A stretch of 52,898 nucleotides of DNA from Acidobacteriota bacterium (lineage in GTDB: Bacteria > Acidobacteriota > Vicinamibacteria > Vicinamibacterales > CAVVIG01), in NCBI GenBank assembly GCA_003222535.1, contig QHWJ01000230.1, forward strand, positions 1 to 52,898. Direction: 5' to 3'. The stretch's first letter is position 1. The number at the start of each line of letters is the position of its first letter. Of the stretch, positions 1 to 52,898 are shown piece after piece. Made by a program: the position numbers and the translations under genes. The notes under the pieces are model-generated. The model worked only from the letters and a program-made list of their open reading frames with translations, had not been told where the DNA came from and searched no databases.

Positions 1-363
1 GAGCGACGGCGAGGGAGATGGAGCGGTGAAGTTGGTTATCGCGCGTCCGTCTGTCCCGGTGACGAGCGTGCGCGCCTGCAATGTACCGAAATCCTGCGGG
101 ACGAAGTTGCCGTTTCTGTCCGGGACCTCCATCGACAATCTCACCGTCAGTCCGCTCATCACGCGACCGTTGGGCCCGATCGCGATCACGGTAATTGCGC
201 TCTGGGACGAGCCGTCCTGCGTCAGCCGGTCGGGGTTCGCGTACACCGTGATCGATGTCGCGAGCTCGGACGGGCCCATCAACGGCGGCGCCTGCGTCTG
301 TTTGACCGTGCAGGCCGACATGAGCGCCGTAACGACGAGAAGGAATCGTTTGCTGTAACCCAT
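1..363 (-). CDS. Lipoprotein with Ig-like fold, partial (C-terminus off the left edge)
   Basis: The minus strand reads an open frame from an ATG at 361-363 to the window edge. The N-terminus has a short basic start, a hydrophobic core and LMSAC, a lipobox-like site with Cys at residue 18. The body (VYANPDRLTQDGSSQ..., then NGRVMSGLTVRLSMEV) resembles bacterial Ig-like (invasin/BIG) domains, in which a polymorphic extracellular domain is preceded by a phrase on default values. It follows the lipoprotein at 369-1097 by 5 bp and is last in the pilM-Q transcription unit seen here. A GTG three codons upstream would overlap the previous stop (GTGA). Function unknown; a surface or pilus-associated outer-membrane lipoprotein is an inference. 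Confidence 0.6.
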   Translation of the reverse strand, partial: MGYSKRFLLVVTALMSACTVKQTQAPPLMGPSELATSITVYANPDRLTQDGSSQSAITVIAIGPNGRVMSGLTVRLSMEVPDRNGNFVPQDFGTLQARTLVTGTDGRAITNFTAPSPSPSL

Positions 364-368
364 GATGC

Positions 369-1097
369 TCACGACGTGGTATCCGCGAAGTTTCCGAAGG
401 TGATTCGAATCGAGCCGCTGATGGAGATGGCGTTCCCGACTTGATCCGTGCCGTAGAAGGTAACGGTGGCGATGGCGTCGAGCAGATTCGAGCCGTTGAT
501 CAGTTGCACGAGCGGTGCTTCGCGTTTGCCCGTCGTGCGAACGAGCTCGAAATCGAGCGTCAGCGTGCCGGTCGGCGGCACCGTTCCGGTCGATGCGCCG
601 TCGAAGCCGTACGGCACGTCCACGCCGGGTGTGTTCCTGCCGTCCGTCCGCGCGTAGTCGACGCGATACCGCGTAATCGTCACCTGATTGTTGGTCGTCG
701 GCGCCACCGACACGTCCTTCATGGCCAGACTGAGCGCCACGCGACCGAGATCGTTGAACACCGTCGGGCAAGGCGACGTCGCGCTGCATGGCAGCGGCTG
801 CGTGATATTGGTGATTACATCCGACTGCAGCGTCGTCCCGAAAGTGGTCGTCCCGCCGCGCGCGGCCGCGAGCGTGTCGATCACCAGAAAGACCGGCGAC
901 CGCCCGGTGCGCACGACGTCGCCGCACGAGGCCGACGCGAGCGCGAGCGCGACTACCGCTCCACCATGGACAAACGCTCCACCACGGAGGAAACGGAGGA
1001 AACGAGGGAAGAACAGGTTTGTTCCTCCGTGTCCCCCGTGTCCTCCGTGGTGGAGAGTTGCCCGGTGGTGGAGAGTTGATTCGGTAATGACACCCAT
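369..1097 (-). CDS. Hypothetical lipoprotein downstream of pilQ, with a repeat element in its leader region
   Basis: Residues ~60-242 look like a real, beta-rich exported protein. A hydrophobic stretch ending LALASASC, about residue 56, looks like a signal peptide with a weak lipobox. The only start codons in frame are far upstream: ATG at 1095-1097, or GTG at 1104-1106 just after the pilQ stop. The first ~35 residues are therefore translated from a palindromic 9-bp-period repeat (HGGHGGT) that normally lies between genes. Either the repeat inserted in frame between the start and the signal peptide, or the true start is non-canonical. No recognised domain; its place after pilQ suggests a pilus-related envelope role. 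Confidence 0.5.
   Translation of the reverse strand: MGVITESTLHHRATLHHGGHGGHGGTNLFFPRFLRFLRGGAFVHGGAVVALALASASCGDVVRTGRSPVFLVIDTLAAARGGTTTFGTTLQSDVITNITQPLPCSATSPCPTVFNDLGRVALSLAMKDVSVAPTTNNQVTITRYRVDYARTDGRNTPGVDVPYGFDGASTGTVPPTGTLTLDFELVRTTGKREAPLVQLINGSNLLDAIATVTFYGTDQVGNAISISGSIRITFGNFADTTS
977..1055. repeat. Palindromic 9-bp-period repeat (CCACGGAGG type)
   Basis: The left arm runs CTCCACCACGGAGGAA... with units ACGGAGGAA repeated every 9 bp. The right arm is TCCTCCGTG / TCCCCCGTG / TCCTCCGTG followed by GTGGAG. The arms are reverse complements with a few mismatches and would fold into a long hairpin centred near 1018. A GGTGGAGAGTTG motif is repeated just outside the right arm. It lies inside the reading frame of the lipoprotein at 369-1097. 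Related 9-bp-period elements occur at 11692-11910, 29462-29510, 41803-41830 and 52370-52437. Confidence 0.75.
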
Positions 1098-1107
1098 CGT
1101 CTGCACC

Positions 1108-3060
1108 CTAGCTCTTGATGATCCGTGGCGTAATGAAAATGAGCAGCTCGGTGCTCTGGTCGTTCACCGTGTCGCGCCTGAACAACCATTTGAGCAGCGG
1201 AATCCGGTTCAGGCCCGGCGTGTGATCGTTTGCCGTTTGCTCCTGGCTCACGTAAATGCCGCCGATCACCGTCGTCTGACCGTCGCTGACGAGCACCTGG
1301 GTGTTCGCGCGCTGCGTGTTGATCGGCGGGATGTTGTTGACCGCGCGGCTGAAATCCGGCGATGCGTTCTCCAGCGCAATCTGCATGATGACGGTGTTCG
1401 CGGCCGTGATCTGCGGCGTCACCTTCAACGTGAGCGCGGCGTCCTTGAATTGCACCGTCACGGTGTTGTTCGCAACGATCTGAATCGGAATCTGGACGCC
1501 CTGCGTGATTTCCGCGGCGACGTTGTTCTGGGTCGTGACGCGCGGCGTCGACAGCAGGCGCCCGTTGCCGGTGGTCTCCAGCGCCGTCAGCGCGACGTCG
1601 AGATTGAAGGCGCCGTTGACCGAGCCGAGCGCGAGGCCGACGGCGCTCGGGGCGCCGGGCACGGGGAAATTCACGGCGTTGGGCGCCGACGCCGCCGCCG
1701 CAGGGGTGGCCGTGCCCGTGCGGCCGGTCAGGCTGCCGTTGTTGGGAAACGCCAGGGCGGTTGTGTTCCCGAGCGCCGGCTCCACGCGGCCGCCGAAGCC
1801 CCACTGGACGCCGAGCGCCCGCGCGTAGTTCTTGTTGGTCTGCACGATACGCGCTTCGATCTCGACCTGCGGCTGCGCACGGTCGATGGAGTCGATGATG
1901 GCCGTGATTTCGGGAAACTGCGTCGGGACATCCCGGACGATGAGCGTGTTGGTCCGGGGATCCACGTTCGCCTGCCCCCGCTTGGTGAGGACGTTCGCGG
2001 ACTTCAGTAGCGCCGCAACTTCGTCGCCCTTTGCATAGCTGAGCTGCCGCTGCAGCGTATTCAGCGGGCTGGCGTCGGTCTGTGATTCGAGCAGTGCTTT
2101 GTGCTCGTCTTCTTCCACTTTCAGGACGGAGTTGGGCGCGATGCGGACGATCGTCCCGTCCACCGAGTACCCGAGCTTGTTGGCGCGAAGAATGATGTCG
2201 AGCGCCTGATCCCACGGGACATCGCGGAGCGCGACGTCGACCGACCCCTGCACGGTAGGATCGATGACGATGTTGAGACCGCTGATCTCGGCGAAGGTGC
2301 GCAGCACGGCGCGGAGGTCGGCGCCCTGGAAGTCGAGGCTGATGGCGTGGCCGGTGAATTGACGTCCGGTCCGCGCGGCGCCCGTCTGCGCGGGCGGCGC
2401 CTGCAGCACGGGCGCGGGGGCCACCGGCGCCGTCGCCGGTGGCTGCCCGCCGGAGGGCGCCGGCGCGATCGCAGCCGCGCCGGACGGGACGACGTACGCC
2501 GGCGGCGCCGCAGATGGGCCGCTGGCTGGCGCGTCCAGGCCAAGCGCCGCGATCGGATCCGCGATCCGGAGGTTCGACAGCGCCATCATCGCGTCGGGCG
2601 CCCGGCCGTTGTCGGCGGCCGGCGGCACCACGTACGGCGCGGCCTTCACGGACGGCCTGTCGAAATCGATGACCAGTGTATTCCGATCGCTGCGCACGTG
2701 ATGCGCGACCGGCTGCGCCAGCGCAATCCGCACGCGGGACGCCGGGGTGCCCATGGTTTCGGCGGCTTCGATCGAGACGTAGGCGATCGGGCTCCTCGGG
2801 TCCGCGACCACCGAGTTGGCCACGTCGTCGGCCGCGACGTTGCGGAAGTCGAGCAGCAGCGTGAGCGGATCGGGGCGCGTCGCGCTGTAGGCGACCGGCT
2901 CGCTCGCTTCGATCACGAGCGACGCCCCCTTCTTGCTCACGCGAGCGCTGATGGTCTTGAGCCGCGCCGTGCTGATGCCGGCGTTCGGCACCGACGCGTT
3001 CACGAGCGCGCCGGCGGCGGCCACCGTGAGAAACAGGGCAAAGCCCCGAGTAGCAGTCAT
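1108..3060 (-). CDS. pilQ: Type IV pilus secretin PilQ
   Basis: PilQ forms the outer-membrane gated ring through which the pilus is extruded and retracted. The 650 residues show a signal peptide, an AMIN domain (about 30-135, peptidoglycan/septal binding), a Pro/Ala-rich linker (about 140-235), an STN domain (ISLDFQGADLRAVL, about 240-310), a NolW-type N1 domain (LSYAKGDEVAALLKSANVL) and the secretin core, which ends TVIGGIYVSQ...LLIFITPRII. Both order and length are typical. Its ATG overlaps the pilP stop (ATGA), so it is translationally coupled as the last core gene of pilMNOPQ. Transported pilin genes and motor ATPases are not in this window. Confidence 0.96.
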   Translation of the reverse strand: MTATRGFALFLTVAAAGALVNASVPNAGISTARLKTISARVSKKGASLVIEASEPVAYSATRPDPLTLLLDFRNVAADDVANSVVADPRSPIAYVSIEAAETMGTPASRVRIALAQPVAHHVRSDRNTLVIDFDRPSVKAAPYVVPPAADNGRAPDAMMALSNLRIADPIAALGLDAPASGPSAAPPAYVVPSGAAAIAPAPSGGQPPATAPVAPAPVLQAPPAQTGAARTGRQFTGHAISLDFQGADLRAVLRTFAEISGLNIVIDPTVQGSVDVALRDVPWDQALDIILRANKLGYSVDGTIVRIAPNSVLKVEEDEHKALLESQTDASPLNTLQRQLSYAKGDEVAALLKSANVLTKRGQANVDPRTNTLIVRDVPTQFPEITAIIDSIDRAQPQVEIEARIVQTNKNYARALGVQWGFGGRVEPALGNTTALAFPNNGSLTGRTGTATPAAAASAPNAVNFPVPGAPSAVGLALGSVNGAFNLDVALTALETTGNGRLLSTPRVTTQNNVAAEITQGVQIPIQIVANNTVTVQFKDAALTLKVTPQITAANTVIMQIALENASPDFSRAVNNIPPINTQRANTQVLVSDGQTTVIGGIYVSQEQTANDHTPGLNRIPLLKWLFRRDTVNDQSTELLIFITPRIIKS

Positions 3061-3569
3061 TCCTTGGCGTCCTCGAGCGATCGCAGTAATTTGCGAATCT
3101 CCCGCTGCTTCACAAGCGACAGCGGATCATTGACTTCCTGGGTGACGATGAGCCCCTGGGGCGTGATGGTCTTGATGGTGCCGTCGAGGAGCTTGTCGCC
3201 CTGGTGCACGAGGTACGTCTTGTTGTCCGGTCCCTGAATCATCGCCACGACTGCGCCGCGGCTCTGCATGACGCCCCGCACCGAGATTTCGCTCACGGTC
3301 ATTCCCGACGGCCCCTCCCCTTTTCGCGACGTCGATCGGGTCTCGGTCCCCGCGCCCACGAGACTCAGGAACGGGTCGCGCCGCCCTTCCGGACGGTATG
3401 CATACGATTCCGGCTGCGATGCCTGCGCGGGAGCCGGCGGCGGTTGCGCGGGCGCCGGCTGATTCCCCGCGGCTGGGGGCGCCTCCGCCTGCGGCGCGGG
3501 CTTCTGCGCCAGCACCGCTTGCGCGGATGTCAGCCCGGCGACGACGGCCATGACCCACACCAGGCGCAT
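3057..3569 (-). CDS. pilP: Type IV pilus inner-membrane-associated protein PilP
   Basis: PilP links the PilN-PilO inner-membrane platform to the PilQ secretin in the periplasm. The 170-residue protein has a signal-like N-terminus (MRLVWVMAVVAGLTSAQAVLA), a Pro/Ala/Gln-rich disordered segment (about 24-55) and the conserved C-terminal beta domain beginning RRDPFLSLVG, with ISVRGVMQSRGAVVAMI and LVHQGDKLLDGTI. The ATG at 3567-3569 is chosen because it begins the signal peptide and sits 2 bp after the pilO stop. The same frame is open far upstream inside pilO, but that part is noise. It overlaps pilQ by 4 bp. Confidence 0.93.
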   Translation of the reverse strand: MRLVWVMAVVAGLTSAQAVLAQKPAPQAEAPPAAGNQPAPAQPPPAPAQASQPESYAYRPEGRRDPFLSLVGAGTETRSTSRKGEGPSGMTVSEISVRGVMQSRGAVVAMIQGPDNKTYLVHQGDKLLDGTIKTITPQGLIVTQEVNDPLSLVKQREIRKLLRSLEDAKE

Positions 3570-3571
3570 GG

Positions 3572-4186
3572 TCAATCGCCCTTCGTCGGGGCGGCGGGTT
3601 TCGCGCCGGGTTTGGCCGGCGCGCTCGGCTTGTCGAGCAGCACGAACGTCGTCGCCACGCAGGTCGCGGTGATGGTCATGTTCGTCTCGGGTTTGTCCCT
3701 GCCCTTCACGTCGAGTCCGCTGATGTTCACGATGCGCGTGAATTTCCCGACGCGGTCGTAGAAGATGGCCAGGTTGTGGTAGGTGCCTTCGAGCTCCAGC
3801 GTGATCGGCCACTCGGCGTGGAGCTGCTTGGTGACGGTCGGCGCCGGCTTGAACCCCTTGATCGTCATGTTCGATTGCGCCGCCACGGTCTGCATGCGGT
3901 TCAGGAGATCGGCCGCGTCCTTCTCTTCCGGCAGAATCGCCTTGAGGTTCGCCAGCCGCCCTTCGAGATCGCTGACTTGCGAGCGGAACTCCGGCAGTTT
4001 TTTCGCGGTCGTCACACCCGTCGCGATGTCGCCCTTGAGCGACATGAGCTGCGTCTTGCGCCCGGTCATGTCGGCTCGCACCGGCATCTCGTAGTAGTAG
4101 AAGAAAAGGCCGCACGCGGCGACGGCCAGCGCAACGAACGCGCCGACCTGCGCGTACCACGGAAGCTTCGTGAGCGTCAGTTCCAT
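3572..4186 (-). CDS. pilO: Type IV pilus assembly protein PilO
   Basis: PilO pairs with PilN in the inner membrane and helps align the secretin with the pilus motor. The 204-residue protein has a short cytoplasmic start, one transmembrane helix (about 12-30, VGAFVALAVAACGLFFYYY), a predicted coiled coil (about 40-85, MSLKGDIATGV...DLEGRLANLKAIL) and a C-terminal ferredoxin-like fold with the family pattern ELEGTYHNLAIFYDRVGKFTRIVNI. The Ala/Pro/Lys tail is low-complexity. It lies 53 bp after pilN and 2 bp before pilP. Confidence 0.93.
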   Translation of the reverse strand: MELTLTKLPWYAQVGAFVALAVAACGLFFYYYEMPVRADMTGRKTQLMSLKGDIATGVTTAKKLPEFRSQVSDLEGRLANLKAILPEEKDAADLLNRMQTVAAQSNMTIKGFKPAPTVTKQLHAEWPITLELEGTYHNLAIFYDRVGKFTRIVNISGLDVKGRDKPETNMTITATCVATTFVLLDKPSAPAKPGAKPAAPTKGD

Positions 4187-4239
4187 GTGGATGTGCTACC
4201 GAGCCGTATCGAGGCCAACCATACGACCGTCAACGCCGT

Positions 4240-4854
4240 CTACAGGCCCGGCTTCGCGCCGGCTGCGGGCGGCTGAGTCTCCCCCGGCTGCTGGAACGTG
4301 GCTTTGATGCTGAACTTGACCAGTTCGCTCGCCGGTTGCGCCACCGTCTCGGTGTTCGTGCTCACGATCTCGATGGAGCGCTTGAAGTAGCCCGACGCTT
4401 CGAGGTTCGAGACGAAGTCCGAGAGACCGGTCAGCGTCGTCGCTTTGCCGTCGATGACGACGTCGCTGGGGCCCACCTGCTTCAGCTCGGTGAGCCACAG
4501 CATCGGCGGCAGCGCGCGGCTGATCTGATCGAGCATGTGGACCGGACCGCTCTGTCCCTTGCGCAACTGCTCGATCAGCACCACGCGCTGCTGCAACTGC
4601 GCCTTGCGCTGCTCGAACTGCTGCACCTGCTGGATGATCGAGTGGAGGCGCGTCGTCTCCTGCTGCGCGGCGGCGATATCGGCGTCGAGTTGGGCGGATT
4701 CGCGCGACAGCGCCCAATACCGCCAGCCGATGAACAGCACCGCGAGCATCAGAATGAGGCTGCAGCCGATGGTCATCTTCTGACCGGCCTGCAGCGTAAC
4801 GGCCTTTTTCTTCTTCTTGTCGCGATCGACCGCAAGCAGGTTGATCCGGATCAT
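4240..4854 (-). CDS. pilN: Type IV pilus assembly protein PilN
   Basis: PilN is the bitopic inner-membrane partner of PilO. Its cytoplasmic N-terminus docks in PilM. The sequence starts MIRINLLAVDR, which is the conserved INLL docking motif, followed by a Lys cluster, a transmembrane helix (about 27-46), a periplasmic Gln-rich coiled coil (about 50-95) and the fimbrial-assembly (PilN, PF05137-like) domain with LPPMLWLTEL and LSDFVSNLEASGYF. Length 204 is usual. The start overlaps the pilM stop by 4 bp. Confidence 0.94.
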   Translation of the reverse strand: MIRINLLAVDRDKKKKKAVTLQAGQKMTIGCSLILMLAVLFIGWRYWALSRESAQLDADIAAAQQETTRLHSIIQQVQQFEQRKAQLQQRVVLIEQLRKGQSGPVHMLDQISRALPPMLWLTELKQVGPSDVVIDGKATTLTGLSDFVSNLEASGYFKRSIEIVSTNTETVAQPASELVKFSIKATFQQPGETQPPAAGAKPGL

Positions 4855-5921
4855 CGGTCGCCCACCCTTCTCAGGGCGAGGCCCACGGCGACGGCGGCGG
4901 TCGGGATCAGGCCCTCCGCATCGGTGATGCCGAGCCGCGCGGCGTCGAAGGCGATTTTCTTGAACGGATCGAAGACCTCGACCGACGTGTTGAAGCGCTC
5001 CTGGAGCGCCGCGACGAACCCGTCGACGCGCGAGGCACCGCCGCTCAGTACGATCCGGTCGATGCGGTCCGACGACGCCGTCGCCTTGAAGAAGTCGAAC
5101 GTCTTCTGGATCTCGAGCAGCACGTTCTCCGTCATCGCGTGCAGGACGGCAGCGACCTCCTCGGCACTGACGCCCTCGACCGGCTGGCCACGTTTCATCT
5201 GCTCGGCGCTGTCGAACGGCAGGTTGAGCTCTTTCTGTACGGCTTCAGTATATGCGTTGCCGCCGATCGACACGTCGCGCGTGAAGAGCGACTGGTCGCC
5301 GGTGAGAATATTGATGTTGATGGCGCTCGCGCCCGCGTTCAGCAGGACGACCACGGCCTCGGGGTCGAGACCGTAGTTCACCTCGTAGGCGTTCTGGAGC
5401 GCGAAGGCGTCCACGTCCACGATCACCGGCACCCGACCGGCCTGCGAGATGACGCCGGTATAGTCCGCGATCTTTTCTTTCTTGGCCGCGACGAGCAGGA
5501 CGTCCATTGTGCCGGTCGACTCGGCGCCGGTTCCCGCGTCGAGAATCTGGTAATCGAGGTTCACATCCTGGATGTCGAAGGGGATGTACTGTTCGGCCTC
5601 CCAGTAAATCGACTCGGCGAGCTCCGCGGCGGTCATCACCGGCAGATTGATCTTCTTGACGATCACGGCGTTGCCCGACAGCGAGGCGGCGACCTCCTTC
5701 GTCCTGAACGCCTTGTTCTCGAAGACACGGCGGATGGCGTCGGCGACCGCGGCGCCGTCGATGATGGCGCCGTCGACGATGCTGTCGGGCGGCACCGGCT
5801 CGATGGCAAACGCCACGACCTTGAAGCCCTTCCCGACAGCCTTCAGCTCGACAGCTTTGACCGAGCTCGACCCGATGTCGAGCCCGACGACCGCTTTTTT
5901 TGACTTGCCCAGGCCAAACAC
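4851..5921 (-). CDS. pilM: Type IV pilus actin-like ATPase PilM
   Basis: PilM is a cytoplasmic actin/FtsA-fold protein that binds the PilN N-terminus at the base of the pilus machine. The 356-residue sequence has the phosphate-1 motif VGLDIGSSSVKAVEL, the CPxxF-like region YIPFDIQDVNLDYQIL and the adenosine motif VLSGGASRVDGFVAAL. The start is a GTG at 5919-5921, with an AGGA about 9 nt upstream on the minus strand. It opens the pil operon and is divergent from rplM across a 355-bp spacer. No sigma-54 promoter was recognised upstream. Confidence 0.95.
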   Translation of the reverse strand: MFGLGKSKKAVVGLDIGSSSVKAVELKAVGKGFKVVAFAIEPVPPDSIVDGAIIDGAAVADAIRRVFENKAFRTKEVAASLSGNAVIVKKINLPVMTAAELAESIYWEAEQYIPFDIQDVNLDYQILDAGTGAESTGTMDVLLVAAKKEKIADYTGVISQAGRVPVIVDVDAFALQNAYEVNYGLDPEAVVVLLNAGASAININILTGDQSLFTRDVSIGGNAYTEAVQKELNLPFDSAEQMKRGQPVEGVSAEEVAAVLHAMTENVLLEIQKTFDFFKATASSDRIDRIVLSGGASRVDGFVAALQERFNTSVEVFDPFKKIAFDAARLGITDAEGLIPTAAVAVGLALRRVGDR

Positions 5922-6147
5922 TGGTTATGTCCTAACTGAGCTGCAAACGTCGACGTTTCGCAAAGCGGATACCAGAGCGCCGAGACAGCAGGGCCGCGTG
6001 GTCAACTCGGCGGCTCCCGGCCGGCACACCGATCCCTTTCTCTTATCGTCCGAAGCAGTGCAGCCGATTACAACTACTGAATCTGTAACCTCGCGGTCAC
6101 CTTTATCGGCGCGAGATCCGTGGCTCATCAGCGGGTCTGCCGCACCC
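5922..6147. other. Divergent intergenic region between pilM and the rplM promoter
   Basis: This spacer separates the minus-strand pil operon from the plus-strand ribosomal operon. I see no gene in it. The minus-strand pilM promoter should lie here, but no convincing -35/-10 pair was found, and no -24/-12 sigma-54 element either. A Shine-Dalgarno-like AGGA just before the pilM GTG is the only clear signal. Confidence 0.5.
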
Positions 6148-6176
6148 TTGACACTGCCCAGAAAGGCACGTATGAT
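6148..6176 (+). promoter_or_regulatory. Consensus sigma-70 promoter for the rplM operon
   Basis: TTGACA at 6148-6153 and TATGAT at 6171-6176 are separated by 17 bp. This is the best -35/-10 match seen in the window. The predicted transcription start is near 6183, giving a ~94-nt untranslated leader before rplM at 6277. Strength and position suit a ribosomal-protein operon. Confidence 0.8.
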
Positions 6177-6182
6177 TTGGGT

Positions 6183-6276
6183 TTACTGTCGCCTGGACCT
6201 GCCCGACTGTGTTGCTAGTCCGGGCCGGGAATCCCCTAACATCGGTTACCGGGTTTCTTCCAAGGGTGCTTCACGG
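6183..6276 (+). promoter_or_regulatory. 5' leader of rplM, possible ribosomal-protein autoregulatory structure
   Basis: The leader contains GCCCGACT (6201-6208) and AGTCCGGGC (6217-6225), which pair into an 8-bp stem with one bulged C and an 8-nt loop. L13 leaders in several phyla bind L13 to autoregulate rplM-rpsI. I cannot match this sequence to a named leader family, so that role is inferred. AAGGGTG before the start may serve as the ribosome-binding site. Confidence 0.3.
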
Positions 6277-6714
6277 ATGTCTACGTTCATGGCGAGCGCT
6301 GACAAGGCAGCCGCCGAGAGCCGCTGGCACATCATCGATGCCGACGGACGGGTGCTCGGCCGCATCGCGACGGTCGCCGCGCGACTGCTGCAGGGAAAGA
6401 ACAAGGCGATTTACACCCCCTTTGTCGACACCGGCGACCACGTGGTCGTCGTGAATGCGGCGAAGGTGAAGCTCACCGGCCGCAAGGAAGATCAGAAAAC
6501 CTACCGCCAGCACAGTGGCTACGAAGGCGGATTGCGCGAGGAGCGCGCGCGCCTCGTGCGACAGCGCAAGCCCCAGAAACTGGTCGAGGATGCCGTGCAC
6601 GGCATGTTGCCCAAGACGAAAATGGGCGAGGCGATGTACCGCAAGCTGAAAGTCTACGCCGGTCCGGATCACCCGCACGCGGCGCAAAAACCCTCAAAGC
6701 TCGAGGTCGCGTAA
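6277..6714 (+). CDS. rplM: 50S ribosomal protein L13 (uL13)
   Basis: L13 is an early-assembling protein of the large subunit that binds 23S rRNA. The 145 residues include [38 protein letters not shown] and the C-terminal [12 protein letters not shown]...[11 protein letters not shown] signature. The ATG at 6277 gives a normal length; a second in-frame ATG at 6289 is possible. It is followed by rpsI after 1 bp, the usual rplM-rpsI pair. Confidence 0.96.
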
Positions 6715-6715
6715 C

Positions 6716-7108
6716 TTGGCAGCAGTGCAATACTACGGAACCGGCCGCCGCAAGACATCGACCGCCCGCGTGTTCCTTCGGCCCGGAACCGGGGCCATCA
6801 GCGTCAACCAACGGACCTTCGAAGCGTTCTTCCCGAGAGAAGCGCTCCGCACGCAGATTCGGACCCCGCTCGTCCTCACCGAGACCGCCGACAAGTTCGA
6901 CATTCTGGCGACGGTGGCCGGCGGCGGCGTGTCCGGACAGGCGGGCGCCGTGCGTCTGGGCATTGCGCGCGCGCTGGTCGAGTACAACCTCGAGCTGCGC
7001 AAGCGTCTGAAGAACGAAGGGCTCCTCACGCGCGACGCGCGCGCGAAGGAGCGCAAGAAGTACGGCATGGCTGGAGCGCGCAAGCGCTTCCAGTTCAGCA
7101 AGCGTTAA
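6716..7108 (+). CDS. rpsI: 30S ribosomal protein S9 (uS9)
   Basis: S9 sits in the head of the small subunit, and its C-terminal tail reaches the P-site tRNA. The 130 residues have [19 protein letters not shown] at the start, [19 protein letters not shown] in the middle and the conserved basic C-terminus ending RFQFSKR. The start codon is TTG at 6716-6718, 1 bp after the rplM stop, which indicates coupled translation. Confidence 0.96.
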
Positions 7109-7154
7109 CGCGCAGGGCGGCCCGTTCAGGGTCGCCGGTTTGAAGGAGAACGAT

Positions 7155-7955
7155 TTGGCCGCGATCGCGATGAAGGATCTCCTGGAGGCGGGCGTGCACT
7201 TCGGCCACCAGACGAAGCGCTGGAACCCGAAGATGAAAGAATACATCTTCGGCGAACGAAACGGCATCTACATCCTCGACCTGGGGAAGACCGTGAAGCT
7301 GTTCCGCGACGCCGAGGAGTTTGTGAGCCGTCTCGCGGCCGAAAACCGCACCATTCTGTTCGTCGGTACCAAGCGTCAGGCCAAGGACGTCATCGCCGAA
7401 GAAGCGCAGCGCTGCGGAATGTTCCATGTGAACGAACGGTGGCTCGGCGGCCTCCTGACCAACTTCGCGACGATTCAGCGCAGTCTCGGCCGGCTCCGCG
7501 ATCTGGAGGCGATGGCGACCGACGGCCGGTTCGACACGCTGTCCAAGAAGGAGATCGCGCGCAACGAGAAAGAGCGCCGCAAGCTGGCGAAGAACCTCGA
7601 CGGCATCCGCGCGATGTCGCGCCTGCCCGATGCGGTGTTCATCGTCGACACCAAGAAGGAGCAGATCGCCGTCGACGAGGCGCGCAAGCTGAAGATTCCG
7701 GTCATCGGCATTGTCGACACCAACTGCGATCCCGACGAAGTCGACTTCGTCATCCCCGGCAACGACGACGCGCTCCGGGCGATCCGGCTGTTCGCATCGC
7801 GCATCGCCGATGCCGTGATCTCGGGCCGCGACATGAAACAGTCGTTCGATGCGGAAGCGGCGCGGGACGCCTCCGACGAATCCGACGACGCCGCCCGGCG
7901 GCAGGCCGCGCGTCCGGCGCGCCGCGCGCGCGAGGTGGCCCCGGCGTCTGCCTGA
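7155..7955 (+). CDS. rpsB: 30S ribosomal protein S2 (uS2)
   Basis: S2 binds late to the small subunit and helps recruit S1. The protein begins [20 protein letters not shown], matching the family start, followed by [21 protein letters not shown] and [20 protein letters not shown]. The TTG at 7155-7157 is chosen because AAGGAG at 7143-7148 is ideally spaced before it; a TTG at 7140 would place that site inside the gene. Length 266 is normal, with a basic, Ala/Arg-rich tail. It is followed by a hairpin repeat and then tsf. Confidence 0.95.
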
Positions 7956-8001
7956 TCGGAATCAGGGTTCTTGGCCCTCAGAGCGTGTGAGAAGAATCGC
8001 T

Positions 8002-8080
8002 GTGGCGTCCGCCTTTAGGCGGACCTCGCCGGGTCCGGCTGAAGCCGGACGCCACGGGCGCCGGCTCTCAGGGGCCGGCG
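8002..8080. repeat. Three-hairpin GC repeat between rpsB and tsf
   Basis: GTCCGCC-TTTA-GGCGGAC (8007-8024) and GTCCGGC-TGAA-GCCGGAC (8033-8050) form two hairpins. Their outer flanks GTGGCGTCC (8002-8010) and GGACGCCAC (8047-8055) are themselves inverted repeats, so a three-way junction is possible. A third hairpin CGCCGGC/GCCGGCG covers 8059-8080. No U tract follows, so this is more likely a mobile or processing element than an intrinsic terminator. Confidence 0.75.
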
Positions 8081-8101
8081 TTCTTACGTACGGAGCTCGC
8101 C

Positions 8102-8980
8102 ATGATGACGATTACGGCCGATCAAGTGAAGAAGCTTCGCGACCAGACCGGCGCGGGGATGATGGAGTGCAAGACGGCGCTCACCGAGGCGAGCGGCGAC
8201 TTCGAGGTGGCGAACACGATTCTCCGCAAGCGAGGGCTGGCGTCCGCGGCCAAGAGGGCCGGGCGGGCCGCAAGCGAGGGGCTGATCGGCCACCGCGTGT
8301 CCGCCGACCACTCGGTGGGCACGCTGGTCGAGGTCAATTGCGAGTCGGATTTCGTGGCGCGCACGCCGGACTTCCAGCAGCTGGTCGAGGACGTCCTCAC
8401 GGAGATCGAGAAGGCGGGCGAGTCGGCGGGGGACGGCTGGCTGAAGGATCCGAATGGACCGATCCCGAAGCTCGTCGCCGCGAAGATCGCCAAACTCGGC
8501 GAGAACATGGCGGTGCCCCGGCTCGTACGCTACGCCGGTCGGGGTTACGTCGGCCAGTACATCCACACGGGCGGCAAGATTGGCGTCCAGGTGGAGTTCA
8601 GCGGGGTGACGCCGGCCGTGAGCAGCCACGACGAGCTCGCGACATTCGTCAAGGAAATCGCCATGCAGATCGCTGGTGGGGCTGGCGGCCGCGCCGCGTA
8701 CGTGTCCCGGGAGTCGATTCCCGCCGATCTGCTGGAGAAGGAGAGGGCCATCTATCGGGCACAGATGGAGAGCTCAGGCAAGCCGCCCAACGTGATCGAC
8801 AAGATCGTGGAAGGCAAGCTCGGCAGCTTCTTTTCCCAGGTCGTCCTCCCCGAGCAGGAGTCGATCCGTGATTCGAAGATGAAGGTCAAGGATGTGATCG
8901 CGGCGGCGAACACAAGGCTCGGCGCCTCGATGTCGGTGACGCGCTTCGTGCGGCTGAAGGTCGGCGAGTCAGCAACCTAG
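8102..8980 (+). CDS. tsf: Elongation factor Ts
   Basis: EF-Ts is the guanine-nucleotide exchange factor for EF-Tu. The 292 residues begin MMTITADQVKKLRDQTGAGMM, the diagnostic N-terminal UBA region, followed by MECKTALTEASGDFEVA, NCESDFVART (the TDFVAR-type EF-Tu contact) and two exchange subdomains up to SVTRFVRLKVGE. Length and domains are complete. It lies 146 bp after rpsB, the canonical neighbour, across a hairpin repeat. Confidence 0.96.
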   Translation: MMTITADQVKKLRDQTGAGMMECKTALTEASGDFEVANTILRKRGLASAAKRAGRAASEGLIGHRVSADHSVGTLVEVNCESDFVARTPDFQQLVEDVLTEIEKAGESAGDGWLKDPNGPIPKLVAAKIAKLGENMAVPRLVRYAGRGYVGQYIHTGGKIGVQVEFSGVTPAVSSHDELATFVKEIAMQIAGGAGGRAAYVSRESIPADLLEKERAIYRAQMESSGKPPNVIDKIVEGKLGSFFSQVVLPEQESIRDSKMKVKDVIAAANTRLGASMSVTRFVRLKVGESAT

Positions 8981-8982
8981 TC

Positions 8983-9065
8983 GATGGCTGATGGCTGATG
9001 GCTGATGGCATATGGTGGATGGGCTGTTCATTGACGATATGCCATTAGCCATCAGCCGTTAGCCC
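8983..9065. repeat. 7-bp-period palindrome (GATGGCT)n between tsf and pyrH
   Basis: GATGGCT is repeated in tandem from 8983 and runs into GGCATATG. The right arm, 9037-9065, reads ATATGCCATTAGCCATCAGCC and onward, with the same 7-bp period in reverse complement. The two arms would fold into a long hairpin. It starts 3 bp after the tsf stop and ends 5 bp before a TATAAT box of pyrH. A second copy of the heptamer occurs at 34164-34193. Confidence 0.75.
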
Positions 9066-9069
9066 TGGC

Positions 9070-9075
9070 TATAAT
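9070..9075 (+). promoter_or_regulatory. TATAAT box close to the pyrH start, possibly leaderless
   Basis: A perfect TATAAT at 9070-9075 ends 8 nt before the GTG start of pyrH at 9084. Transcription would begin at about 9082-9084, at or next to the start codon. There is no Shine-Dalgarno sequence between box and start. No -35 hexamer at normal spacing is seen. Confidence 0.45.
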
Positions 9076-9083
9076 CTGCGTTC

Positions 9084-9809
9084 GTGACCTCCACGCCTGC
9101 CCCCGCCTACAAACGAGTCCTCCTGAAACTTTCCGGCGAAGCCCTCATGGGCGAGGAGACGTACGGCATCGATCCGGCCGTCGCGACCCGGATCGCGCGG
9201 GACGTCGCCGAGATCCAGGGCATGGGTGTCGAGACGGCCATCGTCATCGGCGGCGGGAACATCTTCCGTGGCGTGGCGGCGAGCGCGCGCGGCATGGACC
9301 GTGCGACGGCTGACTACATGGGGATGCTGGCAACCGTCATCAACGCGCTCGCGCTTCAGGATGCGCTCGAGCAGCAGGGCGTCGTGACTCGCGTGGTGAC
9401 CGCGATCGAAATGCGCGCCGTGGCCGAGCCCTTCATCCGCCGCCGGGCCATCCGCCACCTCGAGAAGGGGCGGGTGGTCGTCTTCGGCGCCGGCACAGGA
9501 AACCCGTATTTCAGCACCGACACGGCGGCGGCGCTGCGCGCGATGGAAATCAAGGCCGACGTCATCCTGAAGGGCACGAAGGTCGATGGCATCTACGACG
9601 CCGACCCGATGGTGAAAGCCGATGCGACGCGTTTCGATCGCATTTCGTACCTGCAGGTGATCGAGCAGGGACTGAAGGTGATGGACGCGACCGCCATTTC
9701 CCTCTGCATGGACAACCGGCTGCCGATTGTGGTGTTCAACCTCCGAACGCCGGGCAACATCAAACGCGCGATCGCGGGCGACCCCATCGGGTCGCTCGTC
9801 ACCGCGTAA
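9084..9809 (+). CDS. pyrH: UMP kinase
   Basis: PyrH phosphorylates UMP to UDP in pyrimidine nucleotide synthesis and acts as a hexamer. The 241 residues have [23 protein letters not shown], the [16 protein letters not shown] segment, [23 protein letters not shown] and [14 protein letters not shown], all family hallmarks. GTG start at 9084. It sits in the conserved rpsB-tsf-pyrH-frr order, 15 bp before frr. Confidence 0.96.
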
Positions 9810-9824
9810 CCCGGAGCGACTGTC

Positions 9825-10394
9825 ATGGATGTGATCGACCTGAAAGGATTGTTCGTCGAAGTCAACAAGCGGATGAAGACTGCGCTCGACCACCTCCAGC
9901 ACGAGTTCGCCGGCGTCCGGACCGGCCGCGCCTCCGTCACGATTCTGGACGGCGTGCACGTCGAGGCGTACGGCACGAAAGTGCCGCTCAATCAGGTCGC
10001 CGGTCTGTCGATTCCCGAGCCGACGCTGATCGTGGCGCAGCCATTCGATCCGTCGCAGATCGGCGCGATCGAAAAGGCGATTCGCGCGGCAGGGCTGGGG
10101 CTGAATCCCTCGAACGACGGCAAGGTGGTGCGTATTCCGTTGCCGGCCCTCACCGAAGAGCGCCGCAAAGAGCTCTCGCGTCTCGTGCACAAACTGAGCG
10201 AGGAGGGCCGCAACAGCATCCGCCAGGTGCGGCGCGACGCCAACGAAAGGCTCAAGAAACTGCTCAAGGACCACGGGATCTCCGAAGACGACGAGAAGAA
10301 GGGCCTCGACGAGGTGCAGAAAATCACCGACAGCCACATCCGGAACATCGACGACCTGCAGAAGAAAAAGGACGGCGAACTGCTCGGCAAGTAA
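9825..10394 (+). CDS. frr: Ribosome recycling factor
   Basis: RRF splits post-termination ribosomes together with EF-G. The 189-residue protein shows RMKTALDHLQHEFAGVRTGRAS, LNQVAGLSIPEPTLIVAQPFD, IEKAIRAAGLGLNPSNDGKVVRIPLPALTEERRKEL and the C-terminal helical RRDANERLKKLLKDHGISEDDEKK. It is complete and normal in length, and is the last gene of the translation block. Confidence 0.96.
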   Translation: MDVIDLKGLFVEVNKRMKTALDHLQHEFAGVRTGRASVTILDGVHVEAYGTKVPLNQVAGLSIPEPTLIVAQPFDPSQIGAIEKAIRAAGLGLNPSNDGKVVRIPLPALTEERRKELSRLVHKLSEEGRNSIRQVRRDANERLKKLLKDHGISEDDEKKGLDEVQKITDSHIRNIDDLQKKKDGELLGK

Positions 10395-10426
10395 GAAGTA
10401 AGAAGACTTCCGACTTCAGACTTTCT

Positions 10427-11614
10427 ATGTCCTTCTTCACCCATCTCGAATGCTCCGTCCCGTGCGGAGCGCCGACGCTCGATCCGAGCCAGCGCCACCA
10501 TTTGTGCGCGTGCGGCGCCCCCCTGCTCGCCCGGTACGACCTCGCCGCGGCGCGTTCGTGGTCCCGCGACAGCCTGGTGGGACGCGACCCCAACATGTGG
10601 CGGTATCGCGAGCTGATGCCGCTGTTCGACGGCGAGGCGCCGGTCACGCTCGGCGAGGGGTTCACGCCGCTGTTTCACGCGCGCGCGCTCGGCGCGACGC
10701 TCGGTCTCAATCGTCTGTTCATCAAGGACGAATCGCTGAACCCGACGAACTCGTTCAAGGCCCGCGGTCAGTCGGCGGCGATCACGCGCGCGAAATACCT
10801 CGGCGCCCGGACGATCGCGCTGCCGACCGCGGGCAACGCCGGCAACGCCGCCGCGGCGTACTCGGCCGCGGCCGGGCTCTCGTGCGAGGTGTTCATCCCC
10901 GGGGACGCCAAGCGTGCGTTCATCGACGAGTGCCGGCTGTATGGCGCGAACGTCACGCTGGTCGACGGCTTGATTACCGACGCCGGACGCACGGCCGCCG
11001 AACGCGGCGCGCCTCTCGGCTGGTACGACGTGTCGACGCTCAAGGAGCCGTATCGCATCGAAGGCAAGAAAACGATGGCCTACGAGCTCGCGGAGCAGAT
11101 GGACTGGCGCTGGCCGGACTGGATCGTGTACCCGACCGGCGGCGGCACCGGCATGGTCGGCATGTGGAAGGCCTTCGACGAGATCGAGCGGATCGGCTGG
11201 ATCGATCCGGGCCGGCGGCCGAGAATGGTGTCGGTTCAGGCCGAGAACTGCGCCCCGATCGTGCGCGCGTTTCAACTGGGCGCGGAGAAAGCGCAGCCGT
11301 GGGAAGCCGCGTCGACGCTGGCCGACGGCCTGCGCGTGCCGCGCGCCATCGGCGACTTCCTGATCCTGCGCGCGATCCGTGAGAGCGGCGGCACGGCGCT
11401 CTCGGTATCCGATCCGTCGATGGTGGATGGCATGCTCGCGATCGGCGCGTACGAAGGCGTCAGCGCCGCGCCGGAAGGCGGCGCGGCGTTCGTCGCGATT
11501 CAGCGGCTCGCCGCCGACGGATCGATCAGGCCGGACGATTCAGTCGTCCTCTTCAACACCGGCGGCGCCCTCAAATACCTCGACGTGCTCAGCCATCATG
11601 CAGCAGCCACATGA
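10427..11614 (+). CDS. thrC: Threonine synthase (fold-type II PLP enzyme)
   Basis: Predicted to convert O-phosphohomoserine to threonine. The N-terminus (about 8-40) has a Cys-rich zinc-ribbon-like stretch (LECSVPCGAP, CACGAPL), as in ThrC of the long class. The PLP Schiff-base Lys lies in NPTNSFKARGQ. The phosphate-binding loop is PTAGNAGNAAAAYSAAAG, and TGGGTGMVGMWKAF also matches. Length 395 is typical. It starts 32 bp after frr and probably forms its own or a read-through unit. Threonine dehydratase-like enzymes share the fold, but the Cys-rich N-terminus and overall pattern favour ThrC. Confidence 0.85.
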   Translation: MSFFTHLECSVPCGAPTLDPSQRHHLCACGAPLLARYDLAAARSWSRDSLVGRDPNMWRYRELMPLFDGEAPVTLGEGFTPLFHARALGATLGLNRLFIKDESLNPTNSFKARGQSAAITRAKYLGARTIALPTAGNAGNAAAAYSAAAGLSCEVFIPGDAKRAFIDECRLYGANVTLVDGLITDAGRTAAERGAPLGWYDVSTLKEPYRIEGKKTMAYELAEQMDWRWPDWIVYPTGGGTGMVGMWKAFDEIERIGWIDPGRRPRMVSVQAENCAPIVRAFQLGAEKAQPWEAASTLADGLRVPRAIGDFLILRAIRESGGTALSVSDPSMVDGMLAIGAYEGVSAAPEGGAAFVAIQRLAADGSIRPDDSVVLFNTGGALKYLDVLSHHAAAT

Positions 11615-11691
11615 GCGTGCTTTCGTCTCAGTCCCACGTCTCTGGTTGGCGACGCTTCATTGTCACGCTGTTATCGCACCCACGGGTTTGA

Positions 11692-11910
11692 CCACAGAGC
11701 TCACAGAGTCACTGAGGTCGGAGCGCACGCAGCAGACACCAACGCGTCGCCGGTCGGCCGGCATCGCCGGCCGACACGCCCGCGCCGGAAGAACGGCGGG
11801 AACGCAAGCGAATCGTTCGGGAGCCGCTTGTGTTCCCGCCGCTCTTCAGGCGCGGTGCCGCTGCAGCGCGGCGGCGACGCGTGCGGCTCTGTGTCTCTGT
11901 GTCTCGGTGG
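11692..11910. repeat. 219-bp nested palindromic element with CACAGAG ends
   Basis: The outer left end CCACAGAG-CTCACAGAG has a 9-bp period. The outer right end is CTCTGTGTCTCTGTGTCTCGGTGG, its approximate reverse complement. Inside are CGCGTCGCCG (from 11743) versus CGGCGACGCG (to ~11881), a perfect 10-bp hairpin GTCGGCCGGC-ATC-GCCGGCCGAC, and an inner pair AACGGCGGGAAC / GTTCCCGCCG flanking the centre near 11815. The whole folds as one multi-branched structure. It fills the convergent gap between thrC and pfkA. It may be a mobile element, an RNA or both; no coding is supported. Confidence 0.7.
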
Positions 11911-11950
11911 CTGCATTCCAAACAGGTGCGCTTTCTCCACAACTCCCGGT

Positions 11951-13033
11951 TCAGTCTCCAAACGTGATGCCGAGGGCCTTCCCGGTCAGCAGGAGATCGA
12001 AATCCATCGGCACGGTCTTCGTCTTCCCGACGACTTCGTCCAGCCGCCGCGCGACGATGTCGGGTGGAGCATACGCGACCATCGTGCCGAATTCGCCCCG
12101 CTTCAGGAGCTCGACGGCCTTGCCCCCGAATCGTGTCGCGAGGACGCGATCGAAGCTCGTCGGCGCGCCGCCGCGCTGCAGGTGACCGAGCACGACGGAC
12201 CGCGTCTCCTTCCCCGTTTCCCTGGCCAGCGCCTCGCAAACCTTGGCGCCGACCCCGCCGAGCCGCTCGGCAAATCCCCCGTGCGCTTCCTCGATCAGCG
12301 CGAGCGTCCCGCCTTTCGGAAACGCGCCTTCGGCGACCACCACAATGCTGAACTTCGCACCCCACTTGTCGCGCTCGCGCAACCGCTCGGCGACGGCGCC
12401 GATATCGAAGGGAATCTCCGGAATCAGAATGGCGTCCGCGCCTCCCGCGATGCCGGCGTACAGCGCAATCCATCCGGCGTAGCGCCCCATCACTTCGACG
12501 ACGAGAATCCGCTTGTGCGCTTCAGCGGTCGTGTGCAGGCGATCGATCGCGTCGGTCGCGAAATCGACGGCCGTGTCGAAACCGAAGCAGTTCGCCGTGC
12601 CGACGATGTCGTTGTCGATCGTCTTCGGCACGCCGACGACGGGGATGCCGCGCTCGAAGAACTTGTGTCCGATCGCGAGGGTGCCGTCGCCGCCGATCAC
12701 GATCAGCGCGTCGAGCTCCATCTTGTAAAACATCTCGCAGACGCGATCCGAGTAGTCGAGCGGGCCCTCCGAGGTCGCCACCAGGTGATGGAACGGATCG
12801 CCGCGATTGACGGTGCCGAGGATGGTGCCGCCGAGGCGGAGGATGCCCGTGACGTCGCGCGGCGTCAGGACGCGCGAACGATCCGGCTCGAGGAGGCCGT
12901 CGAAGCTGTCTTCGAGGCCAAGGCACTCGATGCCGCTGTTCCACGAGGACTTCACGGCGGCGCGGATGACGGCGTTCAGGCCGGGCGCGTCCCCGCCGCC
13001 GGTGAGGATGCCGATGCGCTTCATCGTCGACAT
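11951..13033 (-). CDS. pfkA: 6-phosphofructokinase
   Basis: Phosphorylates fructose 6-phosphate to fructose 1,6-bisphosphate in glycolysis. The 360 residues show RIGILTGGGDAPGLNAVIRA (nucleotide site), VIGGDGTLAIG, GVPKTIDNDIVGTANCFGFDTAV, VEVMGRYAGWIAL, EGAFPKGGTLAL and LGHLQRGGAPTSFDRVLATR. The GGDG motif usually indicates ATP use, while PKTIDND with its Lys is shared with the PPi/group III enzymes, so the phosphoryl donor is not settled by sequence alone. ATG at 13031-13033 is chosen, with a second ATG at 13022-13024. A TACACT box lies 6 nt before the first ATG. Confidence 0.92.
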   Translation of the reverse strand: MSTMKRIGILTGGGDAPGLNAVIRAAVKSSWNSGIECLGLEDSFDGLLEPDRSRVLTPRDVTGILRLGGTILGTVNRGDPFHHLVATSEGPLDYSDRVCEMFYKMELDALIVIGGDGTLAIGHKFFERGIPVVGVPKTIDNDIVGTANCFGFDTAVDFATDAIDRLHTTAEAHKRILVVEVMGRYAGWIALYAGIAGGADAILIPEIPFDIGAVAERLRERDKWGAKFSIVVVAEGAFPKGGTLALIEEAHGGFAERLGGVGAKVCEALARETGKETRSVVLGHLQRGGAPTSFDRVLATRFGGKAVELLKRGEFGTMVAYAPPDIVARRLDEVVGKTKTVPMDFDLLLTGKALGITFGD

Positions 13034-13068
13034 CGTTCGAGTGTAGCAGGAAGAGCGGCGAGGCTGCG

Positions 13069-13097
13069 TTGCGGCGGCTGAGGTCGCATGGTACAAT
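13069..13097 (+). promoter_or_regulatory. Promoter of tRNA-Ala
   Basis: TTGCGG at 13069-13074 and TACAAT at 13092-13097 are 17 bp apart. The expected start is near 13104, 9 nt before the mature 5' end of the tRNA. It lies divergent to pfkA. Confidence 0.6.
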
Positions 13098-13112
13098 CGG
13101 GGCTTGCTTCGT

Positions 13113-13188
<76 letters not shown>

Positions 13189-13204
13189 GTGTTTCCCTCA
13201 TGGT

Positions 13205-13234
13205 CCGACGCGATCTGAACGCCGATCGCGTCGG
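13205..13234 (+). terminator. Hairpin downstream of tRNA-Ala
   Basis: CCGACGCGATC (13205-13215) and GATCGCGTCGG (13224-13234) form a perfect 11-bp stem with an 8-nt loop, 17 bp after the tRNA. No U run follows, so it is either a weak terminator or a 3'-processing boundary. The stretch from here to 13425 contains no other gene I can support. Confidence 0.45.
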
Positions 13235-13425
13235 CACCTTCCGGCGCTGACCGTCACCTTTCGCCACTCTTCACTCCCGCCCGGCTCCCGCCCGCCAGGT
13301 GGTTCAGCGCCAGGCCGGCCCCGCTCCTGCAGGTGCGTCGCCGCGGCGCCCGTGCTCTCGATCGTCAGCAGACGCCTCTCAGTTCCTGCTGTCAATTGAA
13401 ATCGGTTTCGGTTATGCTTCTTTTC

Positions 13426-13617
13426 ATGTCACGGAAAGCCCCACCTCCTCGCGCCGTCGCGCTCCCCTCAGCCAGCGAGATCCGCGCCGCGGCCGGGATC
13501 CTCGGTCGGAAAGGCGGACGGATCGGCGGCCGTTCGCGCTCCCCCGCAAAAATCGCCTCGGCCCGCGAAAACGGGAAGCTCGGCGGCCGGCCGCGCACAA
13601 AGACACGGAGTCTCTGA
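13426..13617 (+). CDS. Basic AT-hook-like peptide, first unit of the array
   Basis: A 63-residue, strongly basic protein. It contains two related motifs: GRKGGRIGGRSRS (about 31-43) and ENGKLGGRPRTK (about 49-60). The second resembles an AT-hook core (GRP flanked by basic residues), which binds the minor groove of AT-rich DNA. The same ENGKLGGRPR motif recurs in two micro-frames at 13829 and 14104. The stop lies 2 bp before the next start. An ATG at 13414 would add four residues. Function is unknown; nucleic-acid binding is an inference from composition and motif. Confidence 0.55.
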   Translation: MSRKAPPPRAVALPSASEIRAAAGILGRKGGRIGGRSRSPAKIASARENGKLGGRPRTKTRSL

Positions 13618-13619
13618 CG

Positions 13620-13832
13620 ATGCCGCATCCGGAGGTCGCCCGGCTTCTCCACACGATGTTCGACGCGAACAACACGGCGTTCGCGGCGCTGCGGCGCGCG
13701 AATACCGCGATGGGGGCCGCGAATGCGTCCATGGGGGAAGCCATCCAAGCGCACGACGACGCGATTCAGGCGGCGCTGGTCGCGAACCAGGCCGCGATCG
13801 ACGTCTTGAACGCGCTGAGCAAAGACCAGTGA
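13620..13832 (+). CDS. Small Ala-rich helical protein A of the array
   Basis: A 70-residue protein predicted to be one or two amphipathic helices, with no Cys, Trp or Tyr. The C-terminal half (IQAALVANQAAIDVLNAL) aligns closely with that of protein C at 14187 (IDAALAANRAALELLNQL), so the two are paralogues. No signal peptide or membrane segment. It starts 2 bp after the basic peptide gene and ends overlapping the next micro-frame by 4 bp (GTGA), so the units are packed as an operon. I do not recognise the family. An oligomerising coiled coil is plausible. Confidence 0.6.
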   Translation: MPHPEVARLLHTMFDANNTAFAALRRANTAMGAANASMGEAIQAHDDAIQAALVANQAAIDVLNALSKDQ

Positions 13833-13888
13833 CCGCGGCCCGCCACAACGGGAAGCTCGGCGGCCGGCCGCGCAAGCAGGAAAAGTAA
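13829..13888 (+). CDS. Micro-frame with AT-hook-like motif, second unit
   Basis: GTG at 13829 overlaps the stop of protein A (GTGA) and reads 19 codons (residues MTAARHNGKLGGRPRKQEK) to a TAA that overlaps the ATG of protein B (TAATG). The motif NGKLGGRPRK matches the tail of the peptide at 13426. Overlaps on both sides support translation, but the frame is so short that it could also be a residue of a decayed copy or a non-coding DNA repeat. Confidence 0.4.
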   Translation: MTAARHNGKLGGRPRKQEK

Positions 13889-14103
13889 TGGATCAGGGAC
13901 TGCACCAGATTCTGACGGATCTCTCGGCCGCGCAGACCGCGCTGCGGCGCTCGTCGTTGGCGTTTGATGGCACCGTGGCGGGCGCACGCGCGACGCTCGA
14001 GGCACTCGCCGCGGCGAACCAGGCGCAGGGCGAGGCGATGGACGCGGTCATCGGCGCGACCGAAAAGGCGCTGCGGCTGTTCACGGCGACTGATCGGCAC
14101 TGA
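13888..14103 (+). CDS. Small Ala-rich helical protein B of the array
   Basis: A 71-residue, alpha-helical, Ala-rich protein (LHQILTDLSAAQTALRRSS, then TLEALAAANQAQGEAMDAVI). It resembles proteins A and C in length, composition and hydrophobic spacing, but is the most diverged of the three. Its ATG overlaps the stop of the micro-frame before it by 1 bp, and the next frame begins straight after its stop. No known domain recognised. Role unknown. Confidence 0.6.
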   Translation: MDQGLHQILTDLSAAQTALRRSSLAFDGTVAGARATLEALAAANQAQGEAMDAVIGATEKALRLFTATDRH

Positions 14104-14190
14104 TTGTCGTCCTTCCCCACCAAAGTCGCCGCCGTGCGCGAAAACGGGAAACTCGGCGGCCGGCCGCGCAAGAGGAAGGCGCGGGCATGA
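14104..14190 (+). CDS. Micro-frame with AT-hook-like motif, third unit
   Basis: TTG at 14104, directly after the stop of protein B, reads 28 residues ending RENGKLGGRPRKRKARA. The stop overlaps the ATG of protein C (ATGA). Its segment FPTKVAAVRENGKLGGRPR parallels SPAKIASARENGKLGGRPR of the peptide at 13426, so it is a shortened homologue of that gene. Start codon use is uncertain; an internal GTG at 14134 is an alternative. Confidence 0.45.
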   Translation: MSSFPTKVAAVRENGKLGGRPRKRKARA

Positions 14191-14411
14191 TCGACCCGGA
14201 CATTCGCAAACGACTCCAAGCGATTCTCACGGCGCACGATGACGCCTTCCGCGCCCTGCGCGCTGCGGATGATGCCGTGGGCGACGGCAACGGCGCCCTG
14301 CGTCTCCTCATCGACGCCCAGGCGCGGGTGATTGACACCCACCGGGTCGCGATCGACGCGGCGCTCGCGGCGAATCGCGCCGCGTTGGAATTGCTGAATC
14401 AACTGGAATAA
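14187..14411 (+). CDS. Small Ala-rich helical protein C of the array
   Basis: A 74-residue protein beginning MIDPDIRKRLQAILTAHDD, with heptad-like spacing of Leu/Ile/Ala throughout and the C-terminal AIDAALAANRAALELLNQLE. It is a paralogue of protein A. Start overlaps the upstream micro-frame (ATGA). It is the last clear member of the array. No recognised function. Confidence 0.6.
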   Translation: MIDPDIRKRLQAILTAHDDAFRALRAADDAVGDGNGALRLLIDAQARVIDTHRVAIDAALAANRAALELLNQLE

Positions 14412-14420
14412 GGGCCGACC

Positions 14421-14693
14421 ATGACACTGGATGAGATCCTCGACTGGCAGGAGCAGATGGGGACACGACTCCGGCGCTACGGCGGCACCCTGATCACCGT
14501 GGCCGGCTGCGACACGGTGCAACCCGTCGACGCGAACGACAACGCCCGCCGTCGCTTCCAGTATCGCGGCGGCGGCGGCCTCCGTCAAAGCGATCGAAGG
14601 CGCGGTGGTCACCGCGAACACCGCCAGCACGAGGCGCGCGAAACGTGGCGTTCGACGGTTGAGAGGCACGAGCGGAGTAGATTACATAATTAG
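14421..14693 (+). CDS. Possible fourth small protein at the end of the array
   Basis: ATG at 14421 lies 9 bp after protein C. The first ~48 residues (MTLDEILDWQEQMGTRLRRY...) look protein-like. The rest (GGGGLRQSDRRRGGHREHRQHE) is Arg/Gly/His-rich and looks out of frame. In another frame the same DNA reads an Ala-rich helix (VASSIAAAAASVKAIEGAVV) like those of the array, so a frameshifted gene is possible. Weak call. Confidence 0.25.
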   Translation: MTLDEILDWQEQMGTRLRRYGGTLITVAGCDTVQPVDANDNARRRFQYRGGGGLRQSDRRRGGHREHRQHEARETWRSTVERHERSRLHN

Positions 14694-14709
14694 CACAATA
14701 GCTAATTAT
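14686..14709. terminator. AT-rich inverted repeat, probable bidirectional terminator
   Basis: ATAATTAGC (14686-14694) and GCTAATTAT (14701-14709) are a perfect 9-bp inverted repeat with a 6-nt loop. It lies between the array and the convergent gene at 14706 and overlaps that gene's stop codon. The AT content is striking in this GC-rich DNA. It could also be an AT-rich binding site for the AT-hook-like peptides. Confidence 0.5.
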
Positions 14710-15044
14710 CGGAGTGCGTGGCGGCGGGCGGCGTCAGCCCACGGCCGATCGTAGTTGAGGCGAAACAGGTCGATGACGGCGGGAACATCCGTCGCGTCGC
14801 GGATGTAGTAGCTCACCCAGCCGGACTCGGCGTGGATGTGATGCGGCTCGGCCCTGCCAGCCCGGACCAGCTCCTCTCTCACCCGCACGGGGAACGGCAG
14901 ATCGGCAAGGCGATTGCCATGCAGATGCCCGAGCTCGCGGCGGCCCACCCTGAACTCAATCCCGCCGAAACGATGGAGGTTGACGGTGACGCCTTCCCAC
15001 CCGGCGACCGCGCGCTCGATTTGTGCGGCAATTGAATCGTCCAT
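14706..15044 (-). CDS. Luciferase-domain (DUF5519-like) protein
   Basis: A 112-residue protein with the pattern GWEGVTVNLHRFGGIEFRVGRRELGHLHGNRLADLPFPVRVRE and a C-terminal HHIHAESGWVSYYIR, characteristic of the small 'luciferase domain' (DUF5519) family of unknown function. The His-rich centre may bind a ligand or metal. ATG at 15042-15044 is chosen for normal family length. An ATG at 15072-15074 and a GTG at 15078-15080 would add 10-12 residues and overlap the divergent gene's start. Confidence 0.7.
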   Translation of the reverse strand: MDDSIAAQIERAVAGWEGVTVNLHRFGGIEFRVGRRELGHLHGNRLADLPFPVRVREELVRAGRAEPHHIHAESGWVSYYIRDATDVPAVIDLFRLNYDRPWADAARRHALR

Positions 15045-15072
15045 GGTGCTTTCGGCGACAATGGGCTCGGTC

Positions 15073-15276
15073 ATGACCACTTCGCCGGAGCGTCACGAGG
15101 CGTCGCCCGAACGTGCAGGACTCTGCGGATCGTGCAAGCTGGCCGAGGTCGTCACCTCGTCACGGGGATCCACGTTCTATCTCTGCTCGCTGTCGGTAAA
15201 GGATCCCACATTCCCGCGATATCCGGCGTTGCCCGTAAGATTCTGTCGTGGGTACGAGCCGGCTAGCAGCCCGTAG
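15073..15276 (+). CDS. Small Cys-containing conserved hypothetical protein
   Basis: A 67-residue protein with LCGSCKLAEVVTSSRGSTFYLCSLS and PRYPALPVRFCRGYE. The four cysteines (CxxC, then C and C) could bind one zinc. I recognise the pattern as a widespread small hypothetical protein but know no function. It is divergent from the DUF5519 gene, and the longest start of that gene overlaps this ATG. Its stop codon lies inside the palindromic element at 15265. Confidence 0.6.
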   Translation: MTTSPERHEASPERAGLCGSCKLAEVVTSSRGSTFYLCSLSVKDPTFPRYPALPVRFCRGYEPASSP

Positions 15277-15384
15277 TGGAAGTCCGCCTGCATTCGGGGC
15301 CCCCAGCGCGGCAGCCGCGCTGGGGTGGTCGACCGGGCGCATCGCCGCCCTCGGTGCGACGGCGGACTTCCACCACGGACTGCT
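15265..15384. repeat. 120-bp element with 24-bp terminal inverted repeats
   Basis: The left end (15265-15288) starts AGCAGCCCGTAGTGGAAG, and the right end (15361-15384) is its reverse complement at 22 of 24 positions. Inside is a perfect 11-bp hairpin CCCCAGCGCGG-CAG-CCGCGCTGGGG (15301-15325) and a weaker hairpin around GGGCGCATCGCC. It provides the stop codon of the gene upstream and ends 12 bp before the methyltransferase start. A solitary 22-bp arm matching the right end exactly occurs at 19337-19358. No transposase is present, so it looks like a MITE-type or REP-type element. Confidence 0.8.
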
Positions 15385-15396
15385 AACCGAACGGCC

Positions 15397-16050
15397 ATGG
15401 GCGTAGCGGCGCATCTCGGCATCAGACTCGCGGAATACGACCGGCGGATCCGCACGTTCATCCCCGACTACGACGAGATGCTCGACGTAGCGGCCGCAGC
15501 CGTTCCAGCGCGGGCGCGCATGCTCGTGGACCTCGGCATCGGCACCGGCGCGCTGGCGGCGCGGTGTCTGAAGATCGCTCCGCGCGCGCGGATCGTCGGC
15601 ATCGACGTCGACCCCGAGATCCTGACCATGGCTGCGCGGCGCTTTCGCGACCGTGCCACGCTCGCCGCCGGGACATTCCTGCGCACGCCGCTGCCGTCGT
15701 GCGACGCGGTGGTCGCGTCGTTTGCGCTGCATCACGTCCGGACGCGAGCCGCGAAGGCGGCGCTCTACCGGCGCGTCCGTGCGGCCTTGCGACCCCGGGG
15801 CCTCTTCGTGAGCGTCGATTGCCAACCGGCCCGTGATCCGGCCGTGCGCCGGGTGCAGCGAGATGCCTGGCTCGCTCACCTTCGCCGCTCCTACACGGCC
15901 ACGCAGGCGACGAAACTGCTGGCGGCCTGGTCCCGCGAGGACGTATACGTCCCGCTCGACTCCGAATTCGCGTTGATGCGACGCTGCGGCTTCCGCGTCG
16001 AAGTGCTGTGGCGGCGCGGATCCTTCGCGGTTCTCAGAGGAGCTCGTTAG
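15397..16050 (+). CDS. SAM-dependent class I methyltransferase
   Basis: A 218-residue protein with the SAM-binding motif I VDLGIGTGALAARCL (about 44-58), the acidic motif II VGIDVDPEI and the motif IV/post region DAVVASFALHHVRTRA, then RAALRPRGLFVSVD. It belongs to the broad methyltransf_11/25 group. Substrate cannot be deduced. ATG at 15397 gives a normal start just after the repeat element; the frame stays open upstream through the repeat. The C-terminal domain ends FRVEVLWRRGSFAVL. Confidence 0.85.
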   Translation: MGVAAHLGIRLAEYDRRIRTFIPDYDEMLDVAAAAVPARARMLVDLGIGTGALAARCLKIAPRARIVGIDVDPEILTMAARRFRDRATLAAGTFLRTPLPSCDAVVASFALHHVRTRAAKAALYRRVRAALRPRGLFVSVDCQPARDPAVRRVQRDAWLAHLRRSYTATQATKLLAAWSREDVYVPLDSEFALMRRCGFRVEVLWRRGSFAVLRGAR

Positions 16051-16095
16051 GGCCCTTAGTGTCATTCCATTCGGCCGAGCCGCCCTGAGCCGAAG

Positions 16096-16125
16096 TTGAC
16101 AGTGCGCGTACGGCGCGATCACAAT
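16096..16125 (+). promoter_or_regulatory. Promoter of the rhodanese-like gene
   Basis: TTGACA at 16096-16101 and CACAAT at 16120-16125 are separated by 18 bp. The -10 box ends 8 nt before the GTG start at 16134, so the transcript would have almost no leader. Confidence 0.5.
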
Positions 16126-16133
16126 ACACAGCC

Positions 16134-16499
16134 GTGCCGGTTCCTCGTATCAGCAAGGAAGAACTGAAGCAGCGTCTCGAGAGCGGCGCGCCGCCGGTCC
16201 TCATCGACGCACGGCTCAAATATCCATACGAACACAGCACGGTGAAGCTGCCCGGGGCGATCCGGATCGGCCATGGCGCGTCCGCGGGGCCCTTTCCGCG
16301 CGATCGGGAAATCGTCGTGTACGACTCGGACCCGAACGAGCTGGCCAGCTCGAACGTCGCGGCGGCCCTGATCCGCCAGGGGTACCCGGCCGTCACGCTC
16401 AAGGGCGGCATCAGCGACTGGCTCGCGGCGAACCTGCCCACTGAAACCAAAGAGGCGCCCAGGCAGGCGCCCATTGAGCCTGGCGCACTGAAAGGCTAG
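16134..16499 (+). CDS. Rhodanese-like domain protein lacking the catalytic cysteine
   Basis: A 121-residue single-domain rhodanese fold: VLIDARLKYPYEHSTVKLPGAIRIGHG, then VVYDSDPNELASSNVAAALIRQGY and LKGGISDWLAANLP. The active-site loop of sulfurtransferases begins with Cys after VVY; here it is Asp (YDSDPNE). Sulfur transfer is therefore unlikely, and the protein may bind a partner or anion instead. GTG start at 16134. The DNA polymerase X gene follows within 80 bp, with no stop between its frame and the end of this gene after 16491. Confidence 0.8.
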   Translation: MPVPRISKEELKQRLESGAPPVLIDARLKYPYEHSTVKLPGAIRIGHGASAGPFPRDREIVVYDSDPNELASSNVAAALIRQGYPAVTLKGGISDWLAANLPTETKEAPRQAPIEPGALKG

Positions 16500-16578
16500 C
16501 CCGTCGATTCCTGGCGAATCTCGCCCGGCAGCCGTCGCGTCCCTGCACCGAACGCTCGATCAGCTCGCTTCGCTGGCC

Positions 16579-18252
16579 ATGATCCGAGGCGATGCCGGCG
16601 AAGCGTCGTTGTGCCAGCGCGCCTCGGAGCTGGTCCGTGCCCGTCGCATCGAGTCGGACGCCGACCTGGGCCCGCTCTTCGAGACGACTCTGCCCGACTG
16701 CGACCCGGAAATGCTCAAGCGACTCCGGCAGATGTACGAAGCCGGAGGATGGGTTCTCGTCGAATCGGCGCTCGCCGATCTGCCCGCCGATTTGCGGTGG
16801 CTGCTCGAATCCGGCGCCGTCACCATCGAGCAACTGGAAGCGATTCACCACTCGCTCGCTGTCACCTCGGCCGCCGATTTGGCCGCCGCCGTCCGCGAAC
16901 GCACGCTGCGCGCACTCCCCGGTTTCGACGCCGACACCGAGGCCGCTGTTGGAGCGGCACTGCCGACTCTTCGCACGCTGATCCCGCGGATTCCTCTCGG
17001 CCGGGCGACCGCCACCGCGGAGGTCCTGCTGCAACGCCTGCGCACGGTTCCCGGCGTCGCCTGGGCGCTGCCGGCCGGGTCGCTTCGGCGCGGGCAGGAT
17101 ATGGTGGGCGACATCGAGATCGTCGCGCCAACCGATCGTCCGGCTGACGCAATCGAGGCGTTGCTCAGCCTGTCTGAGGACGCGCACCTGCTGCATCGAA
17201 GTCAACGGCGCCTGTACATGGTGACCGACCGCACGCAAGCGGGGGTTCGACTGCCGGAGCCGTCCAATGCCGGCGCCACGCTGCTTTACTTGACCGGATC
17301 CGCTGCGCACTTCGAGGTGCTGCGGGCCCACGCCGCCGCTGCCGGATGGAGGCTGACCGCCGGCGGTCTCCATCAGGCCGACGGCACGCTCGTCCCGGCG
17401 GCGACCGAGGACATCATCTACGCCGCGCTGGGTCTGCCGTGCATTCCGGCCGAAATCAGAAACGGTGACGAAGAAGTCGCCGCGGCGATCCGTGGGGAAC
17501 TGCCCACCCTGGTGGCGCGCGGGGATATCCGCGGCGATCTGCACATGCACTCGACGTGGAGCGACGGGCGCGACACGGTCGCGGCCATGGTGCAGGGCTG
17601 CCGGGCGCTCGGCTACGAATACATGGCAATGACGGACCACTCGCCGCATTCCGCGGCGGTGCGCAACCTCACGGCCGACGGCGTCACGAGGCAGGCGGAG
17701 GAAATCGCGCAGCTGCGGGAGCAGCATCCGGATATCGCGATCCTCCACGGCTGCGAGGTCGATATCCTCCCCGATGGCCGTCTCGATTTCCCTCAGAAGA
17801 TTCTCGAGCGGTTCGACATCGTGCTCGCCTCGCTCCATGAGCGGGCCGGCCATTCGCCCGAGCAGCTCATGCAGCGGTACGTGTCGGCGATGAAGCATCC
17901 GCTGGTGACGCTCGTCACGCATCCGACCAACCGCGTCGTACCGACCCGCCCCGGCTACGACCTCGATTACGACCGGCTGTTTGAAATCGCCGCGACGACG
18001 GGCACCATCGTCGAGATCGACGGCGCGCCGTCGCATCTCGATCTCGACGGCGCGCTGGCCCGGCGCGCGTGCGCCGCCGGCGTCACGCTGGCGATCAGCA
18101 GCGACTGTCATCGCGCCGAGACGCTGGCCCGCCAGATGGATCTCGGGATCGCCACCGCGCGGCGCGGCTGGGTGGAGGCGCGGCACGTGCTCAATACACG
18201 ATCACTGGCGGACGTGCGCGCGGTGATCGCGCGCAAGCGCGGCCCGGACTGA
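16579..18252 (+). CDS. polX: DNA polymerase X family protein with PHP domain
   Basis: Bacterial PolX enzymes fill short gaps in base-excision repair and carry a PHP-type 3'-5' exonuclease. Here the HhH/polymerase half (to about 310) includes LPAGSLRRGQDMVGDIEIV and LLYLTGSAAHF, and the PHP half includes RGDLHMHSTWSDG, MTDHSPHS, LHGCEVDIL and ISSDCH. The second catalytic carboxylate is Glu (GDIEI). The third, usually in VDLR, is replaced by Gly (AGVRL), so polymerase activity is doubtful while the PHP ligands appear intact. ATG at 16579 gives a protein about 15-20 residues short at the N-terminus. The upstream frame (LHRTLDQLASLA) looks like true coding without an ATG/GTG/TTG start. Confidence 0.85.
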   Translation: MIRGDAGEASLCQRASELVRARRIESDADLGPLFETTLPDCDPEMLKRLRQMYEAGGWVLVESALADLPADLRWLLESGAVTIEQLEAIHHSLAVTSAADLAAAVRERTLRALPGFDADTEAAVGAALPTLRTLIPRIPLGRATATAEVLLQRLRTVPGVAWALPAGSLRRGQDMVGDIEIVAPTDRPADAIEALLSLSEDAHLLHRSQRRLYMVTDRTQAGVRLPEPSNAGATLLYLTGSAAHFEVLRAHAAAAGWRLTAGGLHQADGTLVPAATEDIIYAALGLPCIPAEIRNGDEEVAAAIRGELPTLVARGDIRGDLHMHSTWSDGRDTVAAMVQGCRALGYEYMAMTDHSPHSAAVRNLTADGVTRQAEEIAQLREQHPDIAILHGCEVDILPDGRLDFPQKILERFDIVLASLHERAGHSPEQLMQRYVSAMKHPLVTLVTHPTNRVVPTRPGYDLDYDRLFEIAATTGTIVEIDGAPSHLDLDGALARRACAAGVTLAISSDCHRAETLARQMDLGIATARRGWVEARHVLNTRSLADVRAVIARKRGPD

Positions 18253-18266
18253 TCGCTCCGGACCGC

Positions 18267-20228
18267 ATGTCAGGTCACGAAGATTCGCGGACCGACCGCT
18301 CGTCGTCACTCGGCGGTTTGAGGGGAAGCCTCGTTACCGGCCGCGGCTTCCTGTGCGCGCCGGCCGTCGCGATCGCGGCGTTCACGCTGTACCGCGCCAC
18401 GCTTCTTCCGGGTTTCGACTTCGGCGACACCGGTTCATTTCAAACGACGGTGGGATCGCCGTTCATCACGCCTCGCGACGGCTATCCGCTCTACTTCGCG
18501 ATCGGGAACATCTTTCTGTGGCTCACGCGCGCTGAACCGGCATACGCGCTGAACCTGGCGTCAGCCGTCACCGCGGCCGTGGCGTGCGGGCTCATCGTGC
18601 TCGTTGCCGCGGAACTGTCCGGATCGATGAGCGCGGCGGTCGGCGCGGCGCTGCTCTTCGCGGCGTCGTACACGTTCTGGAGCCAGGCGGTGATCGCCGA
18701 GGTCTATGCGCTCCACCTGGTGTTCGTCACGCTGACGCTGCTGGCCGGGCTCCGGTGGGCCAACCAGCCGACCAGGAGACGGCTGCTGCTGCTGTTCGCC
18801 GTCTACGCGCTGGGCTTCGGCAATCACCTGTCCATGATTCTGCTGGCGCCCGGGTTGACGCTGTTTCTGCTCCTTGCGGCGCCGCGCGGATGGCGCTCGC
18901 TGTTGACGCCACCGAACGTGGCGCTGGCGGTGGCCTGTGCCTCGGTCGGGGCTTCCCAGTACGCCTGGAATCTTCGGACGCTGTGGTTTCTCCCCGATCC
19001 GCCCCACGGCCTGATCGACGCGCTGCACCGGTTCTGGTTCGACGTCACGAAGTCCGACTGGCGCGACACATTGGTGATGAACGTGCCACGCTCGATGCTG
19101 CGCGATCACGCGGCGATGTACTGGTTCGATCTCCGGCAGCAGTTCGGCGTGGCGGGGCCGATGCTCGCGGTGGCTGGCCTCGCCCGGCTCGCCGTCACCG
19201 ATATCAGGCGCGCGGTCCTCATGTTCACGCTCTACGCGACGAACGTGGTCTTCGCGTTCGGCTACAACGTCGGCGACTCGCACGTCTTCTACCTGCCATC
19301 GCATCTCATCGTGGCCCTCCTGGCGGCGCCGGCGATAGCAGTCCGTGGTGGAAGTCCGGTCGGCGGCCGGTTCAACGCGCGCGTGGCGCCGATCGCCGGC
19401 GCATTCCTCGCGCTCTATGCCGGCGGACGCGCCTACCGTGACTATCCGGCGCTCGATCGCAGCCATGACGACAGGCCGGCGGCCGTCGTCGGCGCGCTCA
19501 CCGCCGGCCTCGACGATCGGCATGCGATTCTCCTCGCCGACCTGAACTGGCAGGTGGCCAATGGTCTGTCGTACTTCACCAAAGTGAAGCGACCCGAAGT
19601 GGCTCATGCGCGCATGCCCGACGTGCTGCTCTACGCGCCGGCGCTGGTGGCCGACAACCGGGCCATCGGCCGCGAGGTGGCGCTGACCGAGCGCGCGCGG
19701 GCGGCGGCGGCCGCCGCGTATGGTCCGCTGCTGCCCATCGCCCGTGACGCACGTGTGCCCGTGCCGCGGTTGACGGACATCGCGCGTGAGACCCGAGCGG
19801 GGACGCGCTACGTGTTGTGTGTGCTCCGTCCGTCGCGGGATTTGAGGCTCGACGTCGACGACCTGTCGAGAGCGCTGCGATCGCTCGGCGGCGGTCGAGT
19901 GATCGAGCTTCCCGACGGCGACTATGCGGCGGTCGCAGGCATCGCGGGTGAGTTGCCCGAGCTCGTCACCGCATCAGCCGTACCGTTTCGCCGTGAGCTG
20001 AGACTCCGCGGCGTGGCCGTCGAGATTCGAATGGAGTCCTGGCTCGCTTCGGACACGATCCGCCGGATGGGCTTCGGCCAGGTCGTGGCGGGACGGCGGC
20101 ACACGCTGATCGTCGAGCGCGGCGTCAGCTTCGCGGCGTTCGACGAAAGCGGAAAGACGCAGCGCACCGCCTACGCGTCGAACATCTTCGCGCCGCAGCC
20201 GCGGTACCTTGTCGACATCCGGCGCTGA
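18267..20228 (+). CDS. DUF2723 membrane protein, predicted mannosyltransferase-like glycosyltransferase
   Basis: A 653-residue protein with about ten transmembrane helices in the first 400 residues. It has the DUF2723 signature near the start: LPGFDFGDTGSFQTTV and TPRDGYPLYFAIGNIF, then TFWSQAVIAEVYALH and GFGNHLSMILLAPG. The family is GT-C fold, related to eukaryotic TMEM260 O-mannosyltransferases, and acts at the cytoplasmic membrane on polyprenyl-linked sugars. The last ~250 residues are soluble. A 22-bp arm of the 15265 element lies in frame at 19337-19358 (AVRGGSP). It starts 14 bp after polX. Acceptor unknown. Confidence 0.8.
   Translation: MSGHEDSRTDRSSSLGGLRGSLVTGRGFLCAPAVAIAAFTLYRATLLPGFDFGDTGSFQTTVGSPFITPRDGYPLYFAIGNIFLWLTRAEPAYALNLASAVTAAVACGLIVLVAAELSGSMSAAVGAALLFAASYTFWSQAVIAEVYALHLVFVTLTLLAGLRWANQPTRRRLLLLFAVYALGFGNHLSMILLAPGLTLFLLLAAPRGWRSLLTPPNVALAVACASVGASQYAWNLRTLWFLPDPPHGLIDALHRFWFDVTKSDWRDTLVMNVPRSMLRDHAAMYWFDLRQQFGVAGPMLAVAGLARLAVTDIRRAVLMFTLYATNVVFAFGYNVGDSHVFYLPSHLIVALLAAPAIAVRGGSPVGGRFNARVAPIAGAFLALYAGGRAYRDYPALDRSHDDRPAAVVGALTAGLDDRHAILLADLNWQVANGLSYFTKVKRPEVAHARMPDVLLYAPALVADNRAIGREVALTERARAAAAAAYGPLLPIARDARVPVPRLTDIARETRAGTRYVLCVLRPSRDLRLDVDDLSRALRSLGGGRVIELPDGDYAAVAGIAGELPELVTASAVPFRRELRLRGVAVEIRMESWLASDTIRRMGFGQVVAGRRHTLIVERGVSFAAFDESGKTQRTAYASNIFAPQPRYLVDIRR
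19337..19358 (+). repeat. Solitary arm of the 15265 element inside the DUF2723 gene
   Basis: AGCAGTCCGTGGTGGAAG and the next 4 bases match the reverse complement of 15363-15384 at 22 of 22 positions. It is translated as part of IAVRGGSP between the last transmembrane helices. No second arm was found nearby. Confidence 0.75.
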
Positions 20229-20531
20229 AGCTGCGTGCACGACGCCGGAGCGCGAGGCGACGTGTGCTCAGACGCGCGCGGCCGCTTCGCGGCGCAGCTC
20301 CTCGCCGATGGCCCGCGCCGGCCCGAGCAGCCGCGCCAGCCCCCTGACGCCGATCGACACGAGATCGTCGCGGTGCCGTTCGTAGCGCGGCGAGAATTCC
20401 TGGGCGATCGCATGTAGGGCGAGCCTTTCAGGCTCGCCACCCCGGAAAAAAGCGCGTGCGGCGGTAGCGTCCAGTCCCCAGTCCCTAGAGTCCCCAGTCC
20501 GCCCGCGATCCGAGCATGTTATCGTTAGCTC
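20229..20531. other. Intergenic stretch with a GC hairpin and a possible gene remnant
   Basis: A perfect 8-bp hairpin GGCGAGCC-TTTCA-GGCTCGCC lies at 20418-20438, the same loop as at 25868-25888. On the minus strand, 20268-20415 reads a start-less, protein-like helical sequence (IAQEFSPRYERHRDDLVSI, then LARLLGPARAIGEEL) ending at a TGA. It may be the tail of a gene cut off by the hairpin element. The sequence TATCGT at 20520-20525 is 6 nt before the lolA ATG. Confidence 0.4.
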
Positions 20532-21224
20532 ATGCCCCTTACCGGCGGCTCGTCTCGGATCGCTTGCGCGATCGCGATCGGTGCGGCGCTCGGCGGCGGG
20601 CAGCCCGTCGCACGCGCCGCGGACTCCACAGCGTCCGAGCTCGCGTCGGCGCTGCAGCGAAAATACGACGGCGTCAAGGACTTCTCCGCCGACTTCACCC
20701 ACGCCTACGAAGGCGGCGTGCTCCGCAAGCAGATCATCGAGCGCGGACGACTGCTCGTCAAGAAGCCGGGCAAGATGCGCTGGGACTATTCGGCACCCGA
20801 GCCGAAGCAGTTCGTGTCGGACGGCGTGAAGACGTACTCCTACCTCCCGCAGGACAAACAGGTGATCGTCGCAACCGTGCCGCCCGACGATCAGGCCACC
20901 ACGCCGACGCTGTTTCTCGCGGGAAAGGGCAATCTCACCCGCGATTTCACCCCCGCGCTCATCGATGCACCGGCGGGAATGCCCGCCGGCAGCCGGGCGC
21001 TCAAGTTCGTGCCAAAAGCCCGGCAACCGGACTACGATTGGCTGATCCTCGTGGTCGAACCGGGCAGCCTGGCGATCCGCGGCCTGGTGACGGTGGATGC
21101 GCAAGGCGGCAAATCGAGCTTTTTCTTCACCAATCTGAAGGAGAATGTCGGACTGGCCGATAAGGAGTTCGCGTTCAGGATTCCGCGCGGTGTTGATGTT
21201 GTCAGCGCTTCATCCCGTCCCTGA
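20532..21224 (+). CDS. lolA: Outer-membrane lipoprotein carrier protein LolA
   Basis: LolA shuttles lipoproteins across the periplasm from LolCDE to the outer membrane. The 230 residues start with a signal peptide (to about 28) and then ELASALQRKYDGVKDFSADFTHAYEGGVLRKQ, followed by GRLLVKKPGKMRWDYSAPEPKQFVSDG, the core LolA pattern, and a C-terminal beta sheet (LVTVDAQGGKSSFFFTNLKEN). No Shine-Dalgarno precedes the ATG. It overlaps the secretin gene by 29 bp, tying lipoprotein transport to a lipoprotein-type secretin. Confidence 0.9.
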   Translation: MPLTGGSSRIACAIAIGAALGGGQPVARAADSTASELASALQRKYDGVKDFSADFTHAYEGGVLRKQIIERGRLLVKKPGKMRWDYSAPEPKQFVSDGVKTYSYLPQDKQVIVATVPPDDQATTPTLFLAGKGNLTRDFTPALIDAPAGMPAGSRALKFVPKARQPDYDWLILVVEPGSLAIRGLVTVDAQGGKSSFFFTNLKENVGLADKEFAFRIPRGVDVVSASSRP

Positions 21225-23007
21225 GCTTCGCCGCCGCGGCGTCACCGCGACACTCGCCCTCTGCCTCCTTGCCGCCGGCTGCGCCAGCTCCGGCGCGCTG
21301 CGCCGCGGTCGCGACGCCGAGCAGCGCCGGGACTACGACGTCGCGGTCGTCGAGTACACAAAAGCCGTCCGCCTGCACCCAGACGACGCGAACGCGCGGC
21401 TGGCGCTGGACCGTGCGAAGCTGCGCGCATCGCAGGACCATTTCGCACGGGGCCGCAGGCTCGCGGCCACGGGCAGGCTGGACCAGGCGCTGGTGGAGCT
21501 CGAGGTCGCGTCGGAGCTGAACCCGGGCGACGGCGACGTGGACGACGAGCTGCGGGCCACGCGCAACAAACTGCGTGCGAAGGTGGCGGTGGCTCGCGAA
21601 GGCAAGACCGAGCTTCAGACGATCATCGAGCGAGCGCGCGACCTGCCGCCGCCCGGCCTCGACCTGCCGCAGGGCGTGAAGATGCCCGCGTCGCTCACGT
21701 TCCGCGACGCGAGCAGCCGCGACGTGTTCACAGCCATCGCGCGCCTCGCCAACATCAGCCTGATTTTCGATTCGGCATTCCGCGAGACCCCCGTCACCGT
21801 CGACCTGCGGAATACCACGCTCGACGACGCGCTCGGTACCGTCGCCGGGGCGACGCGCACCTTCTTTCGCGTGGCCGCGGCGAAAACCGTCGTCGTCATC
21901 CCGGATACGCCGGCCAAGCGCCGCGAGTATGAAGAAGAAGTCGTGCGCACGTTCTACTTGAGCAACGCGGACCTCAAGGAAACAATGGATCTGCTGCGCA
22001 TGGTCCTCGACGCGCGGCGCATCTCGCCGACGACGGCCACCAACGCGCTCACGATCAAGGACACGCCGGAGCGCATCGCCGCGGCGGCGCGCGTGCTCTC
22101 CGCCATCGACAAGGCACGCCCGGAAGTCATCATCGACGTGGAGCTCCTCGAGGTGAACCGCACGAAGCTGCAGGAGTACGGGCTGCAAATCGCCTCGCCC
22201 GCCGGATCGTCAGCCGCGACCGGTCTGAACGGCACGGTATCGGTCACGTCCGATGCCGCCGGCGCCATCACGCTCCAGACTCTCCGCAACCTGACGCAAT
22301 CGGATATCCTGTTCGCCGGCCTGCCGTCGCTCTACTATCGGCTGCTCAAGACCGACTCGCACACTCGAACGCTCGCCAACCCGCAGCTCAGGACCACCGA
22401 CGGCATCTCCTCGCAGGCGCGGTTCGGGGAGCAGGTGCCGGTGCCGGTCACCACCTTCACGCCGTTCGCCACCGGCGGCACGGCGCAGCAGCCGATCACG
22501 TCCTTCAACTATCAGAACGTCGGCGTCAACATCGACATCACTCCGCGCACGCACCACGACGACGACGTGTCGCTCACGCTGAAGATCGCGGTGACGAACA
22601 TCTCGGGTACCGGCTTCGGTGGGCTGCCGACGTTCGGCAATCGCGAGATCAACACCATCATCCGGCTGCGCGACGGCGAGACGAACATGCTGGCGGGTCT
22701 CATCCGCGACGACGAGCGGCAGTCGCTGGCGGGCGTCCCGGGGCTGAGCGATATTCCGCTGGTCGGCCGCATGTTCGCGCACTCGCAGAAGTCGACGGAT
22801 CAGACCGATATCATTCTGACGCTGACGCCGCACATCATCCGCGTGCTGGATCTGACCGAGGCCGACCTGCGGCCGTTCCGCGTCGGCCGCGACTCGCTCG
22901 CGCCGATCATGGAGCTGCCGCTGCCGATCGAACCGCCCAAGCCCCCCGAGCTTCCCAAGGCCGAGGAGAACCCGCTCGCACCCAAGAAGCCGGGCGGGCC
23001 GCGTTGA
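21196..23007 (+). CDS. Lipoprotein secretin with N-terminal TPR repeats (GspD/PilQ-like)
   Basis: A second secretin, distinct from PilQ. The 603 residues have a lipobox LLAAGC (Cys 29), two to three TPR units (about 32-135: RDAEQRRDYDVAVVEYTKAVRLHPDDANARLALDRAK), an STN-like N0 domain (LTFRDASSRDVFTAIARLANISLIFD), an N1 domain (VRTFYLSNADLKETMDLLRMVLDARRI), the secretin core (LANPQLRTTDGISSQARFGEQVPVPV to DIPLVGRMFAHSQKSTDQTDIILTLTPHII) and a Pro-rich tail. The lipobox suggests the protein is its own pilotin. It is a candidate type II-like or tad-like export channel; no ATPase or platform gene is adjacent. ATG at 21196 is chosen since it begins the signal peptide. Confidence 0.85.
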   Translation: MLSALHPVPELRRRGVTATLALCLLAAGCASSGALRRGRDAEQRRDYDVAVVEYTKAVRLHPDDANARLALDRAKLRASQDHFARGRRLAATGRLDQALVELEVASELNPGDGDVDDELRATRNKLRAKVAVAREGKTELQTIIERARDLPPPGLDLPQGVKMPASLTFRDASSRDVFTAIARLANISLIFDSAFRETPVTVDLRNTTLDDALGTVAGATRTFFRVAAAKTVVVIPDTPAKRREYEEEVVRTFYLSNADLKETMDLLRMVLDARRISPTTATNALTIKDTPERIAAAARVLSAIDKARPEVIIDVELLEVNRTKLQEYGLQIASPAGSSAATGLNGTVSVTSDAAGAITLQTLRNLTQSDILFAGLPSLYYRLLKTDSHTRTLANPQLRTTDGISSQARFGEQVPVPVTTFTPFATGGTAQQPITSFNYQNVGVNIDITPRTHHDDDVSLTLKIAVTNISGTGFGGLPTFGNREINTIIRLRDGETNMLAGLIRDDERQSLAGVPGLSDIPLVGRMFAHSQKSTDQTDIILTLTPHIIRVLDLTEADLRPFRVGRDSLAPIMELPLPIEPPKPPELPKAEENPLAPKKPGGPR

Positions 23008-23145
23008 GAACCATCGTCAGAGCTGAAGGCTCAAAGAGGGTGTGAAGAAATCAGACTTTAAAGCCGATTCAGCTGTCCGGAGCGCGAAGGTTTTCGCCGA
23101 GCGTCAGCCGCCCGCCTGAAGGCTCGAGCTGCGTTTTCGCTTTTG

Positions 23146-24567
23146 ATGACTCCCGAAGAATTCCGCGCCGCCGGCCACCGGCTGATCGACTGGATCGCCG
23201 ACTACCGCGCGCGCGCCGAATCGCTCCCGGTGATGGCGCGCACCGGACCGGGCGACGTCAGGCGGCAGCTGCCGGCGCGGCCGCCGGACGGTCCCGAACC
23301 GTTCGACGCGATCCTCCGCGATCTGGACGAGATCATCGTCCCCGGGCTGTCGCACTGGCAGCATCCGCGATTCTTCGGGTACTTTCCGTGCAACGGATCG
23401 CTCTCGAGCGTGCTGGGCGACTACGTCAGCACCGGCCTGGGCGTGCTCGGCCTGGCCTGGCAATCGAGCCCGGCGCTGACCGAGCTCGAAGAAGTCGTCA
23501 CCGATTGGATGCGCGGGATGCTCGGCCTCTCCGAGGCGTGGAGCGGCGTCATCCAGGACACCGCGTCGACGAGCACGCTGGTCGCCTTGATCTGCGCGCG
23601 CGAACGAACCACTGGATTCAGCCTCAGCCAGGGCGGCCTGCAGGCCCAGCCGCGCCCGCTCGTCGTGTACACCTCGGCGCACAGCCACAGCTCGGTGGAG
23701 AAGGCCGCGCTGCTCGCCGGATTCGGACGGGCGAATGTCCGCGTCGTGCCGCACGACGCCGAGTATGCGATGCGTCCTGAGGCGCTCGACGAGGCCATCG
23801 TCGCCGACCACGGCGCCGGCGCCAGGCCGTGCGCCGTGGTCGCCACATGCGGCAGCACGACGTCGACCGCGCTGGATCCGATTGCCGCGATTGCCGAGCT
23901 CGCCGCGCGTCATGGCGTGTGGCTGCACGTGGACGCCGCGATGGCCGGCTCGGCGATGATCCTGCCCGAGTGCCGGCGGATGTGGAACGGCATCGAGCGC
24001 GCCGACTCGCTCGTTGTCAACCCGCACAAGTGGCTGGGCGCGGCGTTCGACTGCTCGGTTTACTACGTGCGCGACGCGGAGCATCTGGTGCGAGTGATGT
24101 CGACCAACCCGAGTTACCTGCAGTCGGCGGCCGACGGCCGCGTCAAGAATTTCCGCGACTGGGGTGTTCCGCTCGGGCGCCGGTTCAGGGCGCTCAAGCT
24201 GTGGTTTCTGATTCGCGAACAGGGCGTGTCCGGGCTGCAGGCGCGGCTCCGCCGCGATCTCGACAACGCGCGGTGGCTGTCCGGCCAGGTGCGCGCGGCC
24301 GCCAGGTGGCGGCTCCTCGCACCGGTCCCGCTGCAGACGCTCTGCATGCGGCACGAGCCTGCCGGCGCCGTAACCGGCGAGGGTGAGGCGCTGGATCGGC
24401 ATACGCTCGCGTGGGTCGATCGCGTGAACCGGTCGGGCGCGGCGTACCTCACGCCGGCCATTCTCGACGGCCGCTGGATGGCGCGGGTGTCGATCGGCGC
24501 CGAGGCGACCGAGCGCTCGCATGTCGAGGCCCTGTGGAACACCATGCAGATGGAGGCGGAACGATGA
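23146..24567 (+). CDS. PLP-dependent group II decarboxylase (aromatic-L-amino-acid type)
   Basis: A 473-residue decarboxylase of the DDC/TDC/glutamate decarboxylase superfamily. Landmarks are FRAAGHRLIDWIADY, LSHWQHPRFFGYFP, WQSSPALTELEEVVTDWM, TSAHSHSSVEKAALLAG, WLHVDAAMAGSAMILPE and the PLP Lys in NPHKWLGAAFDCS. The pattern (HPRFFGYFP, SSVEKA) is that of aromatic amino-acid decarboxylases more than GadB. Substrate not certain. ATG at 23146 overlaps a TTG at 23143. The stop overlaps the start of the aminotransferase (ATGA), so the two act in one pathway. Confidence 0.85.
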   Translation: MTPEEFRAAGHRLIDWIADYRARAESLPVMARTGPGDVRRQLPARPPDGPEPFDAILRDLDEIIVPGLSHWQHPRFFGYFPCNGSLSSVLGDYVSTGLGVLGLAWQSSPALTELEEVVTDWMRGMLGLSEAWSGVIQDTASTSTLVALICARERTTGFSLSQGGLQAQPRPLVVYTSAHSHSSVEKAALLAGFGRANVRVVPHDAEYAMRPEALDEAIVADHGAGARPCAVVATCGSTTSTALDPIAAIAELAARHGVWLHVDAAMAGSAMILPECRRMWNGIERADSLVVNPHKWLGAAFDCSVYYVRDAEHLVRVMSTNPSYLQSAADGRVKNFRDWGVPLGRRFRALKLWFLIREQGVSGLQARLRRDLDNARWLSGQVRAAARWRLLAPVPLQTLCMRHEPAGAVTGEGEALDRHTLAWVDRVNRSGAAYLTPAILDGRWMARVSIGAEATERSHVEALWNTMQMEAER

Positions 24568-25862
24568 CGATCGCCAAAGCGGATTCTTACGCGTCGGTCG
24601 CCGCGCGCGAGCGATACGTCCCCCGCGGCCTGGCCAACACGCACTCGATCTTCGTCGCGAGGGCCGAAGGAACGCGCGTCTGGGACGCCGGCGGCAAGGA
24701 GTATCTCGACTTCACGAGCGGCATCGGCGTCCTGAACACGGGCCATCGGCATCCCCGCGTCGTCCGCGCCGTGCACGAGCAGATCGAGCGCGTCATGCAC
24801 ACGTGCTTTCAGGTCGCGATGTACGAGCCGTACGTGGAGCTGGCGGCCCGGCTCTGCGCGCTCGTCGGCGACTCACCGCAGGAACCCTACAAGGCCGTGC
24901 TCTTCACGACCGGCACCGAGGCGATCGAGAACGCGATCAAGGTCGCCCGCGCGTACACGAAGCGGCCCGCGGTGGTGGCGTTCAGCGGCGGGTTCCACGG
25001 ACGCACGCTGCTCAGCCTCACCATGACGTCGTCGAGCCCCGCGTATCGCCAGAACTTCGGACCGTTCGCACCCGACATCCACCACGCGCCGTTCCCTGAC
25101 GAATACCGCGGCTGGACGACGGACACGGCACTGGAGGCGCTCGATGAGCTCTTCGACACCCGTGTCGTGCCCGACCAGGTGGCGGCCATCCTCATCGAGC
25201 CGCAACAGGGCGAGGGCGGCTTCGTGCCGGCGCCGGCGGCATTTCTGCGGCGGCTGCGCACGCTCACCGAGCGGCTCGGCATCGTCTTCATCGCCGACGA
25301 GATCCAAAGCGGCTTCGGGCGGACCGGCAAGATGTTCGGGTATCAGCACGCCGCGATCGAGCCCGATGTGATCGCGATGGCCAAGAGCCTCGCGGCCGGG
25401 ATGCCGTTGTCGGCGGTCGTCGGCAAGGCGGCGATCATGGACGCGCCGCTCGCGGGCGGGCTCGGCGGCACCTACGCGGGCAACCCGCTCGCGTGCGCGG
25501 CAGCGATTGCGGTGCTCGACATCTTCGAGGCGGAGGCGCTTGCCGAACGGGCGGTGCAGCTCGGCGCCGAGATCCGGACGGCGCTCGTTCGGCTTCAGGC
25601 GCGCGTGCCGTCGATCGGCGACGTCCGCGGTCTGGGCTGCATGCTGGCGATGGAATTCGTCAAGGACCGCTCGACGAAAGAGCCGGATGCCGATGTGGCG
25701 TCGCGCGTGGTCGAGACGGCGCGAGACCACGGACTGCTCCTGCTCAAATGTGGCCCGCACAAGAACGTCGTGCGCCTGCTGCCGCCGTTGACGGCGACGC
25801 CGGAGGAAATCGCGCGCGGCCTCGAGATCCTCGACCAGGCCGTTCACGAAGCAGTCGGCTGA
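24564..25862 (+). CDS. Class III aminotransferase (4-aminobutyrate aminotransferase-like)
   Basis: A 432-residue PLP enzyme of the ornithine/GABA aminotransferase group. It has GLANTHSIFVARAEGTRVWDAGGKEYLDFTSGIGVLNTGH, FTTGTEAIENAIKVARAYT, GGFHGRTLLSLTMT, EPQQGEGGFVPAP, FIADEIQSGFGRTGKMFGYQH and the PLP Lys in AMAKSLAAGMPLSAV. These match GabT/PuuE. Paired with the decarboxylase before it, it would deaminate the amine formed (for example GABA or a diamine) to a semialdehyde, or run the reverse. The actual amine is not determined. Confidence 0.87.
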   Translation: MTIAKADSYASVAARERYVPRGLANTHSIFVARAEGTRVWDAGGKEYLDFTSGIGVLNTGHRHPRVVRAVHEQIERVMHTCFQVAMYEPYVELAARLCALVGDSPQEPYKAVLFTTGTEAIENAIKVARAYTKRPAVVAFSGGFHGRTLLSLTMTSSSPAYRQNFGPFAPDIHHAPFPDEYRGWTTDTALEALDELFDTRVVPDQVAAILIEPQQGEGGFVPAPAAFLRRLRTLTERLGIVFIADEIQSGFGRTGKMFGYQHAAIEPDVIAMAKSLAAGMPLSAVVGKAAIMDAPLAGGLGGTYAGNPLACAAAIAVLDIFEAEALAERAVQLGAEIRTALVRLQARVPSIGDVRGLGCMLAMEFVKDRSTKEPDADVASRVVETARDHGLLLLKCGPHKNVVRLLPPLTATPEEIARGLEILDQAVHEAVG

Positions 25863-25867
25863 TGGAG

Positions 25868-25888
25868 GGCGAGGCTTTCAGCCTCGCC
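25868..25888. repeat. GC hairpin repeat with TTTCA loop
   Basis: GGCGAGGC-TTTCA-GCCTCGCC is a perfect 8-bp hairpin, 6 bp after the aminotransferase stop. It is nearly identical to the hairpin at 20418-20438 and to the ends of the insertion at 46909-47043. It may act as a terminator between the convergent genes. Confidence 0.75.
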
Positions 25889-25922
25889 GAACGGTGACCC
25901 CGACAAGGGTCAGCGTCATCGT

Positions 25923-26264
25923 TTACAGATCCAGAACCAGCCGAAGGCTGTCTGCGACAACGGCCAGCCGACTAGCGGGCAGAGAACTGAGGCGCCGCAG
26001 GAAGTCCGACCGAAGGACCTTCTGCAGATCGTAGAGGTTAGCGACGGACGCTTTCGGCAGACGGGTGTCCGCACGGCTCAGTCGAACATTCCCGGGCAGG
26101 CCCTCCAGGTGGAGACGGCTCGTCAGCGGCACGACGAGAAAAGATCGGACGCGAGGTTCTCGGACCTTGTCTGTCTGCACGACGACCACCGGCCGCCGTT
26201 TGACGACACGAACCCACCACACCTCGCCGCGGCGCGGCAGGTCGTCACCAATCGTCGTCACCAT
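25923..26264 (-). CDS. mazF: MazF/PemK-type endoribonuclease toxin
   Basis: A 113-residue protein of the CcdB/PemK fold: RRGEVWWVRVVKRRPVVVVQTDKVRE, SFLVVPLTSRLHLEGLPGNVRLSRADTRLPKASVANLYDLQKVLRS, and a C-terminal helix LAVVADSLRLVLDL. MazF toxins cleave mRNA at short motifs. The loop after GEVWWV, usually about ten residues (D/G/P-rich) before RRPVVVV, is missing. The toxin may therefore have altered specificity or be weakened. ATG at 26262-26264 overlaps the antitoxin gene by 20 bp. Confidence 0.85.
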   Translation of the reverse strand: MVTTIGDDLPRRGEVWWVRVVKRRPVVVVQTDKVREPRVRSFLVVPLTSRLHLEGLPGNVRLSRADTRLPKASVANLYDLQKVLRSDFLRRLSSLPASRLAVVADSLRLVLDL

Positions 26265-26490
26265 ACTCCTCGGCCATCCGTCGTCGTTGATGCCTGCGCC
26301 ACGCCGCTTCGTCATCCACGACGTCCCAGCCGTGGCGATCCAGATATTCCCGGGTCTGCTGACGGACGCGCTCCGCCTCGAGCAGGTGGGCAAGAAGCTC
26401 GGATCGAGACGTGCCTCGACGCCTGGCGGCCTGGTCCGCGAAGGCCAGCAGATCTTCTGGAAGCGACACCCCGATCTTCATGGAGTCCAT
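26245..26490 (-). CDS. mazE: Ribbon-helix-helix antitoxin (MazE-like)
   Basis: An 81-residue antitoxin. Residues 4-45 (MKIGVSLPEDLLAFADQAARRRGTSRSELLAHLLEAER) form a ribbon-helix-helix DNA-binding domain, and the acidic C-terminus (WRRHQRRRMAEEYGDDDW) would bind and block the toxin. ATG at 26488-26490 or 26479-26481. It precedes and overlaps the toxin gene, the usual order. It probably represses its own promoter through the inverted repeat at 26503. Confidence 0.85.
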   Translation of the reverse strand: MDSMKIGVSLPEDLLAFADQAARRRGTSRSELLAHLLEAERVRQQTREYLDRHGWDVVDDEAAWRRHQRRRMAEEYGDDDW

Positions 26491-26502
26491 GATAGCACTA
26501 CA

Positions 26503-26520
26503 GGAATACCTGAGTATTCC
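26503..26520. promoter_or_regulatory. Probable autoregulatory operator of the MazEF-like pair
   Basis: GGAATAC (26503-26509) and GTATTCC (26514-26520) are a perfect inverted repeat with a CTGA spacer, 13 bp before the antitoxin start. A further half-site GAATACC lies near 26538. Such palindromes are the normal targets of RHH antitoxins. Confidence 0.6.
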
Positions 26521-26608
26521 GTATGTTCTTGCTGTATAGAATACCGAACTTGAGACTTGAGACGGCGCGTGGGCTGCCCTGCCCTACCCCCTACCCCCTA
26601 CCTGCCTA

Positions 26609-26716
26609 CTAAGGAGTCACCGGCTTCAGCGCGACGACCTGCGCGTCCGCCTCGCCGAGCAGAATCTTCTGGCCGTACCGCCGGATCGAGTCGAGATACT
26701 CGGGATCGTACGTCAT
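26609..26716 (-). CDS. Short frame coupled to the TonB-domain remnant
   Basis: A 35-residue frame (MTYDPEYLDSIRRYGQKIL, then AQVVALKPVTP) whose ATG overlaps the stop after the TonB_C domain (ATGA). The sequence looks protein-like, but no homologue is recognised. It may be a real small protein or a remnant of the adjacent broken gene. Confidence 0.35.
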   Translation of the reverse strand: MTYDPEYLDSIRRYGQKILLGEADAQVVALKPVTP

Positions 26717-27790
26717 TGGTCCATGAAGAAATTCACCGTCACGCGCATGCGCACTTCCATGGGGACACCGTCGAGACGTGTGGGCGTGAACTGCCATTGC
26801 CGGACCGCCGCGAGCGCCGCGTCCGCGAACTCGGCGTCGGCGGGCGCCAGAACCCGCAGGTCCTTGAGAAAGCCGTCGGTCCCGACGCGCCCTTCGAGGA
26901 GCACCGTGGCTTTGCTGCCCCGCCGATTCTGCGGATACCGCGGCTTCACATCTCTCACCTTGGTCGGCGGCCTGATGCATCCACCGACGGCGACTGGCTG
27001 CACGGGTCGACGTCTGGCTGGCTGACGGATTGTCGCGGCGGTGGCGGCGGCGGAGCGGGGGGCGCCAGCCGTCCGGACGGCGCCGGGGGAGGCGGCGGCG
27101 GTGGCGCTTCCCTGTCCGAGATGCTGACGTTGATAGTCTCCTGGAGTGACCCGAGCTGCAGCGCGACGTCGCGCCGAACGTGCTCGCCTCCACCAAGCGT
27201 CAGCTTGTCCTCGGCGACAAGCCCCGGCATCTGCGCTTCAATCAGATATTCGCCTGCAGGCAGGCCGACGAACTCGAAGCGGCCGGCGCTGTCGCTCCGC
27301 GTTTCGCGTTTCTCCTTGCTCTGAAGATTGGAGATGACGATCGTCAGGCCGGGGAGGATGCGACCGATCGAATCGACGGCGGATCCCGAAAGCGCCGCAG
27401 GTCCCGTCTGGGCGAACGCTCAGAATCCGGCGATCGGCAGCGAGATGGTCAACAACGCGATGGCGATCACGAGGCAGACCGCCGGCGTGATCGGACGACG
27501 ATTGAGACGGGCGTTCAACATCGAGCAAATCCTCCTCTCGAGACTGGATGGCCGCGCCATCGCCGGCGCGGGCGACCATGTGCGGCGGTTCCGGTTGAAG
27601 GCGCGCGCCAGATCAACGAGCTCGGTGGCGTACGCCCTGCCCTCAACACCCAGGCTCAACACGGCGTCGTCGCACGCCTGCTCGCTTTCCCGGCGCAACC
27701 GCCTGCAGGCGATCCACATGAGCGGGTTGAACCAGTAAACCGACCGCAGGAGCTCCGCCGCCATCTGAACGATCCAGTCGTGATCACTGT
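26713..27790 (-). pseudogene. Broken BlaR1-like M56 sensor (M56 fragment - carboxypeptidase-regulatory-like - TonB_C)
   Basis: Intact relatives sense cell-wall stress or beta-lactams and trigger BlaI cleavage. Three lesions are visible. First, the M56 domain begins at DHDWIVQMAAELLRSVYWFNPLMW immediately after blaI, so the N-terminal helices and HExxH zinc site are missing. Second, an in-frame TGA at 27420-27422 separates the last transmembrane helix (ITPAVCLVIAIALLTISLP) from the regulatory-like beta domain (ILPGLTIVISNLQSKE to EYLIEAQM). Third, a frame change near 27000 separates the Pro-rich linker from the TonB_C domain (RPPTKVRDVKPRYPQNRRG to MRVTVNFFMDQ). It is unlikely to make a working protease. 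Confidence 0.8.
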
Positions 27791-28176
27791 GAACCCTCCT
27801 TCCGGGCTCTGGCGACCAGTTCGGCAATCCGATCGAGCTCGTCGTCAGAGAGGGCTGTGCCGTCGCCGCCGAGGAGCGCCGCGACGGTCTTCTCCGTGGA
27901 GCCATCGAAGAACGTTTCAACCAGGTGGCGCAGGGCCGGCTTTCGCGCCGCGTGGCGAGGCACCGCGGGAATGTACACGTAGCGGAGCCCTTGTTCGTCG
28001 TGTCGGACGTGCCCCTTGGCCTCGAGCACGCGCAACTGGGTGCGCACGGTTGAAGAGCTCGGATTCCCGGAAAGCTCTTCCAGGACCTCCCCCGCCGTCG
28101 CGCGGCCACGCCGGTAGAGGATGTCCATGATCTGCCGCTCGCGGCGTGTCAGGCTGGCGTGCAGAGGCCTGGCCAT
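27784..28176 (-). CDS. blaI: BlaI/MecI-family transcriptional repressor
   Basis: A 130-residue winged-helix repressor: SLTRRERQIMDILYRRGRATAGEVLEELSGNPSSSTVRTQLRVLEAKGHVRHDEQGLRYVYIP, then a dimerisation tail (LVETFFDGSTEKTVAALLGG). BlaI dimers are normally inactivated by the partner BlaR1 protease, which here is destroyed by a deletion starting at the end of this gene. It may therefore be a permanent repressor. ATG at 28174-28176 directly abuts a large palindrome. Confidence 0.9.
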   Translation of the reverse strand: MARPLHASLTRRERQIMDILYRRGRATAGEVLEELSGNPSSSTVRTQLRVLEAKGHVRHDEQGLRYVYIPAVPRHAARKPALRHLVETFFDGSTEKTVAALLGGDGTALSDDELDRIAELVARARKEGSQ

Positions 28177-28214
28177 ATGTTATTTTTATCGCACGTATGC
28201 GATTTAAATAACAT
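28177..28214. promoter_or_regulatory. Palindromic operator abutting the blaI start
   Basis: ATGTTATTTTTATCGCA (28177-28193) and TGCGATTTAAATAACAT (28198-28214) are inverted repeats matching at 16 of 17 positions around a CGTA centre. The AT-rich dyad begins at the base next to the blaI start codon, so a bound repressor would cover the promoter or ribosome-binding site. Confidence 0.65.
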
Positions 28215-28243
28215 GTCGAGGCCAGCGTTGTCAACCGGGTGAG

Positions 28244-28316
28244 GAATTTGGAATTAGGAATTTGGAATTTGGAATGCTTCGAGAATTCCAAATTCCAAAT
28301 TCTTAATTCCTAATTT
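28244..28316. repeat. AT-rich palindromic repeat (GGAATTTGGAATT type)
   Basis: GGAATTAGGAATTTGGAATTT-like units in the left half are mirrored by AATTCCAAATTCCAAATTC in the right half around a short GC centre (GCTTCGAG). It is far richer in A+T than its surroundings. A second copy is at 33190-33262. Confidence 0.8.
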
Positions 28317-28334
28317 TATAGCTCTCGGCCAACG

Positions 28335-28844
28335 TTATCTGGGGCGGCCCGTAAACACCGGGACGAGCAGAAACTCAGAGAGCGCATCGGCTGTCGCAAA
28401 CAACTGGCCGGTCCCGTGGTGCCTGATCTGCAGCGTCGCCACGCCTTCGTCCGCGAACACGAGGTCCAGGCGGTCCTCCCGCGGCGGAAGGCCGTTGGCC
28501 GGCGTGAACTGATAGTGGCAACTGCCCGCCGCCGCGTTCAAAGGCCACGCGACCGTGAGGCAGACACCGGGCGCGTCCGGCTTCCGGACCACGAACCCGC
28601 CATCGGAGGGAGCGTCGGAAAAGGCGATGTCGCGCGCGTGGTCGCCCGCAAACGCGCTGCGGAATGCCTCGATGTCACGCTTCACCGATGTCCGGAGCTC
28701 CTCGATCAGACGCCTGCCGTGAACGCGAACGAGATCGGCTTTTCTGGCCGTGATCTCTTCCGCTCTTTGACGGGCGGCGTCACGTGTCCGCTCGTCGTCC
28801 ACGATCCGCTGGATCCAGTCGGGAACCGTGACGTCAGTAGCCAT
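28335..28844 (-). CDS. Conserved hypothetical protein
   Basis: A 169-residue, probably cytoplasmic protein. The first half is helical and charged (DDERTRDAARQRAEEITARKADLVRVHGRRLIEELRTSVKRD). The second half is beta-rich (GFVVRKPDAPGVCLTVAWPLNAAAGSCHYQF, LDLVFADEGVATLQIRHH). No domain recognised. ATG at 28842-28844 is preceded by GGAATA, and the 11-bp overlap with the Zn-ribbon gene points to a three-gene operon. Confidence 0.6.
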   Translation of the reverse strand: MATDVTVPDWIQRIVDDERTRDAARQRAEEITARKADLVRVHGRRLIEELRTSVKRDIEAFRSAFAGDHARDIAFSDAPSDGGFVVRKPDAPGVCLTVAWPLNAAAGSCHYQFTPANGLPPREDRLDLVFADEGVATLQIRHHGTGQLFATADALSEFLLVPVFTGRPR

Positions 28845-29052
28845 TATTCCAGCGCCCTCCAAACTGCGGCCGATGGGACGCCTTGAGGCGTCCCACATTC
28901 CACATCTGCCCGCACGCCTCGCACCGCCAGTACGCGGACGAGTCCGCCTTCACGCTCGCCGCCCTGATCTTTGCCGACTGACAAAACGGGCAGGCGAGCG
29001 GCGACAGGGGAGATTCAGGCTCCGGCGCAGTGGATTTCATGTGGGCCGTCAT
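28834..29052 (-). CDS. Small zinc-ribbon protein with palindrome-encoded tail
   Basis: A 72-residue protein with CPFCQSAKIRAASVKADSSAYWRCEACGQMWNV, a two-knuckle zinc ribbon (CxxC...CxxC). After this, GRLKASH is encoded by a perfect hairpin (28874-28893), and the final residues extend into the next gene. Its ATG overlaps the stop of the basic-protein gene by 4 bp. Zn ribbons of this size often bind RNA or RNA polymerase, but no role is known here. Confidence 0.6.
   Translation of the reverse strand: MTAHMKSTAPEPESPLSPLACPFCQSAKIRAASVKADSSAYWRCEACGQMWNVGRLKASHRPQFGGRWNNGY
28874..28893. repeat. GC hairpin inside the zinc-ribbon gene
   Basis: GGGACGCC-TTGA-GGCGTCCC is a perfect 8-bp stem with a 4-nt loop. 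It is translated as GRLKASH near the C-terminus of the Zn-ribbon protein. It belongs to the same style of element as those at 8007, 8033, 20418 and 25868. Confidence 0.7.
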
Positions 29053-29195
29053 TCCACCTTGACGCCGGCGGATTCGACGAGCACCGGCGGCTGCGGCCGG
29101 ATCGACTTGATCAATTCCTGGATGCGCTGACGGCGAAGCATCCTGCGCTTCCGTTCCTTCTGAAACCTGGCGCGATCGCCGTTCCGTCTTGACAT
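29049..29195 (-). CDS. Small, highly basic conserved protein
   Basis: A 48-residue protein starting MSRRNGDRARFQKERKRRMLRRQRIQEL. Composition resembles small ribosome-associated proteins (like bTHX or bS21), but it matches neither by motif. AGAGG lies upstream of the ATG at 29193-29195, supporting this start over the ATG at 29211-29213. Stop overlaps the Zn-ribbon start (ATGA). Possibly an RNA-binding protein; function unknown. Confidence 0.6.
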   Translation of the reverse strand: MSRRNGDRARFQKERKRRMLRRQRIQELIKSIRPQPPVLVESAGVKVE

Positions 29196-29780
29196 GCCTG
29201 CCTCTTCTCTCATGACTCGGACCCTGAGCGGGTCGCCCCGTGGACGCATGACGCCCTGCCACGTTCGTCGACGTCTGATCGGCGTGAGTGGCGACCGAAC
29301 GCGCCTGGACACGGGATCAAAGTTGGGCCGGTCGGCGCGCACCCTTCAGAAGCTGCGGAGGGGGTACTACCCGAACGCTGGCGGGCTCAGTTCCGGATGA
29401 CGGATCCACTATACACGATCGGCCCCGTGCGGGTGCGTCGGCGGAGGGCAGTGCAACGCCGGCTGTTTTCTTCGGGCTTTTCGTGGGTTTCGTGATTTCC
29501 TCGTACGTCTGTTGACGGCCATGGCGCCCCGTCATCGGGATGTGCCCAATTGCACAGCGGACAGCGGGCCGAATAGGCGATATTCCACGAGCGGTTGGAT
29601 TTCCCCGGCCGTGCAGGAGCCGTCCGATGTTTCAGAAACTCGTGGACGCTCATCGCGAAGCCGCGAAGGCTCCTGCCCTGCCTCAACCGTCGCGGACAAG
29701 CTCGCTTCAGGTGAGATGGCCAGCTGTGCAAAACGGAACAGATCGATCGGGCTCGGCCCTGTATCGTGTTCGGCATCGTG
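29196..29780. other. Intergenic region with a CACGAAA-type 9-bp repeat
   Basis: No gene is convincing here. Around 29462-29510 the minus strand reads GAAATCACGAAACCCACGAAAAGCCCGAAG, here given in parts: CACGAAACC, CACGAAAAG, CCCGAAGAA, each 9 bp. This is the same family as at 41803. A short plus frame beginning MFQKLVDAHREAAKAP near 29627 looks mildly protein-like but has no support. Confidence 0.4.
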
Positions 29781-30056
29781 ATGAACGTTGAGTGCTGCCC
29801 GTACTGCGAGCAGCCGGCGACCATTGAGATCCCGGCGAACCCCGGACATGTGTGCCTGGATCACGCCCTGGAGTTCTGGACCGGGCTCCTCGCTTACGTC
29901 AAAGAGAGCGCGGACCAGTGCGAGAAAGAAGTGCGGCCCTGCACCTGCCGGGCGTGCGTCGCATTGGATGCCTCGTACGAGCGGGCGAAAGCCATCGCCG
30001 CTGCCGGCCCTCCGCCGCAAGAGACCGAGCTCGTTCCGGTTCGACGCGCTTCGTAA
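29781..30056 (+). CDS. Small putative zinc-binding protein
   Basis: A 91-residue protein with nine cysteines: VECCPYCEQPATIEI, HVCLDHALEFW, DQCEKEVRPCTCRACVALD. The first half resembles a CxxC...C..H treble-clef or zinc-ribbon start. Charged, no signal peptide or membrane helix. ATG at 29781; a GTG five codons upstream is possible. No family recognised. Confidence 0.5.
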   Translation: MNVECCPYCEQPATIEIPANPGHVCLDHALEFWTGLLAYVKESADQCEKEVRPCTCRACVALDASYERAKAIAAAGPPPQETELVPVRRAS

Positions 30057-30515
30057 CGCGTCAGGAAGCGGTCCTCAGACCGTACGACACGGTCCACAGC
30101 CCAAGGGAAATCCCGCAGTGCGCATCCGGTGCCGGACGGGGCCGGAGTCAGGTCATGACTGCCGACTCTCGGTCAGACGCGCGGAATCCAGCATCTGAAG
30201 TCTGAAGTTTTACCGGTGTGCTCTATCGGACAGCGCCGGCTTGCGCGCGGCCGGTAGACTGGCCGCGTGGACAACACCGGCGACGCCGGGCTCAAGCGAA
30301 TCAGGCGCCCTCGAGGGAGAGCTCTCTCCCTCGCGCCCGCTGACGGCGGCCGACACCGCAGTTTGGCCAGGCCGATCCGGATCGAAGGGGAGCTCGACCG
30401 GAAATCCCTCGATGCCGTGCAGGCCTCGGACCTTGACAAGAAACCCGAGCTGGCTGTCACGGACCCTCTTTCGAGCCCCGGCGTACGCGTGGAAACCCCA
30501 TCCTGGGAGCCTTCA
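30057..30515. other. Region upstream of the first GGDEF-EAL gene
   Basis: The GGDEF-EAL frame is open back to a GTG at 30267, but residues before 30516 are low-complexity and Arg/Pro-rich, so this is treated as untranslated. No riboswitch, terminator or promoter could be identified with confidence. Confidence 0.35.
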
Positions 30516-32621
30516 ATGGGCGCGAAAGCGATGCGCATTCTTCTGATCGGGGACGATTCCTCGGATGGCCGTTCGGTTCGCGAGGCTCTCGCCGACGACC
30601 AGGACGGCCCCTTCATCGTCGAATGCGCACAGCGGCTCGACGATGCGCTCGAGCGGCTGAGCCGGAACGGGATCACGGCGATCCTGCTCGATCTGTGGCT
30701 GCCGGACAGCCAGGGAATTGCGACGTTCGAACAGGTCTGGCGGGCGGCGCCGCACGCTCCGATCCTCATCATCGGATCGCCGGACGATCAAGGCGTGGCC
30801 CGGCAAGCCGTCGAGCGCGGAGCGCAGGACTATATCCAACGGGACCACCTCGACACCTACACGTTGCCGCGAGCCCTCAAGCGGATCATCGAGCGAAGAG
30901 CGGCGGACGAGGTGTTGTACTTCGAACAGCAGCGCGCGGAAGTCACGCTCAACTCGATCGGCGACGCCGTGCTCAGCACCGATGTCGCGGGCAACGTGAC
31001 GTATCTCAATCTCGTGGCCGAACGCATGACGGGCTGGCCGCGTCACGAGGCCATGGGCCGGCCGGTCGCCGAAGTATTCCAGATCATCGACGCAGCGACG
31101 CGCGAACCCGCGCGGAACCCGTTGGACCGGGCCATGCAGTTTGACAGAGTCGTCGAACTGACCGCGACCTGCCTCCTCATCCGGCGCGACGGGACCGAGA
31201 CGATCATCGAAGACTCCGCCTCCCCTATTCACGATCGGGCGGGGCTGGTGATCGGCGCGGTGATGGTGTTCAAAGATGTGAGCGAGACGCGGGCCATGGC
31301 CATGCACGCGGTCTACCTGGCGCAGCACGACTTTCTGACCGAATTGCCCAACCGCATGCTGCTGAACGACCGGCTCACGCAGGCGATTGCCCTGGCCCGC
31401 CGCCGCGGCCACCGCCTGGCCGTACTGTTCGTCGATCTGGATCGGTTCAAGCACGTGAACGACAGCCTGGGACATGTCATTGGCGACGAACTCCTGCAGT
31501 CGGTGGCACGGCGCCTGGTGACGTGCGTCCGGAGCTCGGACACCATCAGCCGTCAGGGCGGTGATGAGTTCGTGGTGCTGCTGTCAGAGATCAAGGACGC
31601 GGACGACGCGGCCGGCAGCGCGCAGAAGATCCTCGCCGCGGTCCTCGAGCCGCACGATGTCGCGCGCCACCATCTGCATGTCACCGCCACGATCGGGATC
31701 AGCATCTACCCCGACGACGGTCCGGATGCGGAGAAGCTGATCAAGTGCGCGGACACCGCGATGTACCACGCCAAGGAAGGGGGCCGGAACAACTATCACT
31801 TCTTCGAGCCGGAGATGAACGTGCGGGCCGTCGAGCGGCAATGGATCGAAGCCGGCCTGCATCGCGCCCTCGACAGGCGCGAGTTCGTGCTCCACTACCA
31901 GCCGAAGATCGATCTGGAAACCGGAGCGATGACCGGCGCCGAGACGCTGATCCGCTGGGTGCATCCCGATCGCGGGCTCATGTTTCCAAACGACTTCGTG
32001 CCCATCGCCGAAGACACCGGCCTCATCGTGCCGATCGGGCAGTGGGTCCTGCGCGAAGCCTGCCGGCAGTCCCGGGCCTGGATCGACGAAGGCCAGCGGC
32101 CGATTAGTGTGGCCGTCAACATCTCGGCCGTCGAGTTCCGGGATCCGCTCTTTCTGGAAAACGTGCGCACGGTTCTGAACGACACCCGGCTGGATGCCCG
32201 GTATCTCGAGCTCGAGCTGACGGAAAGCTCTCTCGTACAGCATGCCGAATCGACGACCATCGCGCTCCAGGCGCTGAAAGGCATGGGAGTGCAGGTGGGG
32301 ATCGACGACTTCGGAACGGGGTACTCGAGCTTGAGCTACCTGCGGCAGTTTCCGATCAACGTGCTGAAGGTCGATCAGTCGTTCATCCACGAGATCAGCG
32401 CCGATCCGGTCGGCAACTCCATCGTCCGCGCCGTGATCAGCATGGGCAAGAGCCTCGGGCATCGCGTCGTCGCGGAAGGTGTGGAAACGCGGGAGCAGCT
32501 CGCCTTTCTTCAGGCCCAGCGGTGTTGCGAGGGACAGGGCTATTACTTCAGCCGGCCGCTGGTTGCCGAGCAGTTCGGCAGGCTGCTCGATACCGGCCTG
32601 TCCGGACTGGTCCTCCAGTAA
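30516..32621 (+). CDS. Response-regulator diguanylate cyclase/phosphodiesterase (REC-PAS-GGDEF-EAL)
   Basis: A 701-residue c-di-GMP enzyme. Domains: REC (about 5-125, phospho-acceptor Asp59 in ILLDLWLP), PAS (about 145-255, LNSIGDAVLSTDVAGNVTYLN), GGDEF (about 270-430, RQGGDEFVVLL intact) and EAL (about 445-695). The EAL signature reads ETLIRW, with DDFGTGYSSLSYL, NISAVEF and KVDQSFIH conserved. The catalytic Glu remains, so hydrolysis is possible but not assured. ATG at 30516 has GGGAG upstream. It is likely switched by an unlinked kinase. Neighbours suggest control of pili, stress or biofilm. Confidence 0.9.
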   Translation: MGAKAMRILLIGDDSSDGRSVREALADDQDGPFIVECAQRLDDALERLSRNGITAILLDLWLPDSQGIATFEQVWRAAPHAPILIIGSPDDQGVARQAVERGAQDYIQRDHLDTYTLPRALKRIIERRAADEVLYFEQQRAEVTLNSIGDAVLSTDVAGNVTYLNLVAERMTGWPRHEAMGRPVAEVFQIIDAATREPARNPLDRAMQFDRVVELTATCLLIRRDGTETIIEDSASPIHDRAGLVIGAVMVFKDVSETRAMAMHAVYLAQHDFLTELPNRMLLNDRLTQAIALARRRGHRLAVLFVDLDRFKHVNDSLGHVIGDELLQSVARRLVTCVRSSDTISRQGGDEFVVLLSEIKDADDAAGSAQKILAAVLEPHDVARHHLHVTATIGISIYPDDGPDAEKLIKCADTAMYHAKEGGRNNYHFFEPEMNVRAVERQWIEAGLHRALDRREFVLHYQPKIDLETGAMTGAETLIRWVHPDRGLMFPNDFVPIAEDTGLIVPIGQWVLREACRQSRAWIDEGQRPISVAVNISAVEFRDPLFLENVRTVLNDTRLDARYLELELTESSLVQHAESTTIALQALKGMGVQVGIDDFGTGYSSLSYLRQFPINVLKVDQSFIHEISADPVGNSIVRAVISMGKSLGHRVVAEGVETREQLAFLQAQRCCEGQGYYFSRPLVAEQFGRLLDTGLSGLVLQ

Positions 32622-32761
32622 CCGGCCACGTCCCTACGCGCCGCCAGAACCCCGATCGTCGAAGGGTCGGAGGGTCTTTTGAACCTGTTCGAGGGTGTGC
32701 ACAACGGCACAGACGCGCGTGAGTCTTTTGCGGCATGCTCACTATCGTCAGGAGTCGGAAC

Positions 32762-33190
32762 ATGAAGAACACCACGACCACGACGCGGCACGCGGAGCTG
32801 AGACAGATATTGACCGACCGCCGGCGCGAGATGCAGGAGACCGTCCAGAGCCGCATCCGCGACGTGCGCAGCGACCGGGCGAGTGAAGTGTTCGACGAGA
32901 TCGAGCTTTCCGACGCCGACACCCACGGAGACATCGAGTTCGCCGTGTTGCAGATGCAGGCGGAAACGCTGACCCGCATCGACGCGGCGCTCGTCCAGCT
33001 CGACGCGGGCGAGTACGGAAGCTGCGTTTCATGCGGCGGTGAAATCTCGGAAACACGCCTGCGGGCGCTGCCCTTCGCCGTGCGCTGCAGAGCGTGCGAG
33101 GAACGGCGCGAGCAGGGCGACGTGCAGACGCGCCGTCTCGCCGCCAGCCGCGCCGGCGCGTCGCTCTTCTCCGATGCGGGACGGTACTGA
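32762..33190 (+). CDS. TraR/DksA-family zinc-finger protein
   Basis: A 142-residue protein with a coiled-coil N-terminus (about 5-80, ELRQILTDRRREMQETVQSRIRD) and the C-terminal C4 zinc finger CVSCGGEISETRLRALPFAVRCRACEE. DksA-like proteins reach the RNA polymerase secondary channel and act with ppGpp in the stringent response. AGGAG lies before the ATG at 32762, which is therefore preferred to the ATG at 32735. It sits among other stress and signalling genes. Confidence 0.85.
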   Translation: MKNTTTTTRHAELRQILTDRRREMQETVQSRIRDVRSDRASEVFDEIELSDADTHGDIEFAVLQMQAETLTRIDAALVQLDAGEYGSCVSCGGEISETRLRALPFAVRCRACEERREQGDVQTRRLAASRAGASLFSDAGRY

Positions 33191-33262
33191 ATTAGGAATT
33201 TGGAATTGGGAATTTGGAATTGCGTCCCGAATTCCAAATTCCAGATTCCAAATTCCAAATTC
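33190..33262. repeat. AT-rich palindromic repeat, second copy
   Basis: AATTAGGAATTTGGAATTGG at the left is mirrored by AATTCCAAATTCCAGATTCC and further units at the right around GCGTCCCG. It fills the convergent gap between the DksA-like and Crp/Fnr genes and touches both stop regions. Sequence and size match the copy at 28244-28316. Confidence 0.8.
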
Positions 33263-33965
33263 AATCGTGCAGGACGACGCTCAGGAGCGAGCTGTTGATC
33301 TTCAGCGGGAGCTCGCCTTTGTATTCGATGAAGCCGAGCTTCTTGAACTTGTTCAGGAAGAAATTCACGCGTGAGCGCGTCGTGCCGACCATTTCCGCGA
33401 GCGTCTCCTGTGAGATCTTCGGCACGACCCGTGCTGGCCTGTCCCGGCCGCCGTAGCGCGCGAGCAGCAACAGCGTGCGCGCGAGCCGCTTCTCGCTCGA
33501 GTTGAAGAGCTGATCGATCAGGTCCTCTTCAATCCGGATGTTGCGCAACAGCATGTGCGCGATGAACCGGTCGGACATGCCGTGCTGCTTGCGCAGCAGC
33601 TTGACCATCCTGTCCTTTTCGATGAGCAGGATCGTGCTCGGCGTGATCGCCGATGCGCTCCCCATGCGGACCGCCTGGCCGGCCAGCCCACCCTCCCCGA
33701 AGAAGTCGCCGGGGCCCAGCATCGCGACGACCGCCTCCCGGCCGGTTTTCGACAGCACGGACAGCTTCACGCCGCCCGCTTGAATGTACAAGACGTGATC
33801 ACACGGGTCCCCCTGGGTGAAGATGGCTTCTCCGCGCTTGTACTCCACGATCTGCCTGGACATCCCGTCAGAGTCGAGGAACGCCTGCGCGTTGAACGTA
33901 GTCGTGGGTTTTGAGGCGGTGCGGGCGGGTTTCTCGGCGCTCCGGGCGCCTTTCCTGGGTTCCAT
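33261..33965 (-). CDS. Crp/Fnr-family transcriptional regulator (paralogue 1)
   Basis: A 234-residue regulator with a cyclic-nucleotide-type sensor domain (GEAIFTQGDPCDHVLYIQAGGVKLSVLSKTGREAVVAMLGPGDFFGEGGLAG), a dimer helix (DRFIAHMLLRNIRIEEDLIDQLFNSSEKRLARTLLLLARYG) and a winged HTH (ISQETLAEMVGTTRSRVNFFLNKFKKLGFIEY). No Fnr-type N-terminal Cys cluster, so effector is unknown. It is a close paralogue of the divergent gene at 34299. The stop lies at the edge of the AT-rich repeat. Confidence 0.88.
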   Translation of the reverse strand: MEPRKGARSAEKPARTASKPTTTFNAQAFLDSDGMSRQIVEYKRGEAIFTQGDPCDHVLYIQAGGVKLSVLSKTGREAVVAMLGPGDFFGEGGLAGQAVRMGSASAITPSTILLIEKDRMVKLLRKQHGMSDRFIAHMLLRNIRIEEDLIDQLFNSSEKRLARTLLLLARYGGRDRPARVVPKISQETLAEMVGTTRSRVNFFLNKFKKLGFIEYKGELPLKINSSLLSVVLHD

Positions 33966-33977
33966 GCGCCCAGCGTT

Positions 33978-34166
33978 TCACAAGTCCCCTGCGGACAGAT
34001 GTGCACAAACGGACACCAACCCCTTTATTACTCTCTCGCCTTTGTCTCCACGGTCGACCTTGCGATGACGGCTGAACACCTCCTGTTCTTTAACGATGAG
34101 GTAGTCCTTGCCGTCGAGCTTGATCTCTGCCCCGCCTGCCGAGCAGCATTCGGCGTTTCCTGTCAT
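33978..34166 (-). pseudogene. Possible groES 3' remnant
   Basis: A 62-residue frame whose residues 12-31 (GAEIKLDGKDYLIVKEQEVF) resemble the C-terminal end of the GroES co-chaperonin (typically GTEVKIDGxEYLILxExDIL). The rest has no similarity. The frame begins at an ATG within the heptamer repeat. It is either a truncated copy left by recombination or chance resemblance. No groEL is in the window. Confidence 0.4.
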
Positions 34167-34193
34167 GGCTGATGGCTGACGGCTGATGGCTAT
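34164..34193. repeat. Heptamer repeat, second copy (GATGGCT)n
   Basis: CATGGCTGATGGCTGACGGC and the next bases repeat a GATGGCT/GACGGCT unit with a 7-bp period. It matches the left arm of the palindrome at 8983-9012. No second arm is present here. It lies in the 333-bp gap between the divergent Crp/Fnr genes. Confidence 0.65.
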
Positions 34194-34298
34194 GATCGAT
34201 CGAAAAACAGTCCTGACCAGGTTCGGATCTTGCACCTGTCCAATCTGGTAGGACCACGGCCGGCGGCCATGCGATGATGTGGGCCTTCGGGACGTACC

Positions 34299-34967
34299 AT
34301 GCCGACGAGAAAAAAGCGAGAGCCGACGCGGCCACCAGAATTCGATGCGCAGCGGTTTCTCCACTCGACCGGCGCGGCGGCGCGGATCACGTACGAACGC
34401 TCGGCGGTCCTGTTCTCCCAGGGCGATCCGGCCGCGAGCGTCATCTACATCCAGCAGGGCAGCGTGAAGCTGTCGGTGGTGTCTGAGACGGGGAAGGAAG
34501 CCGTCGTCGCGGTGCTCATGCCGGGCGACTTCTTCGGCGAAGGCTGCCTCGCCGGTCAGCCGCTTCGGATGTCGACGGCCACGGCCGTCACGCCGACAAC
34601 GGTTCTGATCGTGGACAAGCGCACGATGCTCGAGATGCTCCACAGACAGGCGGCGTTCTCGGACCGGTTCATCGCGCACATGGTGGCGCGTAACATCCGC
34701 ATCGAGGAAGACCTCGTCGACCAGCTCTTCAACTCGAGCGAGAAACGCCTCGCGCGGACGCTGCTGCTCCTTGCGCGATACGGGAAGCACGGCACGCCGC
34801 AGCCCGTGCTGCCCAAGGTGTCTCAGGAAGTGCTGGCAGAAATGGTGGGCACCACGCGCTCGCGGGTGAACTTCTTCATGAACAAGTTCCGCAAGCTGGG
34901 CTTCATCGAATACAACGGCGGGATCACGATCAATGCGTCGCTCCTGAGTCTCGTGCTGCATGACTGA
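34299..34967 (+). CDS. Crp/Fnr-family transcriptional regulator (paralogue 2)
   Basis: A 222-residue regulator with the same layout as paralogue 1: sensor (SAVLFSQGDPAASVIYIQQGSVKLSVVSETGKEAVVAVLMPGDFFGEGCLAG), dimer helix (RNIRIEEDLVDQLFNSSEKRLARTLLLLARYG) and HTH (VSQEVLAEMVGTTRSRVNFFMNKFRKLGFIEY). The recognition helices are nearly identical, so the two probably bind overlapping sites and may cross-regulate. Its stop overlaps the next gene by 8 bp. Confidence 0.88.
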   Translation: MPTRKKREPTRPPEFDAQRFLHSTGAAARITYERSAVLFSQGDPAASVIYIQQGSVKLSVVSETGKEAVVAVLMPGDFFGEGCLAGQPLRMSTATAVTPTTVLIVDKRTMLEMLHRQAAFSDRFIAHMVARNIRIEEDLVDQLFNSSEKRLARTLLLLARYGKHGTPQPVLPKVSQEVLAEMVGTTRSRVNFFMNKFRKLGFIEYNGGITINASLLSLVLHD

Positions 34968-35313
34968 AACGGTGACGGTCGCGGGCGCAGCGCTCATCGT
35001 CACGATCCTGGTGATGTGGGCGACGCGGCCACCGCCCGCCTGCGCCATGGCGCCGGAACCGCACCGGCACCTGGATCTGGAACGAGGAGTCGATCGCGAG
35101 CATCTGGCCACGGATGTGCGCGAGGCCGCCCGCATCGCGCGTCGCCACGCGGCGCACATCGCCGCGACCGAAGCCGACGGCGGCAGTCCCCCCGCGACGC
35201 CCGCGTTCAACGACGTCGCCGAGCGGTGTCAGGCCAGCCTCTCCCGCCACCTGATGGACGCGCACGACGTGACTCTCGACCAGGTTCGCGAGGCGACGTC
35301 GCGCGAGCGCTGA
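34960..35313 (+). CDS. Hypothetical protein with N-terminal membrane helix
   Basis: A 117-residue protein with one hydrophobic segment (about 6-22, VAGAALIVTILVMWATR) and a hydrophilic, His/Ala-rich body (REAARIARRHAAHIAATEADGG). It overlaps the Crp/Fnr gene by 8 bp and precedes ppk2 by 16 bp. No domain recognised; an inner-membrane anchored protein is likely. Confidence 0.5.
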   Translation: MTETVTVAGAALIVTILVMWATRPPPACAMAPEPHRHLDLERGVDREHLATDVREAARIARRHAAHIAATEADGGSPPATPAFNDVAERCQASLSRHLMDAHDVTLDQVREATSRER

Positions 35314-35329
35314 TCCGCCGCATCCATCG

Positions 35330-36232
35330 ATGGGCCTGTCCAAGCGTATCGAAGAGACGAGCCGTCTGATCCGGCCTTTCATGATCGCCGGCGGCCGGAA
35401 ATTCCGCCTGAAGCAGGTCGACCCGGACGACACGGGCGGCCTCGAGTCGAAGCAGCACGCCGCGGACCTTCTCGCCAGCGGAGTCGACCGTCTCCGCGAG
35501 CTGCAGGAGAAGTTATACGCACAGGGCACGTGGGCGCTGCTGCTCATCTTCCAGGCCATGGACGCGGCGGGAAAAGACAGCACGATCAAACACGTGATGT
35601 CGGGCGTGAACCCGCAGGGCTGCCAGGTGTTCTCGTTCAAGGCGCCTTCGGCCGAAGACCTCGCGCACGATTTCCTCTGGCGGACGACCCGCTGCCTGCC
35701 CGAGCGCGGGCGCATCGGCATCTTCAACCGCTCCTACTACGAAGAGGTCCTCGTCGTCCGGGTCCACGCGCGGCTGCTGGACGCCCAACGGCTTCCTCCC
35801 TCCGTCGTGTCCACGCGTATCTGGACGGAGCGGTTCGAGGACATCAACGCCTTCGAGCGCCACCTGTTCCGGAGCGGCGTCCTGGTTCGCAAGTTCTTTC
35901 TGCACGTCTCGAAGAAGAAGCAGAAGGAGCGGTTTCTCGAGCGGATCGATACGCCGTCGAAGAACTGGAAGTTCTCGGCGCACGATGTGCAGGAACGGTC
36001 GTGCTGGCGCGCCTACATGGCCGCCTATCAGGACATGATCCGGCATACGGCGACGGCCGACTCGCCGTGGTGCGTCGTGCCCGCGGGCCACAAGTGGTTC
36101 GCGCGCCTCGTCGTCGCCGGCGTGGTCGCCGAAACGCTTGCCGCGCTCGATCTGCAGTTTCCCAGGCTCGATCGCGCCAGGCGCAAGGAGCTCGATGTCG
36201 CGCGCGCGACGCTCGAACGCGAGCGGGGCTGA
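35330..36232 (+). CDS. ppk2: Polyphosphate kinase 2 family protein
   Basis: A 300-residue PPK2 enzyme that transfers phosphate between polyphosphate and nucleotides. Walker A is FQAMDAAGKDSTIKHVMSGVNPQGCQV, Walker B lies in GRIGIFNRSYYEEVLVVRVH, and the lid region includes WTERFEDINAFERHL and FFLHVSKKKQKERFLERIDTPSKNWKFS. Nucleotide preference (ADP, GDP or AMP) cannot be told from the sequence alone. The DksA-like and Crp/Fnr neighbours suggest a role in energy or stress response. Confidence 0.92.
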   Translation: MGLSKRIEETSRLIRPFMIAGGRKFRLKQVDPDDTGGLESKQHAADLLASGVDRLRELQEKLYAQGTWALLLIFQAMDAAGKDSTIKHVMSGVNPQGCQVFSFKAPSAEDLAHDFLWRTTRCLPERGRIGIFNRSYYEEVLVVRVHARLLDAQRLPPSVVSTRIWTERFEDINAFERHLFRSGVLVRKFFLHVSKKKQKERFLERIDTPSKNWKFSAHDVQERSCWRAYMAAYQDMIRHTATADSPWCVVPAGHKWFARLVVAGVVAETLAALDLQFPRLDRARRKELDVARATLERERG

Positions 36233-36266
36233 CGGGGCAGGATCGCGTTCACCGGGCTTCCCCCGG

Positions 36267-37157
36267 TCAGCCGAGCGTGAAATAAAAACAGGCGCCTGCA
36301 TCGATCTTCCCCTCGGCCCAGATTCGTCCGCCGTGCCGATGGACGATGCGCTTGACGGTGGCGAGGCCGATCCCGGTGCCCGGAAAGTCGGACGCCGGGT
36401 GCAGGCGCTGGAAGGGCCCGAACAGCTTCGTGGCGACGCTCGGGTCGTACCCGGCGCCGTTGTCACGCACGAAGAAGGCGGGTTCGCCGTGGGCGTCTTT
36501 CGTCGGGCCCACTTCGATGGACGCCTGCGCGCGCCGGCTGGTGAACTTCCAGGCGTTTTCGATCAGGTTCTGGAGCGCGAGACGAACGAGCTGCGGGTCG
36601 CCGGTTGCCGTCAGCCCCGGAGCGATTGTCACGGCCACCGCGCGAGCCGGCGCGTGGCGCGCGAGCTCCGCGGCGACCTGCGTGGCGATCTCGCTGACGT
36701 CCACGCGCTCCCTCTTCATCTCCGCGCGCGTGACTCTCGACAGCGCGAGCAGATCGTCAATCAACCGGCCCATGCGCTGCGTGGCGCTCCGGATCCGCTC
36801 GAGATGGCTGCGCGACCGCTCGTCGAGCGTGGGGCCGGCGTCCTCGACGAGCGCCTGGCTGAACCCGTCGATGCTGCGCAGCGGCGCGCGGAGGTCGTGC
36901 GAGACCGAGTAGCTGAACGACTCGAGCTCGCGGTTGGTGTCGTGGAGCGCGTGCTCGATGAGCTCATGGCGACGGATCGCCCGAGCCAGCAGCACGTGGC
37001 TGGCCGCCATGAGCAGCACGCTCGCCGCAATCACGGCGGTCAGGTATGCCGAGTAGCGGTACACCGCCACGCCGGTGGTCCCGACGATCAGAAGGCCGAG
37101 GACCCCCGTGAGGTGAATCGTGACGTGGGACTGGCGCCGGCGGCGTCGCTCGATCAA
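36267..37157 (-). CDS. Sensor histidine kinase
   Basis: A 296-residue kinase with two N-terminal membrane helices (about 15-58), almost no periplasmic domain, a HisKA domain with phospho-acceptor His87 in SYSVSHDLRAPLRSIDGF, an N box (LQNLIENAWKFTSRR) and G boxes (DNGAGYD, GTGIGLATVKRIV). The HATPase resembles those paired with Rcp1-type regulators. The start is TTG, overlapping the stop of the c-di-GMP gene (TTGA), so the two are coupled. The likely partner is the CheY-like regulator at 39115 or the REC domain of 37154. Confidence 0.85.
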   Translation of the reverse strand: MIERRRRRQSHVTIHLTGVLGLLIVGTTGVAVYRYSAYLTAVIAASVLLMAASHVLLARAIRRHELIEHALHDTNRELESFSYSVSHDLRAPLRSIDGFSQALVEDAGPTLDERSRSHLERIRSATQRMGRLIDDLLALSRVTRAEMKRERVDVSEIATQVAAELARHAPARAVAVTIAPGLTATGDPQLVRLALQNLIENAWKFTSRRAQASIEVGPTKDAHGEPAFFVRDNGAGYDPSVATKLFGPFQRLHPASDFPGTGIGLATVKRIVHRHGGRIWAEGKIDAGACFYFTLG

Positions 37158-38860
37158 GATTGGTCCAGCAGGTTCTGCTCCCGGATCCGCCCGCGGTTGG
37201 CTGCCGCGTCCCCGGGCGGACTGATGAACCTGCCCTGCACGGCGTCGCAGCCCATCGCCAGCAGCCGCTGCAGCACGGCCGCGTTCTCGACGCCTTCGGC
37301 CACGACGGTGAGCCCGAGGTTGTGGGCGAGGTCGATCGTCGACCGCACGATCACCTCGTCCTGTCCGCTGGCCAGGCCGGCGACGAACGATCGATCGATC
37401 TTGAGCTCGTCGACCGGCAGCCGCCGCAGATAGCTGAGCGACGAGTAGCCGGTGCCGAAGTCGTCGATCGCGATTCGTACACACATCTCGTGCAGCCGCT
37501 TCAGGCAGTCCATCGACCGTGCCGGATCGGACAAGAGCATGTTCTCCGTAATCTCGAGCGCGAGCGACGAGGGCGGCGCGCCGTACACGGCGAGCATGTC
37601 CGCAATCCGAAGCGGCAGAATCGGGTCCAGCAGCGCCCGCGACGACAGGTTCACCGCGACGGTCAGCCGCGGCACGTTCTCCACCTGGCTCCATTCGCGG
37701 ATCGCCGTCTCGATCACGATCGTTGTGAGCGGATTGATCACGCCGGTCTGCTCGGCCAGGTCGATGAACTCGGCGGGCAGCAGGCGGCCCTGCTGCGGGT
37801 GGTTCCACCGCACGAGCGCCTCGACGCCCGCGATCAGGTTCGTCCGCACCTGCAGGATCGGCTGGTACTCGACAAAGAACTGGTTCTCGTCGAGCCCCTT
37901 CCGCAGCTCCGAGATGAACGTCAGGCGGCGGTGCGTATGCCGGTCTCGGTTCGGCGCATACACCGAAATGCCGACGTCCTCGGTCTTGGCGACGTACATC
38001 GCGACGTCGGCCTTCTGCAGCAGCGTGTCGGCCGACGACCCGTGCTCGGGGAGACAGGCGATGCCGAGGCTGGCGCGCACGCTCAGCGACCGATCCTCGA
38101 TGACGCACGGCCCCGCGATCTCGTGCAGGATCTTCTGCGCCGCCAGCAGCGCGCCGTCGATGTCGGCCAACGGAAGGACAACCGCGAACTCGTCGCCGCC
38201 GAGCCGCGCAACCGTGTCCGCGTCGCGCAACGTGGCGCGCAGACGCGCCGCCACGCACTGCAGCACGCGGTCGCCGGCATGATGGCCCAGCGTGTCGTTG
38301 ATCTCCTTGAAGCCGTTCAGGTCCAGGAGCAGCAGCGCCAGCGTCGTGCCTTCACGGTTCGCGACGCGTGCCGCCTGATCGAGGCGGTCGTGCAGGAGCG
38401 TGCGGTTCGGCAGGTCGGTCAGCGCGTCGTGATACGCCAGATGCGCGAGGTGCTGTTCGACGCGCCGGCGCTCACGGCGGACGTTCGCCTCGCGCAGCTC
38501 GCGTTCGACGGCAGGGACCAGCCGTGTCAGGCTGCCCTTCATGATGTAGTCGTGCGCGCCGGTCCGCATCGCCGCGACGGCGACGTCCTCGCCGATGGTC
38601 CCCGAAACGAAAATGAACGGCAGGTCGGCGTCGTACTGGCGCAGCAGGGTGAGCGCCGCCGTGCCGCTGAAACCCGGCATCGTGTAGTCCGCGACGGCGA
38701 CGTGCCACGCTCCGCTTTGCAGCGCAGCGACCAGCGCATCCGGCGTGTCGACGCGCTCGCTGACGACGTTGTAGCCGGCGCGCGTGAGCGCGCGCACCAC
38801 GAGGGCGGCATCGTCCGACGAATCTTCGATGATGAGGAGGCGAAGTAGAGTCGGTGTCAC
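37154..38860 (-). CDS. Response-regulator c-di-GMP cyclase/phosphodiesterase (REC-GGDEF-EAL)
   Basis: A 568-residue protein: REC (about 8-125; RLLIIEDSSDDAALVVRAL and VADYTMPGFSG), GGDEF (about 150-310; ARLGGDEFAVVL intact) and EAL (about 325-560; GVEALVRWNHP, NLSSRALLD, ENMLLSD, DDFGTGYSSLSYL). Both catalytic motifs are canonical, unlike the ETL of the protein at 30516. GTG at 38858-38860 is used. The frame is open further upstream, but that region is not protein-like. It is the middle gene of a three-gene signalling group with the kinase and the CheY-like regulator. Confidence 0.9.
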   Translation of the reverse strand: MTPTLLRLLIIEDSSDDAALVVRALTRAGYNVVSERVDTPDALVAALQSGAWHVAVADYTMPGFSGTAALTLLRQYDADLPFIFVSGTIGEDVAVAAMRTGAHDYIMKGSLTRLVPAVERELREANVRRERRRVEQHLAHLAYHDALTDLPNRTLLHDRLDQAARVANREGTTLALLLLDLNGFKEINDTLGHHAGDRVLQCVAARLRATLRDADTVARLGGDEFAVVLPLADIDGALLAAQKILHEIAGPCVIEDRSLSVRASLGIACLPEHGSSADTLLQKADVAMYVAKTEDVGISVYAPNRDRHTHRRLTFISELRKGLDENQFFVEYQPILQVRTNLIAGVEALVRWNHPQQGRLLPAEFIDLAEQTGVINPLTTIVIETAIREWSQVENVPRLTVAVNLSSRALLDPILPLRIADMLAVYGAPPSSLALEITENMLLSDPARSMDCLKRLHEMCVRIAIDDFGTGYSSLSYLRRLPVDELKIDRSFVAGLASGQDEVIVRSTIDLAHNLGLTVVAEGVENAAVLQRLLAMGCDAVQGRFISPPGDAAANRGRIREQNLLDQS

Positions 38861-39010
38861 ACAATTCGCCGACACGCGACGGACGACGTCAAAAGGCCCG
38901 GGGGCATCATAGCTCAAGCAGGGCGTGGGGCCGCGGGTCCTGAAGCGAACTGCTGTGCAGCGTGACAGATCCGCTCGGTTTCCGCTAGGCGAACAAACAC
39001 CAAAACACGA

Positions 39011-39116
39011 ATGGTCCGGACCATGTCGGAAGTCATCCACGTCATGAGACAGCTTCTAAAGCCTCACCTGAAAAAACTTGCTTCATTTCGCCAGAACACG
39101 GCTTTAGAAGATGTCT
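39011..39116. repeat. Perfect 14-bp palindrome and 17-bp inverted repeat upstream of the c-di-GMP gene
   Basis: ATGGTCCGGACCAT (39011-39024) is a perfect palindrome. AGACAGCTTCTAAAGCC (39047-39063) and GGCTTTAGAAGATGTCT (39100-39116) are inverted repeats matching at 16 of 17 positions with a 36-nt loop. The right arm covers the stop of the CheY-like gene, so it may be a terminator for it or an operator for the gene at 37154-38860. Confidence 0.6.
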
Positions 39117-39555
39117 AGCCCGCGGGAGCGGGCGGGGACTGGTTCAGCAGCAGCCAGTACATGCCGAGACTGCTGACGGCGTCGACGAACTCGTGAAAGT
39201 CGACGGGCTTGCGGATGTAGCTGTTCGCGCCGAGGCTGTAGCCGGTCTTCAGGTCGGGCTCCTCGGTCGAGGACGTCAGGATGACGACCAGCAGCGTCTT
39301 CGTCCTGGGATTCGCGCGGATGCGCTGGAGCACCTGCAGGCCGTCGATGCGCGGCAGCTTCAGATCGAGCAGCACCAGCTGCGGTAGCGGGGCGATGTCG
39401 CGGCCGGCGTGCTCGCCCGTCGCGAACAGATAGTCGAGCGCCTGGACGCCGTCACGAGCGACGATGATTTCGTTCGCGATCTTGCTCTTGCGAAACGCCC
39501 TCAGCGTCAGCTCCACGTCGTCCGGGTTGTCCTCGACGAGCAGGATCTCGTTCAT
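39115..39555 (-). CDS. Single-domain response regulator (Rcp1/CheY-like)
   Basis: A 146-residue receiver: MNEILLVEDNPDDVELTLRAFRKSKI, phospho-acceptor Asp64 in LVLLDLKLPRIDGLQVL, LTSSTEEPDLKTGYSLGANSYIRKPVDFHEF. This is the Rcp1 type that takes phosphate from bacteriophytochrome-like kinases without an output domain. ATG at 39553-39555 has GGAAG upstream. It is likely paired with the kinase at 36267. Confidence 0.9.
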   Translation of the reverse strand: MNEILLVEDNPDDVELTLRAFRKSKIANEIIVARDGVQALDYLFATGEHAGRDIAPLPQLVLLDLKLPRIDGLQVLQRIRANPRTKTLLVVILTSSTEEPDLKTGYSLGANSYIRKPVDFHEFVDAVSSLGMYWLLLNQSPPAPAG

Positions 39556-40130
39556 GGGGCTTCCATCGCGATGTCGAGAAAACCCGGCGTGGCACCGCCA
39601 CGCGCGGCGACGGCCGGAGCGACCAGCGTCACACCCCAGCGCCTGAACGGTTTCATACATGACTCCCGTGATCAGGTTTCATACATGCCCTGTGATCAGT
39701 CAGTGCGGAACCGCTGCCAGCGCTGACAGAACGTCCGGCGAGCAACCGGCATGCCGATACGTGTCGAGTGAATTCCGTGAAGTCGACCATGCCGGTCGCC
39801 AGGAAGCAAGAAGAAAGGCGCGGACCGTACGGGAATGCAGGTGTTATCCGGGGGGGGCGAGGTCCGAAATGCGCTTGTGCGAGGTCCGAGGTGCGGGGGT
39901 AGGAGGTCCGAGGGTGCGAGGTAGAGGGTGCGCGGTGCGAGGCGCGGGCCGCGATGCGCGAGGTGCGGCCACCGCCGCGACAAGGATTCCGGGATGAAGC
40001 CAGCCGAAGGAGAAAAGGCTGGAGCCCGGCATCGGGCCTAGTCGATCGGCGCTCCGGACACTGGGTGAATCGAAGCGCACTAGCGAGGGGACCGCGAGGC
40101 GCGAGAAGAACGGCGGCCGTGAGCCCTCGG
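39556..40130. other. Intergenic region with tandem repeat and purine-rich tract
   Basis: A GCGTGGC-ACC-GCCACGC hairpin lies at 39587-39603. GGTTTCATACATG followed by a GTGATCA site is repeated in tandem at 39649-39674 and 39675-39698. From 39850 a run of eight G leads into ~110 bp of degenerate GCGAGGTCCGAGGTGCG-like units. No gene is supported on either strand. Confidence 0.5.
39649..39698. promoter_or_regulatory. Tandem GGTTTCATACATG...GTGATCA sites upstream of the CheY-like gene
   Basis: Two units of 26 and 24 bp share GGTTTCATACATG and end in TGATCA. They lie about 95-145 bp upstream of the regulator's start. The TGATCA palindromes resemble half-sites of Crp/Fnr proteins, two of which are encoded nearby. 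Regulatory role is inferred. Confidence 0.35.
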
Positions 40131-40586
40131 CTATCCCGCCATCTGGGCCTCACGTGCTTTCACCGACACGCTGACCGGAACGCCGCGCCGCACGCTCTCG
40201 GTCACGATGCAGAAATCTTCGAGCAGCGACTCGTAGCGACCAAGGCTGGTGGGGGCGTCGCCTGCGACCTGCGGCACGAGCTCGACGTCGATCCCGCTGA
40301 TACGGAACTTCCCCGCCTCATTGCGCTCGACGTGCGTCACGACGGTCGCCGTCATGCCCTCGACGGTCGCGCATGACTTGCGGAGGCAGGAGGTGAGGCT
40401 CGTGGCCAGGCAGTCGCCAACGGCTGCGCCGAGCAGTGCCGCGGCGTTCGGCGCGCGATTACCGCTCAGCGGCTGGGGTTCGTCGAGGAGGATCGCCGAA
40501 CTGCCCGGGCTGTCCGGGAACTCCGCGACGAACTCGTAGCCCCGCACGAGGGTCACGATGACATGATGATCTTTCGGCTTTGACAT
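40131..40586 (-). CDS. OsmC-family peroxiredoxin-like protein
   Basis: A 151-residue OsmC/Ohr-fold protein. It has LSGNRAPNAAALLGAAVGDCLATSLTSCLRKS, with the first Cys in GDCLATSL and a second in TSCLRKS, and a C-terminal ESVRRGVPVSVSV. OsmC proteins reduce organic peroxides using two Cys. The usual spacing is much larger between the peroxidatic and resolving Cys; here two or three Cys cluster (DCLATSLTSCLRKSCATV), as in the YhfA-like subgroup. Its promoter region has a GGATA/TATCC dyad (40624-40638). Confidence 0.85.
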   Translation of the reverse strand: MSKPKDHHVIVTLVRGYEFVAEFPDSPGSSAILLDEPQPLSGNRAPNAAALLGAAVGDCLATSLTSCLRKSCATVEGMTATVVTHVERNEAGKFRISGIDVELVPQVAGDAPTSLGRYESLLEDFCIVTESVRRGVPVSVSVKAREAQMAG

Positions 40587-41005
40587 ATCTGAACGACCTC
40601 GCGATGGCAGATTTGTGAATCATGGATATTTTGTATCCTGGCCCTCTGCCGTCCGCTTCGGCACGAGTCGACAACGAGGCGCGGGATCTTCAAATACAGG
40701 CCGTGTCTCGTGAGGCCGAGTCAGCAGGCTGAGAAGGGTCGCCCCGAGGATGAGCTTGGGCCGCTTCACGACGCTCTGTCTTCAAGAGAGTTGCCAGTCA
40801 TATGTTCTAAACATATCTGGCCTTACGGGTTTCTGTCCGGTGAAACAGCAAAGTCACGAGGGGACGAACCGAGAAAGGGTTACACGTCGCGCATGTTCTG
40901 GCGTCGAAAGGGCGCTCTAACTACAGATTGGGTGTACAACCGAAGCGTTTTTCGTCCGGGCTGTCGTGTGCAATGGGCAGAGCCTCATGCGGAAGCGCCG
41001 TGGAG
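40587..41005. other. Intergenic region between osmC and the hydrogenase-like operon
   Basis: No gene is supported. GGATA/TATCC (40624-40638) lies 38 bp upstream of the osmC start. ATATGTT-CTA-AACATAT (40800-40816) is a perfect 7-bp inverted repeat with no adjacent gene. The stretch 40820-40930 has several short self-complementary pieces, but I could not fit it to a known riboswitch. Confidence 0.4.
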
Positions 41006-41778
41006 TCATCCGCGCAAGGGCTCCACGCGCGCCTCGCGGACGCCCATCGCCACCAGCAACCCGTTGAGAATCGCCTGCGGGCGTGGCGGACAGCCGGGAA
41101 TGTAGACGTCCACGGGCAGGACACGGTCGACGCCGCCGACTGCCGCGTAGGTGCCCTCGCCGAAGATGCCGCCGCTCGACCCGCACGCGCCGACGGCGAC
41201 CACCACGCGCGGTTCCGGCGCAGCTTCATAGGTCCTGCGGAGCGCAATCTCCATGTTGCGTGTCACGGGCCCGGTGACGAGCAGCACGTCGGCGTGCCGC
41301 GGGCTTGCGACCAGGTGGATTCCGAAGCGTTCCAGGTCATAGAGCGGGTTCGTCGTGGCGGCGATCTCCAGTTCGCACCCGTTGCAGCTCCCTGCATCCA
41401 CCTGCCGCACGTGGAGCGAGCGCCCCAGCCGGCCGCAGATGCGCTCGCGCAGGCGGGCCGCGGATTCCGACAGGCTGGGCCCCGCTTCCACTTCCACGCG
41501 GGAGAACGTGCAACGGCCCGTCATCGGATCGACATCGAACGATGCAGTACGAGCGAGCTGCCGGCGGGTGTAAGCGGCGACTTCGACATCGCTCGAGACG
41601 GTGACCGCGTGCTCGGGGCGTCCTGGATCGCGCCGGTCGGGCACGACCGCGCGCATTCGTCACACGCCGTGCAGCGGCTGAAATCGATGACCGGGAATCC
41701 AAACGACGCGTGCCGACCGAACGGACTGGCCTCGGTCAGGACCCCGGTCTTCAGGCTTTTCACGATGATGCGGAGCAT
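41006..41778 (-). pseudogene. Ferredoxin/20-kDa subunit fusion of the hydrogenase-like complex, frameshifted
   Basis: In homologues one ~270-residue protein carries two 4Fe-4S ferredoxin clusters followed by a NuoB-like small subunit. Here frame 1 (41521-41778) has VIDFSRCTACDECARSCPTGAIQDA and then loses coherence. Frame 2, open from 41656 to 41006, carries PEHAVTVSSDVEVAAYTRRQL and then the intact small subunit: VDAGSCNGCELEIAATTN, VGACGSSGGIF, YIPGCPPRPQAIL. The second ferredoxin cluster (three Cys) is missing, and what should be its last Cys-Pro is Arg-Pro. A loss of roughly 60 bp with a frame change explains this. It would normally pass electrons to the complex; the small subunit might still be made from an internal start. 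Confidence 0.75.
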
Positions 41779-41802
41779 GTCTCCTGCTTGACCCTCGTTT
41801 TA

Positions 41803-41830
41803 AAACGACACCACGAAAAACACGAAATAC
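41803..41830. repeat. CACGAAA-type 9-bp repeat
   Basis: ACCACGAAAAACACGAAATA followed by CACGAAAAA is three 9-bp units in the 83-bp gap between the large- and small-subunit genes. It belongs to the 9-bp-period family at 977, 11692, 29462 and 52370. Confidence 0.65.
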
Positions 41831-41861
41831 ACGAAAAACCCTGACCTGAGAGTCCCGCCCT

Positions 41862-43445
41862 CTAGCGATCGTTTCCCGAATACGAGAGGTTGAAGCTCTT
41901 GTTGATCACCGGGAAGTCCGGGATGATATTCCCCGGCGTGGCATGAACGAGCCCCGGCCAGTTCAGGAAACTCGGGTCGGTGACTTTGACGCGAGCGAGC
42001 TCGCCGCGCTCGTCGGTCGAGACCCAATGCGTGCACGGCCCGCGCCACGCTTCCACCCATCCAAGAGCCGATGAACGCGCGGGCAACTGCTCGGGGAGGG
42101 ACGTGAGGAGCGGTGTGTCGGGCAGCGCATCAAGTACCTGGTGCAGGATCAACAGCGACTGCCGGACCTCCCGCGCGCGAATCATGAGCCGCGCTCTGAC
42201 GTCCCCTCCGTCCTCGACGGGCACCTCGAAGCGCAGATCCTCGTAGGCGTCGTGAGGATGGTCTCGCCGGAAGTCCGCATCCACGCCGGACGCGCGCGCG
42301 GCCATTCCGACAACTCCGAGGTCGCGGGCCGCCTGATTCGTGAGAATCCCCGTCCCATCGATGCGGTCGGTGAACGTGCCGGCGTCGAGGAGCAGCGTGA
42401 TCAGGTCGTCGAATTCCTGTTCGAACCGGTGAAGATGCGCGCGGAGCCGATCGCATCCTCGAGGCAGCAGATCCTGCGTGACGCCGCCCAGGGCAATCGT
42501 GCCCCTCAACAACCGCGTGCCGAACAGCTCGTCTTGTAACCGGACGAGGCCCTCGCGCAAGGCCTGCGCCCGGCTTGCCGGAACGGTGAACGCGACGTCG
42601 GTCGCGACCGCGCCGATATCGGCGATGTGGTTGTAGATGCGCTCGAGCTCCAGGAGCACCACGCGCAGTCGGGCCGCGCGAGGCGGTACGGTCACGTCGG
42701 CGAGACGCTCGATGGCGTGCGCGTAGGCGAGCGCGTGACCCACTGACGTGTCGCCGGAGATCGACTCGGCGAGAAACAATCCATGACGCCACGGCAGCCG
42801 CTCGAAGCGCTTCTCCGTTCCCTTGTGGACGTAGAACAGTCGAAGCTGCAGGTACAAGACAGGTTCGCCGGCCACGCCGAACCGGAAATGCCCGGGCTCG
42901 ATGATGCCCGCGTGGACGGGCCCCACGGGCACCTGGAACACGCCCTCGCCGGTGACGGGCCGGAACGGGTGGAAATCACCCGACACCCGAGGCACCGTAC
43001 GGTCGTCCGGAAAGTCCTTGCGGAGCGCCCAGGCGTGGTCTGGCCAGTCATCGTGGAGCGCGACGCGGGCGGGGTTCGGATGCCCCCCGGGCGCGAGACC
43101 GAAGAAATCCATCACCTCGCGTTCGAACCAGTTGGCCGCGGGATGCTTTGCCGCGATGGACGCGTATGTGGGCTGGGCCGGATCGACCGGCGCGGCGATA
43201 TGGAGGAAGGTCCGCAGGTTCCCGATTGACCACACGTGGTGCACGAGGAAGCAGCCGCTGGTGTTGCGCTCGTCACTCGCGAACAGCGACATCAGCCGTG
43301 CGTTCAGACCGAGCGCCGCTCTGTCGGCGAGCACCGGCAGCGCCTCCGCGTCGGTCTCCAGAACCAATTCTCCGGCGCGCCGCTCGCGGACGAACCAATC
43401 CGGCACGCCGAGTGCGGTGGCCACCGTCGCGATGACGGACGTCAT
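41862..43445 (-). CDS. Large subunit of an Ehr-type (hydrogenase-related) complex, NuoC-NuoD fusion without Ni ligands
   Basis: A 527-residue fusion of a 30-kDa (NuoC-like, about 1-170) and a 49-kDa (NuoD/HycE-like) domain. The region that holds the first CxxC in true [NiFe]-hydrogenases reads ESISGDTSVGHALAYAHAIE. The C-terminus, which should hold DPCxxC, reads NIIPDFPVINKSFNLSYSGNDR. All four Ni-binding Cys are therefore absent, as in the Ehr group and in complex I. ATG overlaps the hyfF stop (ATGA). Likely a redox or ion-pumping module with an unknown electron partner. Confidence 0.85.
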   Translation of the reverse strand: MTSVIATVATALGVPDWFVRERRAGELVLETDAEALPVLADRAALGLNARLMSLFASDERNTSGCFLVHHVWSIGNLRTFLHIAAPVDPAQPTYASIAAKHPAANWFEREVMDFFGLAPGGHPNPARVALHDDWPDHAWALRKDFPDDRTVPRVSGDFHPFRPVTGEGVFQVPVGPVHAGIIEPGHFRFGVAGEPVLYLQLRLFYVHKGTEKRFERLPWRHGLFLAESISGDTSVGHALAYAHAIERLADVTVPPRAARLRVVLLELERIYNHIADIGAVATDVAFTVPASRAQALREGLVRLQDELFGTRLLRGTIALGGVTQDLLPRGCDRLRAHLHRFEQEFDDLITLLLDAGTFTDRIDGTGILTNQAARDLGVVGMAARASGVDADFRRDHPHDAYEDLRFEVPVEDGGDVRARLMIRAREVRQSLLILHQVLDALPDTPLLTSLPEQLPARSSALGWVEAWRGPCTHWVSTDERGELARVKVTDPSFLNWPGLVHATPGNIIPDFPVINKSFNLSYSGNDR

Positions 43446-44850
43446 GCGCCCCCCCACACCACCTGTGTCGCGGCGCGGATGAGCGCCACGAGCGGGCCAG
43501 GGAGGTAGAAAGCCGACACGATCGCCAGGATCGCCGCCAGGATCGCGGCCCCCATTCCCAGATCGAAGCGTTCGGGCACCGGCACGCGCCTGTCGGCCTG
43601 ATGGCGCGGCGGTCCGAGCACGAGTCGTCCCACCTGAAATGCGAAGCCGCAGAAGAGCACGACGAGCGCGGCCAGGAAGATCGACGTGGCTGTCGCGTGT
43701 GAACCGAGGAAGCCGGCTCTCAGAATCGTCATTTCGCTGAAGAAGAGGCCGAACGGAGGCGAGCCGGTGATCATCAGCGCCGCGATCACGAAGAGTGCGC
43801 TGGCGACCGGCGCCCGGTTGAACGTGCCGCCCTGCATCCGCTTGAAGTCGGAGGAGCTGTGAAGCTGCGCAAGCGTGCCTGCGGAAAAGAACGCCACCGG
43901 TTTTGCCAGGGAATGATAGGTCATGTGCAGCAGCGCCCCCAGGACACCCGCCTCGCCGCCGATCCCGATGCCCACGGCCATGATGCCGACGTGCTCGATG
44001 CTCGAATAGGCCAGCAGCCGCTTCAGATTCCACTGGATCAGGATGAACGGCATCGCGATGAGCACGGACAGCAGGCCGAGGATCAACAGCAGGTCCCCGG
44101 AGAAGTCCGCGCCCAGCGCGGCTTTGGAGATCAGCGATACGCGTCGGGCTTCCACGTGTGCATCGGCGCCAGACCCGCCTTGGTACCGTATCCGATCAAC
44201 GCAAACACCACGCCGAGCCGCAGGGTGAAGGGATGCAGTTCCGGCGCGACTTGCATGAAGCGCGTCCAATTGAGGGCAGTCATGCCCTCTCCAAGGTGCC
44301 GCTGTCCCGCGGCGAACAACAAGACCGTGCCCAGGAGCGCGAACCCGAGGCCCAGGCTGCCAAGCATCAGGAATTTCCAACCCGCCTCGAGCGAGGTGTC
44401 CCGGTCGTGGAACGTAATGAGAAACACCGACGCCAGCGTCGTCAGTTCGACGGCGATCCACAGGATACCCAGATTGTTCGACACGGCGACGAGGAGCATG
44501 GCGAACACAAACGCCGGTATCAGAAAGTGGAACTCGAGGCGCATCCGCGGCGTGACCAATTGACGTGCCTCATTACGCCGCAAATATCCGGTGCCGTAGG
44601 TGGCGGACAGCAGACCGACGAATCCGCAGAGCACGAGCACCAGCGCCGACAGCCCGTCCACTCGCAGCGCGTCCGCGAAAGCCGCTGGGACGTGGCCCCC
44701 AAGGAACTGGTCCGCCGTTGCCATGCACAGGCCAAACGTGAGCGCGAGGCCGCCGATCAGGGCCGCCTCGTGGAATTTGCGCGGGCCGCCCAAGGCTCCA
44801 ATCGCGGCCGTGACGAGCGGAACACCGAGTGTCCAGACGAGGAGGTTCAC
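43442..44850 (-). pseudogene. hyfF: HyfF-like proton-pumping subunit, frameshifted with a missing segment
   Basis: An antiporter-like (NuoM/HyfF) membrane protein split over two frames. Frame 1 runs from GTG at 44850 to a TGA at 44131 and ends IGYGTKAGLAPMHTWKPDAYR. Frame 2 resumes RVSLISKAALGADFSGDLLLILGLLSVLIA, then IQWNLKRLLAYSSIEHVGIM, to 43442. Homologues have about 26 more residues between the two (HSxAPSxVSALLSGxLLKxALY), including a conserved Lys/His of the proton path. The neighbour HyfB has this segment intact (HPAAPTSISALMSGVVIKTGIY). A ~77-bp loss fits. Function is doubtful unless this is an assembly error. Confidence 0.75.
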
Positions 44851-44858
44851 GCGCGCCG

Positions 44859-45509
44859 CTAACCTTTCAGCTTGGAGAGACGGCTGATGTCCATCGATTC
44901 GAACCGGTCGACGATTCGACGGACGAGGATGCCCAGCATGAGGACGGCCAGAATCACGTCGAACGCGATCCCCAGCTCCACGACGAGCGGCATGCCGGAT
45001 GTGACGCCGACGGCCACCAGAAACACGGCATTCTCCACCGTCAGCAGCGCGAGGATCTGCGTGATCGCCCTCTTCCGCGTCACCATCAGAAACAGCCCGA
45101 TCAACAACATCGAGAGGGCCACGCCGACGAGGTGATGGCTCACGCCCTGGGAGCTTTCAGCAAATCCTGTACTGACCCGGTACCCGACGACCGTCAGCCC
45201 CAGACACACCAGCAGTGAAGCAGGAACGTTCAGGAACGGCTCAATTTCACGGTGGATCCCGATCCGGTCGATCACGCGCATCAGAAACCACGGGATCAGC
45301 ACCGCCTTCAGCGCCACCGTGACCGCCGCCGTCACGAACAGCTCGTATCGCGCTGCCGAAACCGCGATGACGGCCGACCCGATCCCCAGGAGCAGCGCCT
45401 GAAGCCCGTATAACCGGATCGTCGTGAACAGCGCGTTCTGGCCGACCATGAGATACGCGCTCACCAACATACCGGCGGCACACAGGATCAAGACGTCACT
45501 CGTGGTCAT
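44859..45509 (-). CDS. hyfE: Hydrogenase-4 component E-like membrane subunit
   Basis: A 216-residue, six-to-seven-helix protein with a NuoK-like core: LALLTVENAVFLVAVGVTSGMPLVVELGIAFDVILAVLMLGILVRRIV. The second half is the NuoK-type domain, and the N-terminal part is the HyfE extension. It starts 70 bp after hyfC and stops 8 bp before hyfF. Two small hairpins lie in the gap before it. Confidence 0.88.
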   Translation of the reverse strand: MTTSDVLILCAAGMLVSAYLMVGQNALFTTIRLYGLQALLLGIGSAVIAVSAARYELFVTAAVTVALKAVLIPWFLMRVIDRIGIHREIEPFLNVPASLLVCLGLTVVGYRVSTGFAESSQGVSHHLVGVALSMLLIGLFLMVTRKRAITQILALLTVENAVFLVAVGVTSGMPLVVELGIAFDVILAVLMLGILVRRIVDRFESMDISRLSKLKG

Positions 45510-45530
45510 ACCCCATTCTTCGAGCTTTCG

Positions 45531-45562
45531 TGAAACGCCGTTTCATCCGGTGAGAAAACCGG
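45531..45562. other. Two hairpins between hyfC and hyfE
   Basis: GAAACGCCGTTTC (5-bp stem, 45531-45543) and CCGGTGAGAAAACCGG (5-bp stem, 45547-45562) follow each other closely in the 70-bp gap. They may set mRNA stability or processing within the operon. Confidence 0.35.
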
Positions 45563-45579
45563 GGTCACAGCAAACGACC

Positions 45580-46536
45580 TCACAGGAATCGGATCGCAAG
45601 GGCCAGAAATGCAAAGCCCAGCGAGATGGACACGAGCTCGGGGACGCGGAACAGACGCAGTTTGGCGTTCGTGCTCTCGGCGATCGTCACGGCGATCGCC
45701 AGCAGGAAGACTTTGCCGGCCCACGCCAGAAGGGCCACGAAGATCGCACCTGGCGAGGCGCTCGTCGCGATGCCCATGGGCAGAAAGAAGTCGACGAGCA
45801 ACGTCAAGTACAACAGCTCCTTCAGCGCGGAGGCCCATTCGACGAGCGCGAGGTCCGGCCCGGCGTACTCCAGGACCATCGCCTCGTGGATCATCGTCAA
45901 CTCGAGGTGCGTCGCCGGGTTGTCCACGGGAATGCGGCCTGTCTCGGCGATCACGATGATGAAGAGCCCGGCAAACGCGAGGAGATCGGCCGGATGGACT
46001 GTGGCGCCGTGTTGCAGCACGTTCCTGACCAGCCCGCCGAGGTTCAAGGATCCGGCGGCGAGCGCGGAGGTGAACAGCCCCAGCATCAGGGCAGGCTCGG
46101 CAAGCGCGGCAATCGTCATGTCGCGACTCGCGCCCATGCCGCCGAATGGGCTCCCCGTGTCCAGCGCGGCCGTGGCGAGCGCGAAGCGGCCGAGCGCGAG
46201 CGTCCCCACGAGCAGCAGGATTCCGCCGGCCGCTTCGAGCGGCGCCGCCGCGATCAGAACGGGAACCAGCATCGTGGCGGCGACGGCCGCCGCGAAATAA
46301 ACGCGGGGGCCTGCCGCGTACACCCATGACGCCGTCTCGGATCGGACCGGCTCCTTGCCGAGAAGCTTCGCCAGGTCGTAGTATCCCTGGAGCAGCGGCG
46401 GCCCCTGGCGATTCTGGAGCCTTGCCTTCATTCTCCTGATGCCCGCTTTCAGCAGCGGCGCCACGGCGAGCATGCCTGCGACCTGCAGCATCGCCAGACC
46501 GATCGTGGGGAGCGCATCAGAGATGGCTGGCGTCAC
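45580..46536 (-). CDS. hyfC: NuoH/HyfC-like membrane anchor subunit
   Basis: A 318-residue protein with eight helices. It has the NuoH signatures RLQNRQGPPLLQGYYDLAKLLGKEPV and IAETGRIPVDNPATHLELTMIHEAMVLEYAGPDLALVEWASALKELLYL. NuoH-type subunits join the peripheral redox arm to the proton-pumping arm. The start is GTG at 46534-46536, with a strong GGGAGG seven bases upstream. It is in the usual position after HyfB. Confidence 0.92.
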   Translation of the reverse strand: MTPAISDALPTIGLAMLQVAGMLAVAPLLKAGIRRMKARLQNRQGPPLLQGYYDLAKLLGKEPVRSETASWVYAAGPRVYFAAAVAATMLVPVLIAAAPLEAAGGILLLVGTLALGRFALATAALDTGSPFGGMGASRDMTIAALAEPALMLGLFTSALAAGSLNLGGLVRNVLQHGATVHPADLLAFAGLFIIVIAETGRIPVDNPATHLELTMIHEAMVLEYAGPDLALVEWASALKELLYLTLLVDFFLPMGIATSASPGAIFVALLAWAGKVFLLAIAVTIAESTNAKLRLFRVPELVSISLGFAFLALAIRFL

Positions 46537-46554
46537 GTCCTACCTCCCGGCAAC

Positions 46555-48720
46555 TCACCCTCTCCACCAGACAAGGAGCACCATGGTGACGACCAGGATC
46601 ATCACGTAGGCAAGGTAGGCATGGAGGCTGCCGGCCTGCAGCACTCTCATGCCGTCGGCCATCCGCAACACCCTGCGCACCAGCGGACCATACACGTAGC
46701 GTTCAAAGGTCGGTTCGATCTCGGAGTGGTAGCGCACCTCCTGCGGAAAATACGGCGAGACCTCCGCCAGGGCCTCGACCTGCCGCGTCGGCCGATACAC
46801 AGCCCGGAAGATCATCATCAGCGGCTTGGAAAACGCTGTCGCCGTATATTCTGTGCGTGCCGACAGCTCGCCGCCGCAGCCCCATGTCGGCACGCGGCGC
46901 GGCCTTCTGGAGCGCGAGGCTTTCAGGCGAGCGAGCGCTTCACCGCCCGGCTGAAAGCCTCGCACTCCTTCTCCCTGGTCCGCAGAGATGTTCTGCTCGG
47001 CGCGCTCCGCGCGCTCCGCGGCACGTTGAAATCCTCGCGCTCCGATGGCCGCGAGCACTCCAGCCACGGCCGCCCCGCCCAGCAGGGCCGTGCCGAGCAC
47101 CACTGGAGCGACGTGGTCGAATGCGCGGAACCCGGAGATCATTCCCAGCCCGCCCGACACCATGTCCGCGCGTGGCTGCAACCCGGGCAACGACGTCATT
47201 ACGCCCTCGAGCACGCGCAAGACGAGGCCCGGGAAGAGGCCCAGGCCGACGCACAGCGCCGCCAGAAACGCTTGCGGCGCCAGCATCACTAACGGCGCCT
47301 CATGCGCCTCGGCGGCCTCTCGACTCCGCGGCAACGCCAGGAAACTGATGCCGAACGCCTTCACGAAACACGCCGCGGCAAGCGCGGTCGTGAGCGCCAA
47401 CAGCGCGCCGCCGACCGGAAACAGGAAGTGAACAAGCGGCTGCGTGGAACTTCGGAACCCGTACAAAAGGGCCTGGAAAGTGAGCCACTCGCTCGCAAAG
47501 CCGTTCAGGGGCGGCAGGCCGGAAATCGCCATCGCGGCGATGAGGAAGAACAACCCGGTCCACGGCATGCGTCGCAGCAGCCCGCCGAAGCGCTCGATCT
47601 GCCGCGTGCCGGTGGCCGTCACGACGTCTCCGGCCCCGAGGAACAGCAGCCCCTTGAACACCGCGTGATTCAACACGTGGTAGAGGCTCGCCGCGATGCC
47701 GATCGATGCGACGTCACTGCGCCCGTACGCCAGGGCCATCATTCCGGCGCCAAGACCGAGCAGGATGATCCCGATGTTCTCGATGCTGGAATACGCAAGG
47801 AGCCGCTTGAGATCGTGCTGCATGAGCGCATACAGGACGCCGAGCAGCGCCGAGAGCCCTCCCAGCGCCAGAACGATCACGCCCCACGAGAGCCTGGGCA
47901 CGCCCAGACCGAACGCACAGACGCGGACGATTCCGTAGATGCCGGTCTTGATCACCACGCCGGACATCAGCGCCGAAATACTGGTCGGCGCCGCCGGGTG
48001 GGCATCCGGCAGCCACACGTGGAGCGGGATGACGCCCGCCTTCACGCCGAACCCGAGGACGAAAAGCGCGAACAGCCCGTCACGGACGGGCCCGACGGCG
48101 ACGCCCGACAACAGCGTCGAAAACGACAGCGATGCCGACGCGACCGACAGCGTCATGAACCCGGCGATCAGACAGCCGGTGCCGACGTGCGACATGACCA
48201 GGTACAGGTAGGCGGCGCGACGGCTGGCGGGCTCTTCATGTTCGGTCGCCACGAGCGCCGCCATGGCCAGCGTCATCAGTTCCCAGCCAAACAGGAAGGT
48301 GATCACATCGCCCGCCACGAACACGATCTCGACGGCGCCCAGCAGCGCGTTGAACGCGACGCCCAGGAAGACTGATCTGCGGTTGAAATGCGGCTGCCCG
48401 ACGTATCCAACGCTGAAGATCGCGATCGGGACCGCGAGCAGCGAAAGGACCGCGAGGAACCACGCCGCCAGCCCGTCCACTGTGTAGGTGAGAGCGAACT
48501 GCGACGCTTCGTGGACGAGCAGGACGCCGTGCACCGGCGATCCCGCCTGCAACACAGCCGCGGCCGTCATCCCGGTGACAATCGAGGCGATCGTGGATCC
48601 GAGGAACGCCAGCTGGCGGGCCGCGTTGGTCCGCCGCACCGCCAGCAGCGTCACCGCGCTGATCCCGATCCGGAGCGCAAGCGCCGCGGGCAGACCGCCT
48701 GCCGGCCCGAGCGGCATCAT
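46555..48720 (-). CDS. hyfB: NuoL/HyfB-like proton-pumping subunit with a repeat-encoded insertion
   Basis: A 721-residue antiporter-type membrane protein, the first gene of the operon. Landmarks are LFGWELMTLAMAALVATEHE, GVKAGVIPLHVWLPDAHPAAPTSISALMSGVVIKTG, QHDLKRLLAYSSIENIGIILLGLGAGM and FKGLLFLGAGDVVTATGTRQIERFGGLLRRMP, then SGLPPLNGFASEWLTFQ. Near residues 560-605 a charged stretch (RAAERAERAEQNISAD, then GEALARLKASRSRR) is encoded by the 135-bp element at 46909-47043, just before the conserved RRVPTWGCGG. Transmembrane C-terminus intact. Confidence 0.9.
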   Translation of the reverse strand: MMPLGPAGGLPAALALRIGISAVTLLAVRRTNAARQLAFLGSTIASIVTGMTAAAVLQAGSPVHGVLLVHEASQFALTYTVDGLAAWFLAVLSLLAVPIAIFSVGYVGQPHFNRRSVFLGVAFNALLGAVEIVFVAGDVITFLFGWELMTLAMAALVATEHEEPASRRAAYLYLVMSHVGTGCLIAGFMTLSVASASLSFSTLLSGVAVGPVRDGLFALFVLGFGVKAGVIPLHVWLPDAHPAAPTSISALMSGVVIKTGIYGIVRVCAFGLGVPRLSWGVIVLALGGLSALLGVLYALMQHDLKRLLAYSSIENIGIILLGLGAGMMALAYGRSDVASIGIAASLYHVLNHAVFKGLLFLGAGDVVTATGTRQIERFGGLLRRMPWTGLFFLIAAMAISGLPPLNGFASEWLTFQALLYGFRSSTQPLVHFLFPVGGALLALTTALAAACFVKAFGISFLALPRSREAAEAHEAPLVMLAPQAFLAALCVGLGLFPGLVLRVLEGVMTSLPGLQPRADMVSGGLGMISGFRAFDHVAPVVLGTALLGGAAVAGVLAAIGARGFQRAAERAERAEQNISADQGEGVRGFQPGGEALARLKASRSRRPRRVPTWGCGGELSARTEYTATAFSKPLMMIFRAVYRPTRQVEALAEVSPYFPQEVRYHSEIEPTFERYVYGPLVRRVLRMADGMRVLQAGSLHAYLAYVMILVVTMVLLVWWRG
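46909..47043. repeat. 135-bp element with 18-bp terminal inverted repeats inside hyfB
   Basis: GGAGCGCGAGGCTTTCAG (46909-46926) and TTGAAATCCTCGCGCTCC (47026-47043) are reverse complements at 16 of 18 positions. CTGAAAGCCTCGC at 46951-46963 pairs with the left end over 13 bp. The length is a multiple of three and no stop is introduced. The core GAGGCTTTCAG is shared with the hairpin at 25868. Confidence 0.75.
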
Positions 48721-49136
48721 CCAGCGTGAATCTCGAAAAGGCGCCGCGCGGTTTCGATCCGCATCCCGTGCGGGGCTTTCTGCGCCGCGTCCATAAAAGT
48801 CAGGCTCCTTTCGGCGGCCGGGTCATCCACGGATGCCCTGCGGGCACGGATGCCGAGAACCACTATATATCCATTGAGTTTTCAGATCAGCGGGTCCATT
48901 CACGGCGTCTTTTCCGGCTGTCGAATCTCGGTGCCCGCTTTGTGCGTGCGGCGCATTCGCCCATCGCCGCACGACTGACTGTCAGGTGATGACGACTCAT
49001 GATTTATGCATCACATCAGATCCTGATCGCGATGGTCCCCAAGCGGTTTCTGGCTCCCATCACGAATCCCCTCGGACCGACTCCAACTGCCGGAATTCCT
49101 TGAACGGCAGCTGGCAATCCTGCTTGCGCAGGAAGC
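48721..49136. other. Upstream region of the hydrogenase-like operon
   Basis: This should hold the promoter of hyfB. The minus strand has TATATAGT-like sequence near 48870, but no convincing -35. A direct repeat GCATCCGTG occurs twice and a small TGCCC-TG-CGGGCA stem lies near 48835-48847. No gene is supported. Confidence 0.4.
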
Positions 49137-49376
49137 TCAAGAACCGCTTGTGACGACAGAGAGCGATTCGGTCCCGACGGCGGCGCGAAGCTCGCCGCGG
49201 TCGCCGACAGCGAGCTCGGTCTTCGATCCGATCGACACGCCGGATCGACTGATGTCGAGCACTCGCACAGGGACGGAAGCGTTCAGTTCGCGCCCGGTCA
49301 CCAACGGATTCCCGGCCCCGACGATCGCCGAGAACGCGTCATCCTCGCGTCTGAGAAGGTCGGCGTCGGTGGCCAC
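49137..49376 (-). CDS. PilZ-like protein, possibly truncated
   Basis: A 79-residue frame whose segment VPVRVLDISRSGVSIGSKTELAVGDRGELRAAVG matches the core of PilZ domains (c-di-GMP receptors): D-x-S-x-x-G followed by strands. The N-terminal RxxxR part of the binding site and the last strands are not clearly present. The protein may be a fragment. The nearest c-di-GMP enzymes are about 10 kb away. GTG at 49374-49376. Confidence 0.4.
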   Translation of the reverse strand: MATDADLLRREDDAFSAIVGAGNPLVTGRELNASVPVRVLDISRSGVSIGSKTELAVGDRGELRAAVGTESLSVVTSGS

Positions 49377-49510
49377 GCGCCGGGCGAAGGCTTGCTGTTC
49401 GGGCGGGTGGGTGCCGCAGCGTCAAGGTTGAAGCAGCCGGATGACGGCCGCATTCAGGCAATCGGTGAAGGGAGAGGGATTCGCGTGGATGGTAGCATGC
49501 GTCAACCTTC

Positions 49511-50797
49511 ATGCCTCAGCTCCCCGTCCCACGCGATCGCGCGCTGTATGCCGATGTTGTCGGCGGCGTGACGACGTTCTTCACGATGGCCTACATCGTG
49601 TTCGTCAATCCCAGCATTCTCGCCACCCGCGGGACCGGCATGCCGTTCTCCGGTGCGTTGACCGCGACCGTGCTCATTGCCAGCAGCATGACGCTGCTGA
49701 TGGGCCTTTACGCGCGCCTGCCGTTCGCCGTGGCTCCCGGCATGGGCCTCAACGCCTTCTTCGCGTTCACGATCGTTCTGCAGGACAAGGTGCCCTGGCA
49801 GACGGCGCTCGGCATGGTCTTCTGGGCCGGCGTGCTGTTCCTCGTCGTGTCGGCCACGCCCTTGCGGGAGCACATCGCGCTGGCGATCCCTCCGCCGCTT
49901 CGGTCCGCCGCATCAGCGGGCATCGGGCTGCTGCTCACGTTCATCGGCCTGCGAAACGCCGGGCTCATCGTCGGTGATCCGTCCACGCTGGTGCGCATGG
50001 GCGCGCTCGACCACCGTGCGGTGTTCCTGCTGCTGGGCATCCTCGTCGCGGCGGCGCTGATGCGCCGGAGCAACCCGCTGGCGTTCCTGGCGGCCATTTT
50101 CTCGGCGACCGCGCTCGCCTGGACGCTCGGGTACGCGAAGCCGCCGGACACGCTGGCCAGCGCGCCGGACGTTTCCTCGGTGTTCCTGGCGCTCGACATC
50201 CGAGGCGCGCTCAGGCTCGGTCTGCTGCCGGCGACGCTCGCGATCCTTTTCACCGACCTGTTCGATTCGCTTTCGACCTTCATCGGCGTGGCCAGCGCGG
50301 CCGGCCTCACCGACCCCGACGGCCGTCCGATCAACCTGCGTCGCGGCCTCATCGTCGACGCGGTGGCGACGCTCGGCTCCGGCCTGGCGGGCACGTCGCC
50401 GGGAACCGCGTATGTGGAAAGCATCGCGGGGATTCGCATGGGCGCTCGCACGGGCCGCGCCTCGGTGGTGACGGCGCTCTGCTTCATGCCGTGCTTTTTC
50501 CTCGGACCGCTGGCCGCGGCCGTCCCCGGCTACGCGACGGCGGCCGTGCTCGTCCTGGTCGGCGTGTCGATGTTCCAGTCCATTTCGACGATCGAGTTCT
50601 CGTCGCTCGAGGACGCGCTGCCCGCGTTCGTCACGGTGGTGCTGATTCCGCTCACGCTCTCCATCACCCAGGGCATCCTCTGGGGATTCCTCCTGCACAC
50701 GCTGCTCTATGCCGTGGCGGGACGATGGCGGGAGGTCGGTCTGACGCTCTGGCTGCTCTCTGCCCTGTCGGCGGGACTTCTCCTGCTCGGACACTGA
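49511..50797 (+). CDS. NCS2-family purine permease (AzgA/PbuG-like)
   Basis: A 428-residue, roughly 13-helix transporter. Hallmarks are GVTTFFTMAYIVFVNPSIL, MGLYARLPFAVAPGMGLNAFFAFTIV, TDLFDSLSTFIGVASAAGL and AGTSPGTAYVESIAGI, the purine-binding motif of the AzgA subfamily (hypoxanthine/guanine/adenine uptake by proton symport). ATG at 49511. It is alone between the hydrogenase-like operon and vapBC. Confidence 0.92.
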   Translation: MPQLPVPRDRALYADVVGGVTTFFTMAYIVFVNPSILATRGTGMPFSGALTATVLIASSMTLLMGLYARLPFAVAPGMGLNAFFAFTIVLQDKVPWQTALGMVFWAGVLFLVVSATPLREHIALAIPPPLRSAASAGIGLLLTFIGLRNAGLIVGDPSTLVRMGALDHRAVFLLLGILVAAALMRRSNPLAFLAAIFSATALAWTLGYAKPPDTLASAPDVSSVFLALDIRGALRLGLLPATLAILFTDLFDSLSTFIGVASAAGLTDPDGRPINLRRGLIVDAVATLGSGLAGTSPGTAYVESIAGIRMGARTGRASVVTALCFMPCFFLGPLAAAVPGYATAAVLVLVGVSMFQSISTIEFSSLEDALPAFVTVVLIPLTLSITQGILWGFLLHTLLYAVAGRWREVGLTLWLLSALSAGLLLLGH

Positions 50798-50828
50798 GCG
50801 GATCGGCAACAGCCGACCGGCTCGCGCT

Positions 50829-50870
50829 GATTACACCATTCCACCCTATCTGATATACCATGGTGTAATC
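50829..50870. promoter_or_regulatory. VapB operator: 11-bp inverted repeat before vapB
   Basis: GATTACACCAT (50829-50839) and ATGGTGTAATC (50860-50870) are a perfect inverted repeat with 31 bp between equivalent bases, or three helical turns. The right arm abuts the vapB ATG at 50871. A dimer-of-dimers VapBC complex would suit such spacing. Confidence 0.7.
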
Positions 50871-51140
50871 ATGCCTCTGAACATCAAGAACGCCGCAGTG
50901 GAGCGCCTCGCCGCCGAAGTGGCCCGTCTGACGGGCGAGTCCAAGACCGAAGCGATCCGACGGGCGCTCGATGAGCGGCGGCGGCGGCTCAAAGGCCTGT
51001 CGGCCGAACGGCGTCGTGCGCGCGTCCTGCGATTCCTCGAAAAGAAAGTGTGGCCGACGCTGCCCGCCGGCGAGCGCGGCCGCCGGCTCACACGCGCCGA
51101 GGAAGACGACATCCTGGGCTACGGACCCTCTGGCGTATGA
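50871..51140 (+). CDS. vapB: VapB-family antitoxin
   Basis: An 89-residue protein of the Rv0623-like VapB group. The N-terminus MPLNIKNAAVERLAAEVARLTGESKTEAIRRALDERRRRL is the DNA-binding domain, and the tail (RRLTRAEEDDILGYGPSGV) would bind the toxin. Stop overlaps the toxin start (ATGA). Confidence 0.9.
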   Translation: MPLNIKNAAVERLAAEVARLTGESKTEAIRRALDERRRRLKGLSAERRRARVLRFLEKKVWPTLPAGERGRRLTRAEEDDILGYGPSGV

Positions 51141-51523
51141 CACTCGACTCGTCGGCGCTCATCGCGATTCTGTTCTCGGAGCACGGGCATCTCGACCTCA
51201 TCGACCGGATCCTCGTCGCCGAGAGCGTGCGCGTGGCGGCGCCCACGCTGGTCGAGGCGAGCATGGTCCTCGCTGGTCGTCGTCGGACGAAGGCGGTGGG
51301 TGAGGTGGAGGCTTTGGTGCAGGAGCTGGGCGTCACCGTGGTGCCGTTCGGCGAACGCGAATGGCACGCGGCGGTCGCCGCCTTCCTCCGCTTCGGCCGC
51401 GGCCGCCACGCGGCGGCGCTCAACTTCGGCGACTGTCTGGCCTACGCCGCCGCCGTCGTCGCCAACGATTCCCTGCTGTTTGTCGGCGTCGACTTCGGAC
51501 TGACCGATGTCAGGGCCGCCTGA
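51137..51523 (+). CDS. vapC: VapC-family PIN-domain toxin
   Basis: A 128-residue PIN-domain ribonuclease. The acidic metal-binding residues are seen in MTLDSSALIAILFSE (Asp4), TLVEASMVL (Glu) and LNFGDCLAYAAAVV (Asp). VapC toxins cut tRNA or rRNA. It is a complete gene in an intact operon with vapB. Confidence 0.9.
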   Translation: MTLDSSALIAILFSEHGHLDLIDRILVAESVRVAAPTLVEASMVLAGRRRTKAVGEVEALVQELGVTVVPFGEREWHAAVAAFLRFGRGRHAAALNFGDCLAYAAAVVANDSLLFVGVDFGLTDVRAA

Positions 51524-51685
51524 GCGAGTCGGTGGCTGCGCGAAGTCGTCGACATACAACGTGACGTCACGCGACACGCCGCGCCTCAGATTCGATTCGC
51601 GGCCTGATCCGATCGCGCAGCGCGCCGCGAGTCACGAGATCGACGCGCACGCCGAGAGTGTCCTCGAGGAGGAACTTCTAACGCG

Positions 51686-52273
51686 TCACGGGAAGAGCAA
51701 CGAGCGCGTCCACGACGCCCCACGCCGCTCGTACAGGATGCGGTCGTGGAGCCTGTTCGGATCGCGCGTCCAGAACTCAATCGATTGCGGCACAAGGCGG
51801 AAACCGGTCCAGAACGGCGGGCGCGAAACCGTGGCGCCCTCGAACCGATCGCGGGCCTCACGGACGCGCTGATCGAGCACGGCGCGCGACTCGAGCACCT
51901 CGCTTTGCATGGAGGCCCACGCGCCGATCTGGAATTCGCGTGGACGCGTGGCGAAATACGCGTCGGCCTCGGTATCCGACACGCGCTCGACGCGACCCTC
52001 GACGCACACCTGTTTGTCGGGCGGCCAGTAGAAGGTCAGCGCGGCGTAGGGATTCGCCTCCAGCGCGCGTGCCTTACGGCTTCCGAGGTTCGTGTAGAAC
52101 ACGAACCCGCGCTCGTCGGCCGCCTTCAGCAGGACGTAGCGCCCTGACGGACGCCCGTCGGCGTCGACGGTCGACAACACCATCGCGTCGGGTTCGGAAC
52201 CCCGCCGCGCCGCCTGCTCGAACAGGTCCGAGAACAGCCTGATCGGATCCTCGGACATCGCCCCATTCGTCAT
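51686..52273 (-). CDS. pdxH: Pyridoxamine 5'-phosphate oxidase
   Basis: An FMN enzyme that makes pyridoxal 5'-phosphate, the cofactor used by several enzymes in this window. The 195 residues have AMVLSTVDADGRPSGRYVLLKAADERGFVFYTNLGSRKARALEANPYAALTFYW, EGRVERVSDTEADAYFATRPREFQIGAWASMQSEVL and the C-terminal WTGFRLVPQSIEFWTRDPNRLHDRI. Start at 52273 or the in-frame ATG at 52256-52258. Confidence 0.93.
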   Translation of the reverse strand: MTNGAMSEDPIRLFSDLFEQAARRGSEPDAMVLSTVDADGRPSGRYVLLKAADERGFVFYTNLGSRKARALEANPYAALTFYWPPDKQVCVEGRVERVSDTEADAYFATRPREFQIGAWASMQSEVLESRAVLDQRVREARDRFEGATVSRPPFWTGFRLVPQSIEFWTRDPNRLHDRILYERRGASWTRSLLFP

Positions 52274-52369
52274 CGCGTCTCACTCCGCACGGATCACGTC
52301 AGCAGCATCTTAATCTCGGAAGGCGCTCGAGTGGACGGAGGTAGCGCAGGCCTGTGAGACATGCCATGT

Positions 52370-52437
52370 TCAACGCAGAGCACGCAGAGATCGCCGAGAA
52401 TACCCGAGGTTTTTCCCTGCGGTCTCCGCGGTCTTCG
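52370..52437. repeat. CGCAGAG-type 9-bp repeat overlapping the right-edge gene
   Basis: AACGCAGAG-CACGCAGAG-ATCGCCGAG on the left has a 9-bp period, and CCTGCGGTCTCCGCGGTC on the right is roughly its reverse complement. The minus-strand membrane gene runs into it and takes its last ~18 residues (AGKNLGYSRRSLRALR) from it. Confidence 0.65.
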
Positions 52438-52898
52438 GCACCGCCAGCACCCACAGCGCGATTCCGGCGAGCACGGAGAGGTTGGGAAACAGCAGCGGCG
52501 CCATTGGCGGCGCGCCGCTCAGAATCTTCTCGAACCACGTGGCCGCGGGCTGATGCACGACCGACGAGAGATGAAACCCGAAGCCGATCACGCCGACCAC
52601 GGCCTGAATCCCGAGCACTGCAGCGCACGGCCGCAGGTACGAAGCCGTCACCTCGACGAGGAACGGCACGATGAGAGAGCCGATCGCGAAGGCGCCCGTC
52701 ACGACCGGCAGCCACTCCATCGGACTGAAAAACGCGTTCTGCGCGTGATCGGTGAGGCTGAAGACGAAGTCGCCGATGAAGCCGCCGAGCGCGAGCAGGA
52801 GGATCTACATCGGCCAGTCCCCCGATCGTGCGTCGACCATTCGGTTCGCGATGAGCAGCAGCCCGAGCCCTGTGTAATCTGGAGCAGCTTCTCAGAAT
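52370..52898 (-). pseudogene. Multi-pass membrane protein, interrupted by a stop and cut by the window edge
   Basis: The minus strand reads GLLLIANRMVDARSGDWPM, then a TAG at 52805-52807, then in the same frame ILLLALGGFIGDFVFSLTDHAQNAFF, MEWLPVVTGAFAIGSLIVPFLVEVTASY and VLGIQAVVGVIGFGFHLSSV. The stop most simply came from a Trp codon (TGG to TAG). At least four membrane helices are visible. Family not recognised. The C-terminus runs into the CGCAGAG repeat. Downstream of the TAG an internal ATG at 52718-52720 could give a 116-residue product. Confidence 0.6.

Follow-up and report, generated by a model that had tools for sequence, protein, structure and literature searches.

A small-gene array of probable phage origin 3' of a tRNA-Ala gene in an Acidobacteriota genome

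The 52,898-nucleotide stretch of DNA from an Acidobacteriota bacterium that was analyzed here (hereafter, the window) contains, at positions 13426-14411, an array of small genes that most likely represents accessory genes remaining 3' of a tRNA-Ala gene from a temperate phage or a phage-like integrative element (we estimate the probability of this reading at about 0.7). The array would combine two families of small genes, both also represented on viral contigs, one encoding a basic peptide and the other alanine-rich coiled-coil rods. The tail of the basic peptide, shared with antitoxin families, and the tRNA-hotspot setting are known already; the alternating arrangement of the two kinds of genes is, as far as searched, particular to the genome of the array. 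The analysis provides a first anatomy of two uncharacterized small-protein families of mobile elements, a coil rod of variable length and a basic tail peptide. It also links a tail of antitoxins (HicB-like, DUF2442) to free-standing peptides of viral contigs, which makes the role of the tail testable, and marks a tRNA-Ala integration hotspot in a family of Acidobacteria.

The accessible parts of the literature on GGRPR and AT-hook tails, HicB tails and DUF4926/DUF2442, and of that on Vicinamibacteria prophages and coiled-coil genes at att sites, contained no description of such a layout. Among the matches listed, those on tails and AT-hooks did not include the string GGRPRK, and those on DUF4926/DUF2442 did not mention DUF4926.

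Organization of the array

Six co-oriented frames, all on the forward strand and joined by five tight junctions, were read from the sequence. Basic 1 (13426-13617, 63 amino acids) encodes a KGG/GGRPR basic peptide and is followed by A (13620-13832, 70 amino acids), which encodes a predicted coiled-coil protein. The next two frames are basic 2 (13829-13888, GTG start, 19 amino acids), putatively copied from the 3' end of a gene for a basic peptide, and B (13888-14103, 71 amino acids), a predicted coiled-coil protein of a second subfamily. The array closes with basic 3 (14104-14190, TTG start, 28 amino acids), another putative copied 3' end, and C (14187-14411, 74 amino acids), which belongs to the subfamily of A. 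The operon-style packing that had been described in an earlier note on this DNA is exact in the sequence, the junctions being TGA-CG-ATG, GTGA, TAATG, TGA-TTG and ATGA; by chance, a given frame would have a start between -4 and +2 of a random point with a probability of 0.078. Basic 3 lies directly past the TGA of B and in the same frame, and basic 2 is in a different frame from A. The firm part of this layout is a co-oriented basic-peptide gene and three coiled-coil genes, with ends near enough for translational coupling.

All three coil genes are intact and have a purine-rich stretch ahead of the start; this stretch is AGGA, within basic 2, in the case of B and GAGGAAGG, within basic 3, in that of C. 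Neither basic 2 nor basic 3 is itself preceded by a clear ribosome-binding sequence. These two short frames would supply the ribosome-binding-like sequence of the coil gene that follows, and might or might not be translated, in the former case by reinitiation. Transcription could possibly begin at about the ATG of basic 1, without a leader, from a candidate promoter read by eye, CTGTCA-18-TATGCT (13389-13418, forward strand), which is absent from the listing of a consensus promoter scan.

An integration hotspot at the tRNA-Ala gene

Accessory genes adjacent to attachment sites are a known kind in integrated phages and satellites. The array shares with such genes its position at a tRNA hotspot and a homolog located beside an integrase on a viral contig (L093), and differs from them in having neither an integrase nor an att repeat. 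The tRNA gene at one boundary of the presumptive element is tRNA-Ala(CGC) (13113-13188, forward strand; detected with ARAGORN and Rfam), which is a hotspot in relatives. This gene adjoins pfk in 21 of the 22 loci of the family, including the locus analyzed here, and 19 of these are in the orientation of the window. The 3' flanks, 16 of which were compared in relatives (three shortened by contig ends; 0.7, 1.6 and 2.9 kb), contain the rhodanese gene of the window in 12 cases and its PolX gene in 11, after variable intervals, and its methyltransferase gene in two. Directly 3' of the tRNA-Ala, genomes G009 and G006 have an integrase piece that passes the Pfam cut-off, and G026 has one that falls below it. 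In the latter genome (L127), 53 nt of the 3' half of the tRNA are repeated about 1.2 kb beyond; a weak integrase remnant lies between the tRNA-Ala and the 53-nt copy, so that this element, small and decayed, retains the att sites of both ends. The homology of the window to G014 and G020 resumes at about 15390. Given the variable 3' side and the integrase pieces in relatives, the interval from 13189 to about 15390 is interpreted as the filling of this hotspot.

Traces of the integration event were sought at the array itself. The best match for a tRNA-half direct repeat in 13195-16130 was within the range of shuffles, and a 20-nt stretch of the tRNA does not recur in the window at three or fewer mismatches. 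Two integrases from homologous loci matched the window no better than at E 0.67, and no phage hallmark genes were detected among the array and adjacent proteins scanned. With no att repeat or integrase left at the array, we can only infer integration as the origin of this copy, from the hotspot in relatives and the homologies to viral contigs.

Coiled-coil proteins A, B and C

The earlier note recognized A and C as paralogs, and this holds: the two are 41% identical (dN 0.52, dS 1.23), and B is related to both more distantly, within one family. The closest viral-contig homolog of A, encoded at 2283-2504 of the IMG/VR contig L087, is 66% identical to it (70% in local alignment). B is 76%, 75% and 64% identical to proteins of contigs L093, L094 and L095, respectively, and 68-71% identical to a homolog in G014, and C is 54% identical to a homolog in G006. 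The corresponding dN/dS values are 0.19/1.0 for A and L087; 0.16/0.93, 0.17/1.06 and 0.32/1.36 for B and L093, L094 and L095; 0.18/1.21 for B and G014; and 0.36/1.72 for C and G006. For A and B compared with the closest viral-contig homologs, the ratio is about 0.15-0.24, a pairwise, approximate estimate at high dS that is informative on the families and not on selection at the array locus. The codon-position conservation whose absence, by the earlier note, would have counted against the array is found for A and B, which, by this comparison, are real genes conserved as proteins.

The low ratios derive from distant homologs, so that a dead remnant, with no present function and with frames open only through recent arrival, has to be weighed against a functional array. 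The array is isolated, lacks phage partners, includes truncated tails and occurs, as far as searched, in a single genome, all of which would be expected of a remnant; the integrity of A, B and C, each with its purine-rich stretch, argues against it. We consider loss of function a real but lesser possibility.

AlphaFold2 (single chain, 14-row alignment) predicted A as one helix spanning residues 4-68 (65 residues), with mean pLDDT 95.5 and pTM 0.61. Two anchor motifs, defined with knowledge of the sequences, are separated by 24, 31, 45 or 59 residues in 13 of the 14 members of the coil family, and the 14th member lacks the first anchor. Every spacing equals 3 modulo 7, and hence, the length of the coil varies by whole heptads. 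Taken together, the sequences and the model indicate that the A, B and C family consists of alanine-rich coiled-coil rods of variable length in whole heptads, which are predicted to be likely to oligomerize.

In searches of Pfam, PHROGs and NCBIfam that also covered neighbor ORFs, the array proteins (A, B and C, and basic 1 and basic 3) yielded no match above a curated cut-off, and a PADLOC search of the three coil proteins and basic 1 was likewise negative. Both the coil family and the family of free-standing peptides described below are uncharacterized, no named family having matched at its cut-off. Weak PHROG matches, of unknown function for B (E 0.0027) and C (E 0.018) and to a 'DNA transfer protein' for A (E 0.01), were attributed to composition. 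A structure search of the A model against BFVD returned nothing, and a PDB sequence search gave one match, an alanine-rich ice-binding protein, at E 0.08.

Distribution of the coil homologs

A profile built from A, B and C only gave best matches of E 1e-19 or better in genomes G006, G011, G014 and G104, and it also finds the members on viral contigs. At E 1, matches were obtained in 114 of 149 genomes, including the source genome; those outside the source genome and these four relatives, from G002 at 5e-4 downward, were discarded, being mostly short and inside long frames. With a wider coil profile, which included the relatives from G006, G011, G014 and G104, homologs were detected in five of 162 genomes of the order, again counting the source genome, at E 1e-5, and, at E 1e-3, in three of 396 genomes sampled from the phylum, one of these marginal with an internal stop. 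A four-row pattern scan across 84,980 species, each represented by one genome, recovered two loci, those of G006 and G011; it misses G014 and G104, if these are among the genomes covered, and its sensitivity is thus low.

Among IMG/VR contigs, a homolog of A was found on one (L087) and homologs of B on three (L093, L094 and L095). L087, 28 kb in length, has matches to terminase (7.3e-24) and major head protein (2.8e-34). On L093, the B homolog lies 89 nt past an integrase (6.8e-29), and a second coil ORF comes after it (1.5e-6 with the A, B and C profile); an HTH-like ORF without a Pfam match was noticed by eye near the coil homolog. L094 and L095, where no integrase was noticed by eye beside the B homologs, are viral by their IMG/VR label alone. 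In G014, the B homolog and an integrase are located on opposite sides of a tRNA-Pro, the former 58 nt 3' of it and the latter 5' of it, and in G006, a DUF4926 gene (4.1e-15) comes directly after the coil gene. The DUF4926 and HTH-like neighbors would fit an accessory function in mobile elements. The coil genes of G104, G006 and G011 have ordinary-looking neighbors, without a phage mark by eye; in G104 (L043, 4361-5201, reverse strand), two ORFs noticed by eye come after the coil gene, the first with an RHH-like stretch, possibly a regulator, and the second coil-rich. No coil homologs were found in 50,697 phage records with three homologs as queries or in 72,556 plasmid records with two, and with the G006 coil as the sole query, a viral scan was negative. 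The earlier suggestion that the array is phage-derived is supported by the homologs of A and B and the stand-alone basic peptides on IMG/VR contigs, together with the tRNA hotspot.

The basic peptide and its tail copies

Basic 1, with a net charge (K+R minus D+E) of +14, consists of a GRKGG segment and a SPAK-A--RENGKLGGRPR tail, and is probably nucleic-acid-binding. A degenerate NGKLGGRP pattern has three matches in the 8.06-Mb assembly, all in the array, and a tail profile gives one weaker match elsewhere in the assembly (C62, E 0.0028). The earlier note correctly counted three frames with NGKLGGRPR, but these do not strictly end in the motif, which is followed by 4-6 further residues.

The tails of the window are nearly identical at the codon level: basic 2 and basic 1 share nine of the nine core codons, and basic 3 shares eight of nine with each of them. 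Across 30 tails from relatives and viral contigs, the mean codon agreement at equal residues is 0.37 (435 pairs), and only one of the 435 pairs reaches eight of nine core codons. The codon usage of the window, derived from 21 of its long open frames (10,809 codons), predicts an agreement of 0.364, and the probability of at least eight of nine in two unrelated copies is 0.0013. As A and C are near synonymous saturation whereas the tails are nearly identical, the tail copies must be younger than the coil paralogs or else homogenized. The best reading of these comparisons is that basic 2 and basic 3 would be recently copied 3' ends of a gene of the basic 1 type.

The in-frame position of basic 3 behind the single TGA of B, and the fact that the motif is a C-terminal tail in other families, would also suit recoding, whereby A and B would be made with a basic C-terminal tail, through a -1 shift at the end of A and readthrough of the TGA of B. 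This would require two different recoding events, inspection by eye revealed no slippery heptamer where A ends, and the homologs of A and B end at about the same residue with no tail downstream. The last observation indicates that the tails are additions to the array and not the ends of coil proteins, and on this ground, fusion by recoding, which we regard as very improbable, was set aside.

In four loci of relatives, the coil gene has no such basic peptide next to it, and the tail profile found nothing in the coil loci of G006, G011, G014 and G104 or of contigs L087 and L093-L095; this profile misses the L087 peptide described below and thus sees GGRPR-type tails only. Alternation of basic and coil frames was found at no other locus among those examined. 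The profile searches for the same alternation in other genomes, proposed earlier as a check, were negative as far as they extended, and, with basic 2 and basic 3 resembling copied 3' ends, the idea of a conserved alternating system is not sustained.

Relatives of the basic peptide and possible functions

Basic 1 aligns over nearly its whole length with stand-alone peptides of contigs L148-L151 and L087 (45-60% identity in the alignment), apart from about 15 additional residues near its start. The L148 peptide is an open frame of 63 amino acids with the sequence MARKNPHAVALGRRGGLASKGKTSPAKAASSRKNGKLGGRPRKQRTP, and the similar L149 peptide, with a GTG start, is 62 amino acids long; the peptides of L150 and L151 are identical, and that of L087, in which the GGRPR end is missing, is linked to basic 1 via L148-L151. 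In L150, L151 and L087, the frames are open further upstream, and the starts were placed by comparison with the other peptides. The L087 peptide gene ends 1,206 nt upstream of the A homolog, on the same strand, whereas no coil gene was found in the stretches read of L148-L151. The stand-alone KGG/GGRPR peptides thus resemble basic 1, but none is part of an alternating array and, in the stretches read, only L087 also has a coil gene. Searched against phage records, the L148 peptide had one match (MW202801, E 0.1); basic 1 itself had weak matches to six plasmid and three phage sequences (E 0.5-9), five of the six plasmid ones being annotated as DUF2442.

The second group of relatives is formed by antitoxin-like proteins. 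A tail match at E 0.01 is present in at least 41 of 149 genomes, including the source genome. Among eight tail-bearing proteins of relatives, the HicB_lk_antitox domain was found above the Pfam cut-off in three (L050, L057 and L065) and below it in one, DUF2442 was found above the cut-off in one (L064), and nothing convincing was found in three. A viral scan with basic 1 yielded tails 46-67% identical on four IMG/VR contigs. In contigs L038-L041, the tails end putative HicB-like ORFs that adjoin HicA-like ORFs; these names reflect Pfam matches below the cut-off in the two contigs scanned, L038 and L039. Positions 3429-5108 of L038 include two tandem HicA-like/HicB-like pairs, with both HicB-like ORFs ending in a GGRPR tail. 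The C-terminal SPAK-A--R-NG-GGRPR(K) tail of HicB-like antitoxins (PF15919) and DUF2442 proteins (PF10387) is the tail of basic 1 and basic 3, but no HicB or DUF2442 domain is present in the array, where the tail occurs alone, as basic 1 or in short frames.

These relationships give some substance to the earlier suggestion of a module similar to toxin-antitoxin systems: the tail is common to antitoxin families, one coil gene, that of G006, is next to a DUF4926 gene, and the DUF4160/DUF2442 pair dhiTA is listed in a table as a toxin-antitoxin system (PMC8198452). In such a module, the basic peptide would be a detached antitoxin tail and the coils would be toxins or partners. The array itself, however, contains no toxin domain recognizable with Pfam, NCBIfam, PHROGs or PADLOC. 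Neither HicA toxin nor HicB antitoxin domains were detected in the array, basic 2 being too short for the scan. Three coils allow no plausible one-to-one pairing, and coil homologs are also found without a basic peptide. A toxin-antitoxin role of the array therefore seems improbable.

AT-hook proteins of the HMGA type have an RGRP core. The basic tail shares with them a GRP core flanked by basic residues and differs in having GGRPR in place of RGRP. The AT-hook-like character noted earlier stands as a fair resemblance of motifs, phage tails (L039-L041) having AGRPKGSKN at the same place, but the Pfam AT-hook was not found among the proteins scanned. By analogy, AT-hook-like peptides bridged by coiled-coil rods might form a DNA-compacting, nucleoid-like system; the net charge is +14 for basic 1 and -2 to -3 for the coils. 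That the tail is found on a number of unrelated small proteins speaks for a general function, and the coils are rare and patchy in the order; a nucleoid system, as the earlier note had it, is unsupported, and we consider it unlikely.

For the accessory cluster of a phage or phage-like element, which we prefer, our guess is that the coils oligomerize and that they and the basic peptide target DNA or a host regulator, during lysogeny or superinfection. This is a tentative proposal, as is the broader one of a nucleic-acid-binding complex of some kind. A more elaborate scheme, a phage-borne two-part system in which the KGG/GGRPR peptide would bind nucleic acid, coils of two subfamilies would assemble with it and a reinitiation chain through the micro-frames would fix the ratio of the parts, is rather unlikely.

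Other features of the interval

An ORF of 90 amino acids (14421-14693) starts 9 nt past C (MTLDEILDWQEQMG...); it has no family match in Pfam, PHROGs or NCBIfam and is perhaps a broken further gene of the array. The AT-rich palindrome of the earlier note is present at 14686-14709 (no strand) and reads ATAATTAGC-ACAATA-GCTAATTAT, a perfect palindrome with 9-bp arms and a 6-bp center in GC-rich surroundings; its 22-bp core occurs exactly once in the assembly. The palindrome is flanked by the array side and a luciferase-domain gene, at their convergent ends, and may not be part of the array; its arms and spacer resemble the core site of a recombinase in size only. The luciferase-domain gene (14706-15080, reverse strand; PF17648, 4.6e-22) is present in none of the 16 flanks of the tRNA-Ala hotspot in relatives and is perhaps another acquisition within the same interval. 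Near the end of the interval, at 15260-15389, there is a pair of 29-bp inverted repeats that are part of a dispersed family, with 53 matches in the assembly at three or fewer mismatches, counting the pair in the window, and none for the reversed pattern. This family is REP-like and possibly mobile.
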